In this document: in pieces, positions 1 to 64,000 of the stretch
Position numbering within the stretch: position 1 is the stretch's first letter
How the letters are laid out: each line of letters opens with the position of its first letter
Assembly (NCBI RefSeq): GCF_010731595.1
Contig: NZ_AP022582.1
Location: 2,418,001 to 2,482,000, forward strand
Length of the DNA stretch: 64,000 nucleotides
Source: Mycobacterium seoulense
GTDB lineage: Bacteria > Actinomycetota > Actinomycetes > Mycobacteriales > Mycobacteriaceae
Reading direction: 5' to 3'
Made by a program: the position numbers and the translations under genes
Notes under the pieces: generated by a model
Told to the model about the DNA's origin: nothing
The model's database searches: none
Seen by the model: only the letters and a program-made list of their open reading frames with translations

Positions 1-323
1 GCCAGCCGGGCCCCGGGGGCCTGCGCGTCGACCTCGGTGTGCGTCAATCCCTGCCAGTCGCCCAGATGGGTCTCGCGCAGCCGCGGGTCCACCCGGATGG
101 GCAGGCCGGTCCGCTCCCCCAGCCTGATGGCCGTGTCGTAGGCGCGATGCAGATCCGACGACACGATCAGCAACGGCTGCAGCTTGCCCAGCACCTCGGC
201 GGCGGCGATCGCTTGCGCCCGGCCGAGTTCGCTGAGTTGGGAATCGAGCTGGCCCTGCATCCGGCTGCCTGCGTTGAACTCGGTTTGCCCGTGCCGCAAC
301 ATGATCAGGCGACGAATGGTCAT
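1..323 (-). CDS. gpgP: Glucosyl-3-phosphoglycerate phosphatase (histidine phosphatase family), N-terminal part
   Basis: Only the first ~107 residues are in the window; the gene runs off the left edge. The N-terminus reads [20 protein letters not shown], carrying the RHGxT phosphohistidine motif of the phosphoglycerate mutase/histidine phosphatase superfamily. In mycobacteria the gene in this position (Rv2419c, formerly gpm2) removes phosphate from glucosyl-3-phosphoglycerate in methylglucose lipopolysaccharide synthesis. That assignment rests on neighbourhood and motif. The ATG overlaps the stop of rsfS by 4 bases (ATGA, 320-323), so it is probably the third cistron of nadD-rsfS-gpgP. A broad-specificity phosphatase of the same superfamily cannot be excluded without the missing C-terminus. 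Confidence 0.85.
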   Translation of the reverse strand, partial: MTIRRLIMLRHGQTEFNAGSRMQGQLDSQLSELGRAQAIAAAEVLGKLQPLLIVSSDLHRAYDTAIRLGERTGLPIRVDPRLRETHLGDWQGLTHTEVDAQAPGARL

Positions 324-712
324 TGCGTGCCCGCCGAATCTTCTTCGGGAACCTCGGCCAGGTCCACCGGCACCACCGGGCAGTCACCCCACAACCGGTC
401 CAGGGCGTAGAAGTCGCGGTCGTCCTGGTGCTGGATGTGCACCACGATGTCGCGGTAGTCCAGCAGCGTCCAGCGCCCCTCTCGGGTGCCCTCGCGGCGC
501 GCCGGCTTGTAACCGGCCCGGCGCATCTTCTCCTCGACCTCGTCGACGATGGCGTTGACCTGCCGCTCGTTGGAGGCCGACGCGATGACGAAGCAGTCCG
601 TGATGACCAGCTGACCCGACACGTCGATCACGACGACGTCGTCGGCCAGCTTCGCGGCGGCCGCGCCGGCCGCCACGGTCGCCATGTCGATGGCCTCCCG
701 GGTGGCGGTCAC
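320..712 (-). CDS. rsfS: Ribosomal silencing factor RsfS (Iojap family)
   Basis: About 130 residues, normal for RsfS/Iojap. The family binds ribosomal protein L14 on the large subunit and blocks subunit joining in starved cells. The conserved core is visible: [52 protein letters not shown] and the Phe-Tyr-Leu-Asp-Arg-Leu-Trp segment ([10 protein letters not shown]). The open frame extends further upstream, but the GTG at 712 fits best: it overlaps the nadD stop (GTGA, 709-712) and starts [10 protein letters not shown], the conserved mycobacterial N-terminus. Lies between nadD and gpgP with 4-base overlaps on both sides, implying translational coupling. Confidence 0.93.
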
Positions 713-1377
713 GTGTTGTTCCCGGCGGGCAGGGTCGAGCGGCTCACGGCGTCCTTCGATTCTTCGCCGGCGCGATACAACCGGCGCTTGGAGACGTACT
801 GCACGACGCCATCGGGCATCAGGTACCACAGGGGGCGGCGCTGCTCGGCGCGCAGACGGCAATCGGTCGACGAGATCGCCAGCGCCGGGATCTCCACGAG
901 CGTCAGGACGTCGTCGGCCAGCTCGCCCAGCACGCCGGTGACGTGTTCACGGCGCAGCTCGTATCCGGGCCGGCTGACGCCAACGAACCGTGCCAAGTCG
1001 AACATCTCCTGCCAGCCCTGCCACGACAGGATGGAGGCGAGCGCGTCGGCGCCGGTGATGAAGTACAGCTGCGAATCGGGGTTGAGGGCGTGCAGATCCC
1101 GCAGCGTGTCCTTGGTGTAGGTGGGCCCGGCGCGGTCGATGTCGACCCGGCTCACCGAGAAGCGGGGGTTGGACGCGGTGGCGATCACGGTCATCAGGTA
1201 CCGGTCCTCCGCGGCGGACACGTGCCGATCCTTCTGCCAGGGCTGGCCGCTGGGCACGAACACCACTTCGTCGAGGTCGAACAGGTCGGCGACCTCGCTG
1301 GCGGCGACCAGGTGCCCGTAATGGATGGGATCGAACGTCCCACCCATCACACCCAGCCTGCGCAGCTCCTTTTGCAC
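709..1377 (-). CDS. nadD: Nicotinate-nucleotide adenylyltransferase
   Basis: Transfers AMP from ATP to nicotinate mononucleotide, the second-last step of NAD synthesis; the last step, NAD synthetase, is also in this window (16894-18936). Shows the nucleotidyltransferase motif [11 protein letters not shown] near the N-terminus, the [14 protein letters not shown] region, and the C-terminal [12 protein letters not shown] (SSTxxR-type) signature, then [14 protein letters not shown]. The frame is open to 1464 (251 aa), but residues before LRRLGVMGG do not look conserved. I chose GTG 1377 (222 aa); a nearby in-frame start is possible. First gene of the overlapping nadD-rsfS-gpgP group. Confidence 0.93.
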
Positions 1378-1528
1378 GATTTGCCAGCTTACTTGAGGCG
1401 GCGGTCCGGCCCGATTTCTCAGCCCGGCCGCGGCCGTCCGGTTGTCGCGAGAAGGCGGGCACAACAGGGGACACTTCCCGGCCTGGGGACTACCGGGGCC
1501 GGTGTGACAGCCCGCCGGGCGACGGACC

Positions 1529-2977
1529 CTACACCGGCAGCAGCTGGTCGATCACCGCGGCGAGCTGCTTGGCCGACCGGCACTCGTGCATCGTGATGAC
1601 CTCCTGGTAGCGCGGCACCGCCGAGTCGCCGCTGCCCCACAGGTGCCTGGGCTCGGGATTGAGCCAGTGCGCGTGGCGGCTGGCCGTCACCATGTGGGAC
1701 AACAGCTCGGTCTCGGGGTTGCGGTAGTTGGTGCGGCCGTCCCCGAGCACCAGCAGCGAGCTGCGCGGCGACAGCACATTGGGGAACGCCTGCACGAACG
1801 ACGCGAACGCGTTGCCGTAGTCGGAATGCCCGTCGCGGCTGTACACCCCGGCCTCCCGGGTGATCCGCTGGATCGCCACGGCCAGATCGGCTTCGGGCCC
1901 GAACATGTGGGTCACCTCGTCGGTGGTGTCGATGAACGCGAACACCCGGACGCGCGAAAACTGTTGGCGCAGAGCGTGTACCAGCAGCAGGGTGAAATGG
2001 CTGAAGCCGGCCACGGAGCCGGACACGTCGCACAGCACCACCAATTCGGGTCGCGCCGGGCGGGGTTTGGCCAGCACCACGTCGATCGGCACTCCGCCGG
2101 TGGACATCGACTTGCGCAGCGTCTTACGCAGGTCGATCACCCCGGCGCGGCTGCGTCGCCGCCGGGCGGCCAGCCGGGTGGCCAGCGTGCGGGCCAGCGG
2201 GGCCACCACCCGTTGCATCTGGCGCAGCTGCTCACCGGAGGCGCGCAGGAACTCGACGTTCTCGGAAAGCTGTGGGATGCCGTACATCTGCACGTGGTCG
2301 CGGCCGAGTTGTTCGGCGGTGCGCCGCTTGGTCTCGGCGTCGACCAGCTTGCGAAGTTGCGTGATCCGCTGCGCGGCGAGCGCTTTGGCGATCTGCTCCT
2401 GGGTGGGCGTCGGCTCGTCGCCATAGGGCGCCAGCAGCCCCGCCAGCAACTTGCCCTCCAATTCGTCCAGCGCCATCGCCTTGAGCGCCTGGTACGAGGA
2501 GAACGACGGGCCGCGGCTGGAACTGTATTTGCCGTACGCCTCCACGATGCGCGCGATCATCTCGACCAGCCGATCGTCCATGCCGGCGAGGTCGGGGTTC
2601 TCGGTGAGCAGGTCGAGGAGCATCTGGCGCATCGCCTCGACATCGTCGGGCGGCAACGCGTCATCGCCTGGCGCCCCGTCGCCGTCCGCGTCGGTGACGA
2701 CCGCGCGTGCGCCCAGCGCAGCGGGGAACCACAGGTCGAACATGGCGTCGTAGGTCTCGCGGTGATCGGGGCGACGCAACACGGCGCAGGCGATGCCTTC
2801 GCGCAGCACTTCACGGTCGCTCAAACCCAGGGTGGCCATCACCCGGCCGGCATCCACAGTCTCGGATGGACCAACCGAAATGCCAACTCCGCGAAGCGCT
2901 TCCACGAAACCGACCAGATGTCCGGGCAGTCCGTGCGGGGCGAGTGGCCGGGTGGGCCGGATGCGGCGAGGGGCCAT
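1529..2977 (-). CDS. VWA-domain (CoxE-like) protein, partner of MoxR ATPase
   Basis: 482 residues. The C-terminal half holds a von Willebrand A fold with a metal-ion-dependent adhesion site, DVSGS (DxSxS) in [14 protein letters not shown], followed by FIDTTDEV and LGDGRTNY. The N-terminal half (~1-280) is the CoxE-type helical region with [10 protein letters not shown] and [14 protein letters not shown]. Such proteins work with MoxR AAA+ ATPases as chaperone pairs that mature metal- or cofactor-dependent complexes. Ten bases downstream of the MoxR gene, so surely co-transcribed. Corresponds by position to Rv2425c. The client complex is unknown. Confidence 0.88.
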
Positions 2978-2987
2978 CGGTGCGTTC

Positions 2988-3863
2988 CTAGTTCAACCGC
3001 AGCTCGCCGGTCGCGCGCTGCTGGTCGGATTGATGTTTGAGGACCACGCCGAGGGTGGCGGCGACGACGGAGTCGTCGATGGTGTCCAGGCCCAACGCGA
3101 GCAGCGTGCGGCCCCAGTCGATGGTCTCGGCGATGGACGGCACCTTCTTGAGTTGCATGCCGCGCAGCACGCCGATGATGCGCACCAGTTCCTCGGCGAG
3201 GTGCTGCGGCAACTCGGGCACCCGCGACAACAAAATGCGGCGTTCCAATTCGGGGCTGGGAAAGTCGATGTGCAAGAACAGGCAACGACGCTTGAGGGCC
3301 TCGGACAGTTCCCGGGTGGCGTTGGAGGTCAGCACCACGAACGGTGTCCGTTCCGCGGCGATCGTGCCCAGTTCCGGGACGGTCACCGCGAAGTCGGAAA
3401 GCACCTCGAGCAGCAAACCCTCGATTTCGATGTCGGCCTTGTCGGTTTCGTCGATCAGCAGCACCGTGGGCTCGGTGCGCCGGATGGCCGTCAACAACGG
3501 GCGCTGCAGCAGAAATTCCTCGCTGAACACGTCGTCCTTGGTCTGATCCCAGTCGCCCGAGCCCGCCTGAATACGAAGTATCTGCTTGGCGTGGTTCCAC
3601 TCATACAGCGCGCGCGCCTCGTCCACCCCCTCGTAGCACTGCAAGCGGACCAGCCCCGAGCCGGTCGCCTGAGCCACGGCACGGGCCAGCTCGGTCTTGC
3701 CCACACCGGCGGGGCCCTCCACCAGCAGCGGCTTGCCCAACCGGTCGGCCAGGAACACCGCGGTCGCGGTGGCGGTGTCGGGCAGGTATCCGGTCTCGGC
3801 CAACCGCCTCGAGACGTCTTCGATGTCGGCGAACAACGGCTTGGGCCGGGCGGGCACGCTCAC
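2988..3863 (-). CDS. MoxR-family AAA+ ATPase
   Basis: 291 residues. Walker A GPAGVGKTELARA around residues 50-62, Walker B VLLIDETDKAD around 110-120, and sensor 1 VVLTSNATRELSEALKRRC, typical of MoxR. The start is a GTG (MSVPARPKP) preceded by AGGAG about ten bases upstream. Together with the VWA protein just downstream it forms the conserved MoxR-VWA chaperone pair. By position it equals Rv2426c. The substrate is not indicated by neighbouring metabolic genes. It lies 37 bases after the end of proA on the same strand. Confidence 0.9.
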   Translation of the reverse strand: MSVPARPKPLFADIEDVSRRLAETGYLPDTATATAVFLADRLGKPLLVEGPAGVGKTELARAVAQATGSGLVRLQCYEGVDEARALYEWNHAKQILRIQAGSGDWDQTKDDVFSEEFLLQRPLLTAIRRTEPTVLLIDETDKADIEIEGLLLEVLSDFAVTVPELGTIAAERTPFVVLTSNATRELSEALKRRCLFLHIDFPSPELERRILLSRVPELPQHLAEELVRIIGVLRGMQLKKVPSIAETIDWGRTLLALGLDTIDDSVVAATLGVVLKHQSDQQRATGELRLN

Positions 3864-3900
3864 TATCTCAGTTCTCCTAAAGCACTTTGCGTCGCGAGTA

Positions 3901-5184
3901 TCAGGCGGGACGGACTTGCCCGTCGCCCCACGCGATCCATTTGGTCGAGGTCAGCTCCGGCAGCCCCATCGGACCCCGCGCATGCAATTTCTGGGTGGAG
4001 ATGCCGATTTCGGCGCCGAAACCGAACTGCTCACCGTCGGTGAAGGCCGTCGACGCGTTGATCATCACCGCGGCGGCGTCCACACCGTCGCTAAACCGTT
4101 GCGCCGCGGCCATATTGCTGGTGACGATCGCTTCGGTGTGTCCGGTTCCGTACTCGTTGATGTGAGCGATCGCGGCGTCGATGCCGTCGACCACCGCGAC
4201 CGCGATGTCCATCGACAGGTACTCACGGCGCAGGTCGTCCTCCGCCGCATCCGCTGAGAACCCTCCGTGCACGGTCACACCCGCATCCTCGAGGGCGGCC
4301 ACCAGCCGCGGCAGCGCCTTCTTGGCGATCGCGGCGTCCACCAACAGCGTCTCGGCGGCGTTGCAGACGCTGGGCCGGCGGGTTTTGGAGTTCAGCAGGA
4401 TGCGTTCCGCGACATCCAGGTCGGCCCCTTCGTGCACATACACGTGGCAGTTGCCGACGCCGGTCTCGATCGTGGGCACCTGCGCGTCGCGGACCACCGC
4501 GTTGATCAAACTCGCTCCCCCACGCGGTATCACCACGTCGACCAGGCCGCGGGCCTGGATCAGGTGCGTCACCGTGGCGCGGTCGGCGGCCGAAAGCAGT
4601 TGCACCGCATCGGCCGGCAGGTCCTCGCTGACCAGCGAAGCCCGCAGCACTTGCACCAGCGCCTGGTTGGATCGCGCCGCCGAGGAACTTCCGCGCAACA
4701 ACACCGCGTTGCCCGACTTGAGCGCCAGGCCGAAGGCGTCGACGGTGACGTTGGGCCGGCCCTCATAGATCATGCCGACGACCCCGAGCGGCACGCGCTG
4801 CTGCCGCAGATGCAAACCGTTGGGCAGGGTGTAGCCGCGCAGCACCTCCCCTACCGGGTCGGGTAACCCGGCGACCTGGCGCAGGCCGGCGGCGATGCCC
4901 TCGACCCGTTTGGCGTCGAGCGCCAGGCGGTCGAGCATCGCTGTCGGTGTGCCGACGGCTTCGGCGGCGCTGAGATCTTCGGCGTTGGCCGAGAGGATCA
5001 ATTCGGTGTGGGCCGCTATCGCGCCGGCCGCGGAGCGCAGCGCCTGGTCCTTGGCGACGGTGGGCAACAGTGCCAGGACGCGGGAGGCGACCCGGGCGCG
5101 GCGAGCGGCGTTGTGCACCTCCCGGCGCAAGTCGGCCTCTCCCTGCTGAGCCTCTCCGCTGCGAAAGGGTGCTTGCAGACTCAT
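3901..5184 (-). CDS. proA: Gamma-glutamyl phosphate reductase
   Basis: 427 residues, full length for ProA. NADPH-dependent reduction of gamma-glutamyl phosphate to glutamate semialdehyde, second step of proline synthesis; the first enzyme (proB) is 18 kb away in this window. Signature regions: [34 protein letters not shown], the catalytic-cysteine segment [16 protein letters not shown], and [25 protein letters not shown]. Start ATG at 5184. In M. tuberculosis the oxyR'-ahpC-ahpD and PE/PPE genes lie upstream of this gene. Here they are absent and the channel gene follows directly. Confidence 0.96.
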
Positions 5185-5286
5185 TGAACCAGGGTAGCGG
5201 GCCTTAGCCGGCCGGGTGAGGCGGCCCGGGTATTACGGCATCCGCTCCATGCGTAACGTGCCGACGAGCAAGTCCCGCTCGCCGGG

Positions 5287-6732
5287 TCAGCGGAGCGGTT
5301 TCGCCGGCGTCGGTGCCCCGGGGCGGGTCGGGCCGATCCGCTCATGCTGAGTCACCTGTCGCACCTTGGTTTGCCGCTCCTCGATGAGCCGCCCTAAGTC
5401 TTGCAGCAGCAACGGCTTACGCATCACCAGATGCTCGAGGTGCTCACGATCGATCTGTAGCGCCGTCACCTCGTCCAGCGCGTACGCGCCGGCGAGGTTG
5501 GGCTGGCGGGTGAGCGCGGTCAGGCCGAGGAACGATCCCTCGTCCAGCGTGGTGACGGGCACCACCGACCCGTCGTCGGTCGTCGCGGTCAAGCGCACCC
5601 GGCCGGCCACCAAGAAGGTCATGCCGGGCGAGACCTGCCCGGCGGACTCGAGAATCTCGTCCGCACCGTAGCGGACGATCTTCGCGTACGGGACCAGCGA
5701 TTGCTGATCGGTATGACTGAGCCGCAACGCGGGCGCGACCACCGTGCGCAACGCCTTTTCCACGCGTTGTTTGGTGGAGTAGTCGTCGTCGGCACCGTCG
5801 AGCCGCAGGCGCGCCCGCCGCGCGGCATACCAAGCCCAGCGCAGGAAGGTCGCTTCGGTGGCTTCGGCGTCGGCCGGAGAGATCAACCGGATGGTCGTGC
5901 GGTACTGGGCGCCGCCCAAGGCCACCGTGGTGGGCAGGATTTCGGCTTTGCGGGCCGGCAGCGCCGCGGCGATCCGCGTCAGCATCGCGCACACCTTGTC
6001 CGGGGAATCGCCGGCCGCGAACTTGGTGGTGATCGCGCAGTCATACGCGCGGGACGGGCGACTGAGGTTGGTGAACGAGGTGCTGGCCAGCATCGAGTTG
6101 GGCATGATGCGGATTCCGCTGCCGGTGTCGATGTGCACCGATCGCCAGTTCACCTCGACGACGCGCCCCCGCGCCGTGCCAGTGTCCAGCCATTCGTCGA
6201 TCCGGAACGGCTGCTCGAACAGCAGGAACAAGCCGGACACGACCTGGCCGACGGAGTTCTGCAGCATCAGGCCGATGACCACCGATGTGACGCCCAACGC
6301 GGTGAACAAGCCGCCGATCCGGACGCCCCAGATCAAGGACAGCATCACCGTCAGGCCGACGCCGATGACCCCGAAGCGGGCGACGTCGACGAAGATGGTG
6401 GGCAGTCGTTTGCGCCAGCTCTCTTCGGGCGCCCCCTCGAATACCGTGGCGTTCAGGGCGGACAGCACCAGCACCAACACCAGCAGGCCGAACATCGTCG
6501 TGAGGATCCGCACCGCGCCATCCCCGGCCGGCACCTGCGAAGCCTTGACGAGCAGCAGCAACAGCGCACCCAGCGGCAGCAGGTAGTTGCGCAGCAGGCT
6601 TATCTGCCTGGCCAGGTGGCTGTTTCGGCGCAGCAGCATGCGATGCAGCTCGGTGAGCAGGATCAAAACGACCGGGAATCCGAACGCGACGCCGATGGCC
6701 CAGTAGAACCACGATGATTGGAACAAGTTCAT
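5287..6732 (-). CDS. MscS-type mechanosensitive channel with C-terminal cyclic-nucleotide-binding-like domain
   Basis: 481 residues from the ATG at 6732, the length of Rv2434c. N-terminal membrane helices (about residues 8-30, 47-65 and 72-95) precede an MscS core: pore-lining segment VTSVVIGLMLQNSVGQVVSG then LFEQPFRIDEWL and GRVVEVNWRSVHI. Residues ~340-455 form a Crp-type nucleotide-binding fold. Its phosphate-binding cassette reads FLGLTALTRQPNLAGAYA at ~401-418, where functional cassettes have Gly-Glu and a downstream Arg; both are replaced here. The start overlaps the stop of the cyclase-like gene (ATGA, 6729-6732), so the two are translationally coupled. Whether nucleotide is bound is doubtful. 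Confidence 0.88.
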   Translation of the reverse strand: MNLFQSSWFYWAIGVAFGFPVVLILLTELHRMLLRRNSHLARQISLLRNYLLPLGALLLLLVKASQVPAGDGAVRILTTMFGLLVLVLVLSALNATVFEGAPEESWRKRLPTIFVDVARFGVIGVGLTVMLSLIWGVRIGGLFTALGVTSVVIGLMLQNSVGQVVSGLFLLFEQPFRIDEWLDTGTARGRVVEVNWRSVHIDTGSGIRIMPNSMLASTSFTNLSRPSRAYDCAITTKFAAGDSPDKVCAMLTRIAAALPARKAEILPTTVALGGAQYRTTIRLISPADAEATEATFLRWAWYAARRARLRLDGADDDYSTKQRVEKALRTVVAPALRLSHTDQQSLVPYAKIVRYGADEILESAGQVSPGMTFLVAGRVRLTATTDDGSVVPVTTLDEGSFLGLTALTRQPNLAGAYALDEVTALQIDREHLEHLVMRKPLLLQDLGRLIEERQTKVRQVTQHERIGPTRPGAPTPAKPLR

Positions 6733-8957
6733 GATCGCTCCGACAACCGGTAGATCGCCTGGTCGGTTCCGCCGACCGAGATGGTGCCCGCCGGCGTGAA
6801 CTGCCGCACGTCCCGCATCGCCTCGTACACCTGCGACGTGACATAGATGCCCGATTGGTTTGCGCCACTTTGCATTCGGTAAGCCAGACTCACCGCGGCA
6901 CCCCACATGTCGTAGACGAGACCCGAGCGGCCGACAAGTCCGCTGATGACGTCGCCGGTGCTGATGCCCACCCGCAGGCGCAGCTGGTGCCCGGACTGGC
7001 CGTTGAATCGACTGATGATGTGGCGCATTTCGACGGCGAAGTCGACGCTGCGGTGGATGCTGTCCAGCCGCGGCGTGACCACCCCGCAGCTGGCGAGATA
7101 GCCGTTGTGGAAGGTGCGGATCCGCTCGACGCCCAAGGAGTCGGCCGCCGAATCGAACTGCCGGAACAGCTCGTCGACGATCCCGACCAACTCGTCACCG
7201 GAGACATCCACGGAAACCTCGTCGAGGCCGACGATCTCGGCGAAGATGACGGCCACGCCTTGGTGTTCCAGCGCGATGGTCTCCTGACCTTCGCGGTATC
7301 GCTGGACGACGGACTCGGGCATCAGCGCCAGCAGCAAGCGGTCGTTCTCCCGGCGCTGTTCGTTGAGCAACTCCTCTTTGATCGCCAGGCTGCGGCTCAT
7401 CTCGTTGAAAGCCGCTGTGAGATCGCCGATCTCGTCACGCGTAGTCACCGGGATGTTGACCTCGTAGTCGCCGGAGCTGATCTTCTGCGTGCCCGTCTGC
7501 AGCCGGCGGATCGGCCGCAACATCAGCTGGGCCATCACCATCGACGCCACGCAGATGGCGAAGATCATGATCGACACGGCCAACACCACCGTCCTGCTGA
7601 ACCTACCCAGGCGCGCGAACGCGTCGGAGTTGTCCCGCGTCGCCAGGATCGACCAGTGCAGGTCGGAGTTCGGTACGGTCAGCGGGCCGTAGGCCTCCAA
7701 CTCCCTGTTGCCCAGATAGTCCGTGGCGCTGAGGACCCCGGACTGTCCGCGTTGGGCGGCACGAAGACCCGCGGTCGGGACGGGCTGCACCAGCGTCGTG
7801 CCGCCCAGCCGGATCGCTTCCTCCACCACGTCGGGCGGGGTGCCCGATGCCACGGCCTCACGCCGGTATTCGGCCGGATCCTCCAGGAAAAGCCTTGAGT
7901 CGGAACGCATCAGGTTGTCCGGTCCGGCCAGGTAGGTCTCGGTTGCCGGCCCCATCCCGGCGGCCTCCCAGTGTTTCTCGGCCGTCATGATCCGGTTGAT
8001 CTTCGAGATCGGCAGCGGGAGCGCCATGACGCCGTTGAACTTGCCATTCATCCCCACCGGCGACACCGCCCATGCCGTGGGGGCGTCGAGCTGTGGCTGG
8101 TAGGGCTGGAAGTCGGTGATCCAGACGAAGTTGAGGTCGTTGGAGCGCAACGCTTTCTGGAATGCGTCGCGCAGATTGGATTCCCGGTACGGGCCGGTGA
8201 GAATGTTGGTGCCCAGGTCGGGGCCCTTGTTCACCGAAAAGACGACATTGCCCTGCATGTCGAGCAACAGCGCATCCGGATATTCGAAGCGGGTGACGAT
8301 GTCGTGCATGTAGAAGCCGTAGCGGGCGCTGGCCGCCGACCACGCGCTGCCGTCGCCGGCGTCCTCCACCTTCCTCGCGTCGGAGATCGACGGGTACGGC
8401 GCGGTGTAGTAGGCCTGAAGGTACTTCTGCGCGTTGGAACTCGGGAAGATCGCGTTGCGATCGAGTTCTTCACCGGTCATTCGCTTGATCGGTTTGATCA
8501 TGTTGTCGTCGTAGTAGGTGACGAGCGCCTGCTGCTGGGCCGGCGTGATGGTCGCGTTGGACAACTGAGCGAACCCGTCGGTGAACGCCGTCGTCGCCTC
8601 GACGATGCTGAAGCCGCCGCTGTAGACGATGAGCGAATTCGTCACCTCTTTGAACAGCGACCGCACCTGCCGCGCCTGGGACTCGCGCAGTTCGATGAGT
8701 CGTTCGGATTCGACTTGGCGCAGGGCATTGCGCCCCGACGAGGCCCCGATGAAACCGATCACCCCGATCGACAGGATGCTGCAGAGCAGCAGCGTCAGCA
8801 ACAGCTTGGATTGCAGGCCGATCCGGAAAAGCCGACGACGGCGGAACTTATGCCTCTTGCGGGGCTCACCCGAGTGCGCCACAGCCGTTTCGCGCGGGGC
8901 GGATGCCGGTGCCGGGTCGGAAGCCGGCTCCGCGTCTTGTAGCTCGCTCGATGTCAC
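6729..8957 (-). CDS. Membrane sensor with HAMP and degenerate class III adenylate/guanylate cyclase domain
   Basis: 742 residues from GTG 8957, preceded by GGAAGG; an upstream open frame to 9092 is not favoured. Cytosolic basic N-tail (KRHKFRRRRLFRIG), first membrane helix LLLTLLLCSILSIGVIGFIG, a ~300-residue extracytoplasmic sensor region, second helix near VVLAVSIMIFAICVASMVMA, HAMP linker, then a cyclase domain at ~568-742. Metal-binding Asp is Glu574 (FAEIVG) and Asn618 (FHNGY). Substrate-specifying Lys and Asp are Arg614 and Ala687 (WGAAVS), and transition-state Asn is Ser690. Arg694 is kept. Cyclase activity is therefore questionable. Equivalent by position to Rv2435c. Coupled to the channel gene downstream. 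Confidence 0.88.
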   Translation of the reverse strand: MTSSELQDAEPASDPAPASAPRETAVAHSGEPRKRHKFRRRRLFRIGLQSKLLLTLLLCSILSIGVIGFIGASSGRNALRQVESERLIELRESQARQVRSLFKEVTNSLIVYSGGFSIVEATTAFTDGFAQLSNATITPAQQQALVTYYDDNMIKPIKRMTGEELDRNAIFPSSNAQKYLQAYYTAPYPSISDARKVEDAGDGSAWSAASARYGFYMHDIVTRFEYPDALLLDMQGNVVFSVNKGPDLGTNILTGPYRESNLRDAFQKALRSNDLNFVWITDFQPYQPQLDAPTAWAVSPVGMNGKFNGVMALPLPISKINRIMTAEKHWEAAGMGPATETYLAGPDNLMRSDSRLFLEDPAEYRREAVASGTPPDVVEEAIRLGGTTLVQPVPTAGLRAAQRGQSGVLSATDYLGNRELEAYGPLTVPNSDLHWSILATRDNSDAFARLGRFSRTVVLAVSIMIFAICVASMVMAQLMLRPIRRLQTGTQKISSGDYEVNIPVTTRDEIGDLTAAFNEMSRSLAIKEELLNEQRRENDRLLLALMPESVVQRYREGQETIALEHQGVAVIFAEIVGLDEVSVDVSGDELVGIVDELFRQFDSAADSLGVERIRTFHNGYLASCGVVTPRLDSIHRSVDFAVEMRHIISRFNGQSGHQLRLRVGISTGDVISGLVGRSGLVYDMWGAAVSLAYRMQSGANQSGIYVTSQVYEAMRDVRQFTPAGTISVGGTDQAIYRLSERS

Positions 8958-9106
8958 TCGACTTCGCCCTTCCTCGGACCCGCAGCATCGCTCACGCAGC
9001 ACCCTAGCGCGCGTGTCTCGAGATATGGGTGATTGCGGCAAAGCGCTCAGCGTGAAGAACGCGTGGGTCTTCATTCGCCTAGCACCGCACACTTATCCTT
9101 GGCGCT

Positions 9107-9784
9107 ATGGGCGACGGGTGCGCTGAGGGGTGTGGCTGCGAGTCGACCGACATCGCGACCGCCCGACATCCGGCGCGCGACGCCGAATGGGTGTGGGCGG
9201 CCCGCTGGGCGCGTCGGCTCGCGTGGGCCAGCCTGGTCTGGATGTGCGCGGAGGGCGCGCTCGGCCTGTGGCAAGGGTTCGCGGTCGGTTCCATCTCCCT
9301 GATCGGCTGGGCGCTCGGCAGCGCGGTCGAGGGCCTGGCGAGTGTGATCGTCGTGTGGCGGTTCACGGGTTCACGCACGCTGTCGGAGACTTCGGAGCGG
9401 CGGGCGCAGCGCGGGGTGGCCGTTTCGTTCTGGCTCATCGCGCCTTACATCGCTTTCGAATCGATCCGGAATCTGCTCACCGGGGCCCGCCCCGAGACCA
9501 CGCTGATCGGGATGATCCTGACCGCCGTGGCGCTGGTTCTGATGCCCCTTCTGGGATGGGCCAAGCGGAGACTCGGCGCGCGCCTGGATTCGCGGGCCAC
9601 CGCGGGCGAGGGCACGCAAAACTATTTGTGCGCCGCGCAGTCCGCGGCGGTGTTGCTCGCGCTGGCCGTCATCGCCGTCTGGTCGGGCGGCTGGTGGCTG
9701 GACCCCGCGGTCGGCTTGGTCATCGCCGGCCTTGCGGTGCGGGAGGGTCTCGAGGCGTGGCGCGGTGAGGAATGCGGATGCTGA
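9107..9784 (+). CDS. Cation-diffusion-facilitator-like membrane protein lacking the usual metal site
   Basis: 225 residues with about five hydrophobic helices. The end of the domain has the CDF-like stretch WWLDPAVGLVIAGLAV, and LIGWALGSAVEGLASVIVVW resembles transmembrane segment 2. The Asp/His residues that bind zinc in CDF exporters are not in place: segment 2 has Glu in VEGLAS and segment 5 has CAAQSA. Both ends are cysteine-rich (CAEGCGC at the N-terminus, ECGC at the very end). Divergent from the cyclase-like gene with 149 bases between the two starts; no clear ribosome site was seen. Function unknown; metal transport is only a guess from fold. Confidence 0.75.
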   Translation: MGDGCAEGCGCESTDIATARHPARDAEWVWAARWARRLAWASLVWMCAEGALGLWQGFAVGSISLIGWALGSAVEGLASVIVVWRFTGSRTLSETSERRAQRGVAVSFWLIAPYIAFESIRNLLTGARPETTLIGMILTAVALVLMPLLGWAKRRLGARLDSRATAGEGTQNYLCAAQSAAVLLALAVIAVWSGGWWLDPAVGLVIAGLAVREGLEAWRGEECGC

Positions 9785-9792
9785 CGCAAGCG

Positions 9793-9821
9793 CCAAAACC
9801 GCCGCGCTGCAGACGCTTTGG
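9793..9821. repeat. 29-bp hairpin-like intergenic repeat, copy A (possible terminator)
   Basis: Begins CCAAA and ends TTTGG, so its ends can pair. It starts 8 bases after the stop of the CDF-like gene. It matches 58406-58434 at 25 of 29 positions in the same orientation, and that copy also follows a plus-strand stop codon by 9 bases. No T-tract follows. A terminator-like or dispersed palindromic element is likely. Only these two copies were noticed in the window. Confidence 0.5.
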
Positions 9822-9874
9822 CCCTCGCGGAGGTTTCCGTACGCGGAGAGTCGCCACCCGCTAACGTCAACGTC

Positions 9875-10750
9875 ATGGCACGAGTCTGCGTGGTCGGCAG
9901 CGTGAACATGGACCTGTCGCTGCGCGTGGAGGCCCTTCCCCGGCCCGGTGAGACGGTGCTGGCGGCGTCGCTGACCCAAGCACCGGGCGGCAAAGGTGCC
10001 AATCAGGCCGTGGCGGCGGCGCGCGCGGGCGCACAGGTGCAGTTCGTCGGCGCGGTCGGCGACGACGCGGCCGGCGAACGGTTGCGCGGTCACCTGCTGG
10101 CCAACGGCGTCGGACTGGACGCGCTCGCCGAAACGCCCGGACCGAGTGGCACGGCCATCGTCGTCGTCGACGCCAACGCCGAGAACACCATCGTGGTCGC
10201 GCCGGGCGCCAATGGGCGGCTGACGCTGGATGCGGCAGCGCGACGCGTCATCGCCGGCTCCGAGGTGTTATTGACGCAACTGGAGATTCCGGTGCGCGCG
10301 GCGGTGGCGGCGGCACGGCAGGCCCGTTCGGCCGGGGCGGTCGTCATCATCAACGCCTCGCCGGCCGGCGGCGACCCGAGCCTACTGCCCGAACTGGCAA
10401 CCGCGGCCGACGTCATCGTGGTGAACGAAGCCGAGGCCGACCAGTGGCCCTGGCGCCCAATGCACTTGGTGACAACGCTGGGTGCGCGCGGAGCCCGGTA
10501 CGTGGGCGCCGACGGCGATTTCGTGGTTCCCGCTCCCGCGGTAGCCGCGGTGGACACCACCGGGGCCGGGGACGTGTTCGCCGGAGTGCTGGCCGGAAGC
10601 TGGCCGCGCAATCCGGGTTCGCCCGCCCTGCGGCGGCGCGCGTTACGGCGCGCCTGCGCCGCCGGCGCGCTGGCCACGCTGGTGTCGGGTGCCGGTAACT
10701 GCGCCCCGGACGCCGAAGCGATCGACGCGGCGCTGCACGACGACCGCTAG
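9875..10750 (+). CDS. rbsK: Ribokinase (PfkB family sugar kinase)
   Basis: 291 residues. Phosphorylates ribose (or a related sugar) with ATP. PfkB signatures are intact: CVVGSVNMDLSLRVEALPRP at the start, PGGKGANQAVAAARAGA, and the C-terminal DTTGAGDVFAGVLAGSW with catalytic Asp in GAGD. The open frame begins at 9818, but conserved sequence starts at ATG 9875 (MARVCVVGS). No ribose transporter lies nearby, so the sugar source is not indicated. Its stop shares the palindrome CTAG (10747-10750) with the stop of the convergent gntR gene. Equivalent to Rv2436 by position. Confidence 0.9.
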   Translation: MARVCVVGSVNMDLSLRVEALPRPGETVLAASLTQAPGGKGANQAVAAARAGAQVQFVGAVGDDAAGERLRGHLLANGVGLDALAETPGPSGTAIVVVDANAENTIVVAPGANGRLTLDAAARRVIAGSEVLLTQLEIPVRAAVAAARQARSAGAVVIINASPAGGDPSLLPELATAADVIVVNEAEADQWPWRPMHLVTTLGARGARYVGADGDFVVPAPAVAAVDTTGAGDVFAGVLAGSWPRNPGSPALRRRALRRACAAGALATLVSGAGNCAPDAEAIDAALHDDR

Positions 10751-11574
10751 CCGGTATGCCCGCCGACGTCGTGGGCGATTCTCAGGCTGTCGCCGGTTTC
10801 CATCTCGTCGGCCGTCTGGCTGAGCAGCAAGCGGCTGCGGCTCGGCGACAGCACCGTCGACACGCAATGATGCGGCGCCCCGGCCACGAACGCGACGCGG
10901 TTGACGCGCAGCAGCGCGGCGCCGATGGCCGTGTCGAGCAGGTGCGCGTTGCGCGGCCCGGCGATCTCGGCCGTGATCTCGTGCCGCACCCGGTCCACGG
11001 CGACGCCCGCCTCCGACAGCAACTCGTAAAGCGGCGCACGCCGCAACTCCGGCTCGGTCAGCGCGTCGGCCAGCTCCGGCGGCACCCAGGCTTCGGTCAC
11101 CATCAACGGCTCATCGGTCCTGCGTTGGCGCCGCACCCGCACGATCTGGAGCAACTCGTCGGAAGTGCCCAGGGCCTCGCCGATGGCGCGCGGCGGGCGG
11201 CGCTTCCCGATTTCGACGACCTCGACCTTGGTTTCGAATTGCGCCTGTCGCAGACCCTGCATGAACGACCGCCCAGCCCCCGATGCGTCCGAGACGTCCG
11301 TCGGGTCGTGTCGCCGTACGAACGACCCGACGCCATGCCTGCGCTCGATGTAGCCGCGGTCGGCCAGGTCCGCCAGCGCCCTGCGCACGGTGATGCGCGA
11401 TACGCCGAACTGGTCGCAGAGGGTCTGCTCGGTGGGCAACGCGTCGCCGGGGCCGATGACGCCGCGGTCGATCTCGTCGTGCAGCACCAAGAACAGCTGC
11501 CGGTGCAGCGGCACCCCGGCCGCCGCCGAGACCGGCCCTGCTCTGTCCTGCTGCACGGTGGTCAATGCTTCCAC
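10747..11574 (-). CDS. GntR-family transcriptional regulator, HutC subfamily (UTRA domain)
   Basis: 275 residues. Residues ~18-85 form the GntR winged helix (PLHRQLFLVLHDEIDRGVIG, LPTEQTLCDQFGVSRITVRR, GYIERRHGVGSFV). Residues ~105-260 form the UTRA effector domain (LLQIVRVRRQ, VTEAWVPPELA, PLYELLSEAGV). HutC-type regulators usually repress an adjacent catabolic operon and release DNA on binding a pathway metabolite. The gene is divergent from the five-gene operon starting at 11651, and a perfect palindrome (11601-11622) lies between them. Start GTG 11574 has AGGGAGG just upstream. The cognate ligand is unknown; a carboxylate intermediate is inferred. Confidence 0.93.
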   Translation of the reverse strand: MEALTTVQQDRAGPVSAAAGVPLHRQLFLVLHDEIDRGVIGPGDALPTEQTLCDQFGVSRITVRRALADLADRGYIERRHGVGSFVRRHDPTDVSDASGAGRSFMQGLRQAQFETKVEVVEIGKRRPPRAIGEALGTSDELLQIVRVRRQRRTDEPLMVTEAWVPPELADALTEPELRRAPLYELLSEAGVAVDRVRHEITAEIAGPRNAHLLDTAIGAALLRVNRVAFVAGAPHHCVSTVLSPSRSRLLLSQTADEMETGDSLRIAHDVGGHTG

Positions 11575-11600
11575 ACGGCCTCCCTTGCACAGCTCGATAG

Positions 11601-11622
11601 GTTGTTATATGTATATAACAAC
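11601..11622. promoter_or_regulatory. Perfect palindromic operator, likely GntR/HutC site
   Basis: A 10-bp arm GTTGTTATAT is followed by two bases (GT) and its exact complement. It matches the HutC-type pattern GT...TATA...AC. It sits 26 bases upstream of the gntR start and 28 bases upstream of the MmgE/PrpD start, and is strikingly AT-rich against the ~69% GC surroundings. A TTGCAC at 11585-11590 could be a -35 element, placing the palindrome over the -10 region of the rightward promoter. It probably mediates both operon repression and autoregulation (inference). Confidence 0.8.
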
Positions 11623-11650
11623 TTATCCCTTCGGCTTCCAGGGAGATCCG

Positions 11651-13072
11651 ATGAACGTGCCGGCCGCCACCGACCCGGCCGGGCCGACCGGACGCCTTGC
11701 CACCTGGGTCGCCGACCTCACGCTCGACGACATCCCACAAGCCGTCCTCGACCGCGCGAAGCACCTCTTGCTGGACGGCATCGGCTGCGCGCTCGTCGGG
11801 GCGCAACTACCGTGGTCACGCGTCGCAACCGACGCCGTCCTCGCCTTGGAAGGCCCCGGCGACGCCGTCGTCATCGGCACCGGACGCACGGCCGCGGCGC
11901 CCGCGGCGGCGATACTCAACGGCACGTTCATCCAGGGCTTCGAGCTCGACGACTTCCATCCCCTCGCCCCACTGCACAGCTGCTCGCTGCTGATTCCGGC
12001 GCTGCTGTCGACGGTGTGCACGCGGCCGCAACCCTCGACGGGCCCCGACCTCCTGCTGGCCGCGGTCGCCGGCTTCGAGGTGGGCCCGCGCGTCGGCCAC
12101 ACGCTGCACGGCACCCAGATGCTCGACCGAGGCTGGCACTCGGGATCCGTTTTCGGCACCCACGCCGCGGCAATGGCCTCCGGGAAGCTGCGCGGACTGT
12201 CCCCGGCGCAGTTGGAGGACGCCCTCGGGCTGGCCGGTACACAGTCGGCGGGGCTGATGGCCGCCCAGTACGAAGCCATGAGCAAGCGCATGCACCACGG
12301 TTTCGCGGCGCGCAACGGCTTCTACGCGGCCGGACTGGCGGCGGCCGGATACACCGGCATCAAGCGGGTGTTCGAGCGTGAATACGGCGGGTTTCTGAGC
12401 GTTTTCGGCGAGGGCCACCATCCCGACGCGGCCCTGCTGACCGGCGAACTCGGCCGACGGTGGGAGACCACCATCATCATGGTCAAGTCCTACGCCGCGA
12501 TGGGTGGATTACACGCGGCGATCGACGCCGCCCGCAGGCTGCGTGATTCGACTGCGCCCCAGGACATCTCGTCGATCGACATCACGGTCGGCGAGACCGT
12601 CTACCGGCACGGCTGGTGGCGGCCGCAGCGACCGCTCACCCCGATCGGTGCTCAGATGAACATCGGGTACGCGACCGCCGCGGCGCTGCTCGACGGAAAC
12701 GTGCTGCCCGAGCAGTTCACGCCGGCACGCCTGGACTCCGACGACATCTGGTCGCTCATCGCCGCGACGACGGTGCACCTCGACGAATCACTCGCCCACG
12801 CCGACATCGCCGAAAGGTTCCGCACCGACGTCGTGGTCACCACCCGTGACGGCGCCGTCCACCACGCCCGCGTGGCGCTGCCGCACGGCGCACCCAACGA
12901 TCCGGTCACCAACGACGAACTCGTCGACAAGTTCCACTCACTCGCCGACCGGGTCACCAGCCGCGCGCGAGCTGAAGCGATCGAGCGGCTGGTGGTCGAT
13001 CTCGACGACCTCGATGACATCGGGCAACTGATGGACCTGCTCGCGGCCCCGGTCGCGGGCGCCCTGGACTGA
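11651..13072 (+). CDS. MmgE/PrpD family protein (2-methylcitrate dehydratase-like)
   Basis: 473 residues, normal for the family. Members dehydrate 2-methylcitrate (PrpD), decarboxylate cis-aconitate (IRG1/CAD) or epimerise iminodisuccinate. Recognisable stretches: LLLDGIGCALVGAQLPWSRV, ILNGTFIQGFELDDFHPLAP, the glycine/histidine-rich HGTQMLDRGWHSGSVFGTHA, KRMHHGFAARNGFYAAGLA and VKSYAAMGGLHAAIDAAR. The frame is open from 11390, but ATG 11651 is preceded by AGGGAG and lies just past the operator. First gene of the operon; the lyase gene follows 10 bases after its stop. The exact substrate cannot be told from sequence; a branched di- or tricarboxylate is likely from the neighbours. Confidence 0.9.
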   Translation: MNVPAATDPAGPTGRLATWVADLTLDDIPQAVLDRAKHLLLDGIGCALVGAQLPWSRVATDAVLALEGPGDAVVIGTGRTAAAPAAAILNGTFIQGFELDDFHPLAPLHSCSLLIPALLSTVCTRPQPSTGPDLLLAAVAGFEVGPRVGHTLHGTQMLDRGWHSGSVFGTHAAAMASGKLRGLSPAQLEDALGLAGTQSAGLMAAQYEAMSKRMHHGFAARNGFYAAGLAAAGYTGIKRVFEREYGGFLSVFGEGHHPDAALLTGELGRRWETTIIMVKSYAAMGGLHAAIDAARRLRDSTAPQDISSIDITVGETVYRHGWWRPQRPLTPIGAQMNIGYATAAALLDGNVLPEQFTPARLDSDDIWSLIAATTVHLDESLAHADIAERFRTDVVVTTRDGAVHHARVALPHGAPNDPVTNDELVDKFHSLADRVTSRARAEAIERLVVDLDDLDDIGQLMDLLAAPVAGALD

Positions 13073-13082
13073 AAGGAGAGCC

Positions 13083-13967
13083 ATGCCTACCACCCCGGCC
13101 CGTCAACGGCTGAAGGACTTGCTCAAGACCCGTGAACTCGTCGTCGCGCCAGGCGTTTTCGACGGCATATCAGCGCACCTGACGAAACGCACGGGCCACG
13201 CCGCGGCGTACCTGACCGGTGCCGGCGTGGCGGCCTCCGGTTTCGGCCTACCCGACATCGGGCTGGTCACCGCGACCGAGATGGCCGGCCGGGTCGCGAT
13301 GATCACCGACGCGTTGGGCGACATCCCATTGATCGCCGATGCCGACACCGGCTATGGCGCACCCATCAATGTGGTGCGCACCGTTCGCTCCTACGACGCG
13401 GCGGGGGCGGCCGCGATTCAGTTGGAGGATCAGGTCTTTCCGAAACGGTGCGGCCACCTGCCCGACAAACAGGTGGTCGACGCCGCGGTCTTCGAACAGA
13501 CCCTGGCCGCGGCGCTCGACGCCCGCTCCGACGACGCCCTGCTGGTGGTGGCCCGCACCGACGCACGGGCGCCCCTCGGCCTTGAAGCTGCCATCGAACG
13601 GGCCAACCGGTACGCACGGGCGGGCGCCGACATCATCTTCGTCGAGGCGCCGCAGGACGCCGGCGAGATCGAGCGCATCGCCCGCGAAGTGGAAGCCCCC
13701 CTGTTGATCAACCTGGTGCTCGGCGGCTTGACGCCGCTGCAATCGGCGGGGCGGCTGCAGGAGTTGGGCTACGCCATCGCGATTCATCCGGGCAACCTGC
13801 TGGCGCAGGCGACCTTCGGCATGCTGCAGAGCCTTTGCGAATTGAACGGCACCGACATCGCCGGCCACCTGCCCACCACGCCCGGCGATTTCTTCAACTT
13901 GGTGGGGATGGCCGAATGGCTGGATCGCGACGTCCGATACGCCCGGAAGGACCCGTCATGGGCATGA
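13083..13967 (+). CDS. Isocitrate lyase/PEP mutase superfamily lyase (PrpB/dimethylmalate lyase-like)
   Basis: 294 residues, the length of methylisocitrate lyase (PrpB). Metal-binding DADTGYG, the active loop VFPKRCGH with catalytic Cys, and VARTDAR are all present. The K[KR]CGH loop marks C-C bond lyases (isocitrate, 2-methylisocitrate or 2,3-dimethylmalate) rather than phosphonate mutases. It would cleave the hydroxy-acid made by the hydratase encoded next, giving pyruvate or glyoxylate plus an acid. Strong ribosome site GAAAGGAG before ATG 13083. The last 10 bases overlap the next gene. The true substrate is open: methylisocitrate, dimethylmalate and oxaloacetate are all handled by relatives. 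Confidence 0.92.
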   Translation: MPTTPARQRLKDLLKTRELVVAPGVFDGISAHLTKRTGHAAAYLTGAGVAASGFGLPDIGLVTATEMAGRVAMITDALGDIPLIADADTGYGAPINVVRTVRSYDAAGAAAIQLEDQVFPKRCGHLPDKQVVDAAVFEQTLAAALDARSDDALLVVARTDARAPLGLEAAIERANRYARAGADIIFVEAPQDAGEIERIAREVEAPLLINLVLGGLTPLQSAGRLQELGYAIAIHPGNLLAQATFGMLQSLCELNGTDIAGHLPTTPGDFFNLVGMAEWLDRDVRYARKDPSWA

Positions 13968-15205
13968 CCATCATCGAGAAGATCTTCGCCCGCAAGGCCG
14001 GTCGGGATGCGGTGTCGGCGGGTGACACGGTCGTGGTCGACGTCGACATGACCGTGCTCATCGATCTGCAGTTCGCCACGATGTGGATTTCGCCGAACCG
14101 GATCCACGACCCCGACAAACTGGCCGTCGTCATGGACCACGCCGTTCCCGCACCGACCATCAAAGACGCCGCCGCGGGTCCGCAGGCCCGCAAATTCGTC
14201 GCCGACTTCGGCATCGAGCGGTTCTACGACGTCGGCAGGCACGGCATCTGTCACCAGGTGATCGCCGAGAATGGACTGGCACGGCCTGGAGAAGTCCTGG
14301 CCTGCACCGACTCTCACACCTGTGCCGCGGGCGCTTACAACACCGCCGCCCGGGGCCTGGGACCCGCGGAGATCTACTCGATCATGTGCACCGGCACGAC
14401 GTGGTTCCAGGTCGCGCCCACGATCCGGTACGAGCTCGATGGCGTCAAACCACAGACCGTCAGCGGGAAGGACATCTTTCTGCACATCGCCAACGAGTAC
14501 GGCGATGCGCCGAATTTGAACCTGGAATTCGGCGGCACCGGCCTGGCCGGTCTTCCGATGCACGACCGGCGCACCATCGCGACCCAGTGCGCCGAGGTTT
14601 CCGCCGACTTCGCCACGTTCGAGCCCGACGACATGCTGGCGTCGTTTCTGCGCGAGCGCGGCGTCACCGGATACGGCGCCGTCACACCCGATTCCGATGC
14701 CGCATACCAGGAGATCCGCCATGTCGACTTGGCAACGCTGGAGCCTTACGTGGCGCGGCCGGGAACGGTCAGCCGCAACGGGCTGCCCGTCTCCCAGCTG
14801 GACCGCCGCAAGGTCGACCAGGCATTCATCGGCTCGTGTGCGAATGGACAGCTCGAGGACCTCGAGATCGCCGCACGGGTGGTGCGCGGCAAGTCCGTCG
14901 CTAGAGGCGTGCGGTTGCTCGTCACGCCCGCCTCGCAAGCGGTTTACCGGGATGCCATGCGGCTGGGGTACCTGCAGGACCTGGCGGACGCGGGTGCGGT
15001 CATCACCAACTCCACCTGCGGCGCCTGTTTCGGCTACCACATGGGGGTGGTCGGTCCCGGGGAGGTGTGCATCACCTCGAGCACCCGCAACTTCACCGGC
15101 CGCATGGGCAGCACCGAGGCGGAGATTTTCATGGCGTCACCGGCAACCGTTGCCGCGTCGGCAATCACCGGCTACATCACCGACCCGAGGAGTGTGACGG
15201 CATGA
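13958..15205 (+). CDS. Aconitase-family hydratase large subunit (LeuC/homoaconitase-like)
   Basis: 415 residues, the short IPMI2/homoaconitase-type large subunit rather than the ~470-residue LeuC of leucine synthesis. Cluster-binding cysteines are seen in FIGSCANGQ and in NSTCGACFG (CxxC). The first motif is [20 protein letters not shown], where leucine-pathway LeuC typically has CGDSHTxTHGAFG, suggesting a different substrate. C-terminal [12 protein letters not shown] is the substrate-binding arginine region. ATG 13958 has GGAAGG eight bases upstream and overlaps the lyase gene by 10 bases; an ATG at 13964 (ATGA overlap) is an alternative. It pairs with the small subunit encoded immediately downstream. 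Confidence 0.9.
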
Positions 15206-15762
15206 CCGTGGTGTTCGGCGGAAGGGTCTGGGTGTTCGGAGACAACCTGAACACCGACGCCATGTACCCGGCCTTCGCCATGAAGATGGATCCGTCGGAG
15301 GCGGCCAAGCACATCTTCTACGAGGTCCGCCCGGGTTGGACCGACCAGGTGTCCCCAGGTGACATCGTCGTGGCCGGCAGAAACTTCGGGCTCGGATCGT
15401 CACGGCCCGTCGCGGCCCTCTTCGTCGAGCTCGGCGTCGCGGGACTGGTCGCCGAGGAATTCAACTCGTTGTTCTTCCGCAACGCCGTCAACGCCGGCCT
15501 GCCGGCGATGACCCTGCCCCATGCCACCACCGTCTTCCACGAAGGGGACACGGGGACGTTCGACCTGACCGCCGGCACCTGGCGTAACGACACCACGGGT
15601 GCGTCCGGAACCGTCCCCGAACTCCCCGGGCTCATCCTCGACATCATCGAAAGCGGCGGCGTGCTGCCACGGTTGGCCCAGCAGGGTTATCTACCCGGCG
15701 AATTGGGCGACCTGTTACGGTCGCCCACCGTCGCGATTCGCGGCGCGGGCAGCGGCGCATGA
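15202..15762 (+). CDS. Aconitase-family hydratase small subunit (LeuD-like)
   Basis: 186 residues. Swivel domain of a two-subunit dehydratase/isomerase: [20 protein letters not shown] near the N-terminus, the substrate loop [20 protein letters not shown] at ~60-80 (LeuD usually has NFGCGSSREH), and [20 protein letters not shown]. With the preceding subunit it should hydrate or isomerise an unsaturated di- or tricarboxylate. ATG overlaps the large-subunit stop (ATGA, 15202-15205). The frame is open upstream, but only this start gives a conserved N-terminus. The altered loop (LGSSRPV) again argues against a role in leucine synthesis. Confidence 0.9.
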
Positions 15763-16307
15763 TGACACCGCTGGGCAGGCTTCTGCGTGGTGTCCGCGCC
15801 GGCGCGCACCGAAGTCCCCTTGCCCATAGGGCGTTCGATGCGCCCGCGTCCATCAGCGTCAGCAGCACCGCCTTCACCGACGGGGGCGGCATGCCGACTT
15901 CCAGCGCCGGCCAGGGCGTGGGGGACAACGTCTCGCCGCCCTTGCGGTGGACCGCGCTGCCGCCAAGGACCCGACAGGCGGTGCTCATCATCGACGACGT
16001 CGACGTCCCGCTCCCCCGCCCACTGCTGCACACCGTCGCGGTGATCGAACCAACGCTGGACGGCCTCGACGCCGGCGGGTTGCGGCCGGGCGCGCCAGGC
16101 ATACGCTGCCTGCGAGCCGATCTCGGCCATCGCGGCTACGCCGGGCCGCGCCCGATCCCCGGCCACGGGCCGCACCACTACCGATTCCATGTGTTCGCGA
16201 TCGAGCACGCCGTCCCCGACCACATCACCACGGCCAAGGCGTTGCTGGCCGCGATGAGGGGCCACGTCCTGGCCCGCGGTGTGCTGACCGGAACCTACGA
16301 ACGCTGA
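15759..16307 (+). CDS. YbhB/YbcL (PEBP/Raf kinase inhibitor)-like protein
   Basis: 182 residues. Phosphatidylethanolamine-binding protein fold: [20 protein letters not shown] corresponds to the DPDAP...HW ligand-pocket region, and [20 protein letters not shown] to the GP..PP.G.HRY.F motif. ATG 15759 overlaps the small-subunit stop (ATGATG), so it is the fifth cistron of the operon; a second ATG at 15762 is possible. No signal peptide is obvious. The biochemical role of bacterial PEBP proteins is poorly known, and nothing here shows whether it acts in the pathway or merely rides with it. Confidence 0.85.
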
Positions 16308-16340
16308 CCCGGCGTGTCACCGCGACCCACCTGACCTGCG

Positions 16341-16381
16341 GTTGGCAGCGGTTGGCAGCGTCTGGCGTCGATCTGGCAGCG
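16341..16381. repeat. Direct repeats of a 10-bp unit upstream of a membrane-protein gene
   Basis: GTTGGCAGCG occurs twice in perfect tandem at 16341-16360, and a third related copy (TCTGGCAGCG) lies at 16372-16381, about two helical turns further on. They lie in the 127-base gap between the PEBP gene and the next start. A regulator-binding array is possible, but simple sequence duplication is equally possible. Confidence 0.4.
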
Positions 16382-16434
16382 GTGTGCGGGCAGCGTCGGT
16401 GGCGATCGCAGTCAGCCATCGAGAAAGGAACATC

Positions 16435-16842
16435 ATGTCCGCGACCACGATTGACCGCACGGGCACCCGGGACGGCCTGCTCCGCCTGGCCATGCGCGCC
16501 GACGCCGCCATCAGCGGCGTGGTCGGCCTGGCCGGTATCCCGCTGGCCGGAGAACTCGCCGAGCTTTCGGGGACCACGAAGACCTTCGAGTACGCCATGG
16601 CCGCGTTCTTGATCGGCTACGGCGTGGTCGTGTTCGGGCTCGCGGCCCTGCCCTCGGTACGCCGCGCCGGCATGGGCGTCATCGTCGCCAACTTGGCGTA
16701 CACGGTGGCCGCCGTCGTGCTGGTGCTCGAAGGCGTCTTCCCGTTGACTACCGCCGGCGTCGCGTTGAACCTGGCGGCCGGCGCCTACACGCTGGTGTTC
16801 GCCGAACTGCAATACCAGGGCTGGCGCCGCGCGAGGGCGTGA
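16435..16842 (+). CDS. Small integral membrane protein (Rv2437-like)
   Basis: 135 residues with four predicted helices, around ISGVVGLAGIPLAGELAEL, TFEYAMAAFLIGYGVVVFGL, MGVIVANLAYTVAAVVLVLE and TAGVALNLAAGAYTLVFAEL. Ribosome site GAAAGGAA lies six bases before ATG 16435. Size and position between rbsK and nadE match M. tuberculosis Rv2437. If so, the 10747-16307 block is an insertion between rbsK and this gene. No functional motif was recognised. Convergent with nadE; a strong inverted repeat separates them. Confidence 0.8.
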   Translation: MSATTIDRTGTRDGLLRLAMRADAAISGVVGLAGIPLAGELAELSGTTKTFEYAMAAFLIGYGVVVFGLAALPSVRRAGMGVIVANLAYTVAAVVLVLEGVFPLTTAGVALNLAAGAYTLVFAELQYQGWRRARA

Positions 16843-16854
16843 GCGGACGCTGTG

Positions 16855-16885
16855 GGCCCGCCCCGCGCCACCGCGGGCGGGTCCT
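16855..16885. terminator. Bidirectional hairpin terminator between convergent genes
   Basis: Ten-base arms GGGCCCGCCC (16855-16864) and GGGCGGGTCC (16876-16885) pair with one G-U and an 11-base loop. It lies between the stop of the membrane-protein gene and the stop of nadE. There is no T-tract, as is common for mycobacterial terminators. Confidence 0.65.
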
Positions 16886-16893
16886 TCGGCGCG

Positions 16894-18936
16894 CTATTCC
16901 TCGGGGATCTGGCGCTCGATCTCGTCGAGCCAGATGCGCGCGGACATGTCCGACGGCGCCCGCCAATCGCCGCGGGGCGACAGCGCGCCGCCGTGCGAGA
17001 CCTTGGGGCCGTTCGGCAACGCAGAGCGTTTGAATTGGCTGAACGAGTAGAACCGCTGCACGAAGATGCCGAGCCAGTGCCGAATCTCCTTCAGCGAATA
17101 TGTCGGTCGCTTTTCATCGGGGAACCCCGGCGGCCAGTTACCCTGCTCCGGGTCGCTCCACGCATGCCAGGCCAAGAACGCGATCTTCGACGGCCGGAAC
17201 CCGTAGCGCAGCACATGGAAAAGCGAAAAGTCTTGCAGGGCATACGGACCCACCTTGGCCTCGCTGCTCTGCAACTCCTCTTCTTCGCCGCTCGGGACGA
17301 GTTCCGGGGTGATCTCGGTGTCCAGCACCGACTGCAGCACGTCGGTGACGTCGGACTCGAACTGTCCCGACGAGATGACCCAGCGGATCAGATGCTGAAT
17401 CAGCGTCTTGGGGACACCGCCGTTGACGTTGTAGTGCGACATCTGGTCGCCCACCCCATACGTGGACCAGCCCAGCCCCAGCTCAGAAAGGTCACCGGTG
17501 CCGAGCACGATGCCGCCGCGCTGGTTGGCCAACCGGAACAGGTAATCGGTGCGCAGGCCCGCCTGCACGTTCTCGAAGGTGACGTCGTAGACCTTTTCCC
17601 CGCGCCCGAACGGGTGGTCGATCTCCTTGAACATCACCATTGCGGTCTCGGTGATGTCGATTTCGGAGAAGGTGACCCCGAGTGCGCGGCACAGCTCGAT
17701 GGCGTTGCGTTTGGTGCGATCCCCCGTCGCGAAGCCGGGTAGCGTGAACGCCAAAATGTCGCTGCGCGGCCGTTCTTCGCGGTCCATCGCGCGCGCCGCA
17801 ACGATCAGCGCGTGCGTCGAATCCAGCCCGCCGGAGACGCCGATGACGATCTTCGGGTAGTTCAATGCCCGCAGCCGCTGCTCGAGCCCGGACACCTGGA
17901 TGTTGTAGGCCTCGTAGCAATCCTGTTCCAGGCGTTCGCGGTTCGCGGGGACGAACGGGAACCGCTCCACGTCGCGGCGCAATCCGATGTCACCACTGGG
18001 CGGGTCCAACCGGAAGTCGATGCGCCGGAACGATTCGGCCGACCCGCGGTGATGGCGCCGGTTGTCGTCGAATGTCCCCATCCGCAACCGTTCCGAGCGC
18101 AACAGGTCGATGTCCACGTCGGCGACGCTGCGTCGTTCCCCTTTCGGGAAGCGTTCGGAGGAGGCCAGCAGCTCGCCGTTCTCCCACACCATGGTTTGCC
18201 CGTCCCAGGCCAGGTCGGTGGTCGACTCCCCCTCGCCCGCGGCGGCGTAGACGTAGGCGGCCAGGCACCGCGCCGATGCCGAGCGGGCCAACAGGCAGCG
18301 GTCCTCGGCGCGACCGATCGTGATGGGGCTGCCGGAAAGGTTCGCCAGCACCGTCGCCCCCGCCAGCGCGGCCTCCGCACTGGGCGGGATCGGCACGAAC
18401 ATGTCCTCGCAGATTTCCACGTGCAGCACGAAGTCGGGCACGTCCGACGCGCCGAACAGCAGGTCCGGACCGAACGGGACGTCGGCGTCGCAGATCCGGA
18501 TGGTGCCGCGCTCGTCGTCCCCCGCCGCGATCTGACGGCCCTCGTAGAACTCCCGGTAGGTGGGCAGATACGACTTCGGCACCACCCCCAGCACCGCGCC
18601 ACGGTGGATGACCACCGCGGTGTTGTAGATGCGATGCCGATAGCGCAGCGGGGCACCCACAACGAGGACCGGCAGCAGATCGGTGGAGGCGGCGACGATG
18701 CTCTCTACGGCGGTTTTGACGTCGTCGAGCAACAGGTCCTGCATGACGATGTCCTCGATGGAGTACCCGGACAGCGTCAGCTCGGGGAAGACGGCCACCG
18801 CGACGCCGTCGTCGTGGCAGGCGCGCGCCAGCCGGAGGACCGACTCCGCGTTGGCCGCCGGATCGGCGAGCGCGGTGTGATGCGTGCAGGCAGCGACCCG
18901 GACGAAGCCCTGGCTGTAAGCGTTGTAAAAGTCCAT
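16894..18936 (-). CDS. nadE: Glutamine-dependent NAD synthetase
   Basis: 680 residues, matching the two-domain Rv2438c type. The N-terminal nitrilase-like glutaminase (~1-300) has the catalytic set: Glu in FPELTLSGYS, Lys in VPKSYLPTYREFYEGR, Cys in VEICEDMF. The C-terminal synthetase has the PP-loop GVSGGLDSTHALIV, DITETAMVMF and GTGDLSELGLGWSTYGVGDQ. It converts nicotinate adenine dinucleotide to NAD using ammonia channelled from glutamine. Start ATG 18936 (MDFYNAYSQGF) is conserved in mycobacteria. Divergent from the isochorismatase-like gene with only 59 bases between the starts. Confidence 0.97.
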   Translation of the reverse strand: MDFYNAYSQGFVRVAACTHHTALADPAANAESVLRLARACHDDGVAVAVFPELTLSGYSIEDIVMQDLLLDDVKTAVESIVAASTDLLPVLVVGAPLRYRHRIYNTAVVIHRGAVLGVVPKSYLPTYREFYEGRQIAAGDDERGTIRICDADVPFGPDLLFGASDVPDFVLHVEICEDMFVPIPPSAEAALAGATVLANLSGSPITIGRAEDRCLLARSASARCLAAYVYAAAGEGESTTDLAWDGQTMVWENGELLASSERFPKGERRSVADVDIDLLRSERLRMGTFDDNRRHHRGSAESFRRIDFRLDPPSGDIGLRRDVERFPFVPANRERLEQDCYEAYNIQVSGLEQRLRALNYPKIVIGVSGGLDSTHALIVAARAMDREERPRSDILAFTLPGFATGDRTKRNAIELCRALGVTFSEIDITETAMVMFKEIDHPFGRGEKVYDVTFENVQAGLRTDYLFRLANQRGGIVLGTGDLSELGLGWSTYGVGDQMSHYNVNGGVPKTLIQHLIRWVISSGQFESDVTDVLQSVLDTEITPELVPSGEEEELQSSEAKVGPYALQDFSLFHVLRYGFRPSKIAFLAWHAWSDPEQGNWPPGFPDEKRPTYSLKEIRHWLGIFVQRFYSFSQFKRSALPNGPKVSHGGALSPRGDWRAPSDMSARIWLDEIERQIPEE

Positions 18937-18995
18937 CGCCCTTCCATTGTCGCCTGGCCTGTGTCAACCCGGTGCCGCCGGGTATCCCCTCCATC

Positions 18996-19535
18996 ATGAG
19001 CGATACCGCCGTGGTCGTGGTCGACATGATGAACACCTATGAGCATCCCGATGCTGAAGAACTAATACCCAATGTCGGCAAGATCATCGACCCGCTGGCC
19101 GATTTGGTGCGGCGCGCGCGCGAATCCGACGACATCGACCTCGTGTACGTCAACGACAACTACGGCGACTTCGCCGCCCAGTTCTCCGACATCGTCGGGT
19201 CAGCCCTCGATGGGGCGCGGCCCGATCTGGTCAAGCCGATCGTGCCGGCCGGGGACTGCCGCGTGATGACCAAGGTGCGGCACAGCGCCTTTTACGCGAC
19301 CGCGCTGGCGTATCTGCTCAACCGTCTGGAGACCAAGCGACTGATCATCACCGGGCAGGTCACCGAGCAGTGCATCCTCTACACCGCACTCGACGCCTAC
19401 GTGCGCCACTTCCCCGTGGTGATTCCGACCGACGCCGTCGCCCACATCGACCCCGAACTCGGCGCCGCGGCGCTGAAGATGATGGAGACCAACATGTCGG
19501 CCGAGGTCACCACGGCCGCGGAGTGCCTCGGCTAG
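18996..19535 (+). CDS. Isochorismatase-like cysteine hydrolase
   Basis: 179 residues from ATG 18996. The superfamily triad is visible: Asp in AVVVVDMMNTYEH, Lys in VMTKVRHSAFYAT, Cys in TGQVTEQCILYTALDAYVRH, with the expected cis-peptide VT-E-QC neighbourhood. Nicotinamidases carry a DxH metal motif after strand 2; here the equivalent reads VNDNYGDF, so nicotinamidase activity is not supported although nadE is the divergent neighbour. The gene is absent from this locus in M. tuberculosis (recalled). Substrate unknown; amide or ester hydrolysis is likely. Followed 98 bases later by a sirtuin gene on the same strand. Confidence 0.85.
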   Translation: MSDTAVVVVDMMNTYEHPDAEELIPNVGKIIDPLADLVRRARESDDIDLVYVNDNYGDFAAQFSDIVGSALDGARPDLVKPIVPAGDCRVMTKVRHSAFYATALAYLLNRLETKRLIITGQVTEQCILYTALDAYVRHFPVVIPTDAVAHIDPELGAAALKMMETNMSAEVTTAAECLG

Positions 19536-19633
19536 CGACTGGCGCCGCGTGCGCGAAATGCCCGCCCCGCCTGCGTGTCGGTGCCCGAACACGCACGCTC
19601 CTGCGGGGCCGCGGGACCCGTACCCTCGATCAC

Positions 19634-20482
19634 GTGACCACCCCCTGCGCAGAATCGCCCGAACTGGTCGCGCTGCTCGCCGGTCGCCGGATCGCGGTGC
19701 TGACGGGCGCCGGCCTGTCCACCGACTCCGGCATTCCCGACTACCGCGGGCCCGATGCACCGCCCAGCAATCCCATGACGATCCGCCAGTTCACCTCGGA
19801 CCCGGTGTTCCGGCAGCGCTACTGGGCGCGCAACCACGTCGGCTGGCGACACATGGACGACACCCTGCCCAACGCCGGGCACCGCGCGCTGGCCGCGCTC
19901 GAGCGCGCTTCGGTGGTGACCGGGGTGATCACCCAGAACGTCGACCTGCTGCACAGCAAGGCCGGCAGCCTAAACGTCGTCAACCTGCACGGCACCTACG
20001 CGCAGGTCGTCTGCCTGCGCTGCGGATACACCATGAGCCGCGCCGCGCTGGCCGAACAGCTGGAGGCGCTCAACCCGGGATTCGTCGAGCGCGCCGAAGC
20101 GGTGGGCGGTCTCGCGGTGGCACCCGACGCCGACGCGGTCGTCGCCGATACCACCTCGTTCAGGTATCTCGACTGTCCGCACTGCGGCGGCATGCTCAAG
20201 CCGGACATCGTCTACTTCGGCGAAAACGTCGCCAAACACATTGTCGACCAAGCATATTCACTCGTGAGCGAAGCCGAAGCGCTGCTGGTCGCCGGCTCGT
20301 CGCTGACGGTGTTCTCCGGCTACCGGTTCGTGCGTCACGCCGCCGCGCTGGGCAGGCCGGTCGCCATCATCAACCGGGGCCGGACCCGCGGGGACGACCT
20401 GGCCACCGTCAAGGTCGACGGCGGCTGCTCCGAGCTGCTGACCCTGCTGGCCGACGAGTTATCGCCGATAGCAACGCGTTAG
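19634..20482 (+). CDS. Sir2-family NAD-dependent protein deacylase (class II-like)
   Basis: 282 residues from GTG 19634. NAD-binding GAGLSTDSGIPDYRG, TQNVDLLHSKAG, catalytic His in NLHGTYAQVVCLRC, and two zinc CxxC pairs (CLRCGY, CPHCGG), then GSSLTVFSGYRFVRHA. The spacing and GIPDYRGP motif resemble SIRT4-type class II rather than the class III CobB type (M. tuberculosis Rv1151c). It removes acyl groups from lysines with release of nicotinamide. The stop overlaps the convergent P450 stop by 4 bases. The isochorismatase-like gene upstream may share its promoter. The targets are unknown. Confidence 0.9.
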   Translation: MTTPCAESPELVALLAGRRIAVLTGAGLSTDSGIPDYRGPDAPPSNPMTIRQFTSDPVFRQRYWARNHVGWRHMDDTLPNAGHRALAALERASVVTGVITQNVDLLHSKAGSLNVVNLHGTYAQVVCLRCGYTMSRAALAEQLEALNPGFVERAEAVGGLAVAPDADAVVADTTSFRYLDCPHCGGMLKPDIVYFGENVAKHIVDQAYSLVSEAEALLVAGSSLTVFSGYRFVRHAAALGRPVAIINRGRTRGDDLATVKVDGGCSELLTLLADELSPIATR

Positions 20483-21756
20483 AACGTGCACGGCATGCTG
20501 CGGATGGCGTGCACGAAATTGCCCGCCACATAGGCGGGATCGCCCGCCTGGATGTCCGGCAGCTGGCGCAGCAGCTCGCCGAAGATGGCCCGCAGCTGCG
20601 CCCGGGCGACATGCGCGCCGAGGCAGAAGTGCACTCCGCCACCGCCGAAACCGACGTGCGGGTTGGGGCTGCGGCTCAGATCCAACCGCTCCGGGTGGTC
20701 GAAAACGTCGGTGTCCCAGTTTCCGGACGGATAGAACATCACGACCTTCTCGCCCGCCCGGATGCTCTGGCCGGCTAGTTCACAGTCGGTTGCGGCGGTC
20801 CGGCGAAAGGTCATGACGGGCGACGCCCATCGGATGAACTCCTCGACGGCGGTACCGATCCGGTTGTCGAAATCCGCTGCGAGCCAGGCCCGCTGGTCGG
20901 GAAAGTCGGTGAGCGCCTTCATGGCGTGACTGGTGGTCTGACGGGTGGTGTCGTTGGCGGCCACCGAAAGCAGGACGAAGAAGGCGGACACCTCCGCGTC
21001 GGTCAGCCGGTCGCCGTCCACCTCGGCGTTCACCAGGCCGCTGAACAGGTCGTCGCCCGGATGCTCGCGGCGTTCGGCCGCCAGCCTCCCGGCGATCTGG
21101 TGCAGATACACCTGGTTTTCGACCAGGACCTCCATCGGGTGACGACCGTCGAGGTAGACCGGGTCGGCCCAGGACACCAGCGCGTCGGCGGCATGTGCCA
21201 CCCGCTCCCGCTCCGATTCCGGGATTCCCACCATGTCCGACAACGTGCGGATCGGCAGTTGCTTGGCGCAGTGGTCGACGAAATCGGCGCCGCTGCCGGC
21301 GCACTGGAGTTCTTCGACGATGGCCCTGGCGTTCGCCTGGATCGAGTCCTCGATGCGGCGGATCTGCCGCGGCGTGAACGCGGCGCTGACCAGCTTGCGC
21401 AACTTGGTGTGTCGCGGCGGGTCCATCGCCAGGAACGACTGCGACGCTTCGAGCAACTCCACCGGGATGTTCTCGAACATCACGCCCAGGCCGGACAGGA
21501 ACGCCTCGTTGTTGCGGCTGACCGCGACGATGTCCGCGCGCCGGGTGACCGCCCAATACCCGGGGTCGTCGGGATCGGGCATCAGGGCGTCCTCCACCGG
21601 TGGGTGCCAGCTCACCGGCCGCTCGGCCCGCAGCACAGCGAATGAGCGCTCCCGGTCCGCCGCGGTCGTCGACCAAAACGCGCGCGAGGACAGGTCGATC
21701 GGGTCGTAGGCGCGGCCGGGCTTCCCGGTGCCCGACATCCCGGTCATCACGGTCAT
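20479..21756 (-). CDS. Cytochrome P450
   Basis: 425 residues from ATG 21756, which has GGAGG seven bases upstream; the 5' extension to 21804 is unlikely. Heme-binding loop FGGGGVHFCLGAHVARAQL with the thiolate Cys, I-helix AANDTTRQTTSHA (oxygen-activating acid/Thr pair), ExxR in EEFIRW, and PPRHTKLRKLVSAAFTPRQI. By eye it is closest to the mycobacterial CYP124/125/142 group that oxidises lipid and sterol side chains, but the family cannot be fixed without a search. No ferredoxin lies nearby, so electrons must come from elsewhere. Divergent from a TetR gene, with a palindrome between them. Confidence 0.94.
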   Translation of the reverse strand: MTVMTGMSGTGKPGRAYDPIDLSSRAFWSTTAADRERSFAVLRAERPVSWHPPVEDALMPDPDDPGYWAVTRRADIVAVSRNNEAFLSGLGVMFENIPVELLEASQSFLAMDPPRHTKLRKLVSAAFTPRQIRRIEDSIQANARAIVEELQCAGSGADFVDHCAKQLPIRTLSDMVGIPESERERVAHAADALVSWADPVYLDGRHPMEVLVENQVYLHQIAGRLAAERREHPGDDLFSGLVNAEVDGDRLTDAEVSAFFVLLSVAANDTTRQTTSHAMKALTDFPDQRAWLAADFDNRIGTAVEEFIRWASPVMTFRRTAATDCELAGQSIRAGEKVVMFYPSGNWDTDVFDHPERLDLSRSPNPHVGFGGGGVHFCLGAHVARAQLRAIFGELLRQLPDIQAGDPAYVAGNFVHAIRSMPCTF

Positions 21757-21809
21757 GGTGATCCTCCGTTGGGTATGACCTCGGTCACAGACTGCCAGCG
21801 ACATTATGC

Positions 21810-21826
21810 CTAGACAGTATGTCTAG
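21810..21826. promoter_or_regulatory. Palindromic operator, likely TetR site, between P450 and tetR
   Basis: Seven-base arms CTAGACA and TGTCTAG are separated by GTA. The palindrome is the clearest symmetric element in the 102-base gap between the two divergent starts (21756 and 21859). It is 54 bases from the P450 start and 33 bases from the tetR start. A TetR protein commonly represses both its own gene and its divergent neighbour through such a site. Confidence 0.7.
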
Positions 21827-21858
21827 TCAAGTTGTCAAACGGGTTCTATGCTGGGTGA

Positions 21859-22509
21859 ATGCCATCGGTCACCCGGAAGCCGCAGGCCAACCGGGAACAG
21901 GAACGTCAGCAGCGACGAGAGCAGATCGAGCGCCGGCTGCTGGACGCCACCGAGCGCCTGATGCGCGGCGGCGCCAGCTTCACCGAACTCAGCGTGGACC
22001 GGCTGTCGACCGAGGCCGGCATCTCCCGCGCGAGTTTCTACGTCTATTTCGAGGACAAGGGCCACCTGCTGCGCCGCCTGGCCAATCAGGTGTTCGCCGA
22101 CCTCGCCGACAGCGCGGACCGCTGGTGGAGCGTGTCGTCGCGGCACGATCCCGAAGACGTCCGCGCGGCGATGGACGGCATCATCGCGAGCTACCGGCGA
22201 CACCAACCGGTGCTGGTCGCACTCAACGAGATGGCCGGCTATGACCCGCTGGTCGCGGCGACCTACCGCAACCTGCTGACGGCGGTCACCGGACGGATGA
22301 CCCGGGTCATCGAGGAAGGCCAGGCCGACGGCTCGATTCGGCCGGGGTTGCCCGCGGCCACCACCGCCAGCGCGCTGACCTGGATGGTCGAGCGCGCGTG
22401 CCAGCAGAACCTCCCGGTGAAGCCGATCGACTACGACGCGGAGCTGGGGGCCACACTGGCCGAAATAGTCTGGGGCGCACTGTATCTCAAGTCGGCCTCG
22501 GCGCGATGA
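21859..22509 (+). CDS. TetR-family transcriptional regulator
   Basis: 216 residues. The helix-turn-helix lies at ~40-65: LSVDRLSTEAGISRASFYVY followed by FEDKGHLLRRLA. The C-terminal ligand-binding half (~80-210) is helical with no recognised specificity. The N-terminus is very rich in Gln/Arg (QANREQERQQRREQIERR). Start ATG 21859. The divergent P450 and intervening palindrome make it the probable local repressor of the P450, with the P450 substrate or product a plausible effector (inference). Overlapping plus-strand frames to 22895 look like shadows. Confidence 0.9.
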   Translation: MPSVTRKPQANREQERQQRREQIERRLLDATERLMRGGASFTELSVDRLSTEAGISRASFYVYFEDKGHLLRRLANQVFADLADSADRWWSVSSRHDPEDVRAAMDGIIASYRRHQPVLVALNEMAGYDPLVAATYRNLLTAVTGRMTRVIEEGQADGSIRPGLPAATTASALTWMVERACQQNLPVKPIDYDAELGATLAEIVWGALYLKSASAR

Positions 22510-22544
22510 CGCCCGGTGAGCTCGACCGCTGTGACGAGAACAAC

Positions 22545-22564
22545 ATAGTTAATACCCTAACTAT
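22545..22564. promoter_or_regulatory. Inverted repeat upstream of OhrR-type regulator gene
   Basis: Seven-base arms ATAGTTA and TAACTAT are separated by six bases, in an AT-rich stretch 17 bases before the regulator start. Placement and symmetry fit a MarR/OhrR autoregulatory operator. Confidence 0.6.
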
Positions 22565-22581
22565 TAGCGTACCATGCGAGT

Positions 22582-23073
22582 ATGGCATCGCCGGCCACGC
22601 AGCAGCACGACCCGCTCTCCCTCGAACAGCAGGTCTGTTTCGCGCTGAGCGTGACCAACCGCGCCGTCCTGGCGGTCTACCGGCCGCTACTGGAGCCGCT
22701 GGGCCTGACCCACCCTCAGTATCTGGTGATGCTGACACTCTGGGATCACCAGAAGTCAGCGGCGGGACAGCGAAAACCTCTGTCGGTAAAGGAGATTGCG
22801 GCCACGTTGCAGATGGATTCGGCCACCCTGTCACCGATGCTCAAGCGCCTCGAGGGGCTCGGCCTGATCACCCGTACGCGAAGCGCGATCGATGAGCGCT
22901 CCACCGACGTCAGACTCACCGACAGCGGCACCGCCTTGCGTCGGCGTGCGCAGAAGATTCCGCCCGCCGTCGTCGCGCGTCTGGGCGTCGGCATGGACGA
23001 ACTTCAGCACCTGCACCAGGTGCTCACCCGCATCAACGCGGCCGCCTTGGCAGCGGGCGCATTGCAGTCCTGA
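22582..23073 (+). CDS. MarR-family regulator of the OhrR (organic hydroperoxide-sensing) type
   Basis: 163 residues. The N-terminal LEQQVCFALSVTNRAVLAVY carries the conserved reactive Cys of OhrR, and PLGLTHPQYLVMLTLWDHQ is the family hallmark region. The winged helix includes LSVKEIAATLQMDSATLSPM and the wing DERSTDVRLTDSG. OhrR normally represses an organic hydroperoxide reductase gene (ohr) and is inactivated by Cys oxidation. No ohr is adjacent; the next gene encodes a DUF5313 protein 24 bases downstream. An inverted repeat lies just upstream. No ribosome site is visible, so the transcript could be nearly leaderless. Confidence 0.88.
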   Translation: MASPATQQHDPLSLEQQVCFALSVTNRAVLAVYRPLLEPLGLTHPQYLVMLTLWDHQKSAAGQRKPLSVKEIAATLQMDSATLSPMLKRLEGLGLITRTRSAIDERSTDVRLTDSGTALRRRAQKIPPAVVARLGVGMDELQHLHQVLTRINAAALAAGALQS

Positions 23074-23097
23074 AACCGCCCGCCCATAGGAGCCACC

Positions 23098-23517
23098 ATG
23101 ACCCGCACCAAACCCAACATCTGGCAACACATCGCCTACTCCTACGGTCGATGCCTGCCCAGCTCGATGCGCGACTGGGTCGCCCACGATCTGGCGGGCA
23201 AGGGAGCCGTGCGCCGGCACATGATCCGGTGGGCCATACCGCCGCTGTTCGTTCTCGCGCCCTTCTGGTTGCTGCCCGCCTCGCTGTACGTGCATACCGA
23301 GATGACGGTGCCGCTCTACATCTGGGCGCTGCTGATCTCGCTTGCGTTGAACAAGGTCTGGCGCCGACACCGGCTGGCGCAGCACGGCCTCGACCCGAAC
23401 CTGGTCGACGTGATCAAGAACAAGAAACAAGCGAAGATGCACGAGGACTACGCGCGCCGTTTCGGCCCGCGCCCGGAAACGGCGGCGTGGCAGGACAACA
23501 GCAACCCGTTCACCTAG
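23098..23517 (+). CDS. DUF5313-type membrane protein
   Basis: 139 residues, with two central hydrophobic helices (IPPLFVLAPFWLLPASLYV and MTVPLYIWALLISLALNKVW). The flanks NIWQHIAYSYGRCLPSSMRDWVAHDL and the C-terminal NLVDVIKNKKQAKMHEDYA contain the pattern I associate with mycobacterial DUF5313 proteins. GGAG ribosome site before ATG 23098. Co-directional with, and 24 bases after, the OhrR-type regulator, so possibly under redox control. It converges on proB with only 5 bases between the stops. Function unknown. Confidence 0.78.
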   Translation: MTRTKPNIWQHIAYSYGRCLPSSMRDWVAHDLAGKGAVRRHMIRWAIPPLFVLAPFWLLPASLYVHTEMTVPLYIWALLISLALNKVWRRHRLAQHGLDPNLVDVIKNKKQAKMHEDYARRFGPRPETAAWQDNSNPFT

Positions 23518-23522
23518 CCGGC

Positions 23523-24626
23523 TTACACCGCCACCAGGTCGTCGGCGTGCACCGCGGGCCGGCGTAGCTCACCGGGCAGCTGGGAGGTCGACCGGCCGAT
23601 CATGGTGGCCAGTTCGGTGGCGTCGTAGGCCACCACGCCGCGAGCCACCATGACCGCGTCCGGGCCGCGCAATTCGACGACGTCGCCCGCATAGAACCGG
23701 CCCGACACGCCGGTGATACCGGCGGCCAGCAGCGAGCGGCGCTGGCCCAGTACCGCGCGCACCGCGCCCTCGTCCAGGGTCAGCGCACCGGCCGCCTCGG
23801 CGGCATAGCGCACCCAGAATCGCCGGGCCGACATCCGTTGTGGCCGTGCGGCGAATACCGTGCCGACCGAGGCGTCGCTCAGCGCTGTCGCGGCGTCGGC
23901 CGCGGCGGCGAGCAGCACCGGCACCCCGGCGTCGGCGGCCAGCAACGCCGAGGACATCTTCGATACCATCCCGCCGGTCCCCAGGTCGCTGCCGGGGCCG
24001 GCGACCACACCGGCCAGATCCGTCGCGCCCGATACCTCAGCAATAAAATTGGCGCCCTTGATCTTTCGTGGATCGGCGTCGTACAGGCCGTCGATATCGG
24101 AGAGCAGCACCAGGGCTTCGGCGCCGACGAGGTGCGCCACCAGCGCCGACAGCCGATCGTTGTCGCCGAACCGAATCTCGTTGGTGGCCACCGTGTCGTT
24201 CTCGTTGACGATCGCCACCGCGTGCAGGGCCCGCAGCCGGTCCAGCGTGCGCTGGGCGTTCGTGTGCTGGGCCCGCATGGAGATGTCGTGCGCGGTCAGC
24301 AGCACCTGCCCGACCGTGCGCCCGTACCGGGCGAACGCCGCGCTCCACGCGTTGACCAGCGCGACCTGCCCGACGCTGGCCGCGGCCTGCTTGGTCGCCA
24401 AATCCTTGGGGCGGCGGGTCAATCCGAGCGGTTCGATGCCGGCGGCGATGGCACCCGACGAGACGATGACGACGTCGGTGCCCGCCTTCATACGTGACTC
24501 GATGGCGTCGGCCAGCCCGGCCAGCCGACCGGCGTCGAAGACGCCGGACGCTGTGGTCAGCGCGTTGGTCCCGACCTTGACCACCAGGCTGCGCGCGGTC
24601 CGGACGGCCTCTCGGTGCGCGGTCAT
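23523..24626 (-). CDS. proB: Glutamate 5-kinase
   Basis: 367 residues. Phosphorylates glutamate to gamma-glutamyl phosphate, the first and feedback-controlled step of proline synthesis; product goes to ProA. Kinase domain with [47 protein letters not shown] and [15 protein letters not shown]-terminal PUA domain from ~280 ([20 protein letters not shown]). ATG 24626 has GAGGAG fourteen bases upstream; the frame open to 24767 is not needed. Seventy bases downstream of obg, on the same strand, as in other mycobacteria. Confidence 0.96.
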
Positions 24627-24696
24627 GATGCGCCGCTTCTCCTCATCGCTTCGTCCCCCGCGAGCGGGCGGTGCCCCGCTGCATCGTCGCCGGCGG

Positions 24697-26139
24697 TCAC
24701 GACTCGTCACCGCGTTCGCGCCGCTGACGGCGGGCCGCCTTGCGCTCCGCGGCCCCGGTGCGTTCACTGCGCTCCAGCCGCACGTCGGTGCCTCTCCCGG
24801 ACATCGCGACGTGTTGGCCCGCGGGCGTTTGCGGCTCCCAGTCGAATGTCATGTCGCCGATGGTCACGGCGCACCCGGGTTTCGCGCCGAGTCGCAACAG
24901 TTCCTCCTCGACGCCCAGCCGGGCCAGCCGATCGGCGAGATAGCCCACGGCTTCATCGTTGTCGAAGTTGGTCTGCCGGACCCACCGCTGGGGCCGGGCA
25001 CCGGTGACCACGAAGCCGCCCTCGCCATCCGGTTCCACGGTGAAACCGCTGTCGTCGACGGGGACGGGACGGATCACCGGCCGCCGCGGCACGATCTGCG
25101 GGCGCGCGGCGTTGTATTCCGCGATCATCCGCCAGAGCCCGAAAACCAACGGCTGCAAACCTTCTCGCGACACCGTCGACACCAGGAAGACGGGCCAGCC
25201 GCGCTCGGCGACCTCGTCGCGGACGAATTCGGCGAGCTCCCGCGCCTCGGGCACGTCGATCTTGTTGAGCACCACCGCCCGTGGCCGCTCGGCGAGGTCG
25301 CCCAGCGTCGAATCGCCCTGCAGGGTGGGCGTATACGCGGCGAGTTCGGCTTCCAGCGCGTCGATGTCGGAGATCGGGTCGCGGCCCGGCTCCGAGGTGG
25401 CGCAGTCGACGACGTGCACCAGCACCGCGCAGCGCTCGATGTGCCGCAGGAAGTCAAGGCCGAGACCGCGGCCCTGTGACGCACCGGGAATCAGGCCCGG
25501 CACGTCGGCGGCGGTGAACGTGTGCTCGCCCGCCGACACCACGCCGAGATTGGGCACCAGCGTGGTGAACGGGTAGTCCGCGATCTTCGGTTTGGCCGCC
25601 GAGATCGCCGACACCAGTGACGATTTCCCGGCCGAGGGAAACCCGATGAGACCGACGTCGGCGACGGTCTTGAGCTCCAGCGTCAGGTCCCGCGCCTCAC
25701 CGGGCTCGCCGAGCAGCGCGAAGCCGGGGGCCTTGCGGGCGCGCGACGCGAGCGCCGCGTTGCCCAGGCCGCCGCGGCCACCGGCCGCCGCCTCGAAGCG
25801 GGTGCCCGCGCCCACCAGATCGGCCAGCAACCGGCCGTTTTCGTCCAGTACGACGGTGCCGTCGGGGACTTTGACCTCCAGATCGGTGCCGGCGGCACCG
25901 TCGCGGTTGCTGCCCATGCCCTGTTTGCCCGACGGCGCGGTGACGTGCGGGTGGAAGTGGAAGTCCAGCAGGGTCTGCACCTGCGGGTCGACGACGAACA
26001 CGACGCTGCCGCCGCGGCCACCGTTGCCGCCGTCCGGACCGCCCAGCGGCTTGAACTTCTCGCGGTGGACCGACGCGCAGCCGTTACCGCCGGAGCCCGC
26101 GCGCGCGTGGATGACGACCCGATCGACGAATCGAGGCAT
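24697..26139 (-). CDS. obg: GTPase Obg/CgtA
   Basis: 480 residues. Glycine-rich Obg fold (~1-160; [20 protein letters not shown]), Ras-like G domain with P-loop [31 protein letters not shown] and NKID, and a C-terminal OCT domain (~340-430). Acts in large ribosomal subunit maturation and stress control. Start ATG 26139 ([15 protein letters not shown]) is the conserved one. Part of rplU-rpmA-obg-proB. The C-terminal tail is basic ([15 protein letters not shown]). Confidence 0.97.
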
Positions 26140-26239
26140 CGAGATACCAGCCCTTCGAAAGTCACGCCAGGGCGAAAATACCTCGCGAAGCCGCCGCGGC
26201 GTTTCCCCGCACGGGGGCGGTGCCCCCGGCTCGCGAGGC

Positions 26240-26494
26240 CTAGACCTGGGGCGTGATGCTGACGGTTTTGCGCCCGCGCTTGATGCCGAACTCGACGGCT
26301 CCGGCGGCCTTGGCGAACAGCGTGTCGTCACCGCCACGCCCGACGTTCAGACCGGGGTGGAACTTGGTGCCGCGCTGGCGGACGATGATCTCGCCGGCCT
26401 TGACGATCTGGCCGCCGAATCGCTTTACCCCCAGCCGCTGAGCAGCGGAATCGCGACCGTTGCGCGAGCTGGAAGCGCCCTTCTTGTGTGCCAT
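26240..26494 (-). CDS. rpmA: 50S ribosomal protein L27
   Basis: 84 residues. [21 protein letters not shown]-terminus reaching the peptidyl transferase centre, then [20 protein letters not shown]. Starts 15 bases after rplU and precedes obg by 100 bases. Normal length and composition. Confidence 0.98.
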
Positions 26495-26509
26495 TCTTGT
26501 CGCCTCCTG

Positions 26510-26821
26510 CTACTTGATCCCGGTGACCTTCAGGACCGTCAGCTGCTGACGGTGCCCCTGACGCTTGTGGTAGCCGGTCTTGTTCCTGAACTTGTGGATG
26601 CGAATCTTGGGGCCCTTGGTGTGCTCGAGCACCTCGCCCGTCACCGCCACCTTGGCCAGCGCGGCCGCGTCGGTGGTCACCTTCGCGCCATCCACGACCA
26701 GGGTGACGGGCAGCGACACGTTCGCACCCGGGTCGGAGTCGAGCTTCTCGACCTTGACCACGTCCCCGACGGCGACCTTGTACTGCTTGCCGCCCGTCTT
26801 GACGATTGCGTAGGTCGCCAT
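26510..26821 (-). CDS. rplU: 50S ribosomal protein L21
   Basis: 103 residues. [20 protein letters not shown] is the L21 N-terminus, and [20 protein letters not shown] the conserved RNA-binding end. ATG 26821 with AGGAG upstream; the frame to 26881 is an extension without conserved sequence. First gene of the rplU-rpmA-obg-proB group. The 200 bases to rne hold no other gene; dctA, present there in M. tuberculosis, is missing. Confidence 0.98.
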
Positions 26822-27021
26822 CGTTGCTCCTGCCTTCTTTCCTCTGCTCAGCCGTTCTTCGGCTCTTCGCGCGCGAGCCACCGGCGGTGCGCGTGTGGTC
26901 TGGGTTGCGGGCCCGCGCCGATCGCCCGGGTGCCCCGCTGTCGCCGGCCAAAGTTCAAACGGCCTGGCGACAACTGTCCTAGGGTACTTGACCAGCGGCT
27001 ACAGGGTCAAACCGGGCCAGG

Positions 27022-29883
27022 TCAGTCGACGTGGATCGGCGGGCCTGCCGGCCGGCCCGCCGCGCGGCGGCGCCGCGGACGTCCGAATCCCGATCCCGCG
27101 TCGAGGGACCCCTCCGGCCCCTCGTCGGACTCGGAGTCATCCTCGACGTCCAGGTCGTCGTCGTCGTCCATCTCGAGGTCTTCGTCGTCGTCGCCGAGGT
27201 CTTCCTCGTCGTCGAGGTCCTCGTCGTCGTCGAGATCGTCATCGGTGTCGTCATCGGTGTCGTCGTCGGACTCGTCATCGGTGTCGTCGTCGGACTCGTC
27301 ATCGGTGTCGTCGTCGGACTCGTCGTAGTCCTCCTGGTCGGCATCCTCCGAGTCGGCCGCGCCAAGTGAATTCTGCTCGTCGAATTCGTTGGCCGCTTCC
27401 TCGGCGGACTCGTCGGATTCCTCGTCATCGCGGGCGGCCGATCCCCCGGCGGCCATCGCCTTGAACATCGGGTGCTCACCGGGAGCGTGCGCCGGCACCT
27501 TGGCCACCACCGGCTCTTCGGCTCGGTTCTTTTTGGAGCGCCTGCCGCGGCGACCACCGGACTCGGACTTGCGCCCGTTCGACGGGGCCGAGTCCACCGG
27601 GTCGGTGTGCAGCACGATCCCGCGGCCGCCGCAATGCGTGCACGACGACGAGAAGGCCTCGACCAGCCCGGTACCCAGCCGCTTGCGGGTCAGCTGGACC
27701 AGGCCCAGCGACGTCACCTCGGACACTTGGTGGCGGGTGCGGTCGCGGGCCAGCGCCTCGGTCAGCCGCCGCAACACCAAGTCGCGGTTGGACTCGAGGA
27801 CCATGTCGATGAAGTCGATGACCACGATTCCGCCGATGTCGCGCAGCCGCAGCTGGCGCACGATCTCCTCGGCGGCCTCGAGGTTGTTCTTGGTGACGGT
27901 CTGTTCGAGGTTGCCGCCCGACCCGGTGAACTTGCCGGTGTTGACGTCGACCACGGTCATGGCCTCGGTCCGGTCGATCACCAGCGTGCCGCCGGAGGGC
28001 AGCCACACCTTGCGTTCCATCGCCTTGGCGAGTTGCTCGTCGATGCGATGCACCGCGAAGACGTCGGGGCCGGCCTGACCGTCCGGGCCGGCGGGCGGCT
28101 CGTACTTGCTCAGCTTCGAAACCAGATCGGGCGCAACGGAATTCACGTACTCGGTGATCGTCGTCCACGCTTCGTCGCCGGAGACGATGAGGCCGGCGAA
28201 GTCCTCGTTGAACAGGTCGCGGATGACCTTGACCAGCACGTCGGGCTCTTCGTAGAGCGCGACCGCGGCACCGGCGGCCTTTTCCGTGATCTCGGTCGCC
28301 TTGGCCTCGATCTGCTTCCAGCGCTCCTGCAGCCGGGTGACGTCGTTGCGGATGTCGTCCTCTTTGACGCCCTCGGACGCGGTGCGGATGATCACCCCGG
28401 CATCCGACGGCACCACCTCGCGCAGGATCTCCTTGAGCCGCTGCCGTTCGGTGTCGGGCAGCTTGCGGCTGATCCCGGTCGACGACGCGCCCGGCACGTA
28501 CACCAGGTACCGGCCGGCGAGCGACACCTGGGTGGTCAGCCGGGCACCCTTGTGCCCGACCGGGTCCTTGCTGACCTGGACCACGACGTAGTCGCCCGGT
28601 TTGAGCGCCTGTTCGATCTTGCGGTCGGACCCGCCCAGGCCCGCGGCTTCCCAGTTGACCTCGCCGGCGTAGAGCACGCCGTTGCGGCCGCGCCCGATGT
28701 CGACGAACGCCGCCTCCATCGAGGGCAGGACGTTCTGGACGATCCCGAGGTAGATGTTGCCCACCAACGAGGCGGAAGCGGCGGACGTCACGAAGTGCTC
28801 GACGACGATGCCGTCCTCGAGCACCGCGATCTGGGTGTAGCGCGCCCCCTGATGCGGCGGCTCGGTGCGGACCCTGTCGCGCACGACCATGATCCGTTCG
28901 ACGGCCTCGCGGCGGGCCAGGAACTCCGCCTCACTCAGAACCGGCGGGCGGCGCCGTCCCGCGTCGCGCCCGTCGCGGCGGCGCTGGCGCTTGGCCTCCA
29001 GCCGGGTGGAACCGTCGATGCCCTTGATCTCGGCGTTCGACGAGCCGTTCCCGCCATCGCCGCCGTTCTTGCCGCTGCGTGGCGGCCGCTCGTGCACGAC
29101 GGTGTTGGGCGGATCGTCGGGCGAAGGGCTTTCGTCACTGTCGTCACCCGAGCCCGACTTGCGCCGCCGGCGCCTGCGGCGGCGGCGGCTGCCGCCCTCC
29201 GCCGAGCCGTCGTCGCCGTTGTCGGAGTCGTCGGAATCCGAATAGTCGGAGCCCTCGTCGTCGTCGCCGTCCTCGGCGTCGGAGGAGTCGCCGCGGCTCG
29301 CCTTCTGGCGCCGCTGTTGCGGCTCGTCCTCGTCACCGGCGTCGTTCTGGTTGTCGGGCCCGCCCTGCTCACCGCGGCCGCGGCCACGGCCGCGCCGGCC
29401 CCGGCGCCGCCGCCGGTTCGCCGGGCGATCGGCCTGGTCGTCGTCTTCGTCTTCGTCGGAATCGTCGGACTCCTCGGAGTCGGCGCCGTCGTCGGCGGTC
29501 CCGTCGTCCTCGTCCGCTAATGGCTGCGGCGCGACGAACAGCGGCATGTAGTGCGGCCGCTCGGCGGCGCTCTCCGGGGCCGCCAGCATCAACCGGGATT
29601 CGGGTTCCGCGGCGGCTTCGTCGTCTCCGCTGCTGACACCGCCGTCCTCGGCGCCCGCGTCGGGCTGGGCGGCCAGCAGGTCGCGTACCCGGACCGCGTC
29701 GTCGCGATCGACGGTGGAGTGCGCGCTGCGTATCCGCCCGTCGAGCGCGCTCAGCGCGTCCAGCACCCGCTTACTGGTGGTTCCCAGCGTCCGTGCCAGC
29801 GAATGAACTCTCAGGCGGTCCGGCAGTTCGTCGTGCCGGGTCGGCTCTTCGGATGACTCTGCGGATGGTGCACCGTCTACCAC
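27022..29883 (-). CDS. rne: Ribonuclease E/G
   Basis: 953 residues, the same length as Rv2444c. Central endonuclease core (~360-800): S1 domain (GNIYLGIVQNVLPSMEAAFV), RNase E catalytic region (AMTVVDVNTGKFTGSGGNLE, IGGIVVIDFIDMVLESNRD) and the zinc-link CTHCGGRG. The N- and C-terminal arms are disordered, highly charged and alternately acidic and Arg-rich, as in mycobacterial RNase E. The acidic C-tail contains an in-frame triplicated 24-bp unit. GTG 29883 has GAGGAG five bases upstream. It initiates mRNA decay and rRNA processing. An antisense Arg-rich frame over the gene is composition shadow. Confidence 0.96.
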   Translation of the reverse strand: MVDGAPSAESSEEPTRHDELPDRLRVHSLARTLGTTSKRVLDALSALDGRIRSAHSTVDRDDAVRVRDLLAAQPDAGAEDGGVSSGDDEAAAEPESRLMLAAPESAAERPHYMPLFVAPQPLADEDDGTADDGADSEESDDSDEDEDDDQADRPANRRRRRGRRGRGRGRGEQGGPDNQNDAGDEDEPQQRRQKASRGDSSDAEDGDDDEGSDYSDSDDSDNGDDGSAEGGSRRRRRRRRRKSGSGDDSDESPSPDDPPNTVVHERPPRSGKNGGDGGNGSSNAEIKGIDGSTRLEAKRQRRRDGRDAGRRRPPVLSEAEFLARREAVERIMVVRDRVRTEPPHQGARYTQIAVLEDGIVVEHFVTSAASASLVGNIYLGIVQNVLPSMEAAFVDIGRGRNGVLYAGEVNWEAAGLGGSDRKIEQALKPGDYVVVQVSKDPVGHKGARLTTQVSLAGRYLVYVPGASSTGISRKLPDTERQRLKEILREVVPSDAGVIIRTASEGVKEDDIRNDVTRLQERWKQIEAKATEITEKAAGAAVALYEEPDVLVKVIRDLFNEDFAGLIVSGDEAWTTITEYVNSVAPDLVSKLSKYEPPAGPDGQAGPDVFAVHRIDEQLAKAMERKVWLPSGGTLVIDRTEAMTVVDVNTGKFTGSGGNLEQTVTKNNLEAAEEIVRQLRLRDIGGIVVIDFIDMVLESNRDLVLRRLTEALARDRTRHQVSEVTSLGLVQLTRKRLGTGLVEAFSSSCTHCGGRGIVLHTDPVDSAPSNGRKSESGGRRGRRSKKNRAEEPVVAKVPAHAPGEHPMFKAMAAGGSAARDDEESDESAEEAANEFDEQNSLGAADSEDADQEDYDESDDDTDDESDDDTDDESDDDTDDDTDDDLDDDEDLDDEEDLGDDDEDLEMDDDDDLDVEDDSESDEGPEGSLDAGSGFGRPRRRRAAGRPAGPPIHVD
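27251..27322. repeat. Three perfect tandem copies of a 24-bp unit inside rne
   Basis: Copies lie at 27251-27274, 27275-27298 and 27299-27322, with half a unit before them (27239-27250). Each adds eight residues of the pattern DDTDDESD to the acidic tail. The unit is a multiple of three, so copy number can change without frameshift. This has the look of a variable-number tandem repeat. Confidence 0.9.
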
Positions 29884-30211
29884 GTATTCTCCTCAAGCCC
29901 CCGGGCGCGTCCTTGCGACGCGGCCACGCGAGGGCTTCGCTATGGGCCCGGACAACTTTCCCCGGGCTTGTGATGGTCTCGCCCCGAGCGGTTCGCGGGG
30001 AACACACTCGGCGCCGTGCTGAATGACGGCCTGACATGCCGCGCACCAACGCGGGGTGGCGATGATCGCGCTTGTCTAAGTCTTCATTCGGGTGTCCGAC
30101 ACCGGTCCGGCGACGTTCACCCTCCGTCAGTATCCCACATCACTCGGCGTGCCCACCCGCCCCTGAGCCAACCCGCCGTCAGCGGCGTGGCGCAGCCGGT
30201 TTGCTGGGCCG
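29884..30211. other. rne 5' region / ndk-rne intergenic gap
   Basis: 328 bases without a supported gene. It should hold the rne promoter; on the minus strand a GATACT at about 30130-30136 could be a -10 element, which would give a ~250-base leader. Short Arg-rich plus-strand frames have no ribosome sites. No riboswitch pattern was recognised. Confidence 0.5.
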
Positions 30212-30622
30212 CTACGCGTCGGGAAACCAGAGCGCGATTTCACGCTTGGCGGAGTCGGTCGAATCCGACCCGTGCACCAGGTTGAACTGGGTCTCCAGCC
30301 CGAAATCGCCCCGAATCGTGCCGGGTGTGGCCTTGTCCACCGGGTCGGTGCCGCCCGCGAGCTGGCGAAACGCGGCGATCGCCCGCGGCCCCTCGACGAT
30401 CGCCGCCACCACCGGCCCCGACGTGATGAATTCCAGCAGCGATCCGAAGAACGGCTTGCCTTCGTGCTCGGCGTAATGCTCGGCGGCCAGGTTCTCGCTG
30501 ACCCGCCGCAGCTCCAGCGCCGCGATGGTCAGGCCCTTCCGCTCGATGCGGCTGATGATTTCCCCTACCAGCCGCCGCTCGACGCCGTCCGGCTTGATCA
30601 GTACCAGGGTCCGTTCGGTCAC
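30212..30622 (-). CDS. ndk: Nucleoside diphosphate kinase
   Basis: 136 residues, the normal bacterial length. Transfers phosphate between nucleoside tri- and diphosphates through a phospho-histidine; His is seen in [16 protein letters not shown]. Other signatures: [19 protein letters not shown] at the start and [13 protein letters not shown] start at 30622. Followed by rne; preceded on the same strand by the DUF4233-folC-valS group with 52 bases between. Confidence 0.97.
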
Positions 30623-30674
30623 GGCGCACAGCGTACATAACCGGGCGGCGATCGGCCGTGGCCGCGAGCCCGCC

Positions 30675-31025
30675 CTACCGCTGACGGCGCAGCACCTCGG
30701 CCCGGAAGTACGCGATCAAGGCCCACAAGCCGGTGAACAGCACCCCGATGAATCCCACGCCCGGGTACACCGCGAAGCCGGCGAGCAGGAGCAGCTGAGC
30801 GGCCAGGTTCACCCAGATCGCCCAGGGTTTGCGCTGCACCCCGCCCAGCAGGATGAGCAGCGCGGCCACTCCGACCAGGTAGCCCAGGGACACCGGCGTC
30901 AGGCCGCCGCCGACCGCGCTCACCACGGGGATCGCCAGCAACACCACGATGGCTTCCAGGAACAGCGTGGCGGCCATCACGGCGCCGAAGCTCCGCCAGG
31001 GGTCGGGCCGGTCCGGGTCGGTCAT
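30675..31025 (-). CDS. DUF4233 membrane protein (Rv2446c-like)
   Basis: 116 residues with four hydrophobic helices ([54 protein letters not shown] and [16 protein letters not shown]). DUF4233 genes follow folC in actinobacteria. ATG overlaps the folC stop (ATGA, 31022-31025), so it is translationally coupled to folC. Function not known. Confidence 0.85.
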
Positions 31026-32467
31026 TCCGGATCCCGGCCGAACAGGGTGCGCGCCGCCCCGGCGGTGACGACCGACCCGGTGATGACGATCCCGGTGCCG
31101 GAGAAGGCCTCGGCTTCCCCGTCCATGGTCGCGTCGTCGACCAAGGCGGTCGCGGCGTCGATGGCGTCGTGCAGGTTCTCGGCGGATATCACCCGTTCGG
31201 GCCCGAATCGCTCCCCCGCCGCCAGCGCCAGCGACTCGACGTCCAGCGCCCGCGGCGACCCGTTGTGGGTCACCACGACGGAGTCGAACACCGGCTCGAG
31301 GGCGGTGAGGATGCCGTCCACGTCCTTGTCGGCGAGCACGCTGATCACACCCACCAGGTAGCGGAAGTCGAACTCGTCGCTCAGGGTCTGCGCCAATGCC
31401 GCCGCACCGGCCGGGTTGTGCGCGGCGTCGATGAACACGGTGGGAGCGCTGCGCATGCGTTCCAGCCGGCCGGGACTGGTGACGGCGGCGAATCCCGCCC
31501 GCACCGCCTCGACGTCGAGTTGCCGCTGCGCGCCGGCGCCGAAGAACGCCTCCACCGCCGCGAGCGCCACCACCGCGTTGTGCGCCTGGTGCTCGCCGTG
31601 CAGCGGCAGGTAGATGTCGGAGTACACGCCGCCAAGGCCCTGCAGCTGCAGCACCTGCCCGCCGATCGCCACCTGACGGCCCAGGACGGCGAACTCCGAA
31701 TCCTCGCGGGCCACCGCGGCGTCGGCGCGCACCGTCTGGGCCAGCAGCACTTCCATCGCCTCCGGCGCCTGGCGGGCAAGGACGGCGACGGTGTCGGGCG
31801 CGCCGTCGGGTGCTTTGCTGATGATCCCGGCCTTCTCGCCGGCGATGCCGGCGATGTCGTCACCGAGGTATTCGATGTGGTCGATGCCGATCGGGGTGAT
31901 GACCGCGACCGGCGCGTCGATGACGTTCGTGGCGTCCCACCGCCCGCCCATCCCCACCTCGACGACCGCGACGTCGACGGGTGCGTCGGCGAACGCGGCG
32001 AACGCCATGGCGGTCAGCACCTCGAACTTGCTCATCGCCGGACCACCGGCCGCCTGGGACTGCGCGTCGATCATCTGCACGAACGGCTCGATCTCCCGGT
32101 ATGTCGCCACGTACTGCGCCGGGGTGATCGGCCGGCCGTCGATCGCGATGCGCTCGACCGCCGATTGCAGGTGCGGGCTGGTGGTTCGCCCGGTGCGCCC
32201 GTGCAGCGCCGTCACCAGCGCGTCGACCATGCGCGCCACCGACGTCTTGCCGTTGGTGCCGGCGATGTGGATGGACGGATAGGCCCGTTGCGGCGAACCC
32301 AGCAAGTCCATCAGCGCGCTGATCCGGGTCAGGCTCGGCTCGATCTTGGTTTCCGGCCAGCGTTGGTCGAGCAGGTGTTCGACCTGCAGCATGGCGGCGA
32401 TCTCGTCCGGGGAGGGAGCCAGGCTGGTCGCCTCGCCACGCTCGGGCCAGTCGGGGGGCTCGGTCAT
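31022..32467 (-). CDS. folC: Bifunctional folylpolyglutamate/dihydrofolate synthase
   Basis: 481 residues. Mur-ligase-like enzyme adding glutamates to folates. ATP loop HIAGTNGKTSVARMVDALV, DVAVVEVGMGGRWDATNVID, and HNPAGAAALAQTLSDEF in the C-terminal domain. ATG 32467 lies 7 bases after the valS stop; the stop overlaps the DUF4233 start. Operon valS-folC-DUF4233, conserved in mycobacteria (Rv2448c-Rv2446c). Confidence 0.96.
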   Translation of the reverse strand: MTEPPDWPERGEATSLAPSPDEIAAMLQVEHLLDQRWPETKIEPSLTRISALMDLLGSPQRAYPSIHIAGTNGKTSVARMVDALVTALHGRTGRTTSPHLQSAVERIAIDGRPITPAQYVATYREIEPFVQMIDAQSQAAGGPAMSKFEVLTAMAFAAFADAPVDVAVVEVGMGGRWDATNVIDAPVAVITPIGIDHIEYLGDDIAGIAGEKAGIISKAPDGAPDTVAVLARQAPEAMEVLLAQTVRADAAVAREDSEFAVLGRQVAIGGQVLQLQGLGGVYSDIYLPLHGEHQAHNAVVALAAVEAFFGAGAQRQLDVEAVRAGFAAVTSPGRLERMRSAPTVFIDAAHNPAGAAALAQTLSDEFDFRYLVGVISVLADKDVDGILTALEPVFDSVVVTHNGSPRALDVESLALAAGERFGPERVISAENLHDAIDAATALVDDATMDGEAEAFSGTGIVITGSVVTAGAARTLFGRDPE

Positions 32468-32474
32468 CGAACGC

Positions 32475-35132
32475 TCATCGCAGCCCGGCCAGGCGCGCGG
32501 TGATCCGGTCGGTCTCGTCCTGGGCCACCCGCTGACGATCCCGGATCTTGTCGACGACGTTCTGCGGAGCTTTGGCCAGGAAGTCCTCGTTGGCGAGTTT
32601 GGCGGTGGTCGACGCGAGTTCCTTCTGCGCCGCGGCGAGGTCTTTCTCCAGGCGGCGGCGTTCGGCGGCGACGTCGATGGTGCCCGAGGTGTCGAGTTCG
32701 ACCACGACCGTGCTGTTCATGGCGGGGCCGAGCCGCACCTCCAACGACACCGACGGCTGGAATTCGTCCCCGGGCTCGGTGAGCCACGCCAGGGACGTCA
32801 CGGCGGCCACCTGGGCGCTCAGGTCGGCGCCGTCCATCCCGCCCAGCCGGGCCGGCACTTTCTGCCGATCGGCCAGGCCTTGATCGCTGCGGAATCGGCG
32901 GACCTCGGTGACCAGCCTCTGCATATCGCTGACCCGTTGCGCGGCAACGGGATCCAGTCCGATACCCGACGATACCGGCCATTCGGCGATCACCAGCGAC
33001 TCCAGGCCGGTCAGGGCCTGCCACAACGCCTCGGTGAGGAACGGGATGACGGGGTGCAGCAACCGGAGCAATGTGTCCAGCACGGCGGCGAGCACGGCGG
33101 TGGTGTGTGGATTCCCCTCGGCCAGCTGCGTTTTGGCCAGTTCGACATACCAGTCGCAGAATTCGTCCCACGCGAAGTGGTAGAGCGACTCGCAGGCACG
33201 GCTGAACTCGTATCCGTCGAGGGCCGAGTCGACTTCGGCGCGAACCTCTTCCAGCCGTCCCAGGATCCATCGGTCGGCATCGGTGAGCTGGTCATGCGCC
33301 GGCAGCGGCGCGAGCCGGGCTCCGTTGAGCAGCGCGTAGCGGGTGGCGTTGAACAGCTTGGTGCAGAAGTTGCGCGACGCCCGGACCGCGTCCTCGCCGA
33401 CGGCCAGGTCACCGCCGGGGCTGGCGCCGCGGGCCAGCGTGAACCTCAGCGCGTCGGCCCCGAACGTGTCCACCCAGTCCAGCGGGTCGATGACATTGCC
33501 CTTGGACTTGCTCATCTTGCGGCCGGATTCGTCGCGGATCAGCCCATGCAGGAACACGTCGGTGAACGGCACCTGCGGGCCGCGGCGGCCGTCGAGGGTG
33601 ATGGCCTCGTCGCCGCCGACGAAGGTGCCGAACATCATCATCCGCGCCACCCAGAAAAACAGGATGTCGTAGCCGGTGACCAGAACGCTTGTCGGATAGA
33701 ACTTTTCCAGCTCCGGGGTCTTCTCAGGCCAGCCCAGCGTGGAGAACGGCCACAGGGCCGAGGAGAACCAGGTGTCCAGCACGTCGGGGTCCTGTTCCCA
33801 GCCCTCCGGCGGCGTCTCGTCGGGACCGACGCATACCTGCTCGCCGTCGGGCCCGTACCAGATCGGGATCCGATGGCCCCACCACAGCTGCCGCGAGATG
33901 CACCAGTCGTGCATGTCGTCGACCCAGCCGAACCAGCGCGGCTCCAGGCTGGCGGGGTGAATCACGGTGTCCCCGTTGCGAACCGCGTCACCGGCGGCCT
34001 TGGCCAGCGATTCCACCCTGACCCACCATTGCAGCGACAGCCGGGGCTCGATCGGCTCACCGCTGCGTTCGGAATGCCCGACGCTGTGCAGGTAGGGGCG
34101 CTTCTCCGCGACGACACGGCCCTGTTCGGCCAATGCCTCGCGAACAGCGACCCGGGCGTCGAAGCGGTCCATGCCGTCGAATTGTGTTCCGGTGTCGGCG
34201 ATCCGGCCCTTGGTGTCCATGATCGAGATCATCGGCAGTTGGTGCCGCAGGCCGATCTCGAAGTCATTGGGATCGTGGGCGGGCGTGACTTTGACCGCGC
34301 CCGTGCCGAATTCGGGGTCGACGTGTTCGTCGGCGACGATGACGAGCTCGCGGTCGAGGAACGGGTGGGGCAGCGTGGTCCCCACCAGGTGGCGGTAGCG
34401 CTCATCGTCGGGATGCACCGCGATCGCGGTGTCCCCCAGCATCGTCTCGACGCGGGTGGTGGCGACCACAATGTGGGGTTGCGAGTCGTCCAGCGAGCCG
34501 TACCGGAATGACACCAGCTCGCCCTCGACCTCTTCGTAGTTGACTTCGATGTCGGAGAGCGCGGTTTCGAGCAAGGGCGACCAGTTGACCAGCCGCTCGG
34601 CGCGGTAGATCAGGCCGGCGTCGTAGAGCCGCTTGAAGATGGTGCGCACGGCCCGCGACAGGCCCTCGTCCATGGTGAACCGGTCGCGGCTCCAGGCAAC
34701 CCCGTCGCCGAGCCGGCGCATCTGGCCGCTGATGGCACCGCCGGACTCGCGTTTCCAATCCCAGACCTTGTCGACGAACAGCTCCCTGCCGAAGTCTTCT
34801 TTGGTCTTGCCGTCGACGGCGAGCTGCTTTTCCACCACGCTCTGGGTCGCGATGCCGGCGTGGTCCATGCCCGGCTGCCACAGCACCTCATATCCCTGCA
34901 TCCGTTTGCGACGGGTCAGGGCGTCCATCATGGTGTGCTCCAGGGCGTGGCCCATGTGCAGGCTGCCGGTCACGTTCGGCGGCGGGAGCACGATCGAATA
35001 CCCGGGCTTGGCGCTCGTCGGGTCCGCTTCGAAGTAGCCCGCGTCGAGCCATTTCTGGTAGATCGCGCTTTCGGCCGCAGCCGGATCCCACGACTTGGGC
35101 AGGTCGGTGGCGGGGCTGCGGCTGGCGGTCAC
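32475..35132 (-). CDS. valS: Valyl-tRNA synthetase
   Basis: 885 residues. Class I synthetase with HIGH-type motif in [20 protein letters not shown] and [15 protein letters not shown]. Editing domain and C-terminal coiled coil ([20 protein letters not shown]) are complete. GTG start at 35132 ([16 protein letters not shown]). No T-box leader was recognised in the short upstream gap. Confidence 0.98.
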
Positions 35133-35194
35133 CCGTCAATTCTAGGGAGCGCCGTTCACCCCGATGTAGGTGCCCAAATCGCAGGTGAGCCGGG

Positions 35195-36454
35195 TCACTT
35201 CCCGAGCCGATCGACGTGCAGCGTCACACCCGCGGCGGGGAACCTGGCCAGCAGGGCATCGCCCATCGCCGCCGCGGGGGTCAGGACGCCGTGCAGGTTG
35301 GGCAGCTGCTCGCGGTCGAGTGCGAGCGCAAGGCCGCACTCCCCCAACAGCACCGAGGTCGCCTTGTAACCGGGGTCGCCGCGCTGCTCCATGCGCGCGA
35401 CGTATCGGGCGCCGGTTGTCGTGGTGGTGTACGTCTCGATCTTGTAGTAGCCGCGCTCGCGCGCCGCCGCGCTGGGGCCGGTCCCCGGTTTGGGGACGAT
35501 GCGCTCCACCAGCCGGCGCGGCAGCAGCCGGAAATAGCGGCTGCCCAATCCGAAGGTGGCGTTGGCGACCCCGCCCACCGCGGCCGACGCCAGCGGCGCC
35601 AGCGGCGACGACCCCAGACTCATGCTTTCGGTGTAGCGGAACTGGCGGCCATACGCCCAGTCCAGTAAAGCGTTGCTGCGCCGCACGATACGGGTGTTGT
35701 AGGGCGCCATCACGAAGCCCGACGTCCACAGGCCGGTCAGCTCCGGCGCGATCTGGCGACCACGCCGCCACGGCAGGTCGGGCTGGGACCCGATCTCCGG
35801 TTCGGCGCTGCGGTCGGTGCTCAGCGTGTACGGGTCGGCGAGTTGGCGGCGCGCGTCGGGATCGCGGGACGCCGTGTCCAGCACTTCCAGCATCGACGCG
35901 ACGGTGCCGCCGGATACCCCGCCCGCGAAGGACCGGACCACCAGGTCGGTGTCGACCAGCTCTCCGGCGCCGTCGTCCCGCGCCGCCCGGTACAGCGCAT
36001 AGACACTGAGGTCCGAAGGGACGGAATCGAACCCGCAGGCGTGCACGATGCGGGCGCCGGTGTCGGCGGCCTGCTTGTGGTACAGGTCGATGCTCTCGCG
36101 GACGAACATCGCCTCCCCGGTCAGGTCGGCGTAGTCGGTGCCCGCGGCCGCGCACGCGGCCACCAGCGGCAGTCCGTAGCGGGTATAGGGGCCGACCGTC
36201 GTGATCACGACCCGGGTGCGGGCCGCCATCTCGTTCAGCGTCGATGGCGATGAGGCATCGGCGGCGATGAGCGGCCAGGACTGCGCGGACTCGCCCAGTG
36301 TGTCGCGAACGGCCCGCAGGCGCTCGGTCGACCGGCCGGCCAGCGCGACCCGGGTGCCTGGCGCGGACCGGGCCAGGTATTCGGCGGTCAACTTCCCGAC
36401 GAAGCCGGTCGCCCCATACAACACGATGTCGAATTCGCGCGGCGTTGCGGTCAC
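35195..36454 (-). CDS. Saccharopine dehydrogenase-like/trans-acting enoyl reductase family protein
   Basis: 419 residues. N-terminal Rossmann fold (FDIVLYGATGFVGKLTAEYL, RVALAGRSTERLRAVRDTLG) followed by VITTVGPYTRYGLPLVAAC and YADLTGEAMFVRESIDLY. These motifs mark the saccharopine-dehydrogenase-like group that includes mycobacterial PGL/PDIM enoyl reductase Rv2953. By position it is Rv2449c. The substrate is unknown; a lipid or polyketide reduction is possible. Separated from rpfE by a strong hairpin. Confidence 0.85.
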   Translation of the reverse strand: MTATPREFDIVLYGATGFVGKLTAEYLARSAPGTRVALAGRSTERLRAVRDTLGESAQSWPLIAADASSPSTLNEMAARTRVVITTVGPYTRYGLPLVAACAAAGTDYADLTGEAMFVRESIDLYHKQAADTGARIVHACGFDSVPSDLSVYALYRAARDDGAGELVDTDLVVRSFAGGVSGGTVASMLEVLDTASRDPDARRQLADPYTLSTDRSAEPEIGSQPDLPWRRGRQIAPELTGLWTSGFVMAPYNTRIVRRSNALLDWAYGRQFRYTESMSLGSSPLAPLASAAVGGVANATFGLGSRYFRLLPRRLVERIVPKPGTGPSAAARERGYYKIETYTTTTTGARYVARMEQRGDPGYKATSVLLGECGLALALDREQLPNLHGVLTPAAAMGDALLARFPAAGVTLHVDRLGK

Positions 36455-36478
36455 GCGCCCGACGTTACCGGACCCGCA

Positions 36479-36517
36479 GATGAGTAATGCCGGGCCAAAG
36501 GCCCGGCATTACTCATC
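36479..36517. terminator. Perfect 18-bp hairpin downstream of rpfE
   Basis: Arms 36479-36496 and 36500-36517 are exactly complementary, with a 3-base AAA loop. The outer half is AT-rich and the inner half is GGCC-rich. It begins 10 bases beyond the rpfE stop, and 24 bases separate it from the next start. It is an unusually strong terminator, likely for rpfE, and would also stop antisense transcripts. No T-tract. Confidence 0.85.
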
Positions 36518-36527
36518 ACTGCATTGG

Positions 36528-38120
<1,593 letters not shown>

Positions 38121-38738
38121 TCAGCCGCGCGGCTGGGCGAGGGCGCGTAGCTCGGCGTCGGTATTGACGTTGGTCAGCGACCGCGAATCCGACGTCACGA
38201 TCCGCTGGGCATCCGACGCGTCCACCAGAGCACGCATCTTGCGCTCGCCGGCGGCCACCAATGCGTCGACACGGTCGGCCAGGTCGGTCCGGTACACCGC
38301 GGCAAGGTAGTGGTCCTGACCATCCCACGGCAGCACTACTTCTGCGCCGGTCTCCAGCGCCCGGCGGGCGAGATCGTCGATGAGATCTATTGCCAGGAAA
38401 GGCATGTCGACGGCGCAGACGAAGGCGAGCCGGGCACCGGCCTCGGCGGCCGCGCGCAACGCCCGGCCCGTCGCCGGCAGCGGTCCCAGCCCGCGCAGTT
38501 CGTCGCGCATGACCCGGGCCTGCAATTCGGGCAACGGCTGGCCCTGGGCGGCCATGACGAGGACGGGGTCGCAACGCTGCCGGAGGACGCCGACCACGTG
38601 CTCGACCATGGTCGCCGCATTCGAGCCGGCCGACGCGGGGACGGGCAGGCTGGCCTTATCGCGGCCCATCCGTTGCGATGCGCCCCCGGCGAGCACCACC
38701 CCGGCCAGTGAACCCGGTTCTGACACGGCCTCGCCCAC
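38121..38738 (-). CDS. mobA: Molybdenum cofactor guanylyltransferase MobA
   Basis: About 205 residues. Transfers GMP to molybdopterin. Nucleotidyltransferase signature [20 protein letters not shown] at the N-terminus, [20 protein letters not shown] and [19 protein letters not shown] follow, then [10 protein letters not shown]. The start is uncertain: GTG 38738 is 1 base after the korB stop, while an open frame runs to 38768 with further GTG codons. Same strand and adjacent to korAB, as in M. tuberculosis Rv2453c. Confidence 0.9.
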
Positions 38739-38739
38739 G

Positions 38740-39827
38740 TCAGTCGACGGTCCAGGTGTCACGCCCACGCAGCAGCGACTGCAGGGCGGCCTCGTCGAAC
38801 GGCTTCGAGGCCCGCGCCGTCTGCACCTGCGAGCGTGCGGCGTCGTCGTAGGTGGGCCGGCTGACGTCCCGGAAGATGCCCAGCACCGTGTGATCGAGGT
38901 TCTGGTCGGAGAGCCGGGACAGCGCGAAGGCGTAGGCCGAGTCGTCGGTATGCGCGTCGTGCACCATGATCTCGTCCACGGCCACGTCGGCGGTCTTGGC
39001 GAATTCGAGGCCGAAGCCGGACTTCACCACGCAGTACTCGCCGTCGGCGCCGAAGGTGATCGGCTCACCGTGGCGGATGTTGATCACCCGCTCCTCGGCG
39101 CCCTCCTTGCGCAGCACGTCGAACGAACCGTCGTTGAAAATCGGGCAGTCCTGCAGGATTTCGACCAACGCGGCACCGCGGTGCTCCGCGGCCGCCCGCA
39201 GCACCTCGGTCAGCCCGTTGCGGTCGGAGTCGAGGGCGCGGCCGACGAACGTCGCCTCGGCGCCCAGCGCCAGCGATACCGGGTTGAACGGGTGGTCCAG
39301 CGACCCCATGGGCGTCGACTTGGTGACCTTGCCGACCTCCGAGGTGGGCGAGTACTGGCCCTTCGTCAGCCCGTAGATCCTGTTGTTGAACAATAGGATC
39401 GTGATGTTGACGTTGCGGCGCAGCGCGTGAATCAGGTGGTTACCGCCGATCGACAACGCGTCGCCGTCGCCAGTGACCACCCACACCGACAGGTCCTCAC
39501 GGGCCAGCGCCAGGCCGGTCGCGATCGCGGGGGCGCGGCCGTGGATCGAGTGGAACCCGTAGGTCTCCAGGTAATACGGGAACCGGCTCGAGCAACCGAT
39601 GCCGCTGATGAACACGATGTTCTCGCGCCGCAGCCCCAGCTCCGGCAGGAAGTTGCGGATGGTGTTGAGGATGACGTAGTCACCACACCCGGGACACCAA
39701 CGGACCTCCTGGTCACTGGTGAAGTCCTTGCCCTTCTGCGGCTGATCCGTGGTGGGCACGCCGTCGTTCTTCTTCAGCCTCGGGGTCAGCCCGAGGTCCG
39801 CGCCCGCCAAATTTCCCACCAGGTCGG

Positions 39828-39831
<4 letters not shown>
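38740..39831 (-). CDS. korB: 2-oxoglutarate:ferredoxin oxidoreductase, beta subunit
   Basis: 363 residues. Thiamine-diphosphate subunit: [20 protein letters not shown] with CxxC cluster ligands, [40 protein letters not shown] with the GDG metal motif, and [17 protein letters not shown]. With KorA it decarboxylates 2-oxoglutarate to succinyl-CoA without NAD. ATG overlaps the korA stop (ATGA, 39828-39831). Confidence 0.95.
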
Positions 39832-41801
<1,970 letters not shown>

Positions 41802-41985
41802 GTATCCGCCTTCCATCGGTTATCGGATAGGCACTTCGCTGGAGCTTTAGGGTACGCGCCGTTGAAGCGACTCCCGCGCCGTCGAGCTTGTGTGTCACTG
41901 GTAGTACCAATTATGGCACTCAATTTGGGCGAGAATGTGCGTCTCTAAAGCGGTGCATACAGCGGTTTTACACCTAAAGCCGATG

Positions 41986-43287
41986 TCAGCGCGCAGACGG
42001 TGGTGCAAGCCGTTTAAAACTGTGGTATTGGTCACTTTTCGCCGGGGCGTCCGATTCCTTCGGCGCCGTTTCCGGCATCGCGATCAGGTAGAGGAAAAAG
42101 CCCGCGCCGGCGAGCGCCCCCAGGAAGGCGAACGCGGCGTTGTAGCCGGCGGCCACCACGATCCAGCCCGCCACGAGATTCGACACCGCGGCGCCTGTCC
42201 CCGTCGCGGCCGTCACGGCGCCCAGGCTCACGTTGAACCGGCCGCTGCCGTGCGTCACGTCCTGCACCACGAGCGGGAACAGCGCGCCGAACACGCCGGC
42301 CCCGACGCCGTCCAGCAACTGCACGCCAACCAGCCAATACGGGTTGCCGGACAGGGTGTAGAGAAATCCACGGGCGGCCAAGACCGCGAAGCCCACCAGA
42401 AAGATCGGCTTTCTTCCCCACGAATCGGCCTTGGCTCCGGCCAGATAGGCGACCGGCACCATGACCACCTGCGCGGCCACGATGCAGCCGGCCATCAGCG
42501 CGGTCCCGACGTCCTTGTTGTGCAGGGCCAGCAGCTGGCCGACGAGCGGCAGCATGGCCGCGTTGGCGAAGTGGAAGGCGATGACCGTCGCGGCGAAGAT
42601 CATCAGCCTGCGGTTGTGCAGCAGCACGGCCATCCGCGACGGCGTCTCGTGCGGCCCTCCCGGCGTGTGGTCCATGCCCCGCGCCACGTCATGGTCGATC
42701 GCGTCACCCGGAATCCCAAGGGTCGCAAGCACACTGGCGGCCGCCATGACGGCGAGCACCCAGAACACCACCACCGGCCCGAAGAAGTAGGCCAGCCCTC
42801 CGGTGATGGCGGCGGCCGACGCGTTGCCCGCGTGGTTGAACGACTCGTTGCGTCCGATCCGCCGGGAGAAGAGCCGGGGCCCCACGACGCCCAGCGTGAT
42901 CGCGGCCAGAGCCGGGGCGAAAACCGAACCGGCGATGCCGGTGAGGGCTTGCAATACCGAGATCGAGTACAGGCCGGTGAACGCCGGCATCGCCAACGAA
43001 CCGGCGGTGATGGTCAGCGCGCCGCCGATGATCAGCGCCCGTTTGGCGGTGCTTCGGTCCACCAGCGCACCGGCCGGCGCCTGCGCGACGATCGCCCCTA
43101 TCCCCCCGACCGCCATGACGAACCCGATCGACGCCTGATCCCAATGGTGCGCCAGCAACAGGTAGATCGACAGGTAGGGGCCCAGTCCGTCGCGGACATC
43201 GGCCAGCAGAAAATTCAGGAGATCCAGCGCGTGCGTCAGCCGGCGCGGGATGGGGCCGGGGAGCTCGGCGGGGGCCGACATGGGCAT
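41986..43287 (-). CDS. Major facilitator superfamily transporter (Rv2456c-like)
   Basis: 433 residues with about twelve helices. Typical MFS loop motifs: GGIGAIVAQAPAGALVDRST between helices 2 and 3, and AYLAGAKADSWGRKPIFLVG near helix 8-9. Substrate unknown. Lies between korA and clpX, all on the minus strand but not obviously co-transcribed: 33 bases from clpX and 184 bases before korA. Confidence 0.88.
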   Translation of the reverse strand: MPMSAPAELPGPIPRRLTHALDLLNFLLADVRDGLGPYLSIYLLLAHHWDQASIGFVMAVGGIGAIVAQAPAGALVDRSTAKRALIIGGALTITAGSLAMPAFTGLYSISVLQALTGIAGSVFAPALAAITLGVVGPRLFSRRIGRNESFNHAGNASAAAITGGLAYFFGPVVVFWVLAVMAAASVLATLGIPGDAIDHDVARGMDHTPGGPHETPSRMAVLLHNRRLMIFAATVIAFHFANAAMLPLVGQLLALHNKDVGTALMAGCIVAAQVVMVPVAYLAGAKADSWGRKPIFLVGFAVLAARGFLYTLSGNPYWLVGVQLLDGVGAGVFGALFPLVVQDVTHGSGRFNVSLGAVTAATGTGAAVSNLVAGWIVVAAGYNAAFAFLGALAGAGFFLYLIAMPETAPKESDAPAKSDQYHSFKRLAPPSAR

Positions 43288-43320
43288 CTAGTACCCAAAT
43301 GCGCGGCCGCTCGACCGGCG

Positions 43321-44601
43321 TTAGGCGGTCTTGTCGCGGCGCTCGGTGCGCGACGGCTTGCGCGGCACGATCGTCGGCAGCACGTTGTCCTGCACGGTCT
43401 CCTTGGTCACCACGACCTTGGCGACGTCGTCGCGGCTCGGGATGTCATACATCACCGGCAGCAGGACCTCTTCCATGATGGCGCGCAGACCGCGGGCGCC
43501 CGTGCCGCGGTGGATGGCCTGATCGGCGATCGCCTCCAGCGCGTCGTCGGTGAACTCGAGCTCGACGCCGTCCATCTCGAACAGCCTGGTGTACTGCTTC
43601 ACCAGAGCGTTCTTGGGCTCCGACAGGATCTTGACCAACGACTCCCGGTCCAGGTTCGTCACCGAGGCGACCACCGGCAATCGCCCGATGAACTCGGGGA
43701 TCAGGCCGAACTTGATCAGGTCCTCGGGCATGACCTCGGCGAAGTGGTCGGTGGTGTCGATCTCGGCCTTGGAGCGCACCTCGGCGCCGAAGCCCAGGCC
43801 CCGCTTGCCGACGCGCTCGTAGATGATCTTCTCCAGGCCGGCGAACGCCCCCGCGACGATGAACAGCACGTTGGTGGTGTCGATCTGGATGAACTCCTGG
43901 TGCGGGTGCTTACGGCCGCCCTGCGGGGGCACCGACGCCTGGGTGCCCTCCAAGATCTTCAGCAGGGCCTGCTGTACGCCCTCGCCGGAGACGTCGCGGG
44001 TGATCGACGGGTTCTCGCTCTTGCGGGCGATCTTGTCGACCTCGTCGATGTAGATGATGCCGGTTTCGGCGCGCTTGACGTCGTAGTCGGCGGCCTGGAT
44101 GAGTTTGAGCAGAATGTTTTCGACGTCCTCACCGACGTACCCCGCTTCGGTCAGCGCGGTGGCGTCGGCGATGGCGAACGGCACGTTGAGCATCTTGGCG
44201 AGCGTCTGGGCCAGGTAGGTCTTGCCACAGCCGGTGGGCCCGAGCATGAGGATGTTGGACTTGGTCAGCTCGACCGGCTCGTGCCGGGAGTCACGGCCCT
44301 TCTCCCCCGCCTGAATTCGCTTGTAGTGGTTGTAGACCGCGACGGCCAGCGTCCGCTTGGCGGTGTCCTGCCCGATGACGTAACCCTCCAAGAATTCCCG
44401 GATCTCCACGGGCTTGGGGAGTTCGTCGAGTTTGACGTCGTCGGCGTCGGCGAGTTCCTCTTCGATGATCTCGTTACAGAGATCGATGCATTCGTCGCAG
44501 ATGTACACGCCGGGGCCAGCAATGAGTTTCTTGACCTGCTTCTGGCTCTTCCCGCAGAACGAGCACTTCAGCAGGTCACCGCCGTCTCCGATGCGCGCCA
44601 T
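43321..44601 (-). CDS. clpX: ATP-dependent Clp protease ATP-binding subunit ClpX
   Basis: 426 residues. N-terminal zinc-binding domain ([18 protein letters not shown] and [10 protein letters not shown]), AAA+ domain with Walker [17 protein letters not shown], Walker [17 protein letters not shown], and pore/IGF-loop region ([20 protein letters not shown]; LTDNEx-like C-terminus). Unfolds substrates for ClpP1P2, encoded 1.2 kb away on the same strand. Divergent from mmuM. Confidence 0.98.
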
Positions 44602-44916
44602 GGTGCTTAAGTGCCTACTTCCTTTTCGCCGTTCGTCTTGCTGTCCCGCATGTATGCCCCGACGCTACCCGCTAGATCGGGCCCGACGCGACCATTAAGG
44701 CCGAATCGCGTCGGTGGTATTCGTGCTGTCCGTCTGGATGAAACATATAGCCAGACGGGGCCCGTCACTCGCGAAAGACGCGCTTTGCGTGTCTTTGGCG
44801 TGTCGCGGTCGTAACCCAACCGAGGCTGGTGCGCCGACCGATCCCCACTTTCGCTGGAGATACCGACCCCGATGAACCACGGGCGGATCCCCACGAAATC
44901 ACCCTACAGTGGCCGG
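44602..44916. other. clpX-mmuM divergent intergenic region with two inverted repeats
   Basis: 315 bases with no gene. CCGTCTGG (44730-44737) and CCAGACGG (44751-44758) flank a 13-base AT-rich core. AAAGAC (44774-44779) and GTCTTT (44791-44796) close a 23-base near-perfect hairpin (one mismatch). Both lie between the divergent starts, so operator roles for clpX or mmuM are likelier than termination. No Clp regulator consensus was confirmed. Confidence 0.55.
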
Positions 44917-45822
44917 GTGGAATTGGCTCTGATCAGCGAGTCGGTCCTGATCAGCGACGGCGGTCTGGCCACCGAGCTGCAGGCCCGCGGTCACGACCTC
45001 TCCGACCCGTTGTGGTCGGCGCGGCTACTGGCGGACGACCCGCACGAAATCGTCGCCGTGCACGCGGCCTACTTCCGCGCCGGTGCCGCCATCGCGACGA
45101 CGGCGAGCTACCAGGCATCGTTCGACGGTTTCGCCGCCCGCGGGATAGGCCGAGACGAAGCCGCCGGGCTGCTGCGGCGCAGCGTCGAACTCGCGAAGAC
45201 CGCGCGTGAACAAGCGGGCGGCGGCGGGCTCGTCGCCGCCTCGGTCGGCCCGTACGGCGCGGCCCGGGCCGACGGATCGGAATACCGCGGGCGTTACGGC
45301 CTGTCCGTGGCGGCCCTGCGGCGATGGCACCGGCCCCGGCTGGAAATCCTGGCCGACGCCGGCGCCGACGTGCTGGCGTGCGAGACCGTGCCCGATGTCG
45401 ACGAGGCCGAGGCGCTGGTCGATCTGGTTGGTGCGGTCGGCGTGCCCGCCTGGCTGAGCTACACCATCGACGGCGCCGGGACCCGGGCCGGGCAACCGCT
45501 GGCCGAGGCGTTCGCCGTCGCGGCCGGGGCGCGCGAGATCGTTGCGATCGGCGTCAATTGCTGTGCGCCCGAGGACGTGCTGCCTGCGATCGAGATCGCC
45601 TCGGCCACCGGCAAGCCGGTGATCGTGTACCCGAACAGCGGCGAGCGTTGGGACGGCCGGGGGTGGGCGGGGCCGCGCACGTTTTCCGCGCGCCTCGCCA
45701 CGCAATGGGTGGCCGCCGGGGCGCGCATCGTCGGTGGCTGCTGCCGGGTCGGCCCGGCCGATATCGCCGACGTTCGGCGAGCGTGCACGGAGCGCGAAGA
45801 ATCAGGCGGGGCTTCGCAGTGA
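44917..45822 (+). CDS. mmuM: Homocysteine S-methyltransferase
   Basis: 301 residues from GTG 44917 (ELALISESVLISDGGLATEL). The family transfers a methyl group from S-methylmethionine to homocysteine. Zinc-binding cysteines are in IGVNCCAPEDVL and the C-terminal RIVGGCCRVGP; YQASFDGFAARGIGRDEA and LACETVPDVDEAEAL are typical. The longer frame from 44872 is not conserved. M. tuberculosis Rv2458. The tail end is 27 bases from the clpP2 stop (convergent). Confidence 0.94.
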   Translation: MELALISESVLISDGGLATELQARGHDLSDPLWSARLLADDPHEIVAVHAAYFRAGAAIATTASYQASFDGFAARGIGRDEAAGLLRRSVELAKTAREQAGGGGLVAASVGPYGAARADGSEYRGRYGLSVAALRRWHRPRLEILADAGADVLACETVPDVDEAEALVDLVGAVGVPAWLSYTIDGAGTRAGQPLAEAFAVAAGAREIVAIGVNCCAPEDVLPAIEIASATGKPVIVYPNSGERWDGRGWAGPRTFSARLATQWVAAGARIVGGCCRVGPADIADVRRACTEREESGGASQ

Positions 45823-45849
45823 GCGCACGTTCGGCGCGAACGGCAAACG

Positions 45850-46494
45850 TCAGGCGGTCTGCGCGGAGAGCTTCCGGTACTCCAGGACGGTGTCGATGAT
45901 CCCGTAGTCCTTCGCGTCTTCCGCGGTCAGGATCTTGTCCCGGTCGGTGTCCTTGCGGATCGTCGCGGCGTCCTTGCCGGTGTGGCGGGCCAGGGTGGTC
46001 TCCATCAGCGTGCGCATCCGCTCGATCTCGGCGGCCTGGATTTCCAGGTCGGAGAACTGGCCCTGGATCACGCCCTGAAGCGACGGCTGGTGGATCAGCA
46101 CCCGGGCGTTGGGCAGCGCCATCCGCTTACCGGGAGTCCCGGCGGCCAGCAAGACCGCCGCGGCCGAGGCGGCCTGGCCGAGGCACACCGTCTGGATGTC
46201 GGCGCGCACGTACTGCATGGTGTCGTAAATCGCCATCAGCGAGGTGAATCCGCCGCCGGGCGAGTTGATGTACATGGTGATGTCGCGGTCGGGGTCCAGC
46301 GACTCGAGCACCAACAGCTGAGCCATGATGTCGTTCGCCGAAGCGTCGTCGACCTGGACGCCGAGGAAGATGATGCGTTCCTCGAACAGCTTGTTGTAGG
46401 GGTTGGACTCCTTGACACCGAAGCTGGAGTGCTCGATGAACGACGGCAGGATGTAGCGCGCCTGGGGCTGGATCTGAGGGTTCTGGGTGCTCAC
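45850..46494 (-). CDS. clpP2: ATP-dependent Clp protease proteolytic subunit 2
   Basis: 214 residues, equal to Rv2460c. Serine protease triad: Ser in [16 protein letters not shown], His in [11 protein letters not shown], Asp in the KDTDRDKIL region. It forms a mixed tetradecamer with ClpP1 and docks ClpX and ClpC1. ATG overlaps the clpP1 stop (ATGA, 46491-46494). N-terminal [20 protein letters not shown] may be processed. Confidence 0.97.
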
Positions 46495-47090
46495 TGGGCT
46501 TCTCCGTTGGTGATGTGGGCGGCGCGGGTGATGATGTGGTCGACGAACCCGTATTCCAGGGCCTCCTGGGCGGTGAACCAGCGGTCGCGGTCGGAGTCGG
46601 CCTCGATGCGTTCGATCGACTGCCCGGTGAATTCGGCGTTGAGCCGGAACATCTCCTTCTTGATGACGTGGAACTGCTCGGCCTGGATGGCGATGTCGGC
46701 CGCGCTGCCCGTCACCCCGCCCAGCGGTTGATGCATCAGGATGCGCGCGTGCGGCAGCGCGTAGCGCTTGCCCTTGGTTCCCGCCGCGAGCAGGAACTCA
46801 CCCATGGAGGCGGCCATGCCCATCGCGTAGGTGGCGATGTCGCAGGGCGCCAGCACCATGGTGTCGTAGATTGCCATGCCGGCGCTGATCGACCCGCCCG
46901 GGGAGTTGATGTACAGCGAGATGTCCTTCTCGGTGTCCTCGGCGGCGAGCAGCAGGATCTGCGCGCACAGCCGGTTGGCGACCTCGTCGTTCACCTCCGA
47001 ACCCAGGAAGATGATGCGCTCGGAGAGCAAGCGCTCATAGACCGAGTCCGTGAGGTTGAGCCCCTGCGAGGGCGAACGCATGTCAGACAC
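46491..47090 (-). CDS. clpP1: ATP-dependent Clp protease proteolytic subunit 1
   Basis: 199 residues. Triad: Ser in [16 protein letters not shown], His in [12 protein letters not shown], Asp in [37 protein letters not shown] is the oxyanion/handle region. Upstream gene is tig (118 bases away). The tig-clpP1-clpP2 order is general in actinobacteria. Confidence 0.97.
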
Positions 47091-47208
47091 GACTGGGTTA
47101 CCTGCTTTCTCGAGTTCTTCTATGCACCGACACTAACCAACCGAGCCCGCCGTTTCGCGGCCACGCTCCCCCTCAATTGGGCGCTTTCGCTCACAGCGTC
47201 ACGACCGG

Positions 47209-48609
47209 TCACTCCGCTTCGTCGTCGGAGCCTTCGGTTTCCGCCGTCTCGCCGGCGTCCCCGGACTCCCCGGACTCGTCGTCGCCCGAACGCCTGCCGA
47301 AGAACTCACTGGTGTCGATGGCGTTGCCGTCGCTGTCGGTCACCGTGGCCGCCCGCACCACCTCGGCGATGGCCAGCCCGCGCCGCACGTCGGCGAACAT
47401 GGCCGGCAGCTGGTTGTTCTCCTGCAGGTAGCCCAGCAGCTGCTGCGGCTCGATGCCGTATTGGCGCGACGTCGCCACCAGTCGCTCGGTCAAGTCGTCC
47501 TGGCCGACCTGGACCGCCAGCTCGTCGGCCAGCGCGTCCAGCAGCAGCTGCCTCTTGACGTCCGTCTCGGCGGCGGTGCGCGTCTCGGTCTCGAACTCTT
47601 CACGCGTCTTGCCCTGCCCGGCGAGCGCCTCTTCGAGCTTGGCTTCGTCGTGGTCGAGGCTGTGCAGGGCATTGTGCAGGGTGCTGTCGACCTGGGCCTT
47701 GACGATCGCCTCCGGCAGGGGCACGTCGACCTGTTCGAGGAGAGCGTCCAGCGCGGCGTTACGTATCTGGTCGGCCTGCTGAGCGCGCTTGACCTGCCCC
47801 ACCTGGTCGCGCAGGTTGGACCGCAACTCGTCGATGGTGTCGAACTCGCTGGCCAGCTGGGCAAACTCGTCGTCGGGCTCGGGCAGCTCGCGTTGCTTGA
47901 TCGACTTGACGGTGACCGTCACCTGCGCGTCCTGACCGGCGTGCTCGCCCGCGGCCAGCTGCGCGGTGAACTCCCGGGATTCATCGACGGACAAACCGAC
48001 CAGGGCGTCGTCGAGGCCCGCGATCAGACGGCCCGAGCCGACCTCGTGGGACAACCCCTCCGCGGCCGCCCCCGGCACCTCTTCTCCGTCGATGGTGGCC
48101 GACAGATCGATCGAGACGAAGTCGCCGGTGGCCACGGGCCGGTCGACCCCGGTCAGGGTGCCGAAGCGGGCGCGTAAGGACTGCAATTCGGCCTCGACGT
48201 CTTCGTCGGTCACCTCGACGGGGTCCACCGTAACCTTCAGCGCGGCCAGGTCGGGAAGCTCGATCTTGGGCCGGATGTCGACCTCGGCGGTGAACGCCAG
48301 CTCCTGGCCGTACTCCTTCTTGGTCACCTCGATCTCGGGCTGGCCGAGCGGCTGCACTTCCGACTCCGCGACGGCCTGCCCGTACCGCGCGGGCAACGCC
48401 TCGTTGACGACCTGGTCGAGCAGCGCCTCCCGGCCGAACCGGGCCTCCAGCAACTTCGCGGGCGCCTTGCCGGGCCGGAAGCCGGGGAGCCGCACCTGCT
48501 TGGCCAGCTCCCGGTAGGCCCGCTGGAAATCGGGCTCGAGTTCGGAGAACGGCACCTCCACGTTGATGCGGACCCGGGTGGGACTCAACTGCTCGACAGT
48601 GCTCTTCAC
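47209..48609 (-). CDS. tig: Trigger factor (ribosome-associated chaperone, peptidyl-prolyl isomerase)
   Basis: 466 residues. Ribosome-binding N-domain with the signature [21 protein letters not shown]-type domain ([40 protein letters not shown]), C-terminal helical arms and an acidic Ser/Asp/Glu tail ([20 protein letters not shown]). First gene upstream of clpP1P2; tRNA-Pro precedes it on the same strand. Confidence 0.97.
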
Positions 48610-48675
48610 GGGGGTGCTCCTCGGTGGTCGTTCCTGGCGTTCGGTGGGCCGCGCGCACGCGGCACGGGGTGGTGC

Positions 48676-48752
48676 TGGTCGGGGTGACAGGATTTGAACC
48701 TGCGGCCTTCCGCTCCCAAAGCGGATGCGCTACCAAGCTGCGCTACACCCCG
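48676..48752 (-). tRNA. tRNA-Pro (anticodon TGG)
   Basis: Cloverleaf on the minus strand: acceptor CGGGGTG pairs with CACCCCG; anticodon loop TTTGGGA with TGG; T-loop GGTTCAAATCC. CCA is encoded (48676-48678). Lies 66 bases upstream of tig. Confidence 0.95.
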
Positions 48753-48900
48753 CGCTGACCTCGATGATCCTAAGGCCCGTCGAGTCCGGGTTGGCCACAG
48801 GCTTCGCGGCGACCTCGCCTACCCTCACGGAGCGATCACAAGACCGCGTCGATTAGATTTGATCTTGGTCGACAGCTACAGTCACGCTCGACCAGAACAT

Positions 48901-48971
48901 GCGGGCGTAGCTCAATGGTAGAGCCCTAGTCTTCCAAACTAGCTACGCGGGTTCGATTCCCGTCGCCCGCT
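48901..48971 (+). tRNA. tRNA-Gly (anticodon TCC)
   Basis: Acceptor GCGGGCG pairs with CGCCCGC; D-arm GCTC...GAGC; anticodon loop CTTCCAA with TCC; T-loop GGTTCGATTCC. Discriminator T; CCA not encoded. A promoter lies in the AT-richer 48840-48890 stretch. Confidence 0.95.
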
Positions 48972-49002
48972 CGGGTGAGGATCTGCTCCACAGAGAGGCG
49001 CC

Positions 49003-50193
49003 ATGAGCGACCTAGAAACGGATGCGCCGATCCATGGCTCGTGCGCGCCGGACTTCGCCGCGGTGCGCGACGCGTTCGAGCGCAACTTCACGCGGGGCGA
49101 TGAAGTTGGTGCGGCCGTCGCGGTGTGGGTGGACGGGAACCTGGTCGTCAACCTCTGGGGCGGATGGGCCGACGCCGCCCGCACCCGGCACTGGCAGCAG
49201 GACACCCTGACCACGGTGTTGTCCGGCACCAAGGGCCTGTCGGCCACCTGCGTCCACCAGCTGGCCGACCGCGGCGAGCTGGACCTGCAGGCCCCGGTGG
49301 CCCATTACTGGCCCGAGTTCGGGCAGGCCGGCAAACGGGACATCACACTGGCGATGGTGATGAGCCACCGGTCGGGCGTGATCGGCCCCCGCACCCGGTT
49401 GCGCTGGGAGGACGTCGCCGACTGGGACTTCGTCTGCGAACAGCTGGCCGCCGCCGAACCCTATTGGCAGCCGGGCACCGCCCAGGGCTATCACATGACC
49501 ACCTTCGGCTTCATCCTCGGCGAGGTTTTCCGCCGCGTCACGGGCCGGACGATCGGCCAATACCTGCGCACCGAGATCGCCGAACCGCTCGGCGCCGACG
49601 TCCACATCGGGCTGACCCTGGCCGAACAACGCCGCTGCGCCGATCGGGTCAACAAGCCGCACGCCCGCGACCTGCTGGCCGACGCGCAGGCCCCCACCCG
49701 CCCGGCGAGCCTGGCCGAGCATCCCAAGGCCGGGCTGTCGATCGCGATGGGTTTCGCCCCCGACGACGAGCTGGGCTCCCACGACCTGTCGCTGTGGCGC
49801 GAACTCGAATTCCCCGGCACCAACGGACAGGTGTCGGCCCTGGGCTTGGCGACGTTCTACAACGCCCTAGCCCAGGAGAAGGTGCTCAGCCGCGAACACA
49901 TGGACCTGGCGCGGGAGTGTCAGGGCGGCTTGGAGACCGACTTGGTATTGGGACCACGGGTCGCCGACCACGGCTGGGGTTTGGGCTACATGCTCAACCA
50001 GCGGTGTGTGAACGGGCCCAACCCGCGGATCTTCGGCCACGGCGGCCTGGGCGGCTCCTTCGGGTTCGTCGATCTCGAACACCGGATCGGCTACGCGTAC
50101 GTGGCGAACCGGTTCGACGCCACCAAGGCCAACGCGGATCCGCGCAGCCTCGCCCTCAGCAACGAGGTCTACGCGGCGCTCGGCGTCATCTAG
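49003..50193 (+). CDS. lipP: Serine hydrolase, beta-lactamase/esterase family (LipP-like)
   Basis: 396 residues. SxxK nucleophile/general base in TVLSGTKGLSATCVHQ (~70-85), the Tyr region GYHMTTFGFILGEVFRRVTG and the C-terminal FGHGGLGGSFGFVDLEHRIG that replaces KTG in esterases of this class. No signal peptide, so probably cytosolic. The tuberculosis homologue Rv2463 is annotated lipase/esterase. The natural substrate is not known. Just downstream of tRNA-Gly. Confidence 0.9.
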   Translation: MSDLETDAPIHGSCAPDFAAVRDAFERNFTRGDEVGAAVAVWVDGNLVVNLWGGWADAARTRHWQQDTLTTVLSGTKGLSATCVHQLADRGELDLQAPVAHYWPEFGQAGKRDITLAMVMSHRSGVIGPRTRLRWEDVADWDFVCEQLAAAEPYWQPGTAQGYHMTTFGFILGEVFRRVTGRTIGQYLRTEIAEPLGADVHIGLTLAEQRRCADRVNKPHARDLLADAQAPTRPASLAEHPKAGLSIAMGFAPDDELGSHDLSLWRELEFPGTNGQVSALGLATFYNALAQEKVLSREHMDLARECQGGLETDLVLGPRVADHGWGLGYMLNQRCVNGPNPRIFGHGGLGGSFGFVDLEHRIGYAYVANRFDATKANADPRSLALSNEVYAALGVI

Positions 50194-50216
50194 GTTCCAT
50201 TCGCAAACGTGGCCCG

Positions 50217-51017
50217 TCATTTCTGGCAGGTCGGACACCAGAACACGTTCCGCCCCTCCAACACGGTCGTGCGGATCGTGTCGCCGCAGACCCGGCAGGC
50301 CTCGCCGGCGCGCCGGTACACGTACGTCCGGGGCCGCCCCGCCCGGTACGACGGCGGGCCTTGGTCGTGCTCGGGCCGCACCACGACGATGTTGCCGCGG
50401 CGCAGGCCGACCTTCATCAGCGCCACCAGGTCGCTCCACGCCGCGTCGAACTCCGACTGGCCGACGTCGCGGCCGGGACGGAACGGGTCGATGTGGTGGC
50501 GGGACAGCAGCTCGTTGCGGTAGACGTTGCCGACGCCGGCGACGACGGTCTGATCCATCAACAGTGCACCGATCGGCCTGCGGGACTTGGTGATTCGATT
50601 CCACGCCCAGGATGGATCGGCGTCGTTGCGCAATGGGTCGGGGCCCAGCTTGGCCAGCACGCCGGACACCTGGCCTTCGTCGATCACCTCGCACACCGTC
50701 GGCCCGCGCAAGTCGGTGCCGTAGTCGGCGCCGACGATGCGCATCCGCACCTGCCCGACCGGCTCGGGCAGGACGGTACCCTCGCGTGGCCATTCGGTGA
50801 AGGCGCCGTAGAGACCCAGGTGCACGTGCACGATGGGGCCGCCGTCGTAGTGGTGGAACAGGTGCTTGCCCCAGACGCTGGTGCGGCGCAACACGCGCCC
50901 GTCCACCACAGCCGCGTCGGCGAAGCGGCCCTGTGGGCTCGACACCGCTACGGGCGCACCACCGAACCGGCGCTGGTGTAGCCGGGCCAGCCGGTGCAGG
51001 GTGTGCCCTTCGGGCAT
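50217..51017 (-). CDS. nei2: DNA glycosylase Nei2 (Fpg/Nei family, endonuclease VIII)
   Basis: 266 residues. N-terminal MPEGHTLHRLARLHQRRFGG with catalytic Pro2 and Glu3, H2TH domain (LMDQTVVAGVGNVYRNELL), and a C-terminal zinc finger (CRVCGDTI ... WCPTCQ). Excises oxidised pyrimidines and cuts the backbone. Gene end is 24 bases from lipP; its start is 7 bases from the rpiB stop, so probably co-transcribed with rpiB. Confidence 0.93.
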   Translation of the reverse strand: MPEGHTLHRLARLHQRRFGGAPVAVSSPQGRFADAAVVDGRVLRRTSVWGKHLFHHYDGGPIVHVHLGLYGAFTEWPREGTVLPEPVGQVRMRIVGADYGTDLRGPTVCEVIDEGQVSGVLAKLGPDPLRNDADPSWAWNRITKSRRPIGALLMDQTVVAGVGNVYRNELLSRHHIDPFRPGRDVGQSEFDAAWSDLVALMKVGLRRGNIVVVRPEHDQGPPSYRAGRPRTYVYRRAGEACRVCGDTIRTTVLEGRNVFWCPTCQK

Positions 51018-51024
51018 GGGCGCC

Positions 51025-51504
51025 TCAGCCCTGTGCGCCGGGCACCGGCGGCGCCTGGTGGGTGCGTTCGTACTCGGCGAGGATGTCGATACGCCGTTGG
51101 TGGCGTTCGGCTTTCGACCACTGCGCGGTCAGGAACGCATCCACGATGGCCAGCGCCTCCGCGACGGTGTGCATGCGACCGCCGATCCCGATCAACTGGG
51201 CGTTGTTGTGTTCGCGGGCCAGCGTCGCCGTCTCCACGCTCCACGCCAGCGCGCACCGGGCTCCGGGCACCTTGTTGGCCGCGATCTGCTCGCCATTGCC
51301 CGACCCGCCCAGCACGATCCCGAGGCTGTCCGGGTCGGCCACCGTGCGAGTGGCGGCGGCGATGCAGAACGCCGGGTAGTCGTCCTCGGCGTCGTACGTG
51401 TAGGCACCGCAATCGATCGGCTCGTGCCCGGACGCTTTCAGGTGCTCGATGATCTGCTGCTTGAGCTCGAATCCGGCGTGGTCAGAGCCGAGGTAGACGC
51501 GCAT
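51025..51504 (-). CDS. rpiB: Ribose-5-phosphate isomerase B
   Basis: 159 residues. MRVYLGSDHAGFELKQQIIE N-terminus, IVLGGSGNGEQIAANKVPGA anion-binding loop and CALAWSVETATLAREHNNAQ. Actinobacterial type with Glu instead of Cys at the active-site base (SGNGE). Interconverts ribose-5-P and ribulose-5-P. Confidence 0.96.
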   Translation of the reverse strand: MRVYLGSDHAGFELKQQIIEHLKASGHEPIDCGAYTYDAEDDYPAFCIAAATRTVADPDSLGIVLGGSGNGEQIAANKVPGARCALAWSVETATLAREHNNAQLIGIGGRMHTVAEALAIVDAFLTAQWSKAERHQRRIDILAEYERTHQAPPVPGAQG

Positions 51505-51550
51505 GCCCGCAATCCTTACACAGCGGTGCGCCGCGGCAACGCGGCGCTCG

Positions 51551-52174
51551 TCAGTCGAATTCGGGCTTCTCGGTGCGGGTCCGCTTGAGTTCGAAGAAGT
51601 GCGGGTAGGACGCGAAGGTCACCGAAGCGTCCCAGAGCTTGCCGGCCTCCTCGCCGCGCGGGATCTTGGAGAGCACCGGCCCGAAGAACGCCACCCCGTT
51701 GACGTGGATGGTCGGCGTGCCGACGTCGTCGCCGACGGCGTCCATCCCGGCGTGGTGGCTCTTGCGCAGGGCGTCGTCGTGGGCCTCGCTGGTCGCGGCC
51801 TCGGCGAGTTCGGCGGGCAGGCCGGCGTCGGCCAGCGACAACTTGATGACCTCTTCGAGGTTCTTGTTGTCCTCGTTGTGAATCCGGGTGCCCATCGCGG
51901 TGTAGAGCGGGTCGAGGACCGCGGCCCCGTGGGCCTGCTCGGCGGCGATCGCCACCCGCACCGGTCCCCACGCGTGCTTCATCATCTCGCGATACTTGTC
52001 GGGCAGGCCTTCACGGTTCTCGTTGAGGATCGCGAGGCTCATGACGTGGAAGTGCACCTCGATGTCGCGGACCTTCTCCACCTCGAGGATCCAGCGCGAC
52101 GTAATCCAGCACCACGGGCACAGCGGATCGAACCAGAAGTCGGCTTGGTCTTTCCCGGCAGCCTTGTCAGGCAT
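51551..52174 (-). CDS. DsbA-like mycothiol-dependent oxidoreductase (Rv2466c type)
   Basis: 207 residues, the length of Rv2466c. Thioredoxin fold with active site [20 protein letters not shown] and the cis-Pro loop [20 protein letters not shown]. No signal peptide, so cytosolic. In M. tuberculosis the protein is induced by oxidative stress and reduces disulfides and nitro-compounds with mycothiol. The long open frame continuing to 54721 antisense to pepN is a compositional shadow. Confidence 0.92.
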
Positions 52175-52279
52175 AGCGCAGTCCTCTCGTCGGTCAACAC
52201 ACCGTCCTGCACAACCGTAGGCGCCGCGCCCCTGTTCCCGCACTGCCCCGGATGCGATCCGGGCACGTAAGTTGGACGC

Positions 52280-54868
52280 GTGGCCCTTCCTAATCTCACC
52301 CGGGATCAGGCCGTCGAACGCGCCGCCCTGATCACCGTCGACAGCTACCAGATCCAGCTCGATGTCACCGATGGCAACGGAAACCCGGGCGAACGCACGT
52401 TCCGGTCCATCACCACGGTGGTGTTCGATGCGCTCCCCGGCGCCGACACCTACATCGACCTCGCCGCCGAGAGGGTGCGCGCCGCCAGCCTCAACGGCCA
52501 CGACATCGACGTGTCCGGGTACGACGAATCGACGGGCATCCCGTTGCGGGGTCTGCAGCAACGCAACGTCGTGATCGTGGACGCGGACTGCCGCTACTCC
52601 AACACGGGCGAGGGCCTGCACCGCTTCGTCGACCCCGTCGACAACGAGACCTACCTGTACTCGCAATTCGAAACCGCCGACGCCAAGCGCATGTTCGCCT
52701 GCTTCGACCAACCCGACCTCAAGGCGACGTTCGAGCTGCGGGTGACGGCGCCCAAGCACTGGAAGGTGATCTCCAACGGCGCACCCGAGGCCGTGGCGGA
52801 CTCGGAGACCAACAGAGTGCACACCTTTGCCACCACTCCCCGGATGAGCACCTATCTGGTGGCGCTGATCGCCGGCCCGTACGCCGAGTGGAACGACACC
52901 TACACCGACGAACACGGGGAGATCCCGCTGGGCATCTTCTGCCGCGAATCCTTGGCGCGCCACATGGACGCCGAGCGGCTGTTCACCCAGACCAAGCAGG
53001 GATTCGGCTTCTACCACAAGAACTTTGGGCTGCCCTACGCGTTCGGCAAGTACGACCAGCTGTTCGTCCCCGAATTCAACGCCGGCGCAATGGAAAACGC
53101 CGGGGCGGTGACCTTCCTGGAGGACTACGTCTTTCGCAGCAAGGTCACCCGGGCGTCCTACGAGCGGCGCGCCGAGACCGTGCTGCACGAGATGGCGCAC
53201 ATGTGGTTCGGGGACCTGGTCACCATGACCTGGTGGGACGACCTGTGGCTCAACGAGTCGTTCGCGACGTTCGCCTCGGTGCTGTGCCAGGCGGAGGCCA
53301 CCGAATTCACCGAGGCGTGGACGACATTCGCCACGGTCGAGAAGTCGTGGGCGTACCGCCAGGACCAATTGCCGTCGACGCACCCCATCGCCGCGGACAT
53401 CCCCGACCTGGCCGCGGTCGAGGTCAACTTCGACGGCATCACCTACGCCAAGGGCGCCTCCGTCCTCAAACAGCTCGTCGCCTACGTCGGGTTGGAGCAG
53501 TTCCTGGCCGGGCTGCGCGATTACTTCCGCAGCCACGCGTTCGGCAACGCCACCTTCGACGACCTGGTGGCCGCGCTGGAGCAGGCGTCGGGCCGGGACC
53601 TGTCCGACTGGGGCCAGCAGTGGCTGAAGACCACCGGACTGAACACGCTGCGAGCGGATTTCGACGTCGACGCCGACGACCGGTTCAGCCGCTTCGTGGT
53701 GCAGCAGAGCGGCGCCGCCCCGGGGGGCGGCGAAACCCGGGTGCACCGGCTGGCGATCGGGATCTACGACGACGACGGGGCGGGCAAGCTGGTGCGGGTG
53801 CGGCGGGAAGAACTCGACGTCGAGGGTCCTGTCACCGAAGTCCCTGCGCTGGTTGGTGTTTCGCGCGGCCAGCTGGTTCTGGTCAACGATGACGACCTGA
53901 CATATTGCGCACTGCGGCTGGACGGCGAGTCGCTGCAGACCGCGCTGCGGCGGATCGCCGACATCGCCGAGCCGCTGCCGCGCTCGCTGGTGTGGTCGGC
54001 GGCGTGGGAGATGACGCGGGAGGCCGAACTGCGGGCCCGCGACTTCGTGGCCCTGGTCTCGGACGGGGTGCACGCCGAAACCGAGGTCGGGGTCGCGCAG
54101 CGGCTGCTGCTGCAGGCGCAGACGGCGCTGGGCTCCTACGCCGACCCGGGCTGGGCCCACGAGCACGGGTGGCCGCGGTTCGCCGACCGGTTGCTGGAGC
54201 TGGCGCGCGCCGCCCAGCCCGGCTCGGATCACCAGCTCGCCTTCGTCAACACCCTGTGCTCGTCGGTGCTGTCGACCCGCCACGTCGTGACGCTGGCGGA
54301 CCTGCTCGACCACGACCCCGCCGGCTTGGGACTGGCCGGCCTCGAGATCGACACCGACCTGCGGTGGCGGATCGTGACCGCGCTCGCCGCCGCCGGCGAG
54401 GTCGACGCCGACGGGCCCGCGACGCCCTTCATCGACGCGGAGGTCGAGCGCGATCCGACGGCCGCCGGCAAGCGCCAAGGCGCCCAGGCGGCGACGGCAC
54501 GGCCGCAACCGAAGGTCAAGGAGGAGGCCTGGACCACGGTGATCGAGGACGACACCCTGGCCAACATCACGGCCCGCTCCATCATCGCGGGCTTCGCCCC
54601 GGCCGGGCAGCACGACCTGCTCAAGCCGTTCACCGACCGCTATTTCGAGGCGATAGCGGGCGTGTGGGCGCGGCGGTCCAGCGAAGTCGCGCAAACGGTG
54701 GTGATCGGCCTCTACCCGCACTGGGATATCAGCGACGCCGGCATCGCGGCCGCCGACAAGTTCCTGTCCGATCCCGAGGTCCCGCCGGCCTTGCGACGGC
54801 TGGTGCTGGAGGGCCAGGCCGGCGTGAAGCGGTCCCTGCGGGCCCGCCGACTCGACGCGGCCGATTAG
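52280..54868 (+). CDS. pepN: Aminopeptidase N (M1 family)
   Basis: 862 residues. GTG 52280. Exopeptidase motif [13 protein letters not shown], zinc site [12 protein letters not shown] with downstream Glu in NESFATF (HExxH-18-E), and the C-terminal ERAP1-like helical domain. Cytosolic; no signal peptide. The stop overlaps the convergent DUF5130 stop by four bases (TTAG). Confidence 0.97.
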
Positions 54869-55332
54869 GCCTGGGCGATCCCCGCGCTCAGTACCCGGAT
54901 CGCGCTGACCAGTCCGTCCACCAGGTCGCCCCGCTGGAACGCCGACGACGCGGCGGCGACCCCCAGCGGCGCGGACGACTCGGCGCCGCGGCCGCGAACC
55001 TGGGAGCCGTAGACCACCTCGATGACCTTCTGGTCGGGTGAGACCGCCAGCAGTACGGCGTTGTCCGGCGTCGGCACCTGGGCCAGGATCTCGCGGGCCC
55101 GGGCGGCGGTGTCGTTGCCCAGGTCGCCGAGGTAGACGGCGAACCGCGCCTTCGACGCCCGCGAGCCGAACTTCAGTGCGTCGTCGATGGCGACGAGGTC
55201 CTTGGTCGGGAACGGGTAATGAACGGACAGCTCACCGGGCTCGGTGACCCCGGAGATCCGTCCGCTGGTGGTGATCACCCACCCGTCGGGCAGCTCGGCG
55301 GGCTCGATCGTCGCCACATCACCACGTGCCAC
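54865..55332 (-). CDS. DUF5130/TPM-like protein (Rv2468c-like)
   Basis: 155 residues from GTG 55332, preceded by GGAGG. The frame is open to ATG 55377 (170 aa), and GTG 55341 is another option. Conserved [40 protein letters not shown] and [20 protein letters not shown] resemble the TPM-domain fold. No membrane helix. It overlaps the end of ctaJ, so expression is coupled to a respiratory-chain subunit. Function unknown. Confidence 0.85.
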
Positions 55333-55555
55333 TGGCGCCACCTCCAACTGAGAACTCGTGTGTGTTGTGCCCGCCATGCGCGTGGCCGACGTCTTCGCCC
55401 GTGGCCGCCCACAGGATCGGCGGGTGCGTCCACTTCTCGCCCAACTTGTAGGTCGCGGGGTGCGGCCCCTTGTGGGACCAGATCAGCACCGCCAGCACCG
55501 CCACCAGCAGCAACGGTATCCCGATGAAGTACAGGTGAATCTGCAAAAGGCTCAC
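55319..55555 (-). CDS. ctaJ: Cytochrome aa3 oxidase-associated subunit CtaJ
   Basis: 78 residues from GTG 55555. One N-terminal membrane helix ([20 protein letters not shown]), then the conserved [20 protein letters not shown], a His-rich segment ([11 protein letters not shown]) and a C-terminal VGGGASGTW. These features match the small CtaJ subunit of the mycobacterial III2-IV2 respiratory supercomplex, whose M. smegmatis gene is also close to pepN (recalled). No clear ribosome site was seen. The reading frame overlaps the DUF5130 start. Confidence 0.82.
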
Positions 55556-55624
55556 GACGGAAACCGTATCCCACGAGCCGATCCGTCGGCACACTCGGAC
55601 ACGAGATGTCGAGCGATCGAGACG

Positions 55625-56272
55625 CTACGCCGCGCCTTCCCCGAGGTAGCGCGCCCAGGCCGGGTCGAGCTCCTTGACGGTCGACAGCAGGCGCCAGTGC
55701 TGTCCGGTCGGCGGCACGGGTGTCCGGCGCAGCACCCAGCCCAGCTCGGCGAGCAGCTTGTCGCCCTTGCGGTGGTTGCACGTCGAGCAGCAGGCGACGC
55801 AGTTCTCCCAGGAGTGGTCGCCGCCGCGGCTGCGTGGCACCACGTGGTCGACGGTGTCGGCCTTCGCCCCGCAGTAGGCGCAGGAGAACCGGTCGCGGTG
55901 CATCAGCGCGGCCCGGGTCATCGGGACGCGGGCCCGGTACGGAACCCGGACATAGGACCGCAGCTGGATCACCGAGGGCACGACGATCGAGCTGGTGGCC
56001 GAGTGGATGACCGGCCCGGCCGGGTCGTGGTGGACCACGTCGGCCTTGCCGCAGATCACCATCACGATGGCCCTCCGCATCGGCAACGCGGTCAGCGGTT
56101 CGTAGGTCGAGTTCAGCAGCAGCACCCGCCGCCGACTCCACAGGGATGCGGTTTCTTGGCGGTTGGGGGGATGGGTATCGACGCTATGCAGGCATGACGC
56201 GGTTGGGGGCCCGGTTAACCCTGCCGCGGCACCGGAAGTGCGGTGGCTGCGGCGTCTCTTGCCCTGCGCCAT
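55625..56272 (-). CDS. HNH endonuclease-family protein (Rv2469c-like)
   Basis: 215 residues. GGAGG lies four bases before ATG 56272. HNH core: CAYCGAKADTVDHVVPRSRG then WENCVACCSTCNHRKGD, with two zinc CxxC pairs. An N-terminal domain (RRRVLLLNSTYEPLTALPM) precedes it. Such stand-alone proteins are conserved in actinobacteria with undefined nuclease targets. No phage or intein context here. Divergent from glbO. Confidence 0.9.
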   Translation of the reverse strand: MAQGKRRRSHRTSGAAAGLTGPPTASCLHSVDTHPPNRQETASLWSRRRVLLLNSTYEPLTALPMRRAIVMVICGKADVVHHDPAGPVIHSATSSIVVPSVIQLRSYVRVPYRARVPMTRAALMHRDRFSCAYCGAKADTVDHVVPRSRGGDHSWENCVACCSTCNHRKGDKLLAELGWVLRRTPVPPTGQHWRLLSTVKELDPAWARYLGEGAA

Positions 56273-56414
56273 AGATCCTCCGCGGATAGTCCACCATGAT
56301 TCGTCGCCAATCGCACCCCTATTGCAGGTGAACGGCATGTCGTCCGGGTGAACAGCGGGAAGGCGGTCGGCCCGGCTCGGCCGGATGCCGTCGCGATGGA
56401 CCACAATGGAGGCG

Positions 56415-56810
56415 ATGGATTCCGAGCCCCAGTCCTTCTATGACGCCGTCGGCGGTGCCGAAACCTTCCACGCGATTGTGTCTCGCTTCTATGCCGAGGT
56501 CGCCGAGGACGAGATCCTGCGCCGGCTGTACCCCGAGGACGACCTGGCGGGAGCCGAGGAACGGTTGCGCATGTTCCTCGAGCAGTACTGGGGCGGCCCG
56601 CGCACCTACTCCGACCGCCGCGGTCATCCCCGGTTGCGGATGCGGCATGCCCCATTCCGGATCACTCCCATCGAGCGCGACGCCTGGCTGCGCTGCATGC
56701 ACACCGCCGTCGCCTCGATCGATTCGGCGGCCCTCGACGACGAGCACCGACGCCAGCTGCTCGATTACCTTGAGATGGCCGCCCACTCACTTGTCAACTC
56801 GCCCTTCTGA
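56415..56810 (+). CDS. glbO: Truncated hemoglobin O (group II)
   Basis: 131 residues from ATG 56415 (GGAGG 2-3 bases before); ATG 56406 is an alternative. Tyr B10 in [20 protein letters not shown], Tyr CD1 in LYPEDD, proximal His in [11 protein letters not shown], Trp G8 in [15 protein letters not shown]. Binds O2 very tightly; thought to aid respiration or detoxify reactive species. 20 bases before aglA; likely co-transcribed. Confidence 0.96.
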
Positions 56811-56830
56811 TACCCAACGAACGGAGCAGG

Positions 56831-58396
56831 ATGAGCCCCGGAGCATGGTGGTCGAACGCGGTCTTCTATCAGGTCTATCCCCGGTCGTTCGCCGACAGCG
56901 ACGGCGACGGGGTGGGCGACATCGATGGGTTACTGGCGCACCTGGATCACCTCGAACGGCTCGGGGTGGACGCGATCTGGCTCAACCCGGTGACCGTCTC
57001 GCCGATGGCCGACCACGGCTACGACGTCGCCGACCCGCGCGACATCGACCCGCTGTTCGGGGGGATGGCGGCCATTGAGCGGCTGATCCCGGCGGCGCAC
57101 GAGCGGGGCATCAAGATCACCATGGACGTGGTGCCCAACCACACCAGCTCGGCGCACCCATGGTTCCAGGCCGCGCTGGCCGCGGGGGCGGGCACCGAAG
57201 CGCGGGACCGCTACTACTTTCGCGACGGCCGGGGTCCCGCCGGGGAGCTGCCGCCGAACAACTGGACGTCGGTGTTCGGGGGGTCCGCGTGGACGCGGGT
57301 GGTGGAGCCGGACGGCAACCCGGGCCAGTACTACCTGCACCTCTTCGACACCGAGCAGCCGGACCTGAACTGGGAGCACCCGGACGTCTTCGACGATTTC
57401 GAGAAGACGCTGCGGTTCTGGCTCGAGCGCGGCGTGGACGGGTTCCGCATCGACGTGGCGCACGGGATGGCCAAGCCGGCCGACCTGCCCGACGCCAAGG
57501 ACAACGTCAAGGTGCTGAGTCACAGCGACGACGACCCGCGCTTCAACCACCCGAGCGTGCACGAGATCCACCGCGGGATCCGCAAGATCGTCGACGACTA
57601 TCCCGACGCGGTCACCATCGGCGAGGTGTGGGTCCTGGACAACCTCCTGTGGGCCGAGTACCTGCGGCCCGACGAACTGCACCTCGGCTTCAACTTCCGG
57701 CTGACCAAGATCCACTTCGACGCGAGCGAGATCCACCACGCGATCCAGAATTCGATGGAGGCCATCGCGATCGAGAACGCCATTCCGACCTGGACGCTGT
57801 CGAACCACGACGTGGGCCGTGAGGTCACCCGTTATGGGGGCGGCGAGATCGGGCTGCGCCGGGCGAAGGCGATGGCGATGGTGATGCTCGCCCTGCCGGG
57901 CGCGGTGTTCATCTACAACGGCGAGGAGCTGGGGTTGCCGGACGTCGAGCTGCCCGACGAGGTGCTGCAGGATCCGACGTGGGAACGCTCCGGGCACACC
58001 GAGCGCGGCCGCGACAAGTGCCGGGTCCCGATCCCGTGGTCGGGCGATGCCCCCCCGTTCGGGTTCTCCTCCTCGCCCGACACCTGGTTACCGATGCCGC
58101 GGGAATGGGCGGCGCTGACCGTCGAGCGGCAGATCGCCGACCCGGAGTCGACTTTCTCGTTCTTCCAGCGCGTCATCAAATTGCGCAAGGAGCGCACCGA
58201 ATTCGAGGGTGACGGGATCGATTGGTTGGACGCGCCGCGCGATGCGCTGGTCTTTCGCCGCCGCGGCGGCGGGGCGGTGTGCGCGGTGAACACGGGCCGC
58301 CGACCGATCCCGCTGCCGCCGGGAGAGCTCATCGTGGCCAGCGCCCCGCTGGTCGACGGCGAACTCCCGCCGGACGCCGCGGCCTGGCTGGCGTGA
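56831..58396 (+). CDS. aglA: Alpha-glucosidase (GH13 family)
   Basis: 521 residues. Catalytic nucleophile Asp in VDGFRIDVAHGMAKP, acid/base Glu in AVTIGEVWVLDNLLWA, transition-state residues in WTLSNHDVGREVTRYGGG, and the N-terminal FYQVYPRSFADSDGDGVGDI. The (beta/alpha)8 core is complete. Hydrolyses alpha-glucosidic bonds; substrate range (maltose, isomaltose, trehalose-type) not determinable. Follows glbO. Confidence 0.94.
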   Translation: MSPGAWWSNAVFYQVYPRSFADSDGDGVGDIDGLLAHLDHLERLGVDAIWLNPVTVSPMADHGYDVADPRDIDPLFGGMAAIERLIPAAHERGIKITMDVVPNHTSSAHPWFQAALAAGAGTEARDRYYFRDGRGPAGELPPNNWTSVFGGSAWTRVVEPDGNPGQYYLHLFDTEQPDLNWEHPDVFDDFEKTLRFWLERGVDGFRIDVAHGMAKPADLPDAKDNVKVLSHSDDDPRFNHPSVHEIHRGIRKIVDDYPDAVTIGEVWVLDNLLWAEYLRPDELHLGFNFRLTKIHFDASEIHHAIQNSMEAIAIENAIPTWTLSNHDVGREVTRYGGGEIGLRRAKAMAMVMLALPGAVFIYNGEELGLPDVELPDEVLQDPTWERSGHTERGRDKCRVPIPWSGDAPPFGFSSSPDTWLPMPREWAALTVERQIADPESTFSFFQRVIKLRKERTEFEGDGIDWLDAPRDALVFRRRGGGAVCAVNTGRRPIPLPPGELIVASAPLVDGELPPDAAAWLA

Positions 58397-58405
58397 ACGG
58401 TAGAC

Positions 58406-58434
58406 CCAAAGCCGCGGCGGTGCAGCCGCTTTGG
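58406..58434. repeat. 29-bp hairpin-like intergenic repeat, copy B (possible terminator)
   Basis: Ends CCAAAGC and GCTTTGG are complementary (7-bp stem). Matches 9793-9821 at 25 of 29 positions, same orientation. Nine bases after the aglA stop; probably its terminator. Confidence 0.55.
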
Positions 58435-58501
58435 GGTGGCGATCGGCCGAATTTCGGGGTGGCGTCGCCGCGTAGATACCCTGTGGGGGTACTGTCGTGC
58501 C

Positions 58502-58582
58502 ATGGCCGAGATCGAAACCCCGATTCCGGGTCTCAAGCAGACGCCGTCCGAGCCCACCGGCGAAAGGCGGGTTGGTGGATAG
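58502..58582 (+). CDS. Possible 26-residue peptide upstream of DUF5134 gene
   Basis: Begins MAEIETPIPG and is Glu/Pro/Thr-rich with a basic end (ERRVGG). Its TAG stop (58580-58582) overlaps the GTG of the next gene (58575) by 8 bases, as in translational coupling. No strong ribosome site. May be a leader peptide or chance. Confidence 0.3.
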   Translation: MAEIETPIPGLKQTPSEPTGERRVGG

Positions 58583-59207
58583 CACCGTGCGATGGTTGGT
58601 GACGGCCCTCTTCGCCGTCAGCTTCGCGGCCTACGCGTATTTCCTTGTCGCCCAACGACGCTGCTGGACCGGCGTGGTGAGCCAGCTGCTGCACCTGGCG
58701 ATGTCGGCGGTGATGATCTTGATGGCCTGGGGGGTGGGCATGAGTCTGCCGACCATCGTGGCGGCGACGTGCTTCTTGCTCGGTGGCGCCTGGTTCGTCG
58801 GCATCGCCGGCCATGCGCCCTGGGCCGCCGACGGCAGGCTCACGAATTACTACTACGCCCTGATGATGGTGGCGATGGCCTGGATGTACGGGGCGATGAA
58901 CGGCAGCTTGCCGGGCCACTCGGAGCACGCCGGCGCGGATGGGATGAACATGCCCGCACACAGCGCCGCATCGGGGGTGCAGCACGCCGCACACCACCTG
59001 CCGCAGCCCGCGGCGAACTGGGTCAGCATGGTGAACTGGACCGCGGCCCTCGGGTTCGGCGCGGTGGCGATTTTCTGGGCGTACCGCTGGATGACGCAGC
59101 ACTGGAGGAGGCTGATGCCGCGCACCGTTGGCCTCACGTACGCGCAAATCGTGACGCAGGCGGTCACCGCCGCCGGCACGGCGCTGATGTTCGCCGACAT
59201 CGTGTGA
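58575..59207 (+). CDS. DUF5134 membrane protein with His/Met-rich loop
   Basis: 210 residues; GAAAGG seven bases before GTG 58575. Six hydrophobic segments (e.g. LVTALFAVSFAAYAYFLV, QLLHLAMSAVMILMAW, TIVAATCFLLGGAWFVGIAG). Between helices 4 and 5 lies a loop with HSEHAGADGMNMPAHS and QHAAHHLPQ: six His and two Met in ~30 residues, reminiscent of copper-binding loops. Positioned after aglA like Rv2473. Function unknown. Confidence 0.8.
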   Translation: MDSTVRWLVTALFAVSFAAYAYFLVAQRRCWTGVVSQLLHLAMSAVMILMAWGVGMSLPTIVAATCFLLGGAWFVGIAGHAPWAADGRLTNYYYALMMVAMAWMYGAMNGSLPGHSEHAGADGMNMPAHSAASGVQHAAHHLPQPAANWVSMVNWTAALGFGAVAIFWAYRWMTQHWRRLMPRTVGLTYAQIVTQAVTAAGTALMFADIV

Positions 59208-59234
59208 TCCGAGTCGCTGCTCTATACCTGGTAC

Positions 59235-60269
59235 ATGGCGACCTACGCGTGGACAGTGATCGGAGCCGGGCCCGCGGGGATTGCCGCGGTGGGAAGGCTG
59301 CTCGATCAGGGCATACCGCCCGACAAGCTCGCCTGGGTGGATCCCGCCTTCGCCGCGGGAGACCTGGGCGGCAAGTGGAGGTCGGTGTCGAGCAACACCA
59401 TCGCCGGCACGTTCATGAGTTTCTTGAATGGCTCTGCGGCCTTTCGGTTCTCACAAGCCCCGCCGACGCCGCTGGCCGAAGTCGACCCCGAGGAGACCTG
59501 CGCCCTTGCCCTGGTCGCCGACCCGTTGGTGTGGGTGACCGACCGGCTGCGCGAGCGGGTGCACGTGTTCGAGACGACGGCCACCACCCTGACCCTGCGG
59601 CGACGGCAGTGGCGGATCGAAACGTTGGACCCGGAACTGACTTCGGACAACGTGATTCTCGCCGTCGGTGCGGTGCCCAGAACGCTCGACTACCCCATCG
59701 AAGAGATTCCGGTCGAGGTCGCACTCGATGCCGACAAACTCGCCGGGGTGCCGCTGGAGGGCGCGACGGTTGCCGTCTTCGGCTCGTCGCACTCGTCGAT
59801 GATCGCGCTGCCGCACCTGCTGCGGCTTCCGGTCGGCAAGGTGATCAATTTCTACCGCAGCCCACTCAAATACGCTGTCTATCTGGATGATTGGATCCTG
59901 TTCGACGACACCGGCCTCAAGGGGCGCGCCGCCGAGTGGGCCCGCGAGAACATCGACGGGGTGCATCCAGAGCGGTTGGAGAGGTGCTTGGTTGCGAGCC
60001 CGCAATTCGAAGCGAAGATGGCCGAGTGCGACCGCGCGGTCTACACCGTCGGTTTCGAGCCGCGGAAGCTGCCCGAGACGCCGCAATGGGGTCCGCTGCA
60101 GTACAACCGGATGAACGGAATCCTTGCCCCCGGTTTGTTCGGGCTGGGCATCGCGTTTCCCGAGTACGCCGAAGACCCCTACGGCTACGGGCAATACCGG
60201 GTGGGCCTCAAGAAGTTCATCGATTACCTCGACGCGGTTCTTCCACTGTGGATGGTCTACGGGACGTGA
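59235..60269 (+). CDS. FAD-dependent pyridine-nucleotide oxidoreductase-like protein
   Basis: 344 residues. N-terminal FAD loop TVIGAGPAGIAAVGRLLDQG; second dinucleotide motif VAVFGSSHSSMIALPHLLRL around 180-200; C-terminal YTVGFEPRKL. Central GDLGGKWRSVSSNTIAGTFM. No CxxC redox pair, so not a thioredoxin-reductase type; an amine oxidase or monooxygenase-like flavoprotein is possible. No counterpart recalled at this locus in M. tuberculosis. Start ATG 59235; 27 bases after the DUF5134 stop. Confidence 0.75.
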   Translation: MATYAWTVIGAGPAGIAAVGRLLDQGIPPDKLAWVDPAFAAGDLGGKWRSVSSNTIAGTFMSFLNGSAAFRFSQAPPTPLAEVDPEETCALALVADPLVWVTDRLRERVHVFETTATTLTLRRRQWRIETLDPELTSDNVILAVGAVPRTLDYPIEEIPVEVALDADKLAGVPLEGATVAVFGSSHSSMIALPHLLRLPVGKVINFYRSPLKYAVYLDDWILFDDTGLKGRAAEWARENIDGVHPERLERCLVASPQFEAKMAECDRAVYTVGFEPRKLPETPQWGPLQYNRMNGILAPGLFGLGIAFPEYAEDPYGYGQYRVGLKKFIDYLDAVLPLWMVYGT

Positions 60270-60329
60270 CGAACGCCGTGTGCGACCGACATTGCAGATT
60301 TCGAAGCCGGGCGCGCGCCGGTCGAACCG

Positions 60330-61004
60330 TCAGCGGCGGAGCAGCAGCGCCGAGTCGCCGCGGCGGCGGTACACGGAGCCGAACCGGGCGTCGATGCGCA
60401 GCCAGGTCGGCAGGATCCGGACGCGGATCATTTCGTCGGCGTCGACGGCATCGGGAGACTGCGGCAGGAAACCCATTGCGGTCAAGGCGAACACACACCG
60501 CATGGGCAGCCCCACGCTGACGTCGGGTGAACTCACCTGAATGACCTCCTGGTCGAGCAGCGACACGGGCGGGCCGTGAGAACTGCCGTGTTCCTTGGCC
60601 AGTTGCGCCCCCCGCTGCGCCAGGCCGAGCATCACGCGGGCGGGTATGTCCTCGAGGTGGGTGAAGCCGGTGTCCGGGGGCAACGCTCCGCGCCACGCGG
60701 AGTCCATCGCGAAGCCGGGATCGACGTAGCCCGAGTCGTCCATCGCCGCCAGGCCCCGCGCCAGGGCATCCGCGCCCACCGACAGATCCTCGGGCCGGAC
60801 TTCGCCGCCCACCACGCGGCTGGCCAGGACGTCGAAACCCGTTGCCACCCAGGCCGTCAGCAACCCGGGCGCTCGGCTGCGAAGGCGAATGACCGCGGCG
60901 TCGTCAAGACGCTGCGCGTGACCGACGAACGCGGCCAGGTCCCTGCGCTGAGCGGTCCGGTCCTGCGGCCCCAGCCAAAGCCCCCGGTCAGCTACCGAAT
61001 CCAC
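60330..61004 (-). CDS. Conserved hypothetical protein (Rv2474c-like)
   Basis: 224 residues, GTG start at 61004, overlapping the thioesterase stop by 13 bases. No recognised domain, signal peptide or helix. Contains RSRAPGLLTAWVATGFDVLA, LEDIPARVMLGLAQRGAQLA and IRVRILPTWLRIDARFGSVY. Same strand as the thioesterase and gdh genes; probably one transcript. Confidence 0.82.
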   Translation of the reverse strand: MDSVADRGLWLGPQDRTAQRRDLAAFVGHAQRLDDAAVIRLRSRAPGLLTAWVATGFDVLASRVVGGEVRPEDLSVGADALARGLAAMDDSGYVDPGFAMDSAWRGALPPDTGFTHLEDIPARVMLGLAQRGAQLAKEHGSSHGPPVSLLDQEVIQVSSPDVSVGLPMRCVFALTAMGFLPQSPDAVDADEMIRVRILPTWLRIDARFGSVYRRRGDSALLLRR

Positions 61005-61405
61005 CGCTGCAGATACTCCCGATGGTGCGGGGAGAGCCGGACCAGCCGCTGCTCCTCGATATGGACCGCCGCCAGCTGCGATTCGGCGATGACGGCGGGT
61101 TTGGCGTCCGGGTCGGCGTTGACCGAGCGCACTTCGTACCCGAGGGTGAAATCGACCGCCCGCAGCCGTTTCGTCCAGATCGTCACTTGCAGCGGTGAAT
61201 CGACCAGGCGCAACTGGTCCTTATAGGTGACCCGGACGTCGGCGATCAGCAGGCCGATGGTGGTGATGTCGGCGCCGAACGGTTCGGAAAGGAACGGGAC
61301 CCGCGCCTCCTCCAAGATGGTGACCATGGTGGCGTGGTTGACGTGCTGGTACATGTCGATGTCCGACCAGCGCACCGGTACGGGGGCCACGAAGCCGACG
61401 CTCAA
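60992..61405 (-). CDS. Acyl-CoA thioesterase (hotdog fold, 4HBT family)
   Basis: 137 residues from TTG 61405, with GAGGA eight bases upstream and TTGA overlap with the gdh stop. Hotdog signature [20 protein letters not shown] with catalytic Asp, then [13 protein letters not shown]. Hydrolyses acyl-CoA thioesters. Rv2475c by position. The open frame beyond the start is inside gdh. Confidence 0.88.
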
Positions 61406-64000
61406 CTCGACGATCCTCTTCCGCTGGTGCGGGTCATGCGCCGGATCTGACGCGCGGCCACCGACAGCGTCGCAAGATCCTTCTCCCCGCCTTCCTGGAT
61501 TTCGACGAGGGTGCGGCGGGCCCGCTCCACCCTGGAGGCGGACAGGTGTTCCCACTCGGCGATCTTCTCCTCGCCGCTTTCGTCCGGCTCCCCCACGGCG
61601 AGCACATCGAAGCACAACGATCGCAGCGAGGCGTAGATGTCGTCGCGAATCGCCAGGCGAGCCAGGGAATGCCAGCGATCATTGCGGGGCAGTTCGGAGA
61701 CCGCCGTCAGCAGGCTGTCGGTGCCCAGCCGGTCCATCAGGGCGAAGTAAGTGTCTGCGACCTCGGCGGCGTCGATGTCGTTGATGTCGCCGATGTCGAT
61801 GATGTCCAGCAGGCTGAAACGGTACAGACCGGCGGCGATCATGTACGCCAGGTCCTCGGGTGTTCCCTGCGACGCGAACTCGGCGGCTTCCTTTTCGACG
61901 ATCGCCTTGTCGTCGCCGCGCAGCCACTCCGACATTCGGGGGGTCAGTTTTTTGACCTTCGCGGCGAACCGGTTGATTTCGGCGCCGACGGCCAGCGGCT
62001 GTGGACGGTAGTTGAGCAGCCAGCGGCCGGCGCGATCGATCAAGCGCCGGGTATCCAGCGTGAGCCGATCCGACAGGGCCACCGGCAGATTGGCCGCGCG
62101 GATCCGCCGCCAGATCTCGCCCACGCCGAAGATGACGTCGGTGGCGACGTAGGTCCGGACCGCGTCGACAGGTCCCACGCCGACATCTTCGGTGATCCGG
62201 AACGCATAGCTGATGCCGGCGGTGTCGACCAGGTCGTTGATCAGCATCGTGGTGACGATCTCGCGGCGCAACTGATGCGTACGGATCTCGGCGCCGAACC
62301 GTTCCCGCAACGGCGTCGGGAAGTACTGGGGCAACCGGGATGCGAACACGTCCTGCTCGGTCAGCTCGGTGTTCAGCATCTCCTCTTTGAGCCCGAGTTT
62401 CACGTGCGCCATCAGGGTGCACAGCTCGGGCGAGGTGAGGCCGATGCCGGCCTCACACCTCCGGTCGATTTCCTTCTCCGATGGCAGCGCTTCCAATTCG
62501 CGGTTCAGCCCCCGCTCGTCGACCAGGTACTGAATCTGCCTGCCGTGCACCGGCAGCATGCTCGCCGCGTTGGCGCGGCTGGTGCCGATCAAGTCGTTCT
62601 GGTCTTCGTTGTCGGTGAGCACCAGCTTTGCGACCTCGTCGGTCATCGACTCCAGCAGCTCCTTGCGCTCGCCGGGGTGGACCCTGCCCGCGGTGACCAG
62701 CGAGTCGATCAGGATCTTGATGTTGACCTCGTGGTCCGAGCAGTCCACGCCGGCGGAGTTGTCCATCGCGTCGGTGTTGATGCGCCCGCCCGACAGATCG
62801 AACTCGACCCGGCCCAGGGCGGTCACACCCAGGTTGCCGCCCTCGCCGATCACCTTGGCGCGCACCTGACTTGCGTTGACCCGCACCGGGTCGTTGGCGC
62901 GATCGCCGACGTCGGAGTCGGATTCGGATTCGGCCTTGATGTAGGTGCCGATGCCGCCGTTGAACAGCAGATCGACCGGCGCCTGCAAGATCGCCTTGAT
63001 CAGGTTCGGCGGGGTCATCTCGGTGATTTCGCCGTCGATGCCCAACGCCTCGCGCACCTGCGGGCTGACGGGAATGGATTTGTGTTCGCGGCTGTACACC
63101 CCACCGCCCTGGCTGATCAACGACTTGTCGTAGTCGTCCCAGCTGGAGCGTGGCAGGTCGAACATGCGCCGGCGTTCCTCCCACGAGGCCGCGGTGTCGG
63201 GGTCGGGGTCGAGGAAGACGTGCCGGTGATCGAAGGCGGCGATCAACCGGATGTGTTTGGACAACAGCATGCCGTTGCCGAACACGTCGCCGCTCATGTC
63301 GCCGATGCCGACCACCGTGAAGTCCTCGGCCTGGGTGTCGACGCCCATCTCGCGGAAGTGTCGTTTGACGGCCTCCCACGCACCCTTGGCGGTGATGCCC
63401 ATGGCCTTGTGGTCGTAGCCCACCGATCCGCCGGACGCGAACGCGTCTCCCAACCAGAATCCGTAGGACTTGGCGACGTCGTTGGCGATGTCGGAGAAGG
63501 TGGCGGTGCCCTTGTCCGCGGCCACCACCAGGTAGGCGTCGTCGCCGTCGCGCCGGATCACCTCGGACGGCGGGCTGACCTTCTTCGTTTTGTGGTCGAC
63601 GTTGTCGGTGACGTCGAGCAGTCCGGAGATGAACAGCTGATAGCAGGCGACGCCTTCGGCCCGGCTGGCCTCGCGGTCCTCCGCCGGGTCCCCGGTCGGC
63701 ATCGGCGGCCGCTTGACGACGAAGCCCCCCTTGGCGCCGACCGGCACGATGACGGCGTTCTTCACCGCCTGCGCCTTGACCAGGCCGAGGATCTCGGTGC
63801 GGAAGTCGTCGCGCCGGTCCGACCAGCGCAGCCCGCCCCGCGCCACCGGACCGAAGCGCAGGTGCACGCCTTCCACGCGGGGCGAATAGACGAAGATCTC
63901 GTACTTGGGGCGCGGCAGCGGAAGCTCGTCGATGAGCTGAGCGTTGAGCTTGAGGGCCAGCACATTTCGTGCGCGGGCCGAACCTTCTCGCGTGACGAAG
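61402..64000 (-). CDS. gdh: NAD-specific glutamate dehydrogenase, C-terminal part
   Basis: About 866 residues in the window; the frame stays open through 64000 (reading [12 protein letters not shown] at the edge), so the N-terminal half is missing. Large (~1600-residue) L_180-type NAD-GDH. Catalytic region with [40 protein letters not shown] (substrate-binding Lys) and [20 protein letters not shown] (NAD-binding). Deaminates glutamate for carbon or for acid/redox control. Its stop is coupled to the thioesterase start. Confidence 0.97.

Follow-up and report, generated by a model that had tools for sequence, protein, structure and literature searches.

A GntR-linked gene cassette of Mycobacterium seoulense with a proposed role in coenzyme A-independent breakdown of a branched C4 dicarboxylate

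The distal half of nicotinate fermentation in Eubacterium barkeri uses Mii, a member of the PrpF family, together with DmdAB and dimethylmalate lyase, and the 2-methylcitrate cycle uses PrpD, AcnD or AcnB, and PrpB. The isopropylmalate/citramalate isomerase (LeuCD) of M. jannaschii is biosynthetic, and its substrates are small branched malates. The P. aeruginosa cluster PA0878-0886, which handles branched short-chain dicarboxylates, works through CoA thioesters (Ict, Ich, Ccl) (PMC9875883).

Here we analyse an operon in a 64,000-nucleotide stretch of the M. seoulense genome (the window). Its LeuC/LeuD-DmdB hydratase and its KRCGH lyase, which shares T-G-A and V212 with the dimethylmalate lyase structure 3fa3, recall nicotinate fermentation, as does a PrpF-family gene in one relative (L105, not the window), but the window operon has MmgE, no Mii and no nicotinate genes, and possesses its own palindrome and regulator. 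The superfamilies and their logical order match those of the 2-methylcitrate cycle, but here MmgE is not PrpD, the lyase is not PrpB, the hydratase is a two-subunit LeuCD and the operon lacks a synthase. M. jannaschii LeuCD contains the closest solved large subunit but differs from the window in the LeuD substrate loop and GSSRE motif. As in the PA0878-0886 system, an MmgE protein probably acts on a free branched dicarboxylate and the substrate class likely overlaps, but the CoA transferase, hydratase and citramalyl-CoA lyase are absent among the window operon genes. We propose, with a probability of roughly 0.55, that the operon is a GntR-repressed cassette which degrades an alkyl-branched C4 dicarboxylate of external origin independently of CoA; the substrate is probably a small acid, with pyruvate as a breakdown product. 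Searches of open-licence PMC full text did not find MmgE and isopropylmalate dehydratase together with methylisocitrate lyase or GntR, and they yielded no assay for any enzyme of the cassette clade and no substrate description for this pathway.

Gene layout and family placement

The open reading frames and their spacing agree with the sequence-only reading, which had described five tightly packed genes opposite a HutC-type GntR gene (Table 1). MmgE and the lyase are separated by 10 bases, the lyase and LeuC-like genes overlap by 13 (GTG start) or 10 (ATG start) bases, and the LeuC-like/LeuD-like and LeuD-like/PEBP junctions each overlap by 4 bases. All Pfam assignments in the operon and regulator exceed their cut-offs, and Pfam and NCBIfam-type model scores confirmed that none of the five operon genes encodes a synthase, CoA ligase or substrate transporter.

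Table 1. Features of the locus (window coordinates)
Feature	Position	Strand	Basis or remark
GntR/UTRA (HutC superfamily) regulator	10747-11574	-	Pfam GntR 68.6, UTRA 72.9 bits
Proposed operator GTTGTTATA-TGTA-TATAACAAC	11601-11622	.	26 bp to GntR start, 28 bp to MmgE start
MmgE/PrpD-superfamily enzyme	11651-13072	+	Pfam MmgE_PrpD N + C
C-C lyase, PEP mutase/isocitrate lyase superfamily	13083-13967	+	Pfam PEP_mutase + ICL
LeuC/HacA-family hydro-lyase large subunit	13955 (GTG) or 13958 (ATG)-15205	+	Pfam Aconitase
LeuD/DmdB-family small subunit	15202-15762	+	Pfam Aconitase_C
PEBP (YbhB/YbcL-like) accessory protein	15759-16307	+	PF01161 82.8 bits

MmgE scored 27.7 bits against a PrpD model cut-off of 950, and a true PrpD (964.7 bits) is encoded elsewhere in the M. 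seoulense genome. The nearest folds of MmgE are cis-aconitate decarboxylase (CAD), the best match, and iminodisuccinate (IDS) epimerase, which lies within 1.5 Z of it; the His, His and Lys of CAD, presumably among its catalytic residues, are aligned in MmgE. We infer that MmgE performs the entry step as a dehydratase, isomerase or epimerase of the CAD/IDS-epimerase branch. The earlier designation as a dehydratase is not secured: with a decarboxylase and an epimerase as its closest folds, MmgE is just as likely to be an isomerase or epimerase.

The lyase carries the KRCGH motif named in the sequence-only reading (K121-R122-C123-G124-H125), and K121, C123, H125, D58, D86, D88, E115, R158, E188 and N210 are kept in 75/75 cassette lyases (at least 55% identity, more than 240 aa, from 80 loci). 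Its T45-G46-A47 and V212 are the same as in 3fa3. V212 occurs in 74 of the 75, as opposed to T212 in 9/9 PrpB proteins, where we take this residue, from homology, to contribute to specificity; the PrpB N-x-T-E-F-G motif (T212-E213-F214) is missing from all 75. In a quick tree of 29 of the 76 cassette rows (window included; own-genome PEP mutase and ICL rows left out), the cassette lyases formed a clade of their own (support 99), separate from the one that unites PrpB with 4iqd (98). The cassette lyases fell on the dimethylmalate lyase side of a further split and petal death protein (PDP) on the PrpB side, with a support of 67 and long dimethylmalate lyase and PDP branches. By its residues the pocket appears dimethylmalate-lyase-like, and the best PDB scores of the lyase are to PDP, 4iqd, dimethylmalate lyase and then PrpB. 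Single residue swaps of this kind shifted PrpB/ICL specificity little, according to PMC11982470, and such a resemblance is no proof of function, since in PMC8471276 and PMC9804861 the name 'dimethylmalate lyase' is applied to genes within methylcitrate clusters.

The LeuC-like protein scored 438 bits with NF001614 (cut-off 385), and its nearest PDB entry is the M. jannaschii isomerase. A role in leucine biosynthesis was set aside on scores under the cut-offs of TIGR00170 (178.9 versus 560.25) and TIGR02083 (366.1 versus 610.65). C295, C355 and C358, which we take to be the Fe-S ligands, are invariant in four aligned rows. With 133.2 bits against the TIGR02087 cut-off of 108.95, the small subunit falls within the LeuD/DmdB subfamily. 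Across 77 rows (window included) its loop reads F-A-M-[KR], with Met in place of the Val of M. jannaschii IPMI and the Arg of homoaconitase, whose role we assume from homology, and GSSRP replaces the substrate motif GSSRE.

A single-copy palindrome and a conserved module

A 22-bp palindrome, GTTGTTATA-N4-TATAACAAC, sits between GntR and the operon, with an expected count of 0 in 100 shuffles of the window. It is the sole site in the M. seoulense genome at up to three mismatches; the palindrome and its genomic uniqueness are new in this analysis. Among 31 other GntR loci, 29 carry it exactly, one with a single mismatch (L060) and one not at all (L054). It is present once per genome in 52/396 congeners and absent from the other 344, and in 52/52 it lies within 250 bp of GntR (the window, L036 and L027 stand in for three of these genomes, here and in the MmgE/PEBP counts below). 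Since the site is single, no remote gene shares this operator in M. seoulense at up to three mismatches, which corrects the sequence-only reading as to remote genes that could supply the substrate; a hidden partner gene was rejected on the same genome scan. The regulator, previously called HutC-type, does belong to that superfamily and has a UTRA domain but scores below the HutC cut-off (106.5 bits, cut-off 220): it shares with HutC regulators the HTH plus UTRA architecture, the divergent promoter and a palindrome, but the palindrome is single-copy, and the HutC consensus is shorter. GntR is apparently dedicated to this operon and would repress both its own gene and the operon by acting at the single palindrome that separates their start codons, from which a pathway compound may release it.

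The gene set is a conserved module: in the gene-order search across genomes proposed earlier, 50 of 62 well-flanked loci keep the four enzyme genes adjacent and in the same order, counted with a home-made gene caller trained on the same loci, so that neighbour calls are approximate (LeuD in L100 was missed, and tblastn finds it in the counterpart L213). The set is not rigid, as MmgE is missing from 8/62 loci and PEBP from 28/62 (present in 34/62). An MBL-fold cluster (c17) lies near the cassette in 11/62, and 18/62 have neither PEBP nor c17; the best PDB match of c17 is hydroxyacylglutathione hydrolase (57.5 bits), with named lactonases at no more than 40 bits among the best 60 of 77 matches. 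Of the operator-bearing congeners, 48/52 contain LeuC, and the 44 well-flanked ones have MmgE and PEBP together in 37, neither in 5 and each alone in 1. A link between MmgE and PEBP from joint loss was dropped, since L167, L185 and L193, which make up three of the five loci lacking both, appear to belong to one clade.

The cassette is spread over several actinobacterial groups (Actinomycetota). M. colombiense has it whole, and M. persicum and M. gastri carry it without MmgE; MmgE also occurs in M. avium records. A phylum-wide search at a strict E-value gave matches in congeners only (3/396), and an rbsK-nadE empty-site check, whose probe is a small protein with paralogues, was informative for L215-L221 of 30 loci. 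In the Burkholderiaceae version, identity to the window is 57% for MmgE, 39% for GntR, 44% for the lyase and only 29% for LeuC. Caballeronia and Paraburkholderia combine ordinary leucine-type LeuCD with the same palindrome, which is exact upstream of the Caballeronia lyase; in L110, a locus of the Burkholderiaceae version, LeuC and LeuD are above the ordinary leucine cut-offs and an MFS transporter gene is present.

Proposed pathway and competing readings

The lyase pocket, the LeuD loop and the leucine-type LeuCD of the Caballeronia/Paraburkholderia version together suggest an alkyl-branched C4 dicarboxylate of the citramalate/citraconate or dimethylmalate type. MmgE would bring in a stereo- or regio-isomer by elimination, allylic isomerization or epimerization, the product being a 2-methyl(-3-alkyl)maleate, for instance citraconate or dimethylmaleate; LeuC-LeuD would hydrate this to (2R)-citramalate or (2R,3S)-2,3-dimethylmalate, and the lyase would release pyruvate and acetate or propionate by retro-Claisen/aldol cleavage. 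The external supply that the sequence-only reading had assumed draws support from MFS or ABC transporters that adjoin the cassette, though in no more than a minority of relatives.

Catabolism of 2- or 3-isopropylmalate (or a long 2-alkylmalate) to glyoxylate or a 2-oxo acid and a branched fatty acid is unlikely, though the foremost of the alternatives. It would suit the ordinary LeuC/LeuD of the Paraburkholderia version, the LeuB homologue adjoining LeuCD and the lyase in Arthrobacter L111, and the top PDB hit of the lyase, PDP, which cleaves several 2-alkylmalates; against it, F186, I234 and P236 resemble PrpB, where they presumably form the pocket that accepts a C2 methyl. We also regard as rather unlikely a CoA-free itaconate or methylitaconate route, in which MmgE, a cousin of the itaconate-making CAD, would produce citraconate or dimethylmaleate through a double-bond shift, and hydration by LeuCD would then form (R)-citramalate or dimethylmalate, from which the lyase would make pyruvate and acetate or propionate; PrpF would make the same shift in L105.

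A methylcitrate-cycle variant, yielding pyruvate and succinate from 2-methylcitrate with LeuCD in place of AcnD/AcnB and a remote citrate synthase, is improbable. The MmgE/PrpD, aconitase and PrpB superfamilies correspond step for step, among NCBIfam models the lyase scores highest with PrpB, albeit below the cut-off (247.9 versus 354.4), and the true PrpD is an orphan, neither a citrate synthase nor a lyase gene lying within about 7 kb of it. About 0.9 Mb from the operon, M. seoulense carries two genes for citrate synthase (three PF00285 matches), with one gene between them. However, the MmgE score and folds, the missing PrpB motif and the leucine-type LeuCD of Paraburkholderia speak against this variant, as do 7 of the 16 loci L008-L023, in which a lyase of a clade separate from the cassette lyases lies between citrate synthase and a 470-491 aa gene (presumably prpD). 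The ordinary methylcitrate cycle was set aside on the MmgE score, the PrpB motif, the lyase tree and these loci. The core of the sequence-only reading, that an external branched carboxylate is dehydrated or isomerized, hydrated and cleaved outside the plain methylcitrate route, survives: the lyase and MmgE fall outside PrpB and PrpD, and the palindrome is found on no synthase gene. Least probable is salvage of cis/trans-aconitate, tricarballylate or homocitrate-type acids, which the CAD-like MmgE fold and more distant LeuC relatives (38%) beside TcuA, PrpF and TTT transporter genes (Hydrogenophaga L108) or a lyase and a TTT gene (Roseomonas L106) would favour, but neither TcuA nor TTT occurs among the Pfam-named neighbours (a minority) of close cassettes, and the pockets seem to lack distal-carboxylate-type residues.

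If the preferred reading, a CoA-independent cassette for an alkyl-branched C4 dicarboxylate, is right, a complete short pathway that carries its own switch is spread across Actinomycetota, with a Burkholderiaceae counterpart in which the hydratase has been swapped and the operator kept. The single private operator offers a cheap route to the substrate, as the acid that releases the repressor. The chemistry of free branched C4 dicarboxylates is relevant to fungal metabolites, plastic monomers and host itaconate; should the itaconate route be true, carrier mycobacteria and other actinobacteria could feed on itaconate from fungi or macrophages with no need of the Ict-Ich-Ccl enzymes, and the MmgE family would gain a new reaction.

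Composition, spread and loss of the cassette

The sequence-only reading had placed five co-directional genes (MmgE, a KRCGH-type lyase, LeuC-like, LeuD-like and PEBP), with overlaps or gaps of 10 bases or less, opposite a GntR gene; ORF, Pfam and NCBIfam checks confirmed all of these genes and their spacing. The cassette is real and conserved and has a private conserved palindrome, and its pathway class is supported by inference. The window's own genome is a single 5.53-Mb contig (C1), in which the window occupies 2418001–2482000. A LeuC profile scan of genome contigs yielded 199 relatives, the closest cassettes being from Mycobacterium, and the best 80 of 199 (68–94% identical) were kept. Gene calling on these 80 revealed adjacent MmgE, lyase, LeuC and LeuD genes in this order in 50 of the 62 sufficiently flanked loci; MmgE was present in 54, lyase in 60 and LeuD in 61. 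Taxa represented include Mycobacterium, Nocardia, Amycolatopsis, Streptomyces, Streptacidiphilus, Catenulispora, Kutzneria, Pseudonocardia and Solirubrobacterales. Ancylobacter (L104) has lyase–LeuC–LeuD without MmgE. Of 151 genomes of the window's family, 4, its own genome counted, have a lyase with 60% identity or more, and 85%-identical MmgE proteins in the protein database carry the label M. avium.

Coordinates of features in the window, its genome and related loci
Feature	Location	Observation
Palindrome GTTGTTATATGTATATAACAAC	window 11601–11622	in the 76 bases separating GntR from MmgE
LeuD	window 15202–15762, and relatives	motif GSSRP, not GSSRE, in 76/77 cassette rows
Small protein	window 16438–16842	between PEBP and nadE
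PrpD (L132, L135)	G000:C1:2915649–2917142	964.7 bits, cut-off 950
Streptomyces LeuCD relative (close)	L098:8662–10415	adjoins TauD, YcaO, nitroreductase and MFS genes
Amycolatopsis jejuensis LeuCD relative (close)	L099:8098–11781	beside HMGL-like gene (isopropylmalate/homocitrate synthase type)
Arthrobacter crystallopoietes plasmid row	L111:2517–10837	GntR, ABC transporter, LeuB, LeuC, LeuD and 56% lyase in one row

The regulator genes lying no more than 6 kb from LeuC, each cluster named after one representative, were GntR-UTRA in 32/80 loci, IclR (c18) in 14, AsnC/Lrp (c21) in 10 and GntR-FCD (c23) in 9. PEBP was near in 34/62 loci and an MBL-fold cluster in 11, with neither in 18 and both in one (L095). 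A few loci have transporter genes beside the cassette, namely MFS cluster c38 (L051, L067, L090; 3/80), ABC cluster c31 (L081, L101, L102; 3/80) and, on plasmids (L111, L112), NMT1-type or similar ABC genes. The LeuCD of Streptomyces L098 looks like part of a natural-product cluster, and the Arthrobacter row is a related but different catabolic set.

The cassette is an optional, loss-prone set, because MmgE is missing from some loci, two close congeners lack the cassette and another has remnants. Absence of MmgE from 8/62 loci corresponds to five changes on the LeuC tree, three forced by well-supported branches; a search for MmgE remnants in 12 MmgE-less loci gave at best one 22-residue match (E 0.46). 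Congeners L216 and L217 have only the small gene between rbsK and nadE, and L219 has a decayed cassette, of which only a GntR split in two and part of PEBP are left, flanked by rbsK and the small gene. The small protein, which had no Pfam or NCBIfam match, has homologues in 54/60 congeners, sometimes two in tandem.

The palindrome and the Burkholderiaceae version

The pattern GTTGTTATA-N4-TATAACAAC was exact in 29 of the 31 other GntR loci among the best 80 of 199 LeuC relatives; L060 had one mismatch and L054 lacked it. At up to three mismatches, none was expected in the window (100 shuffles), and the palindrome occurred once in the whole genome. The suggestion that remote genes might supply the substrate found no counterpart in shared control, as no remote gene in this genome carried the palindrome at that tolerance. 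Allowing one mismatch, 52/396 congeners had it, once each and always within 250 bases of the GntR gene; the reversed control pattern matched none of the 396. Among the 52, the cassette is cut off in some contigs and largely gone in L205. Mycobacterial cassettes L070, L071 and L073 have an IclR gene and lack the palindrome. From family and position, GntR probably binds the palindrome and represses.

A search of plasmid records revealed a Burkholderiaceae version in Paraburkholderia (L110) and Caballeronia (L113), comprising lyase, LeuC′, LeuD′, MmgE, MFS and GntR genes. Its MmgE is 57% and its GntR 39% identical to those of the window; Paraburkholderia shares the window's GntR helix-turn-helix stretch FGVSRITVRRAL in full, and Caballeronia departs from it at a single position. 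Caballeronia has an exact palindrome upstream of the lyase gene and Paraburkholderia a copy with two mismatches (0 expected for each, 100 shuffles). Thus, the site occupies one place per genome in the window's genus, and regulator and site are common to two phyla. LeuC′ is only 29% identical to the window LeuC, and in L110 LeuC′ (599.1 bits, cut-off 560.25) and LeuD′ (173.1, cut-off 116.25) score as ordinary LeuC and LeuD; the hydratase has been swapped for a leucine-type one.

Candidate substrates

No citrate synthase or lyase match lay within ~7 kb of the genome's PrpD, and the only two citrate synthase genes found are both elsewhere, so that the methylcitrate cycle looks incomplete. Three indirect lines point away from a third carboxylate. 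The lyase has V212 where PrpB has Thr, at a position that in isocitrate lyase binds the succinate part. Position 27 of the LeuD loop, which sets substrate preference according to the available part of PMC7308503, is Met in the window (74 Met, 2 Leu and 1 gap among 77), Arg in Methanocaldococcus jannaschii homoaconitase and Val in its isopropylmalate isomerase; the same source describes GSSRE as highly conserved in isopropylmalate isomerases and aconitases. The third line is the leucine-type LeuCD of Paraburkholderia. Lyase residues F186, I234 and P236 are PrpB-like and, by analogy with their role in PrpB, suggest space for a C2 methyl, which would make pyruvate a product. Such residues alone explain little, according to the accessible text of PMC11982470.

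In S. cattleyicolor (L105), an AsnC-type regulator, LeuC, LeuD, a 33% MmgE, PrpF and lyase occur together, and PrpF suggests a double-bond shift ahead of hydration. The available sections of PMC9875883 describe an MmgE protein required for (S)-methylsuccinate and report that its CoA route did not use (R)-citramalate or citraconate; engineered Aspergillus niger secretes citramalate and citraconate (PMC6862759, available part). The substrate class left over would be 2-methyl(-3-alkyl)malate.
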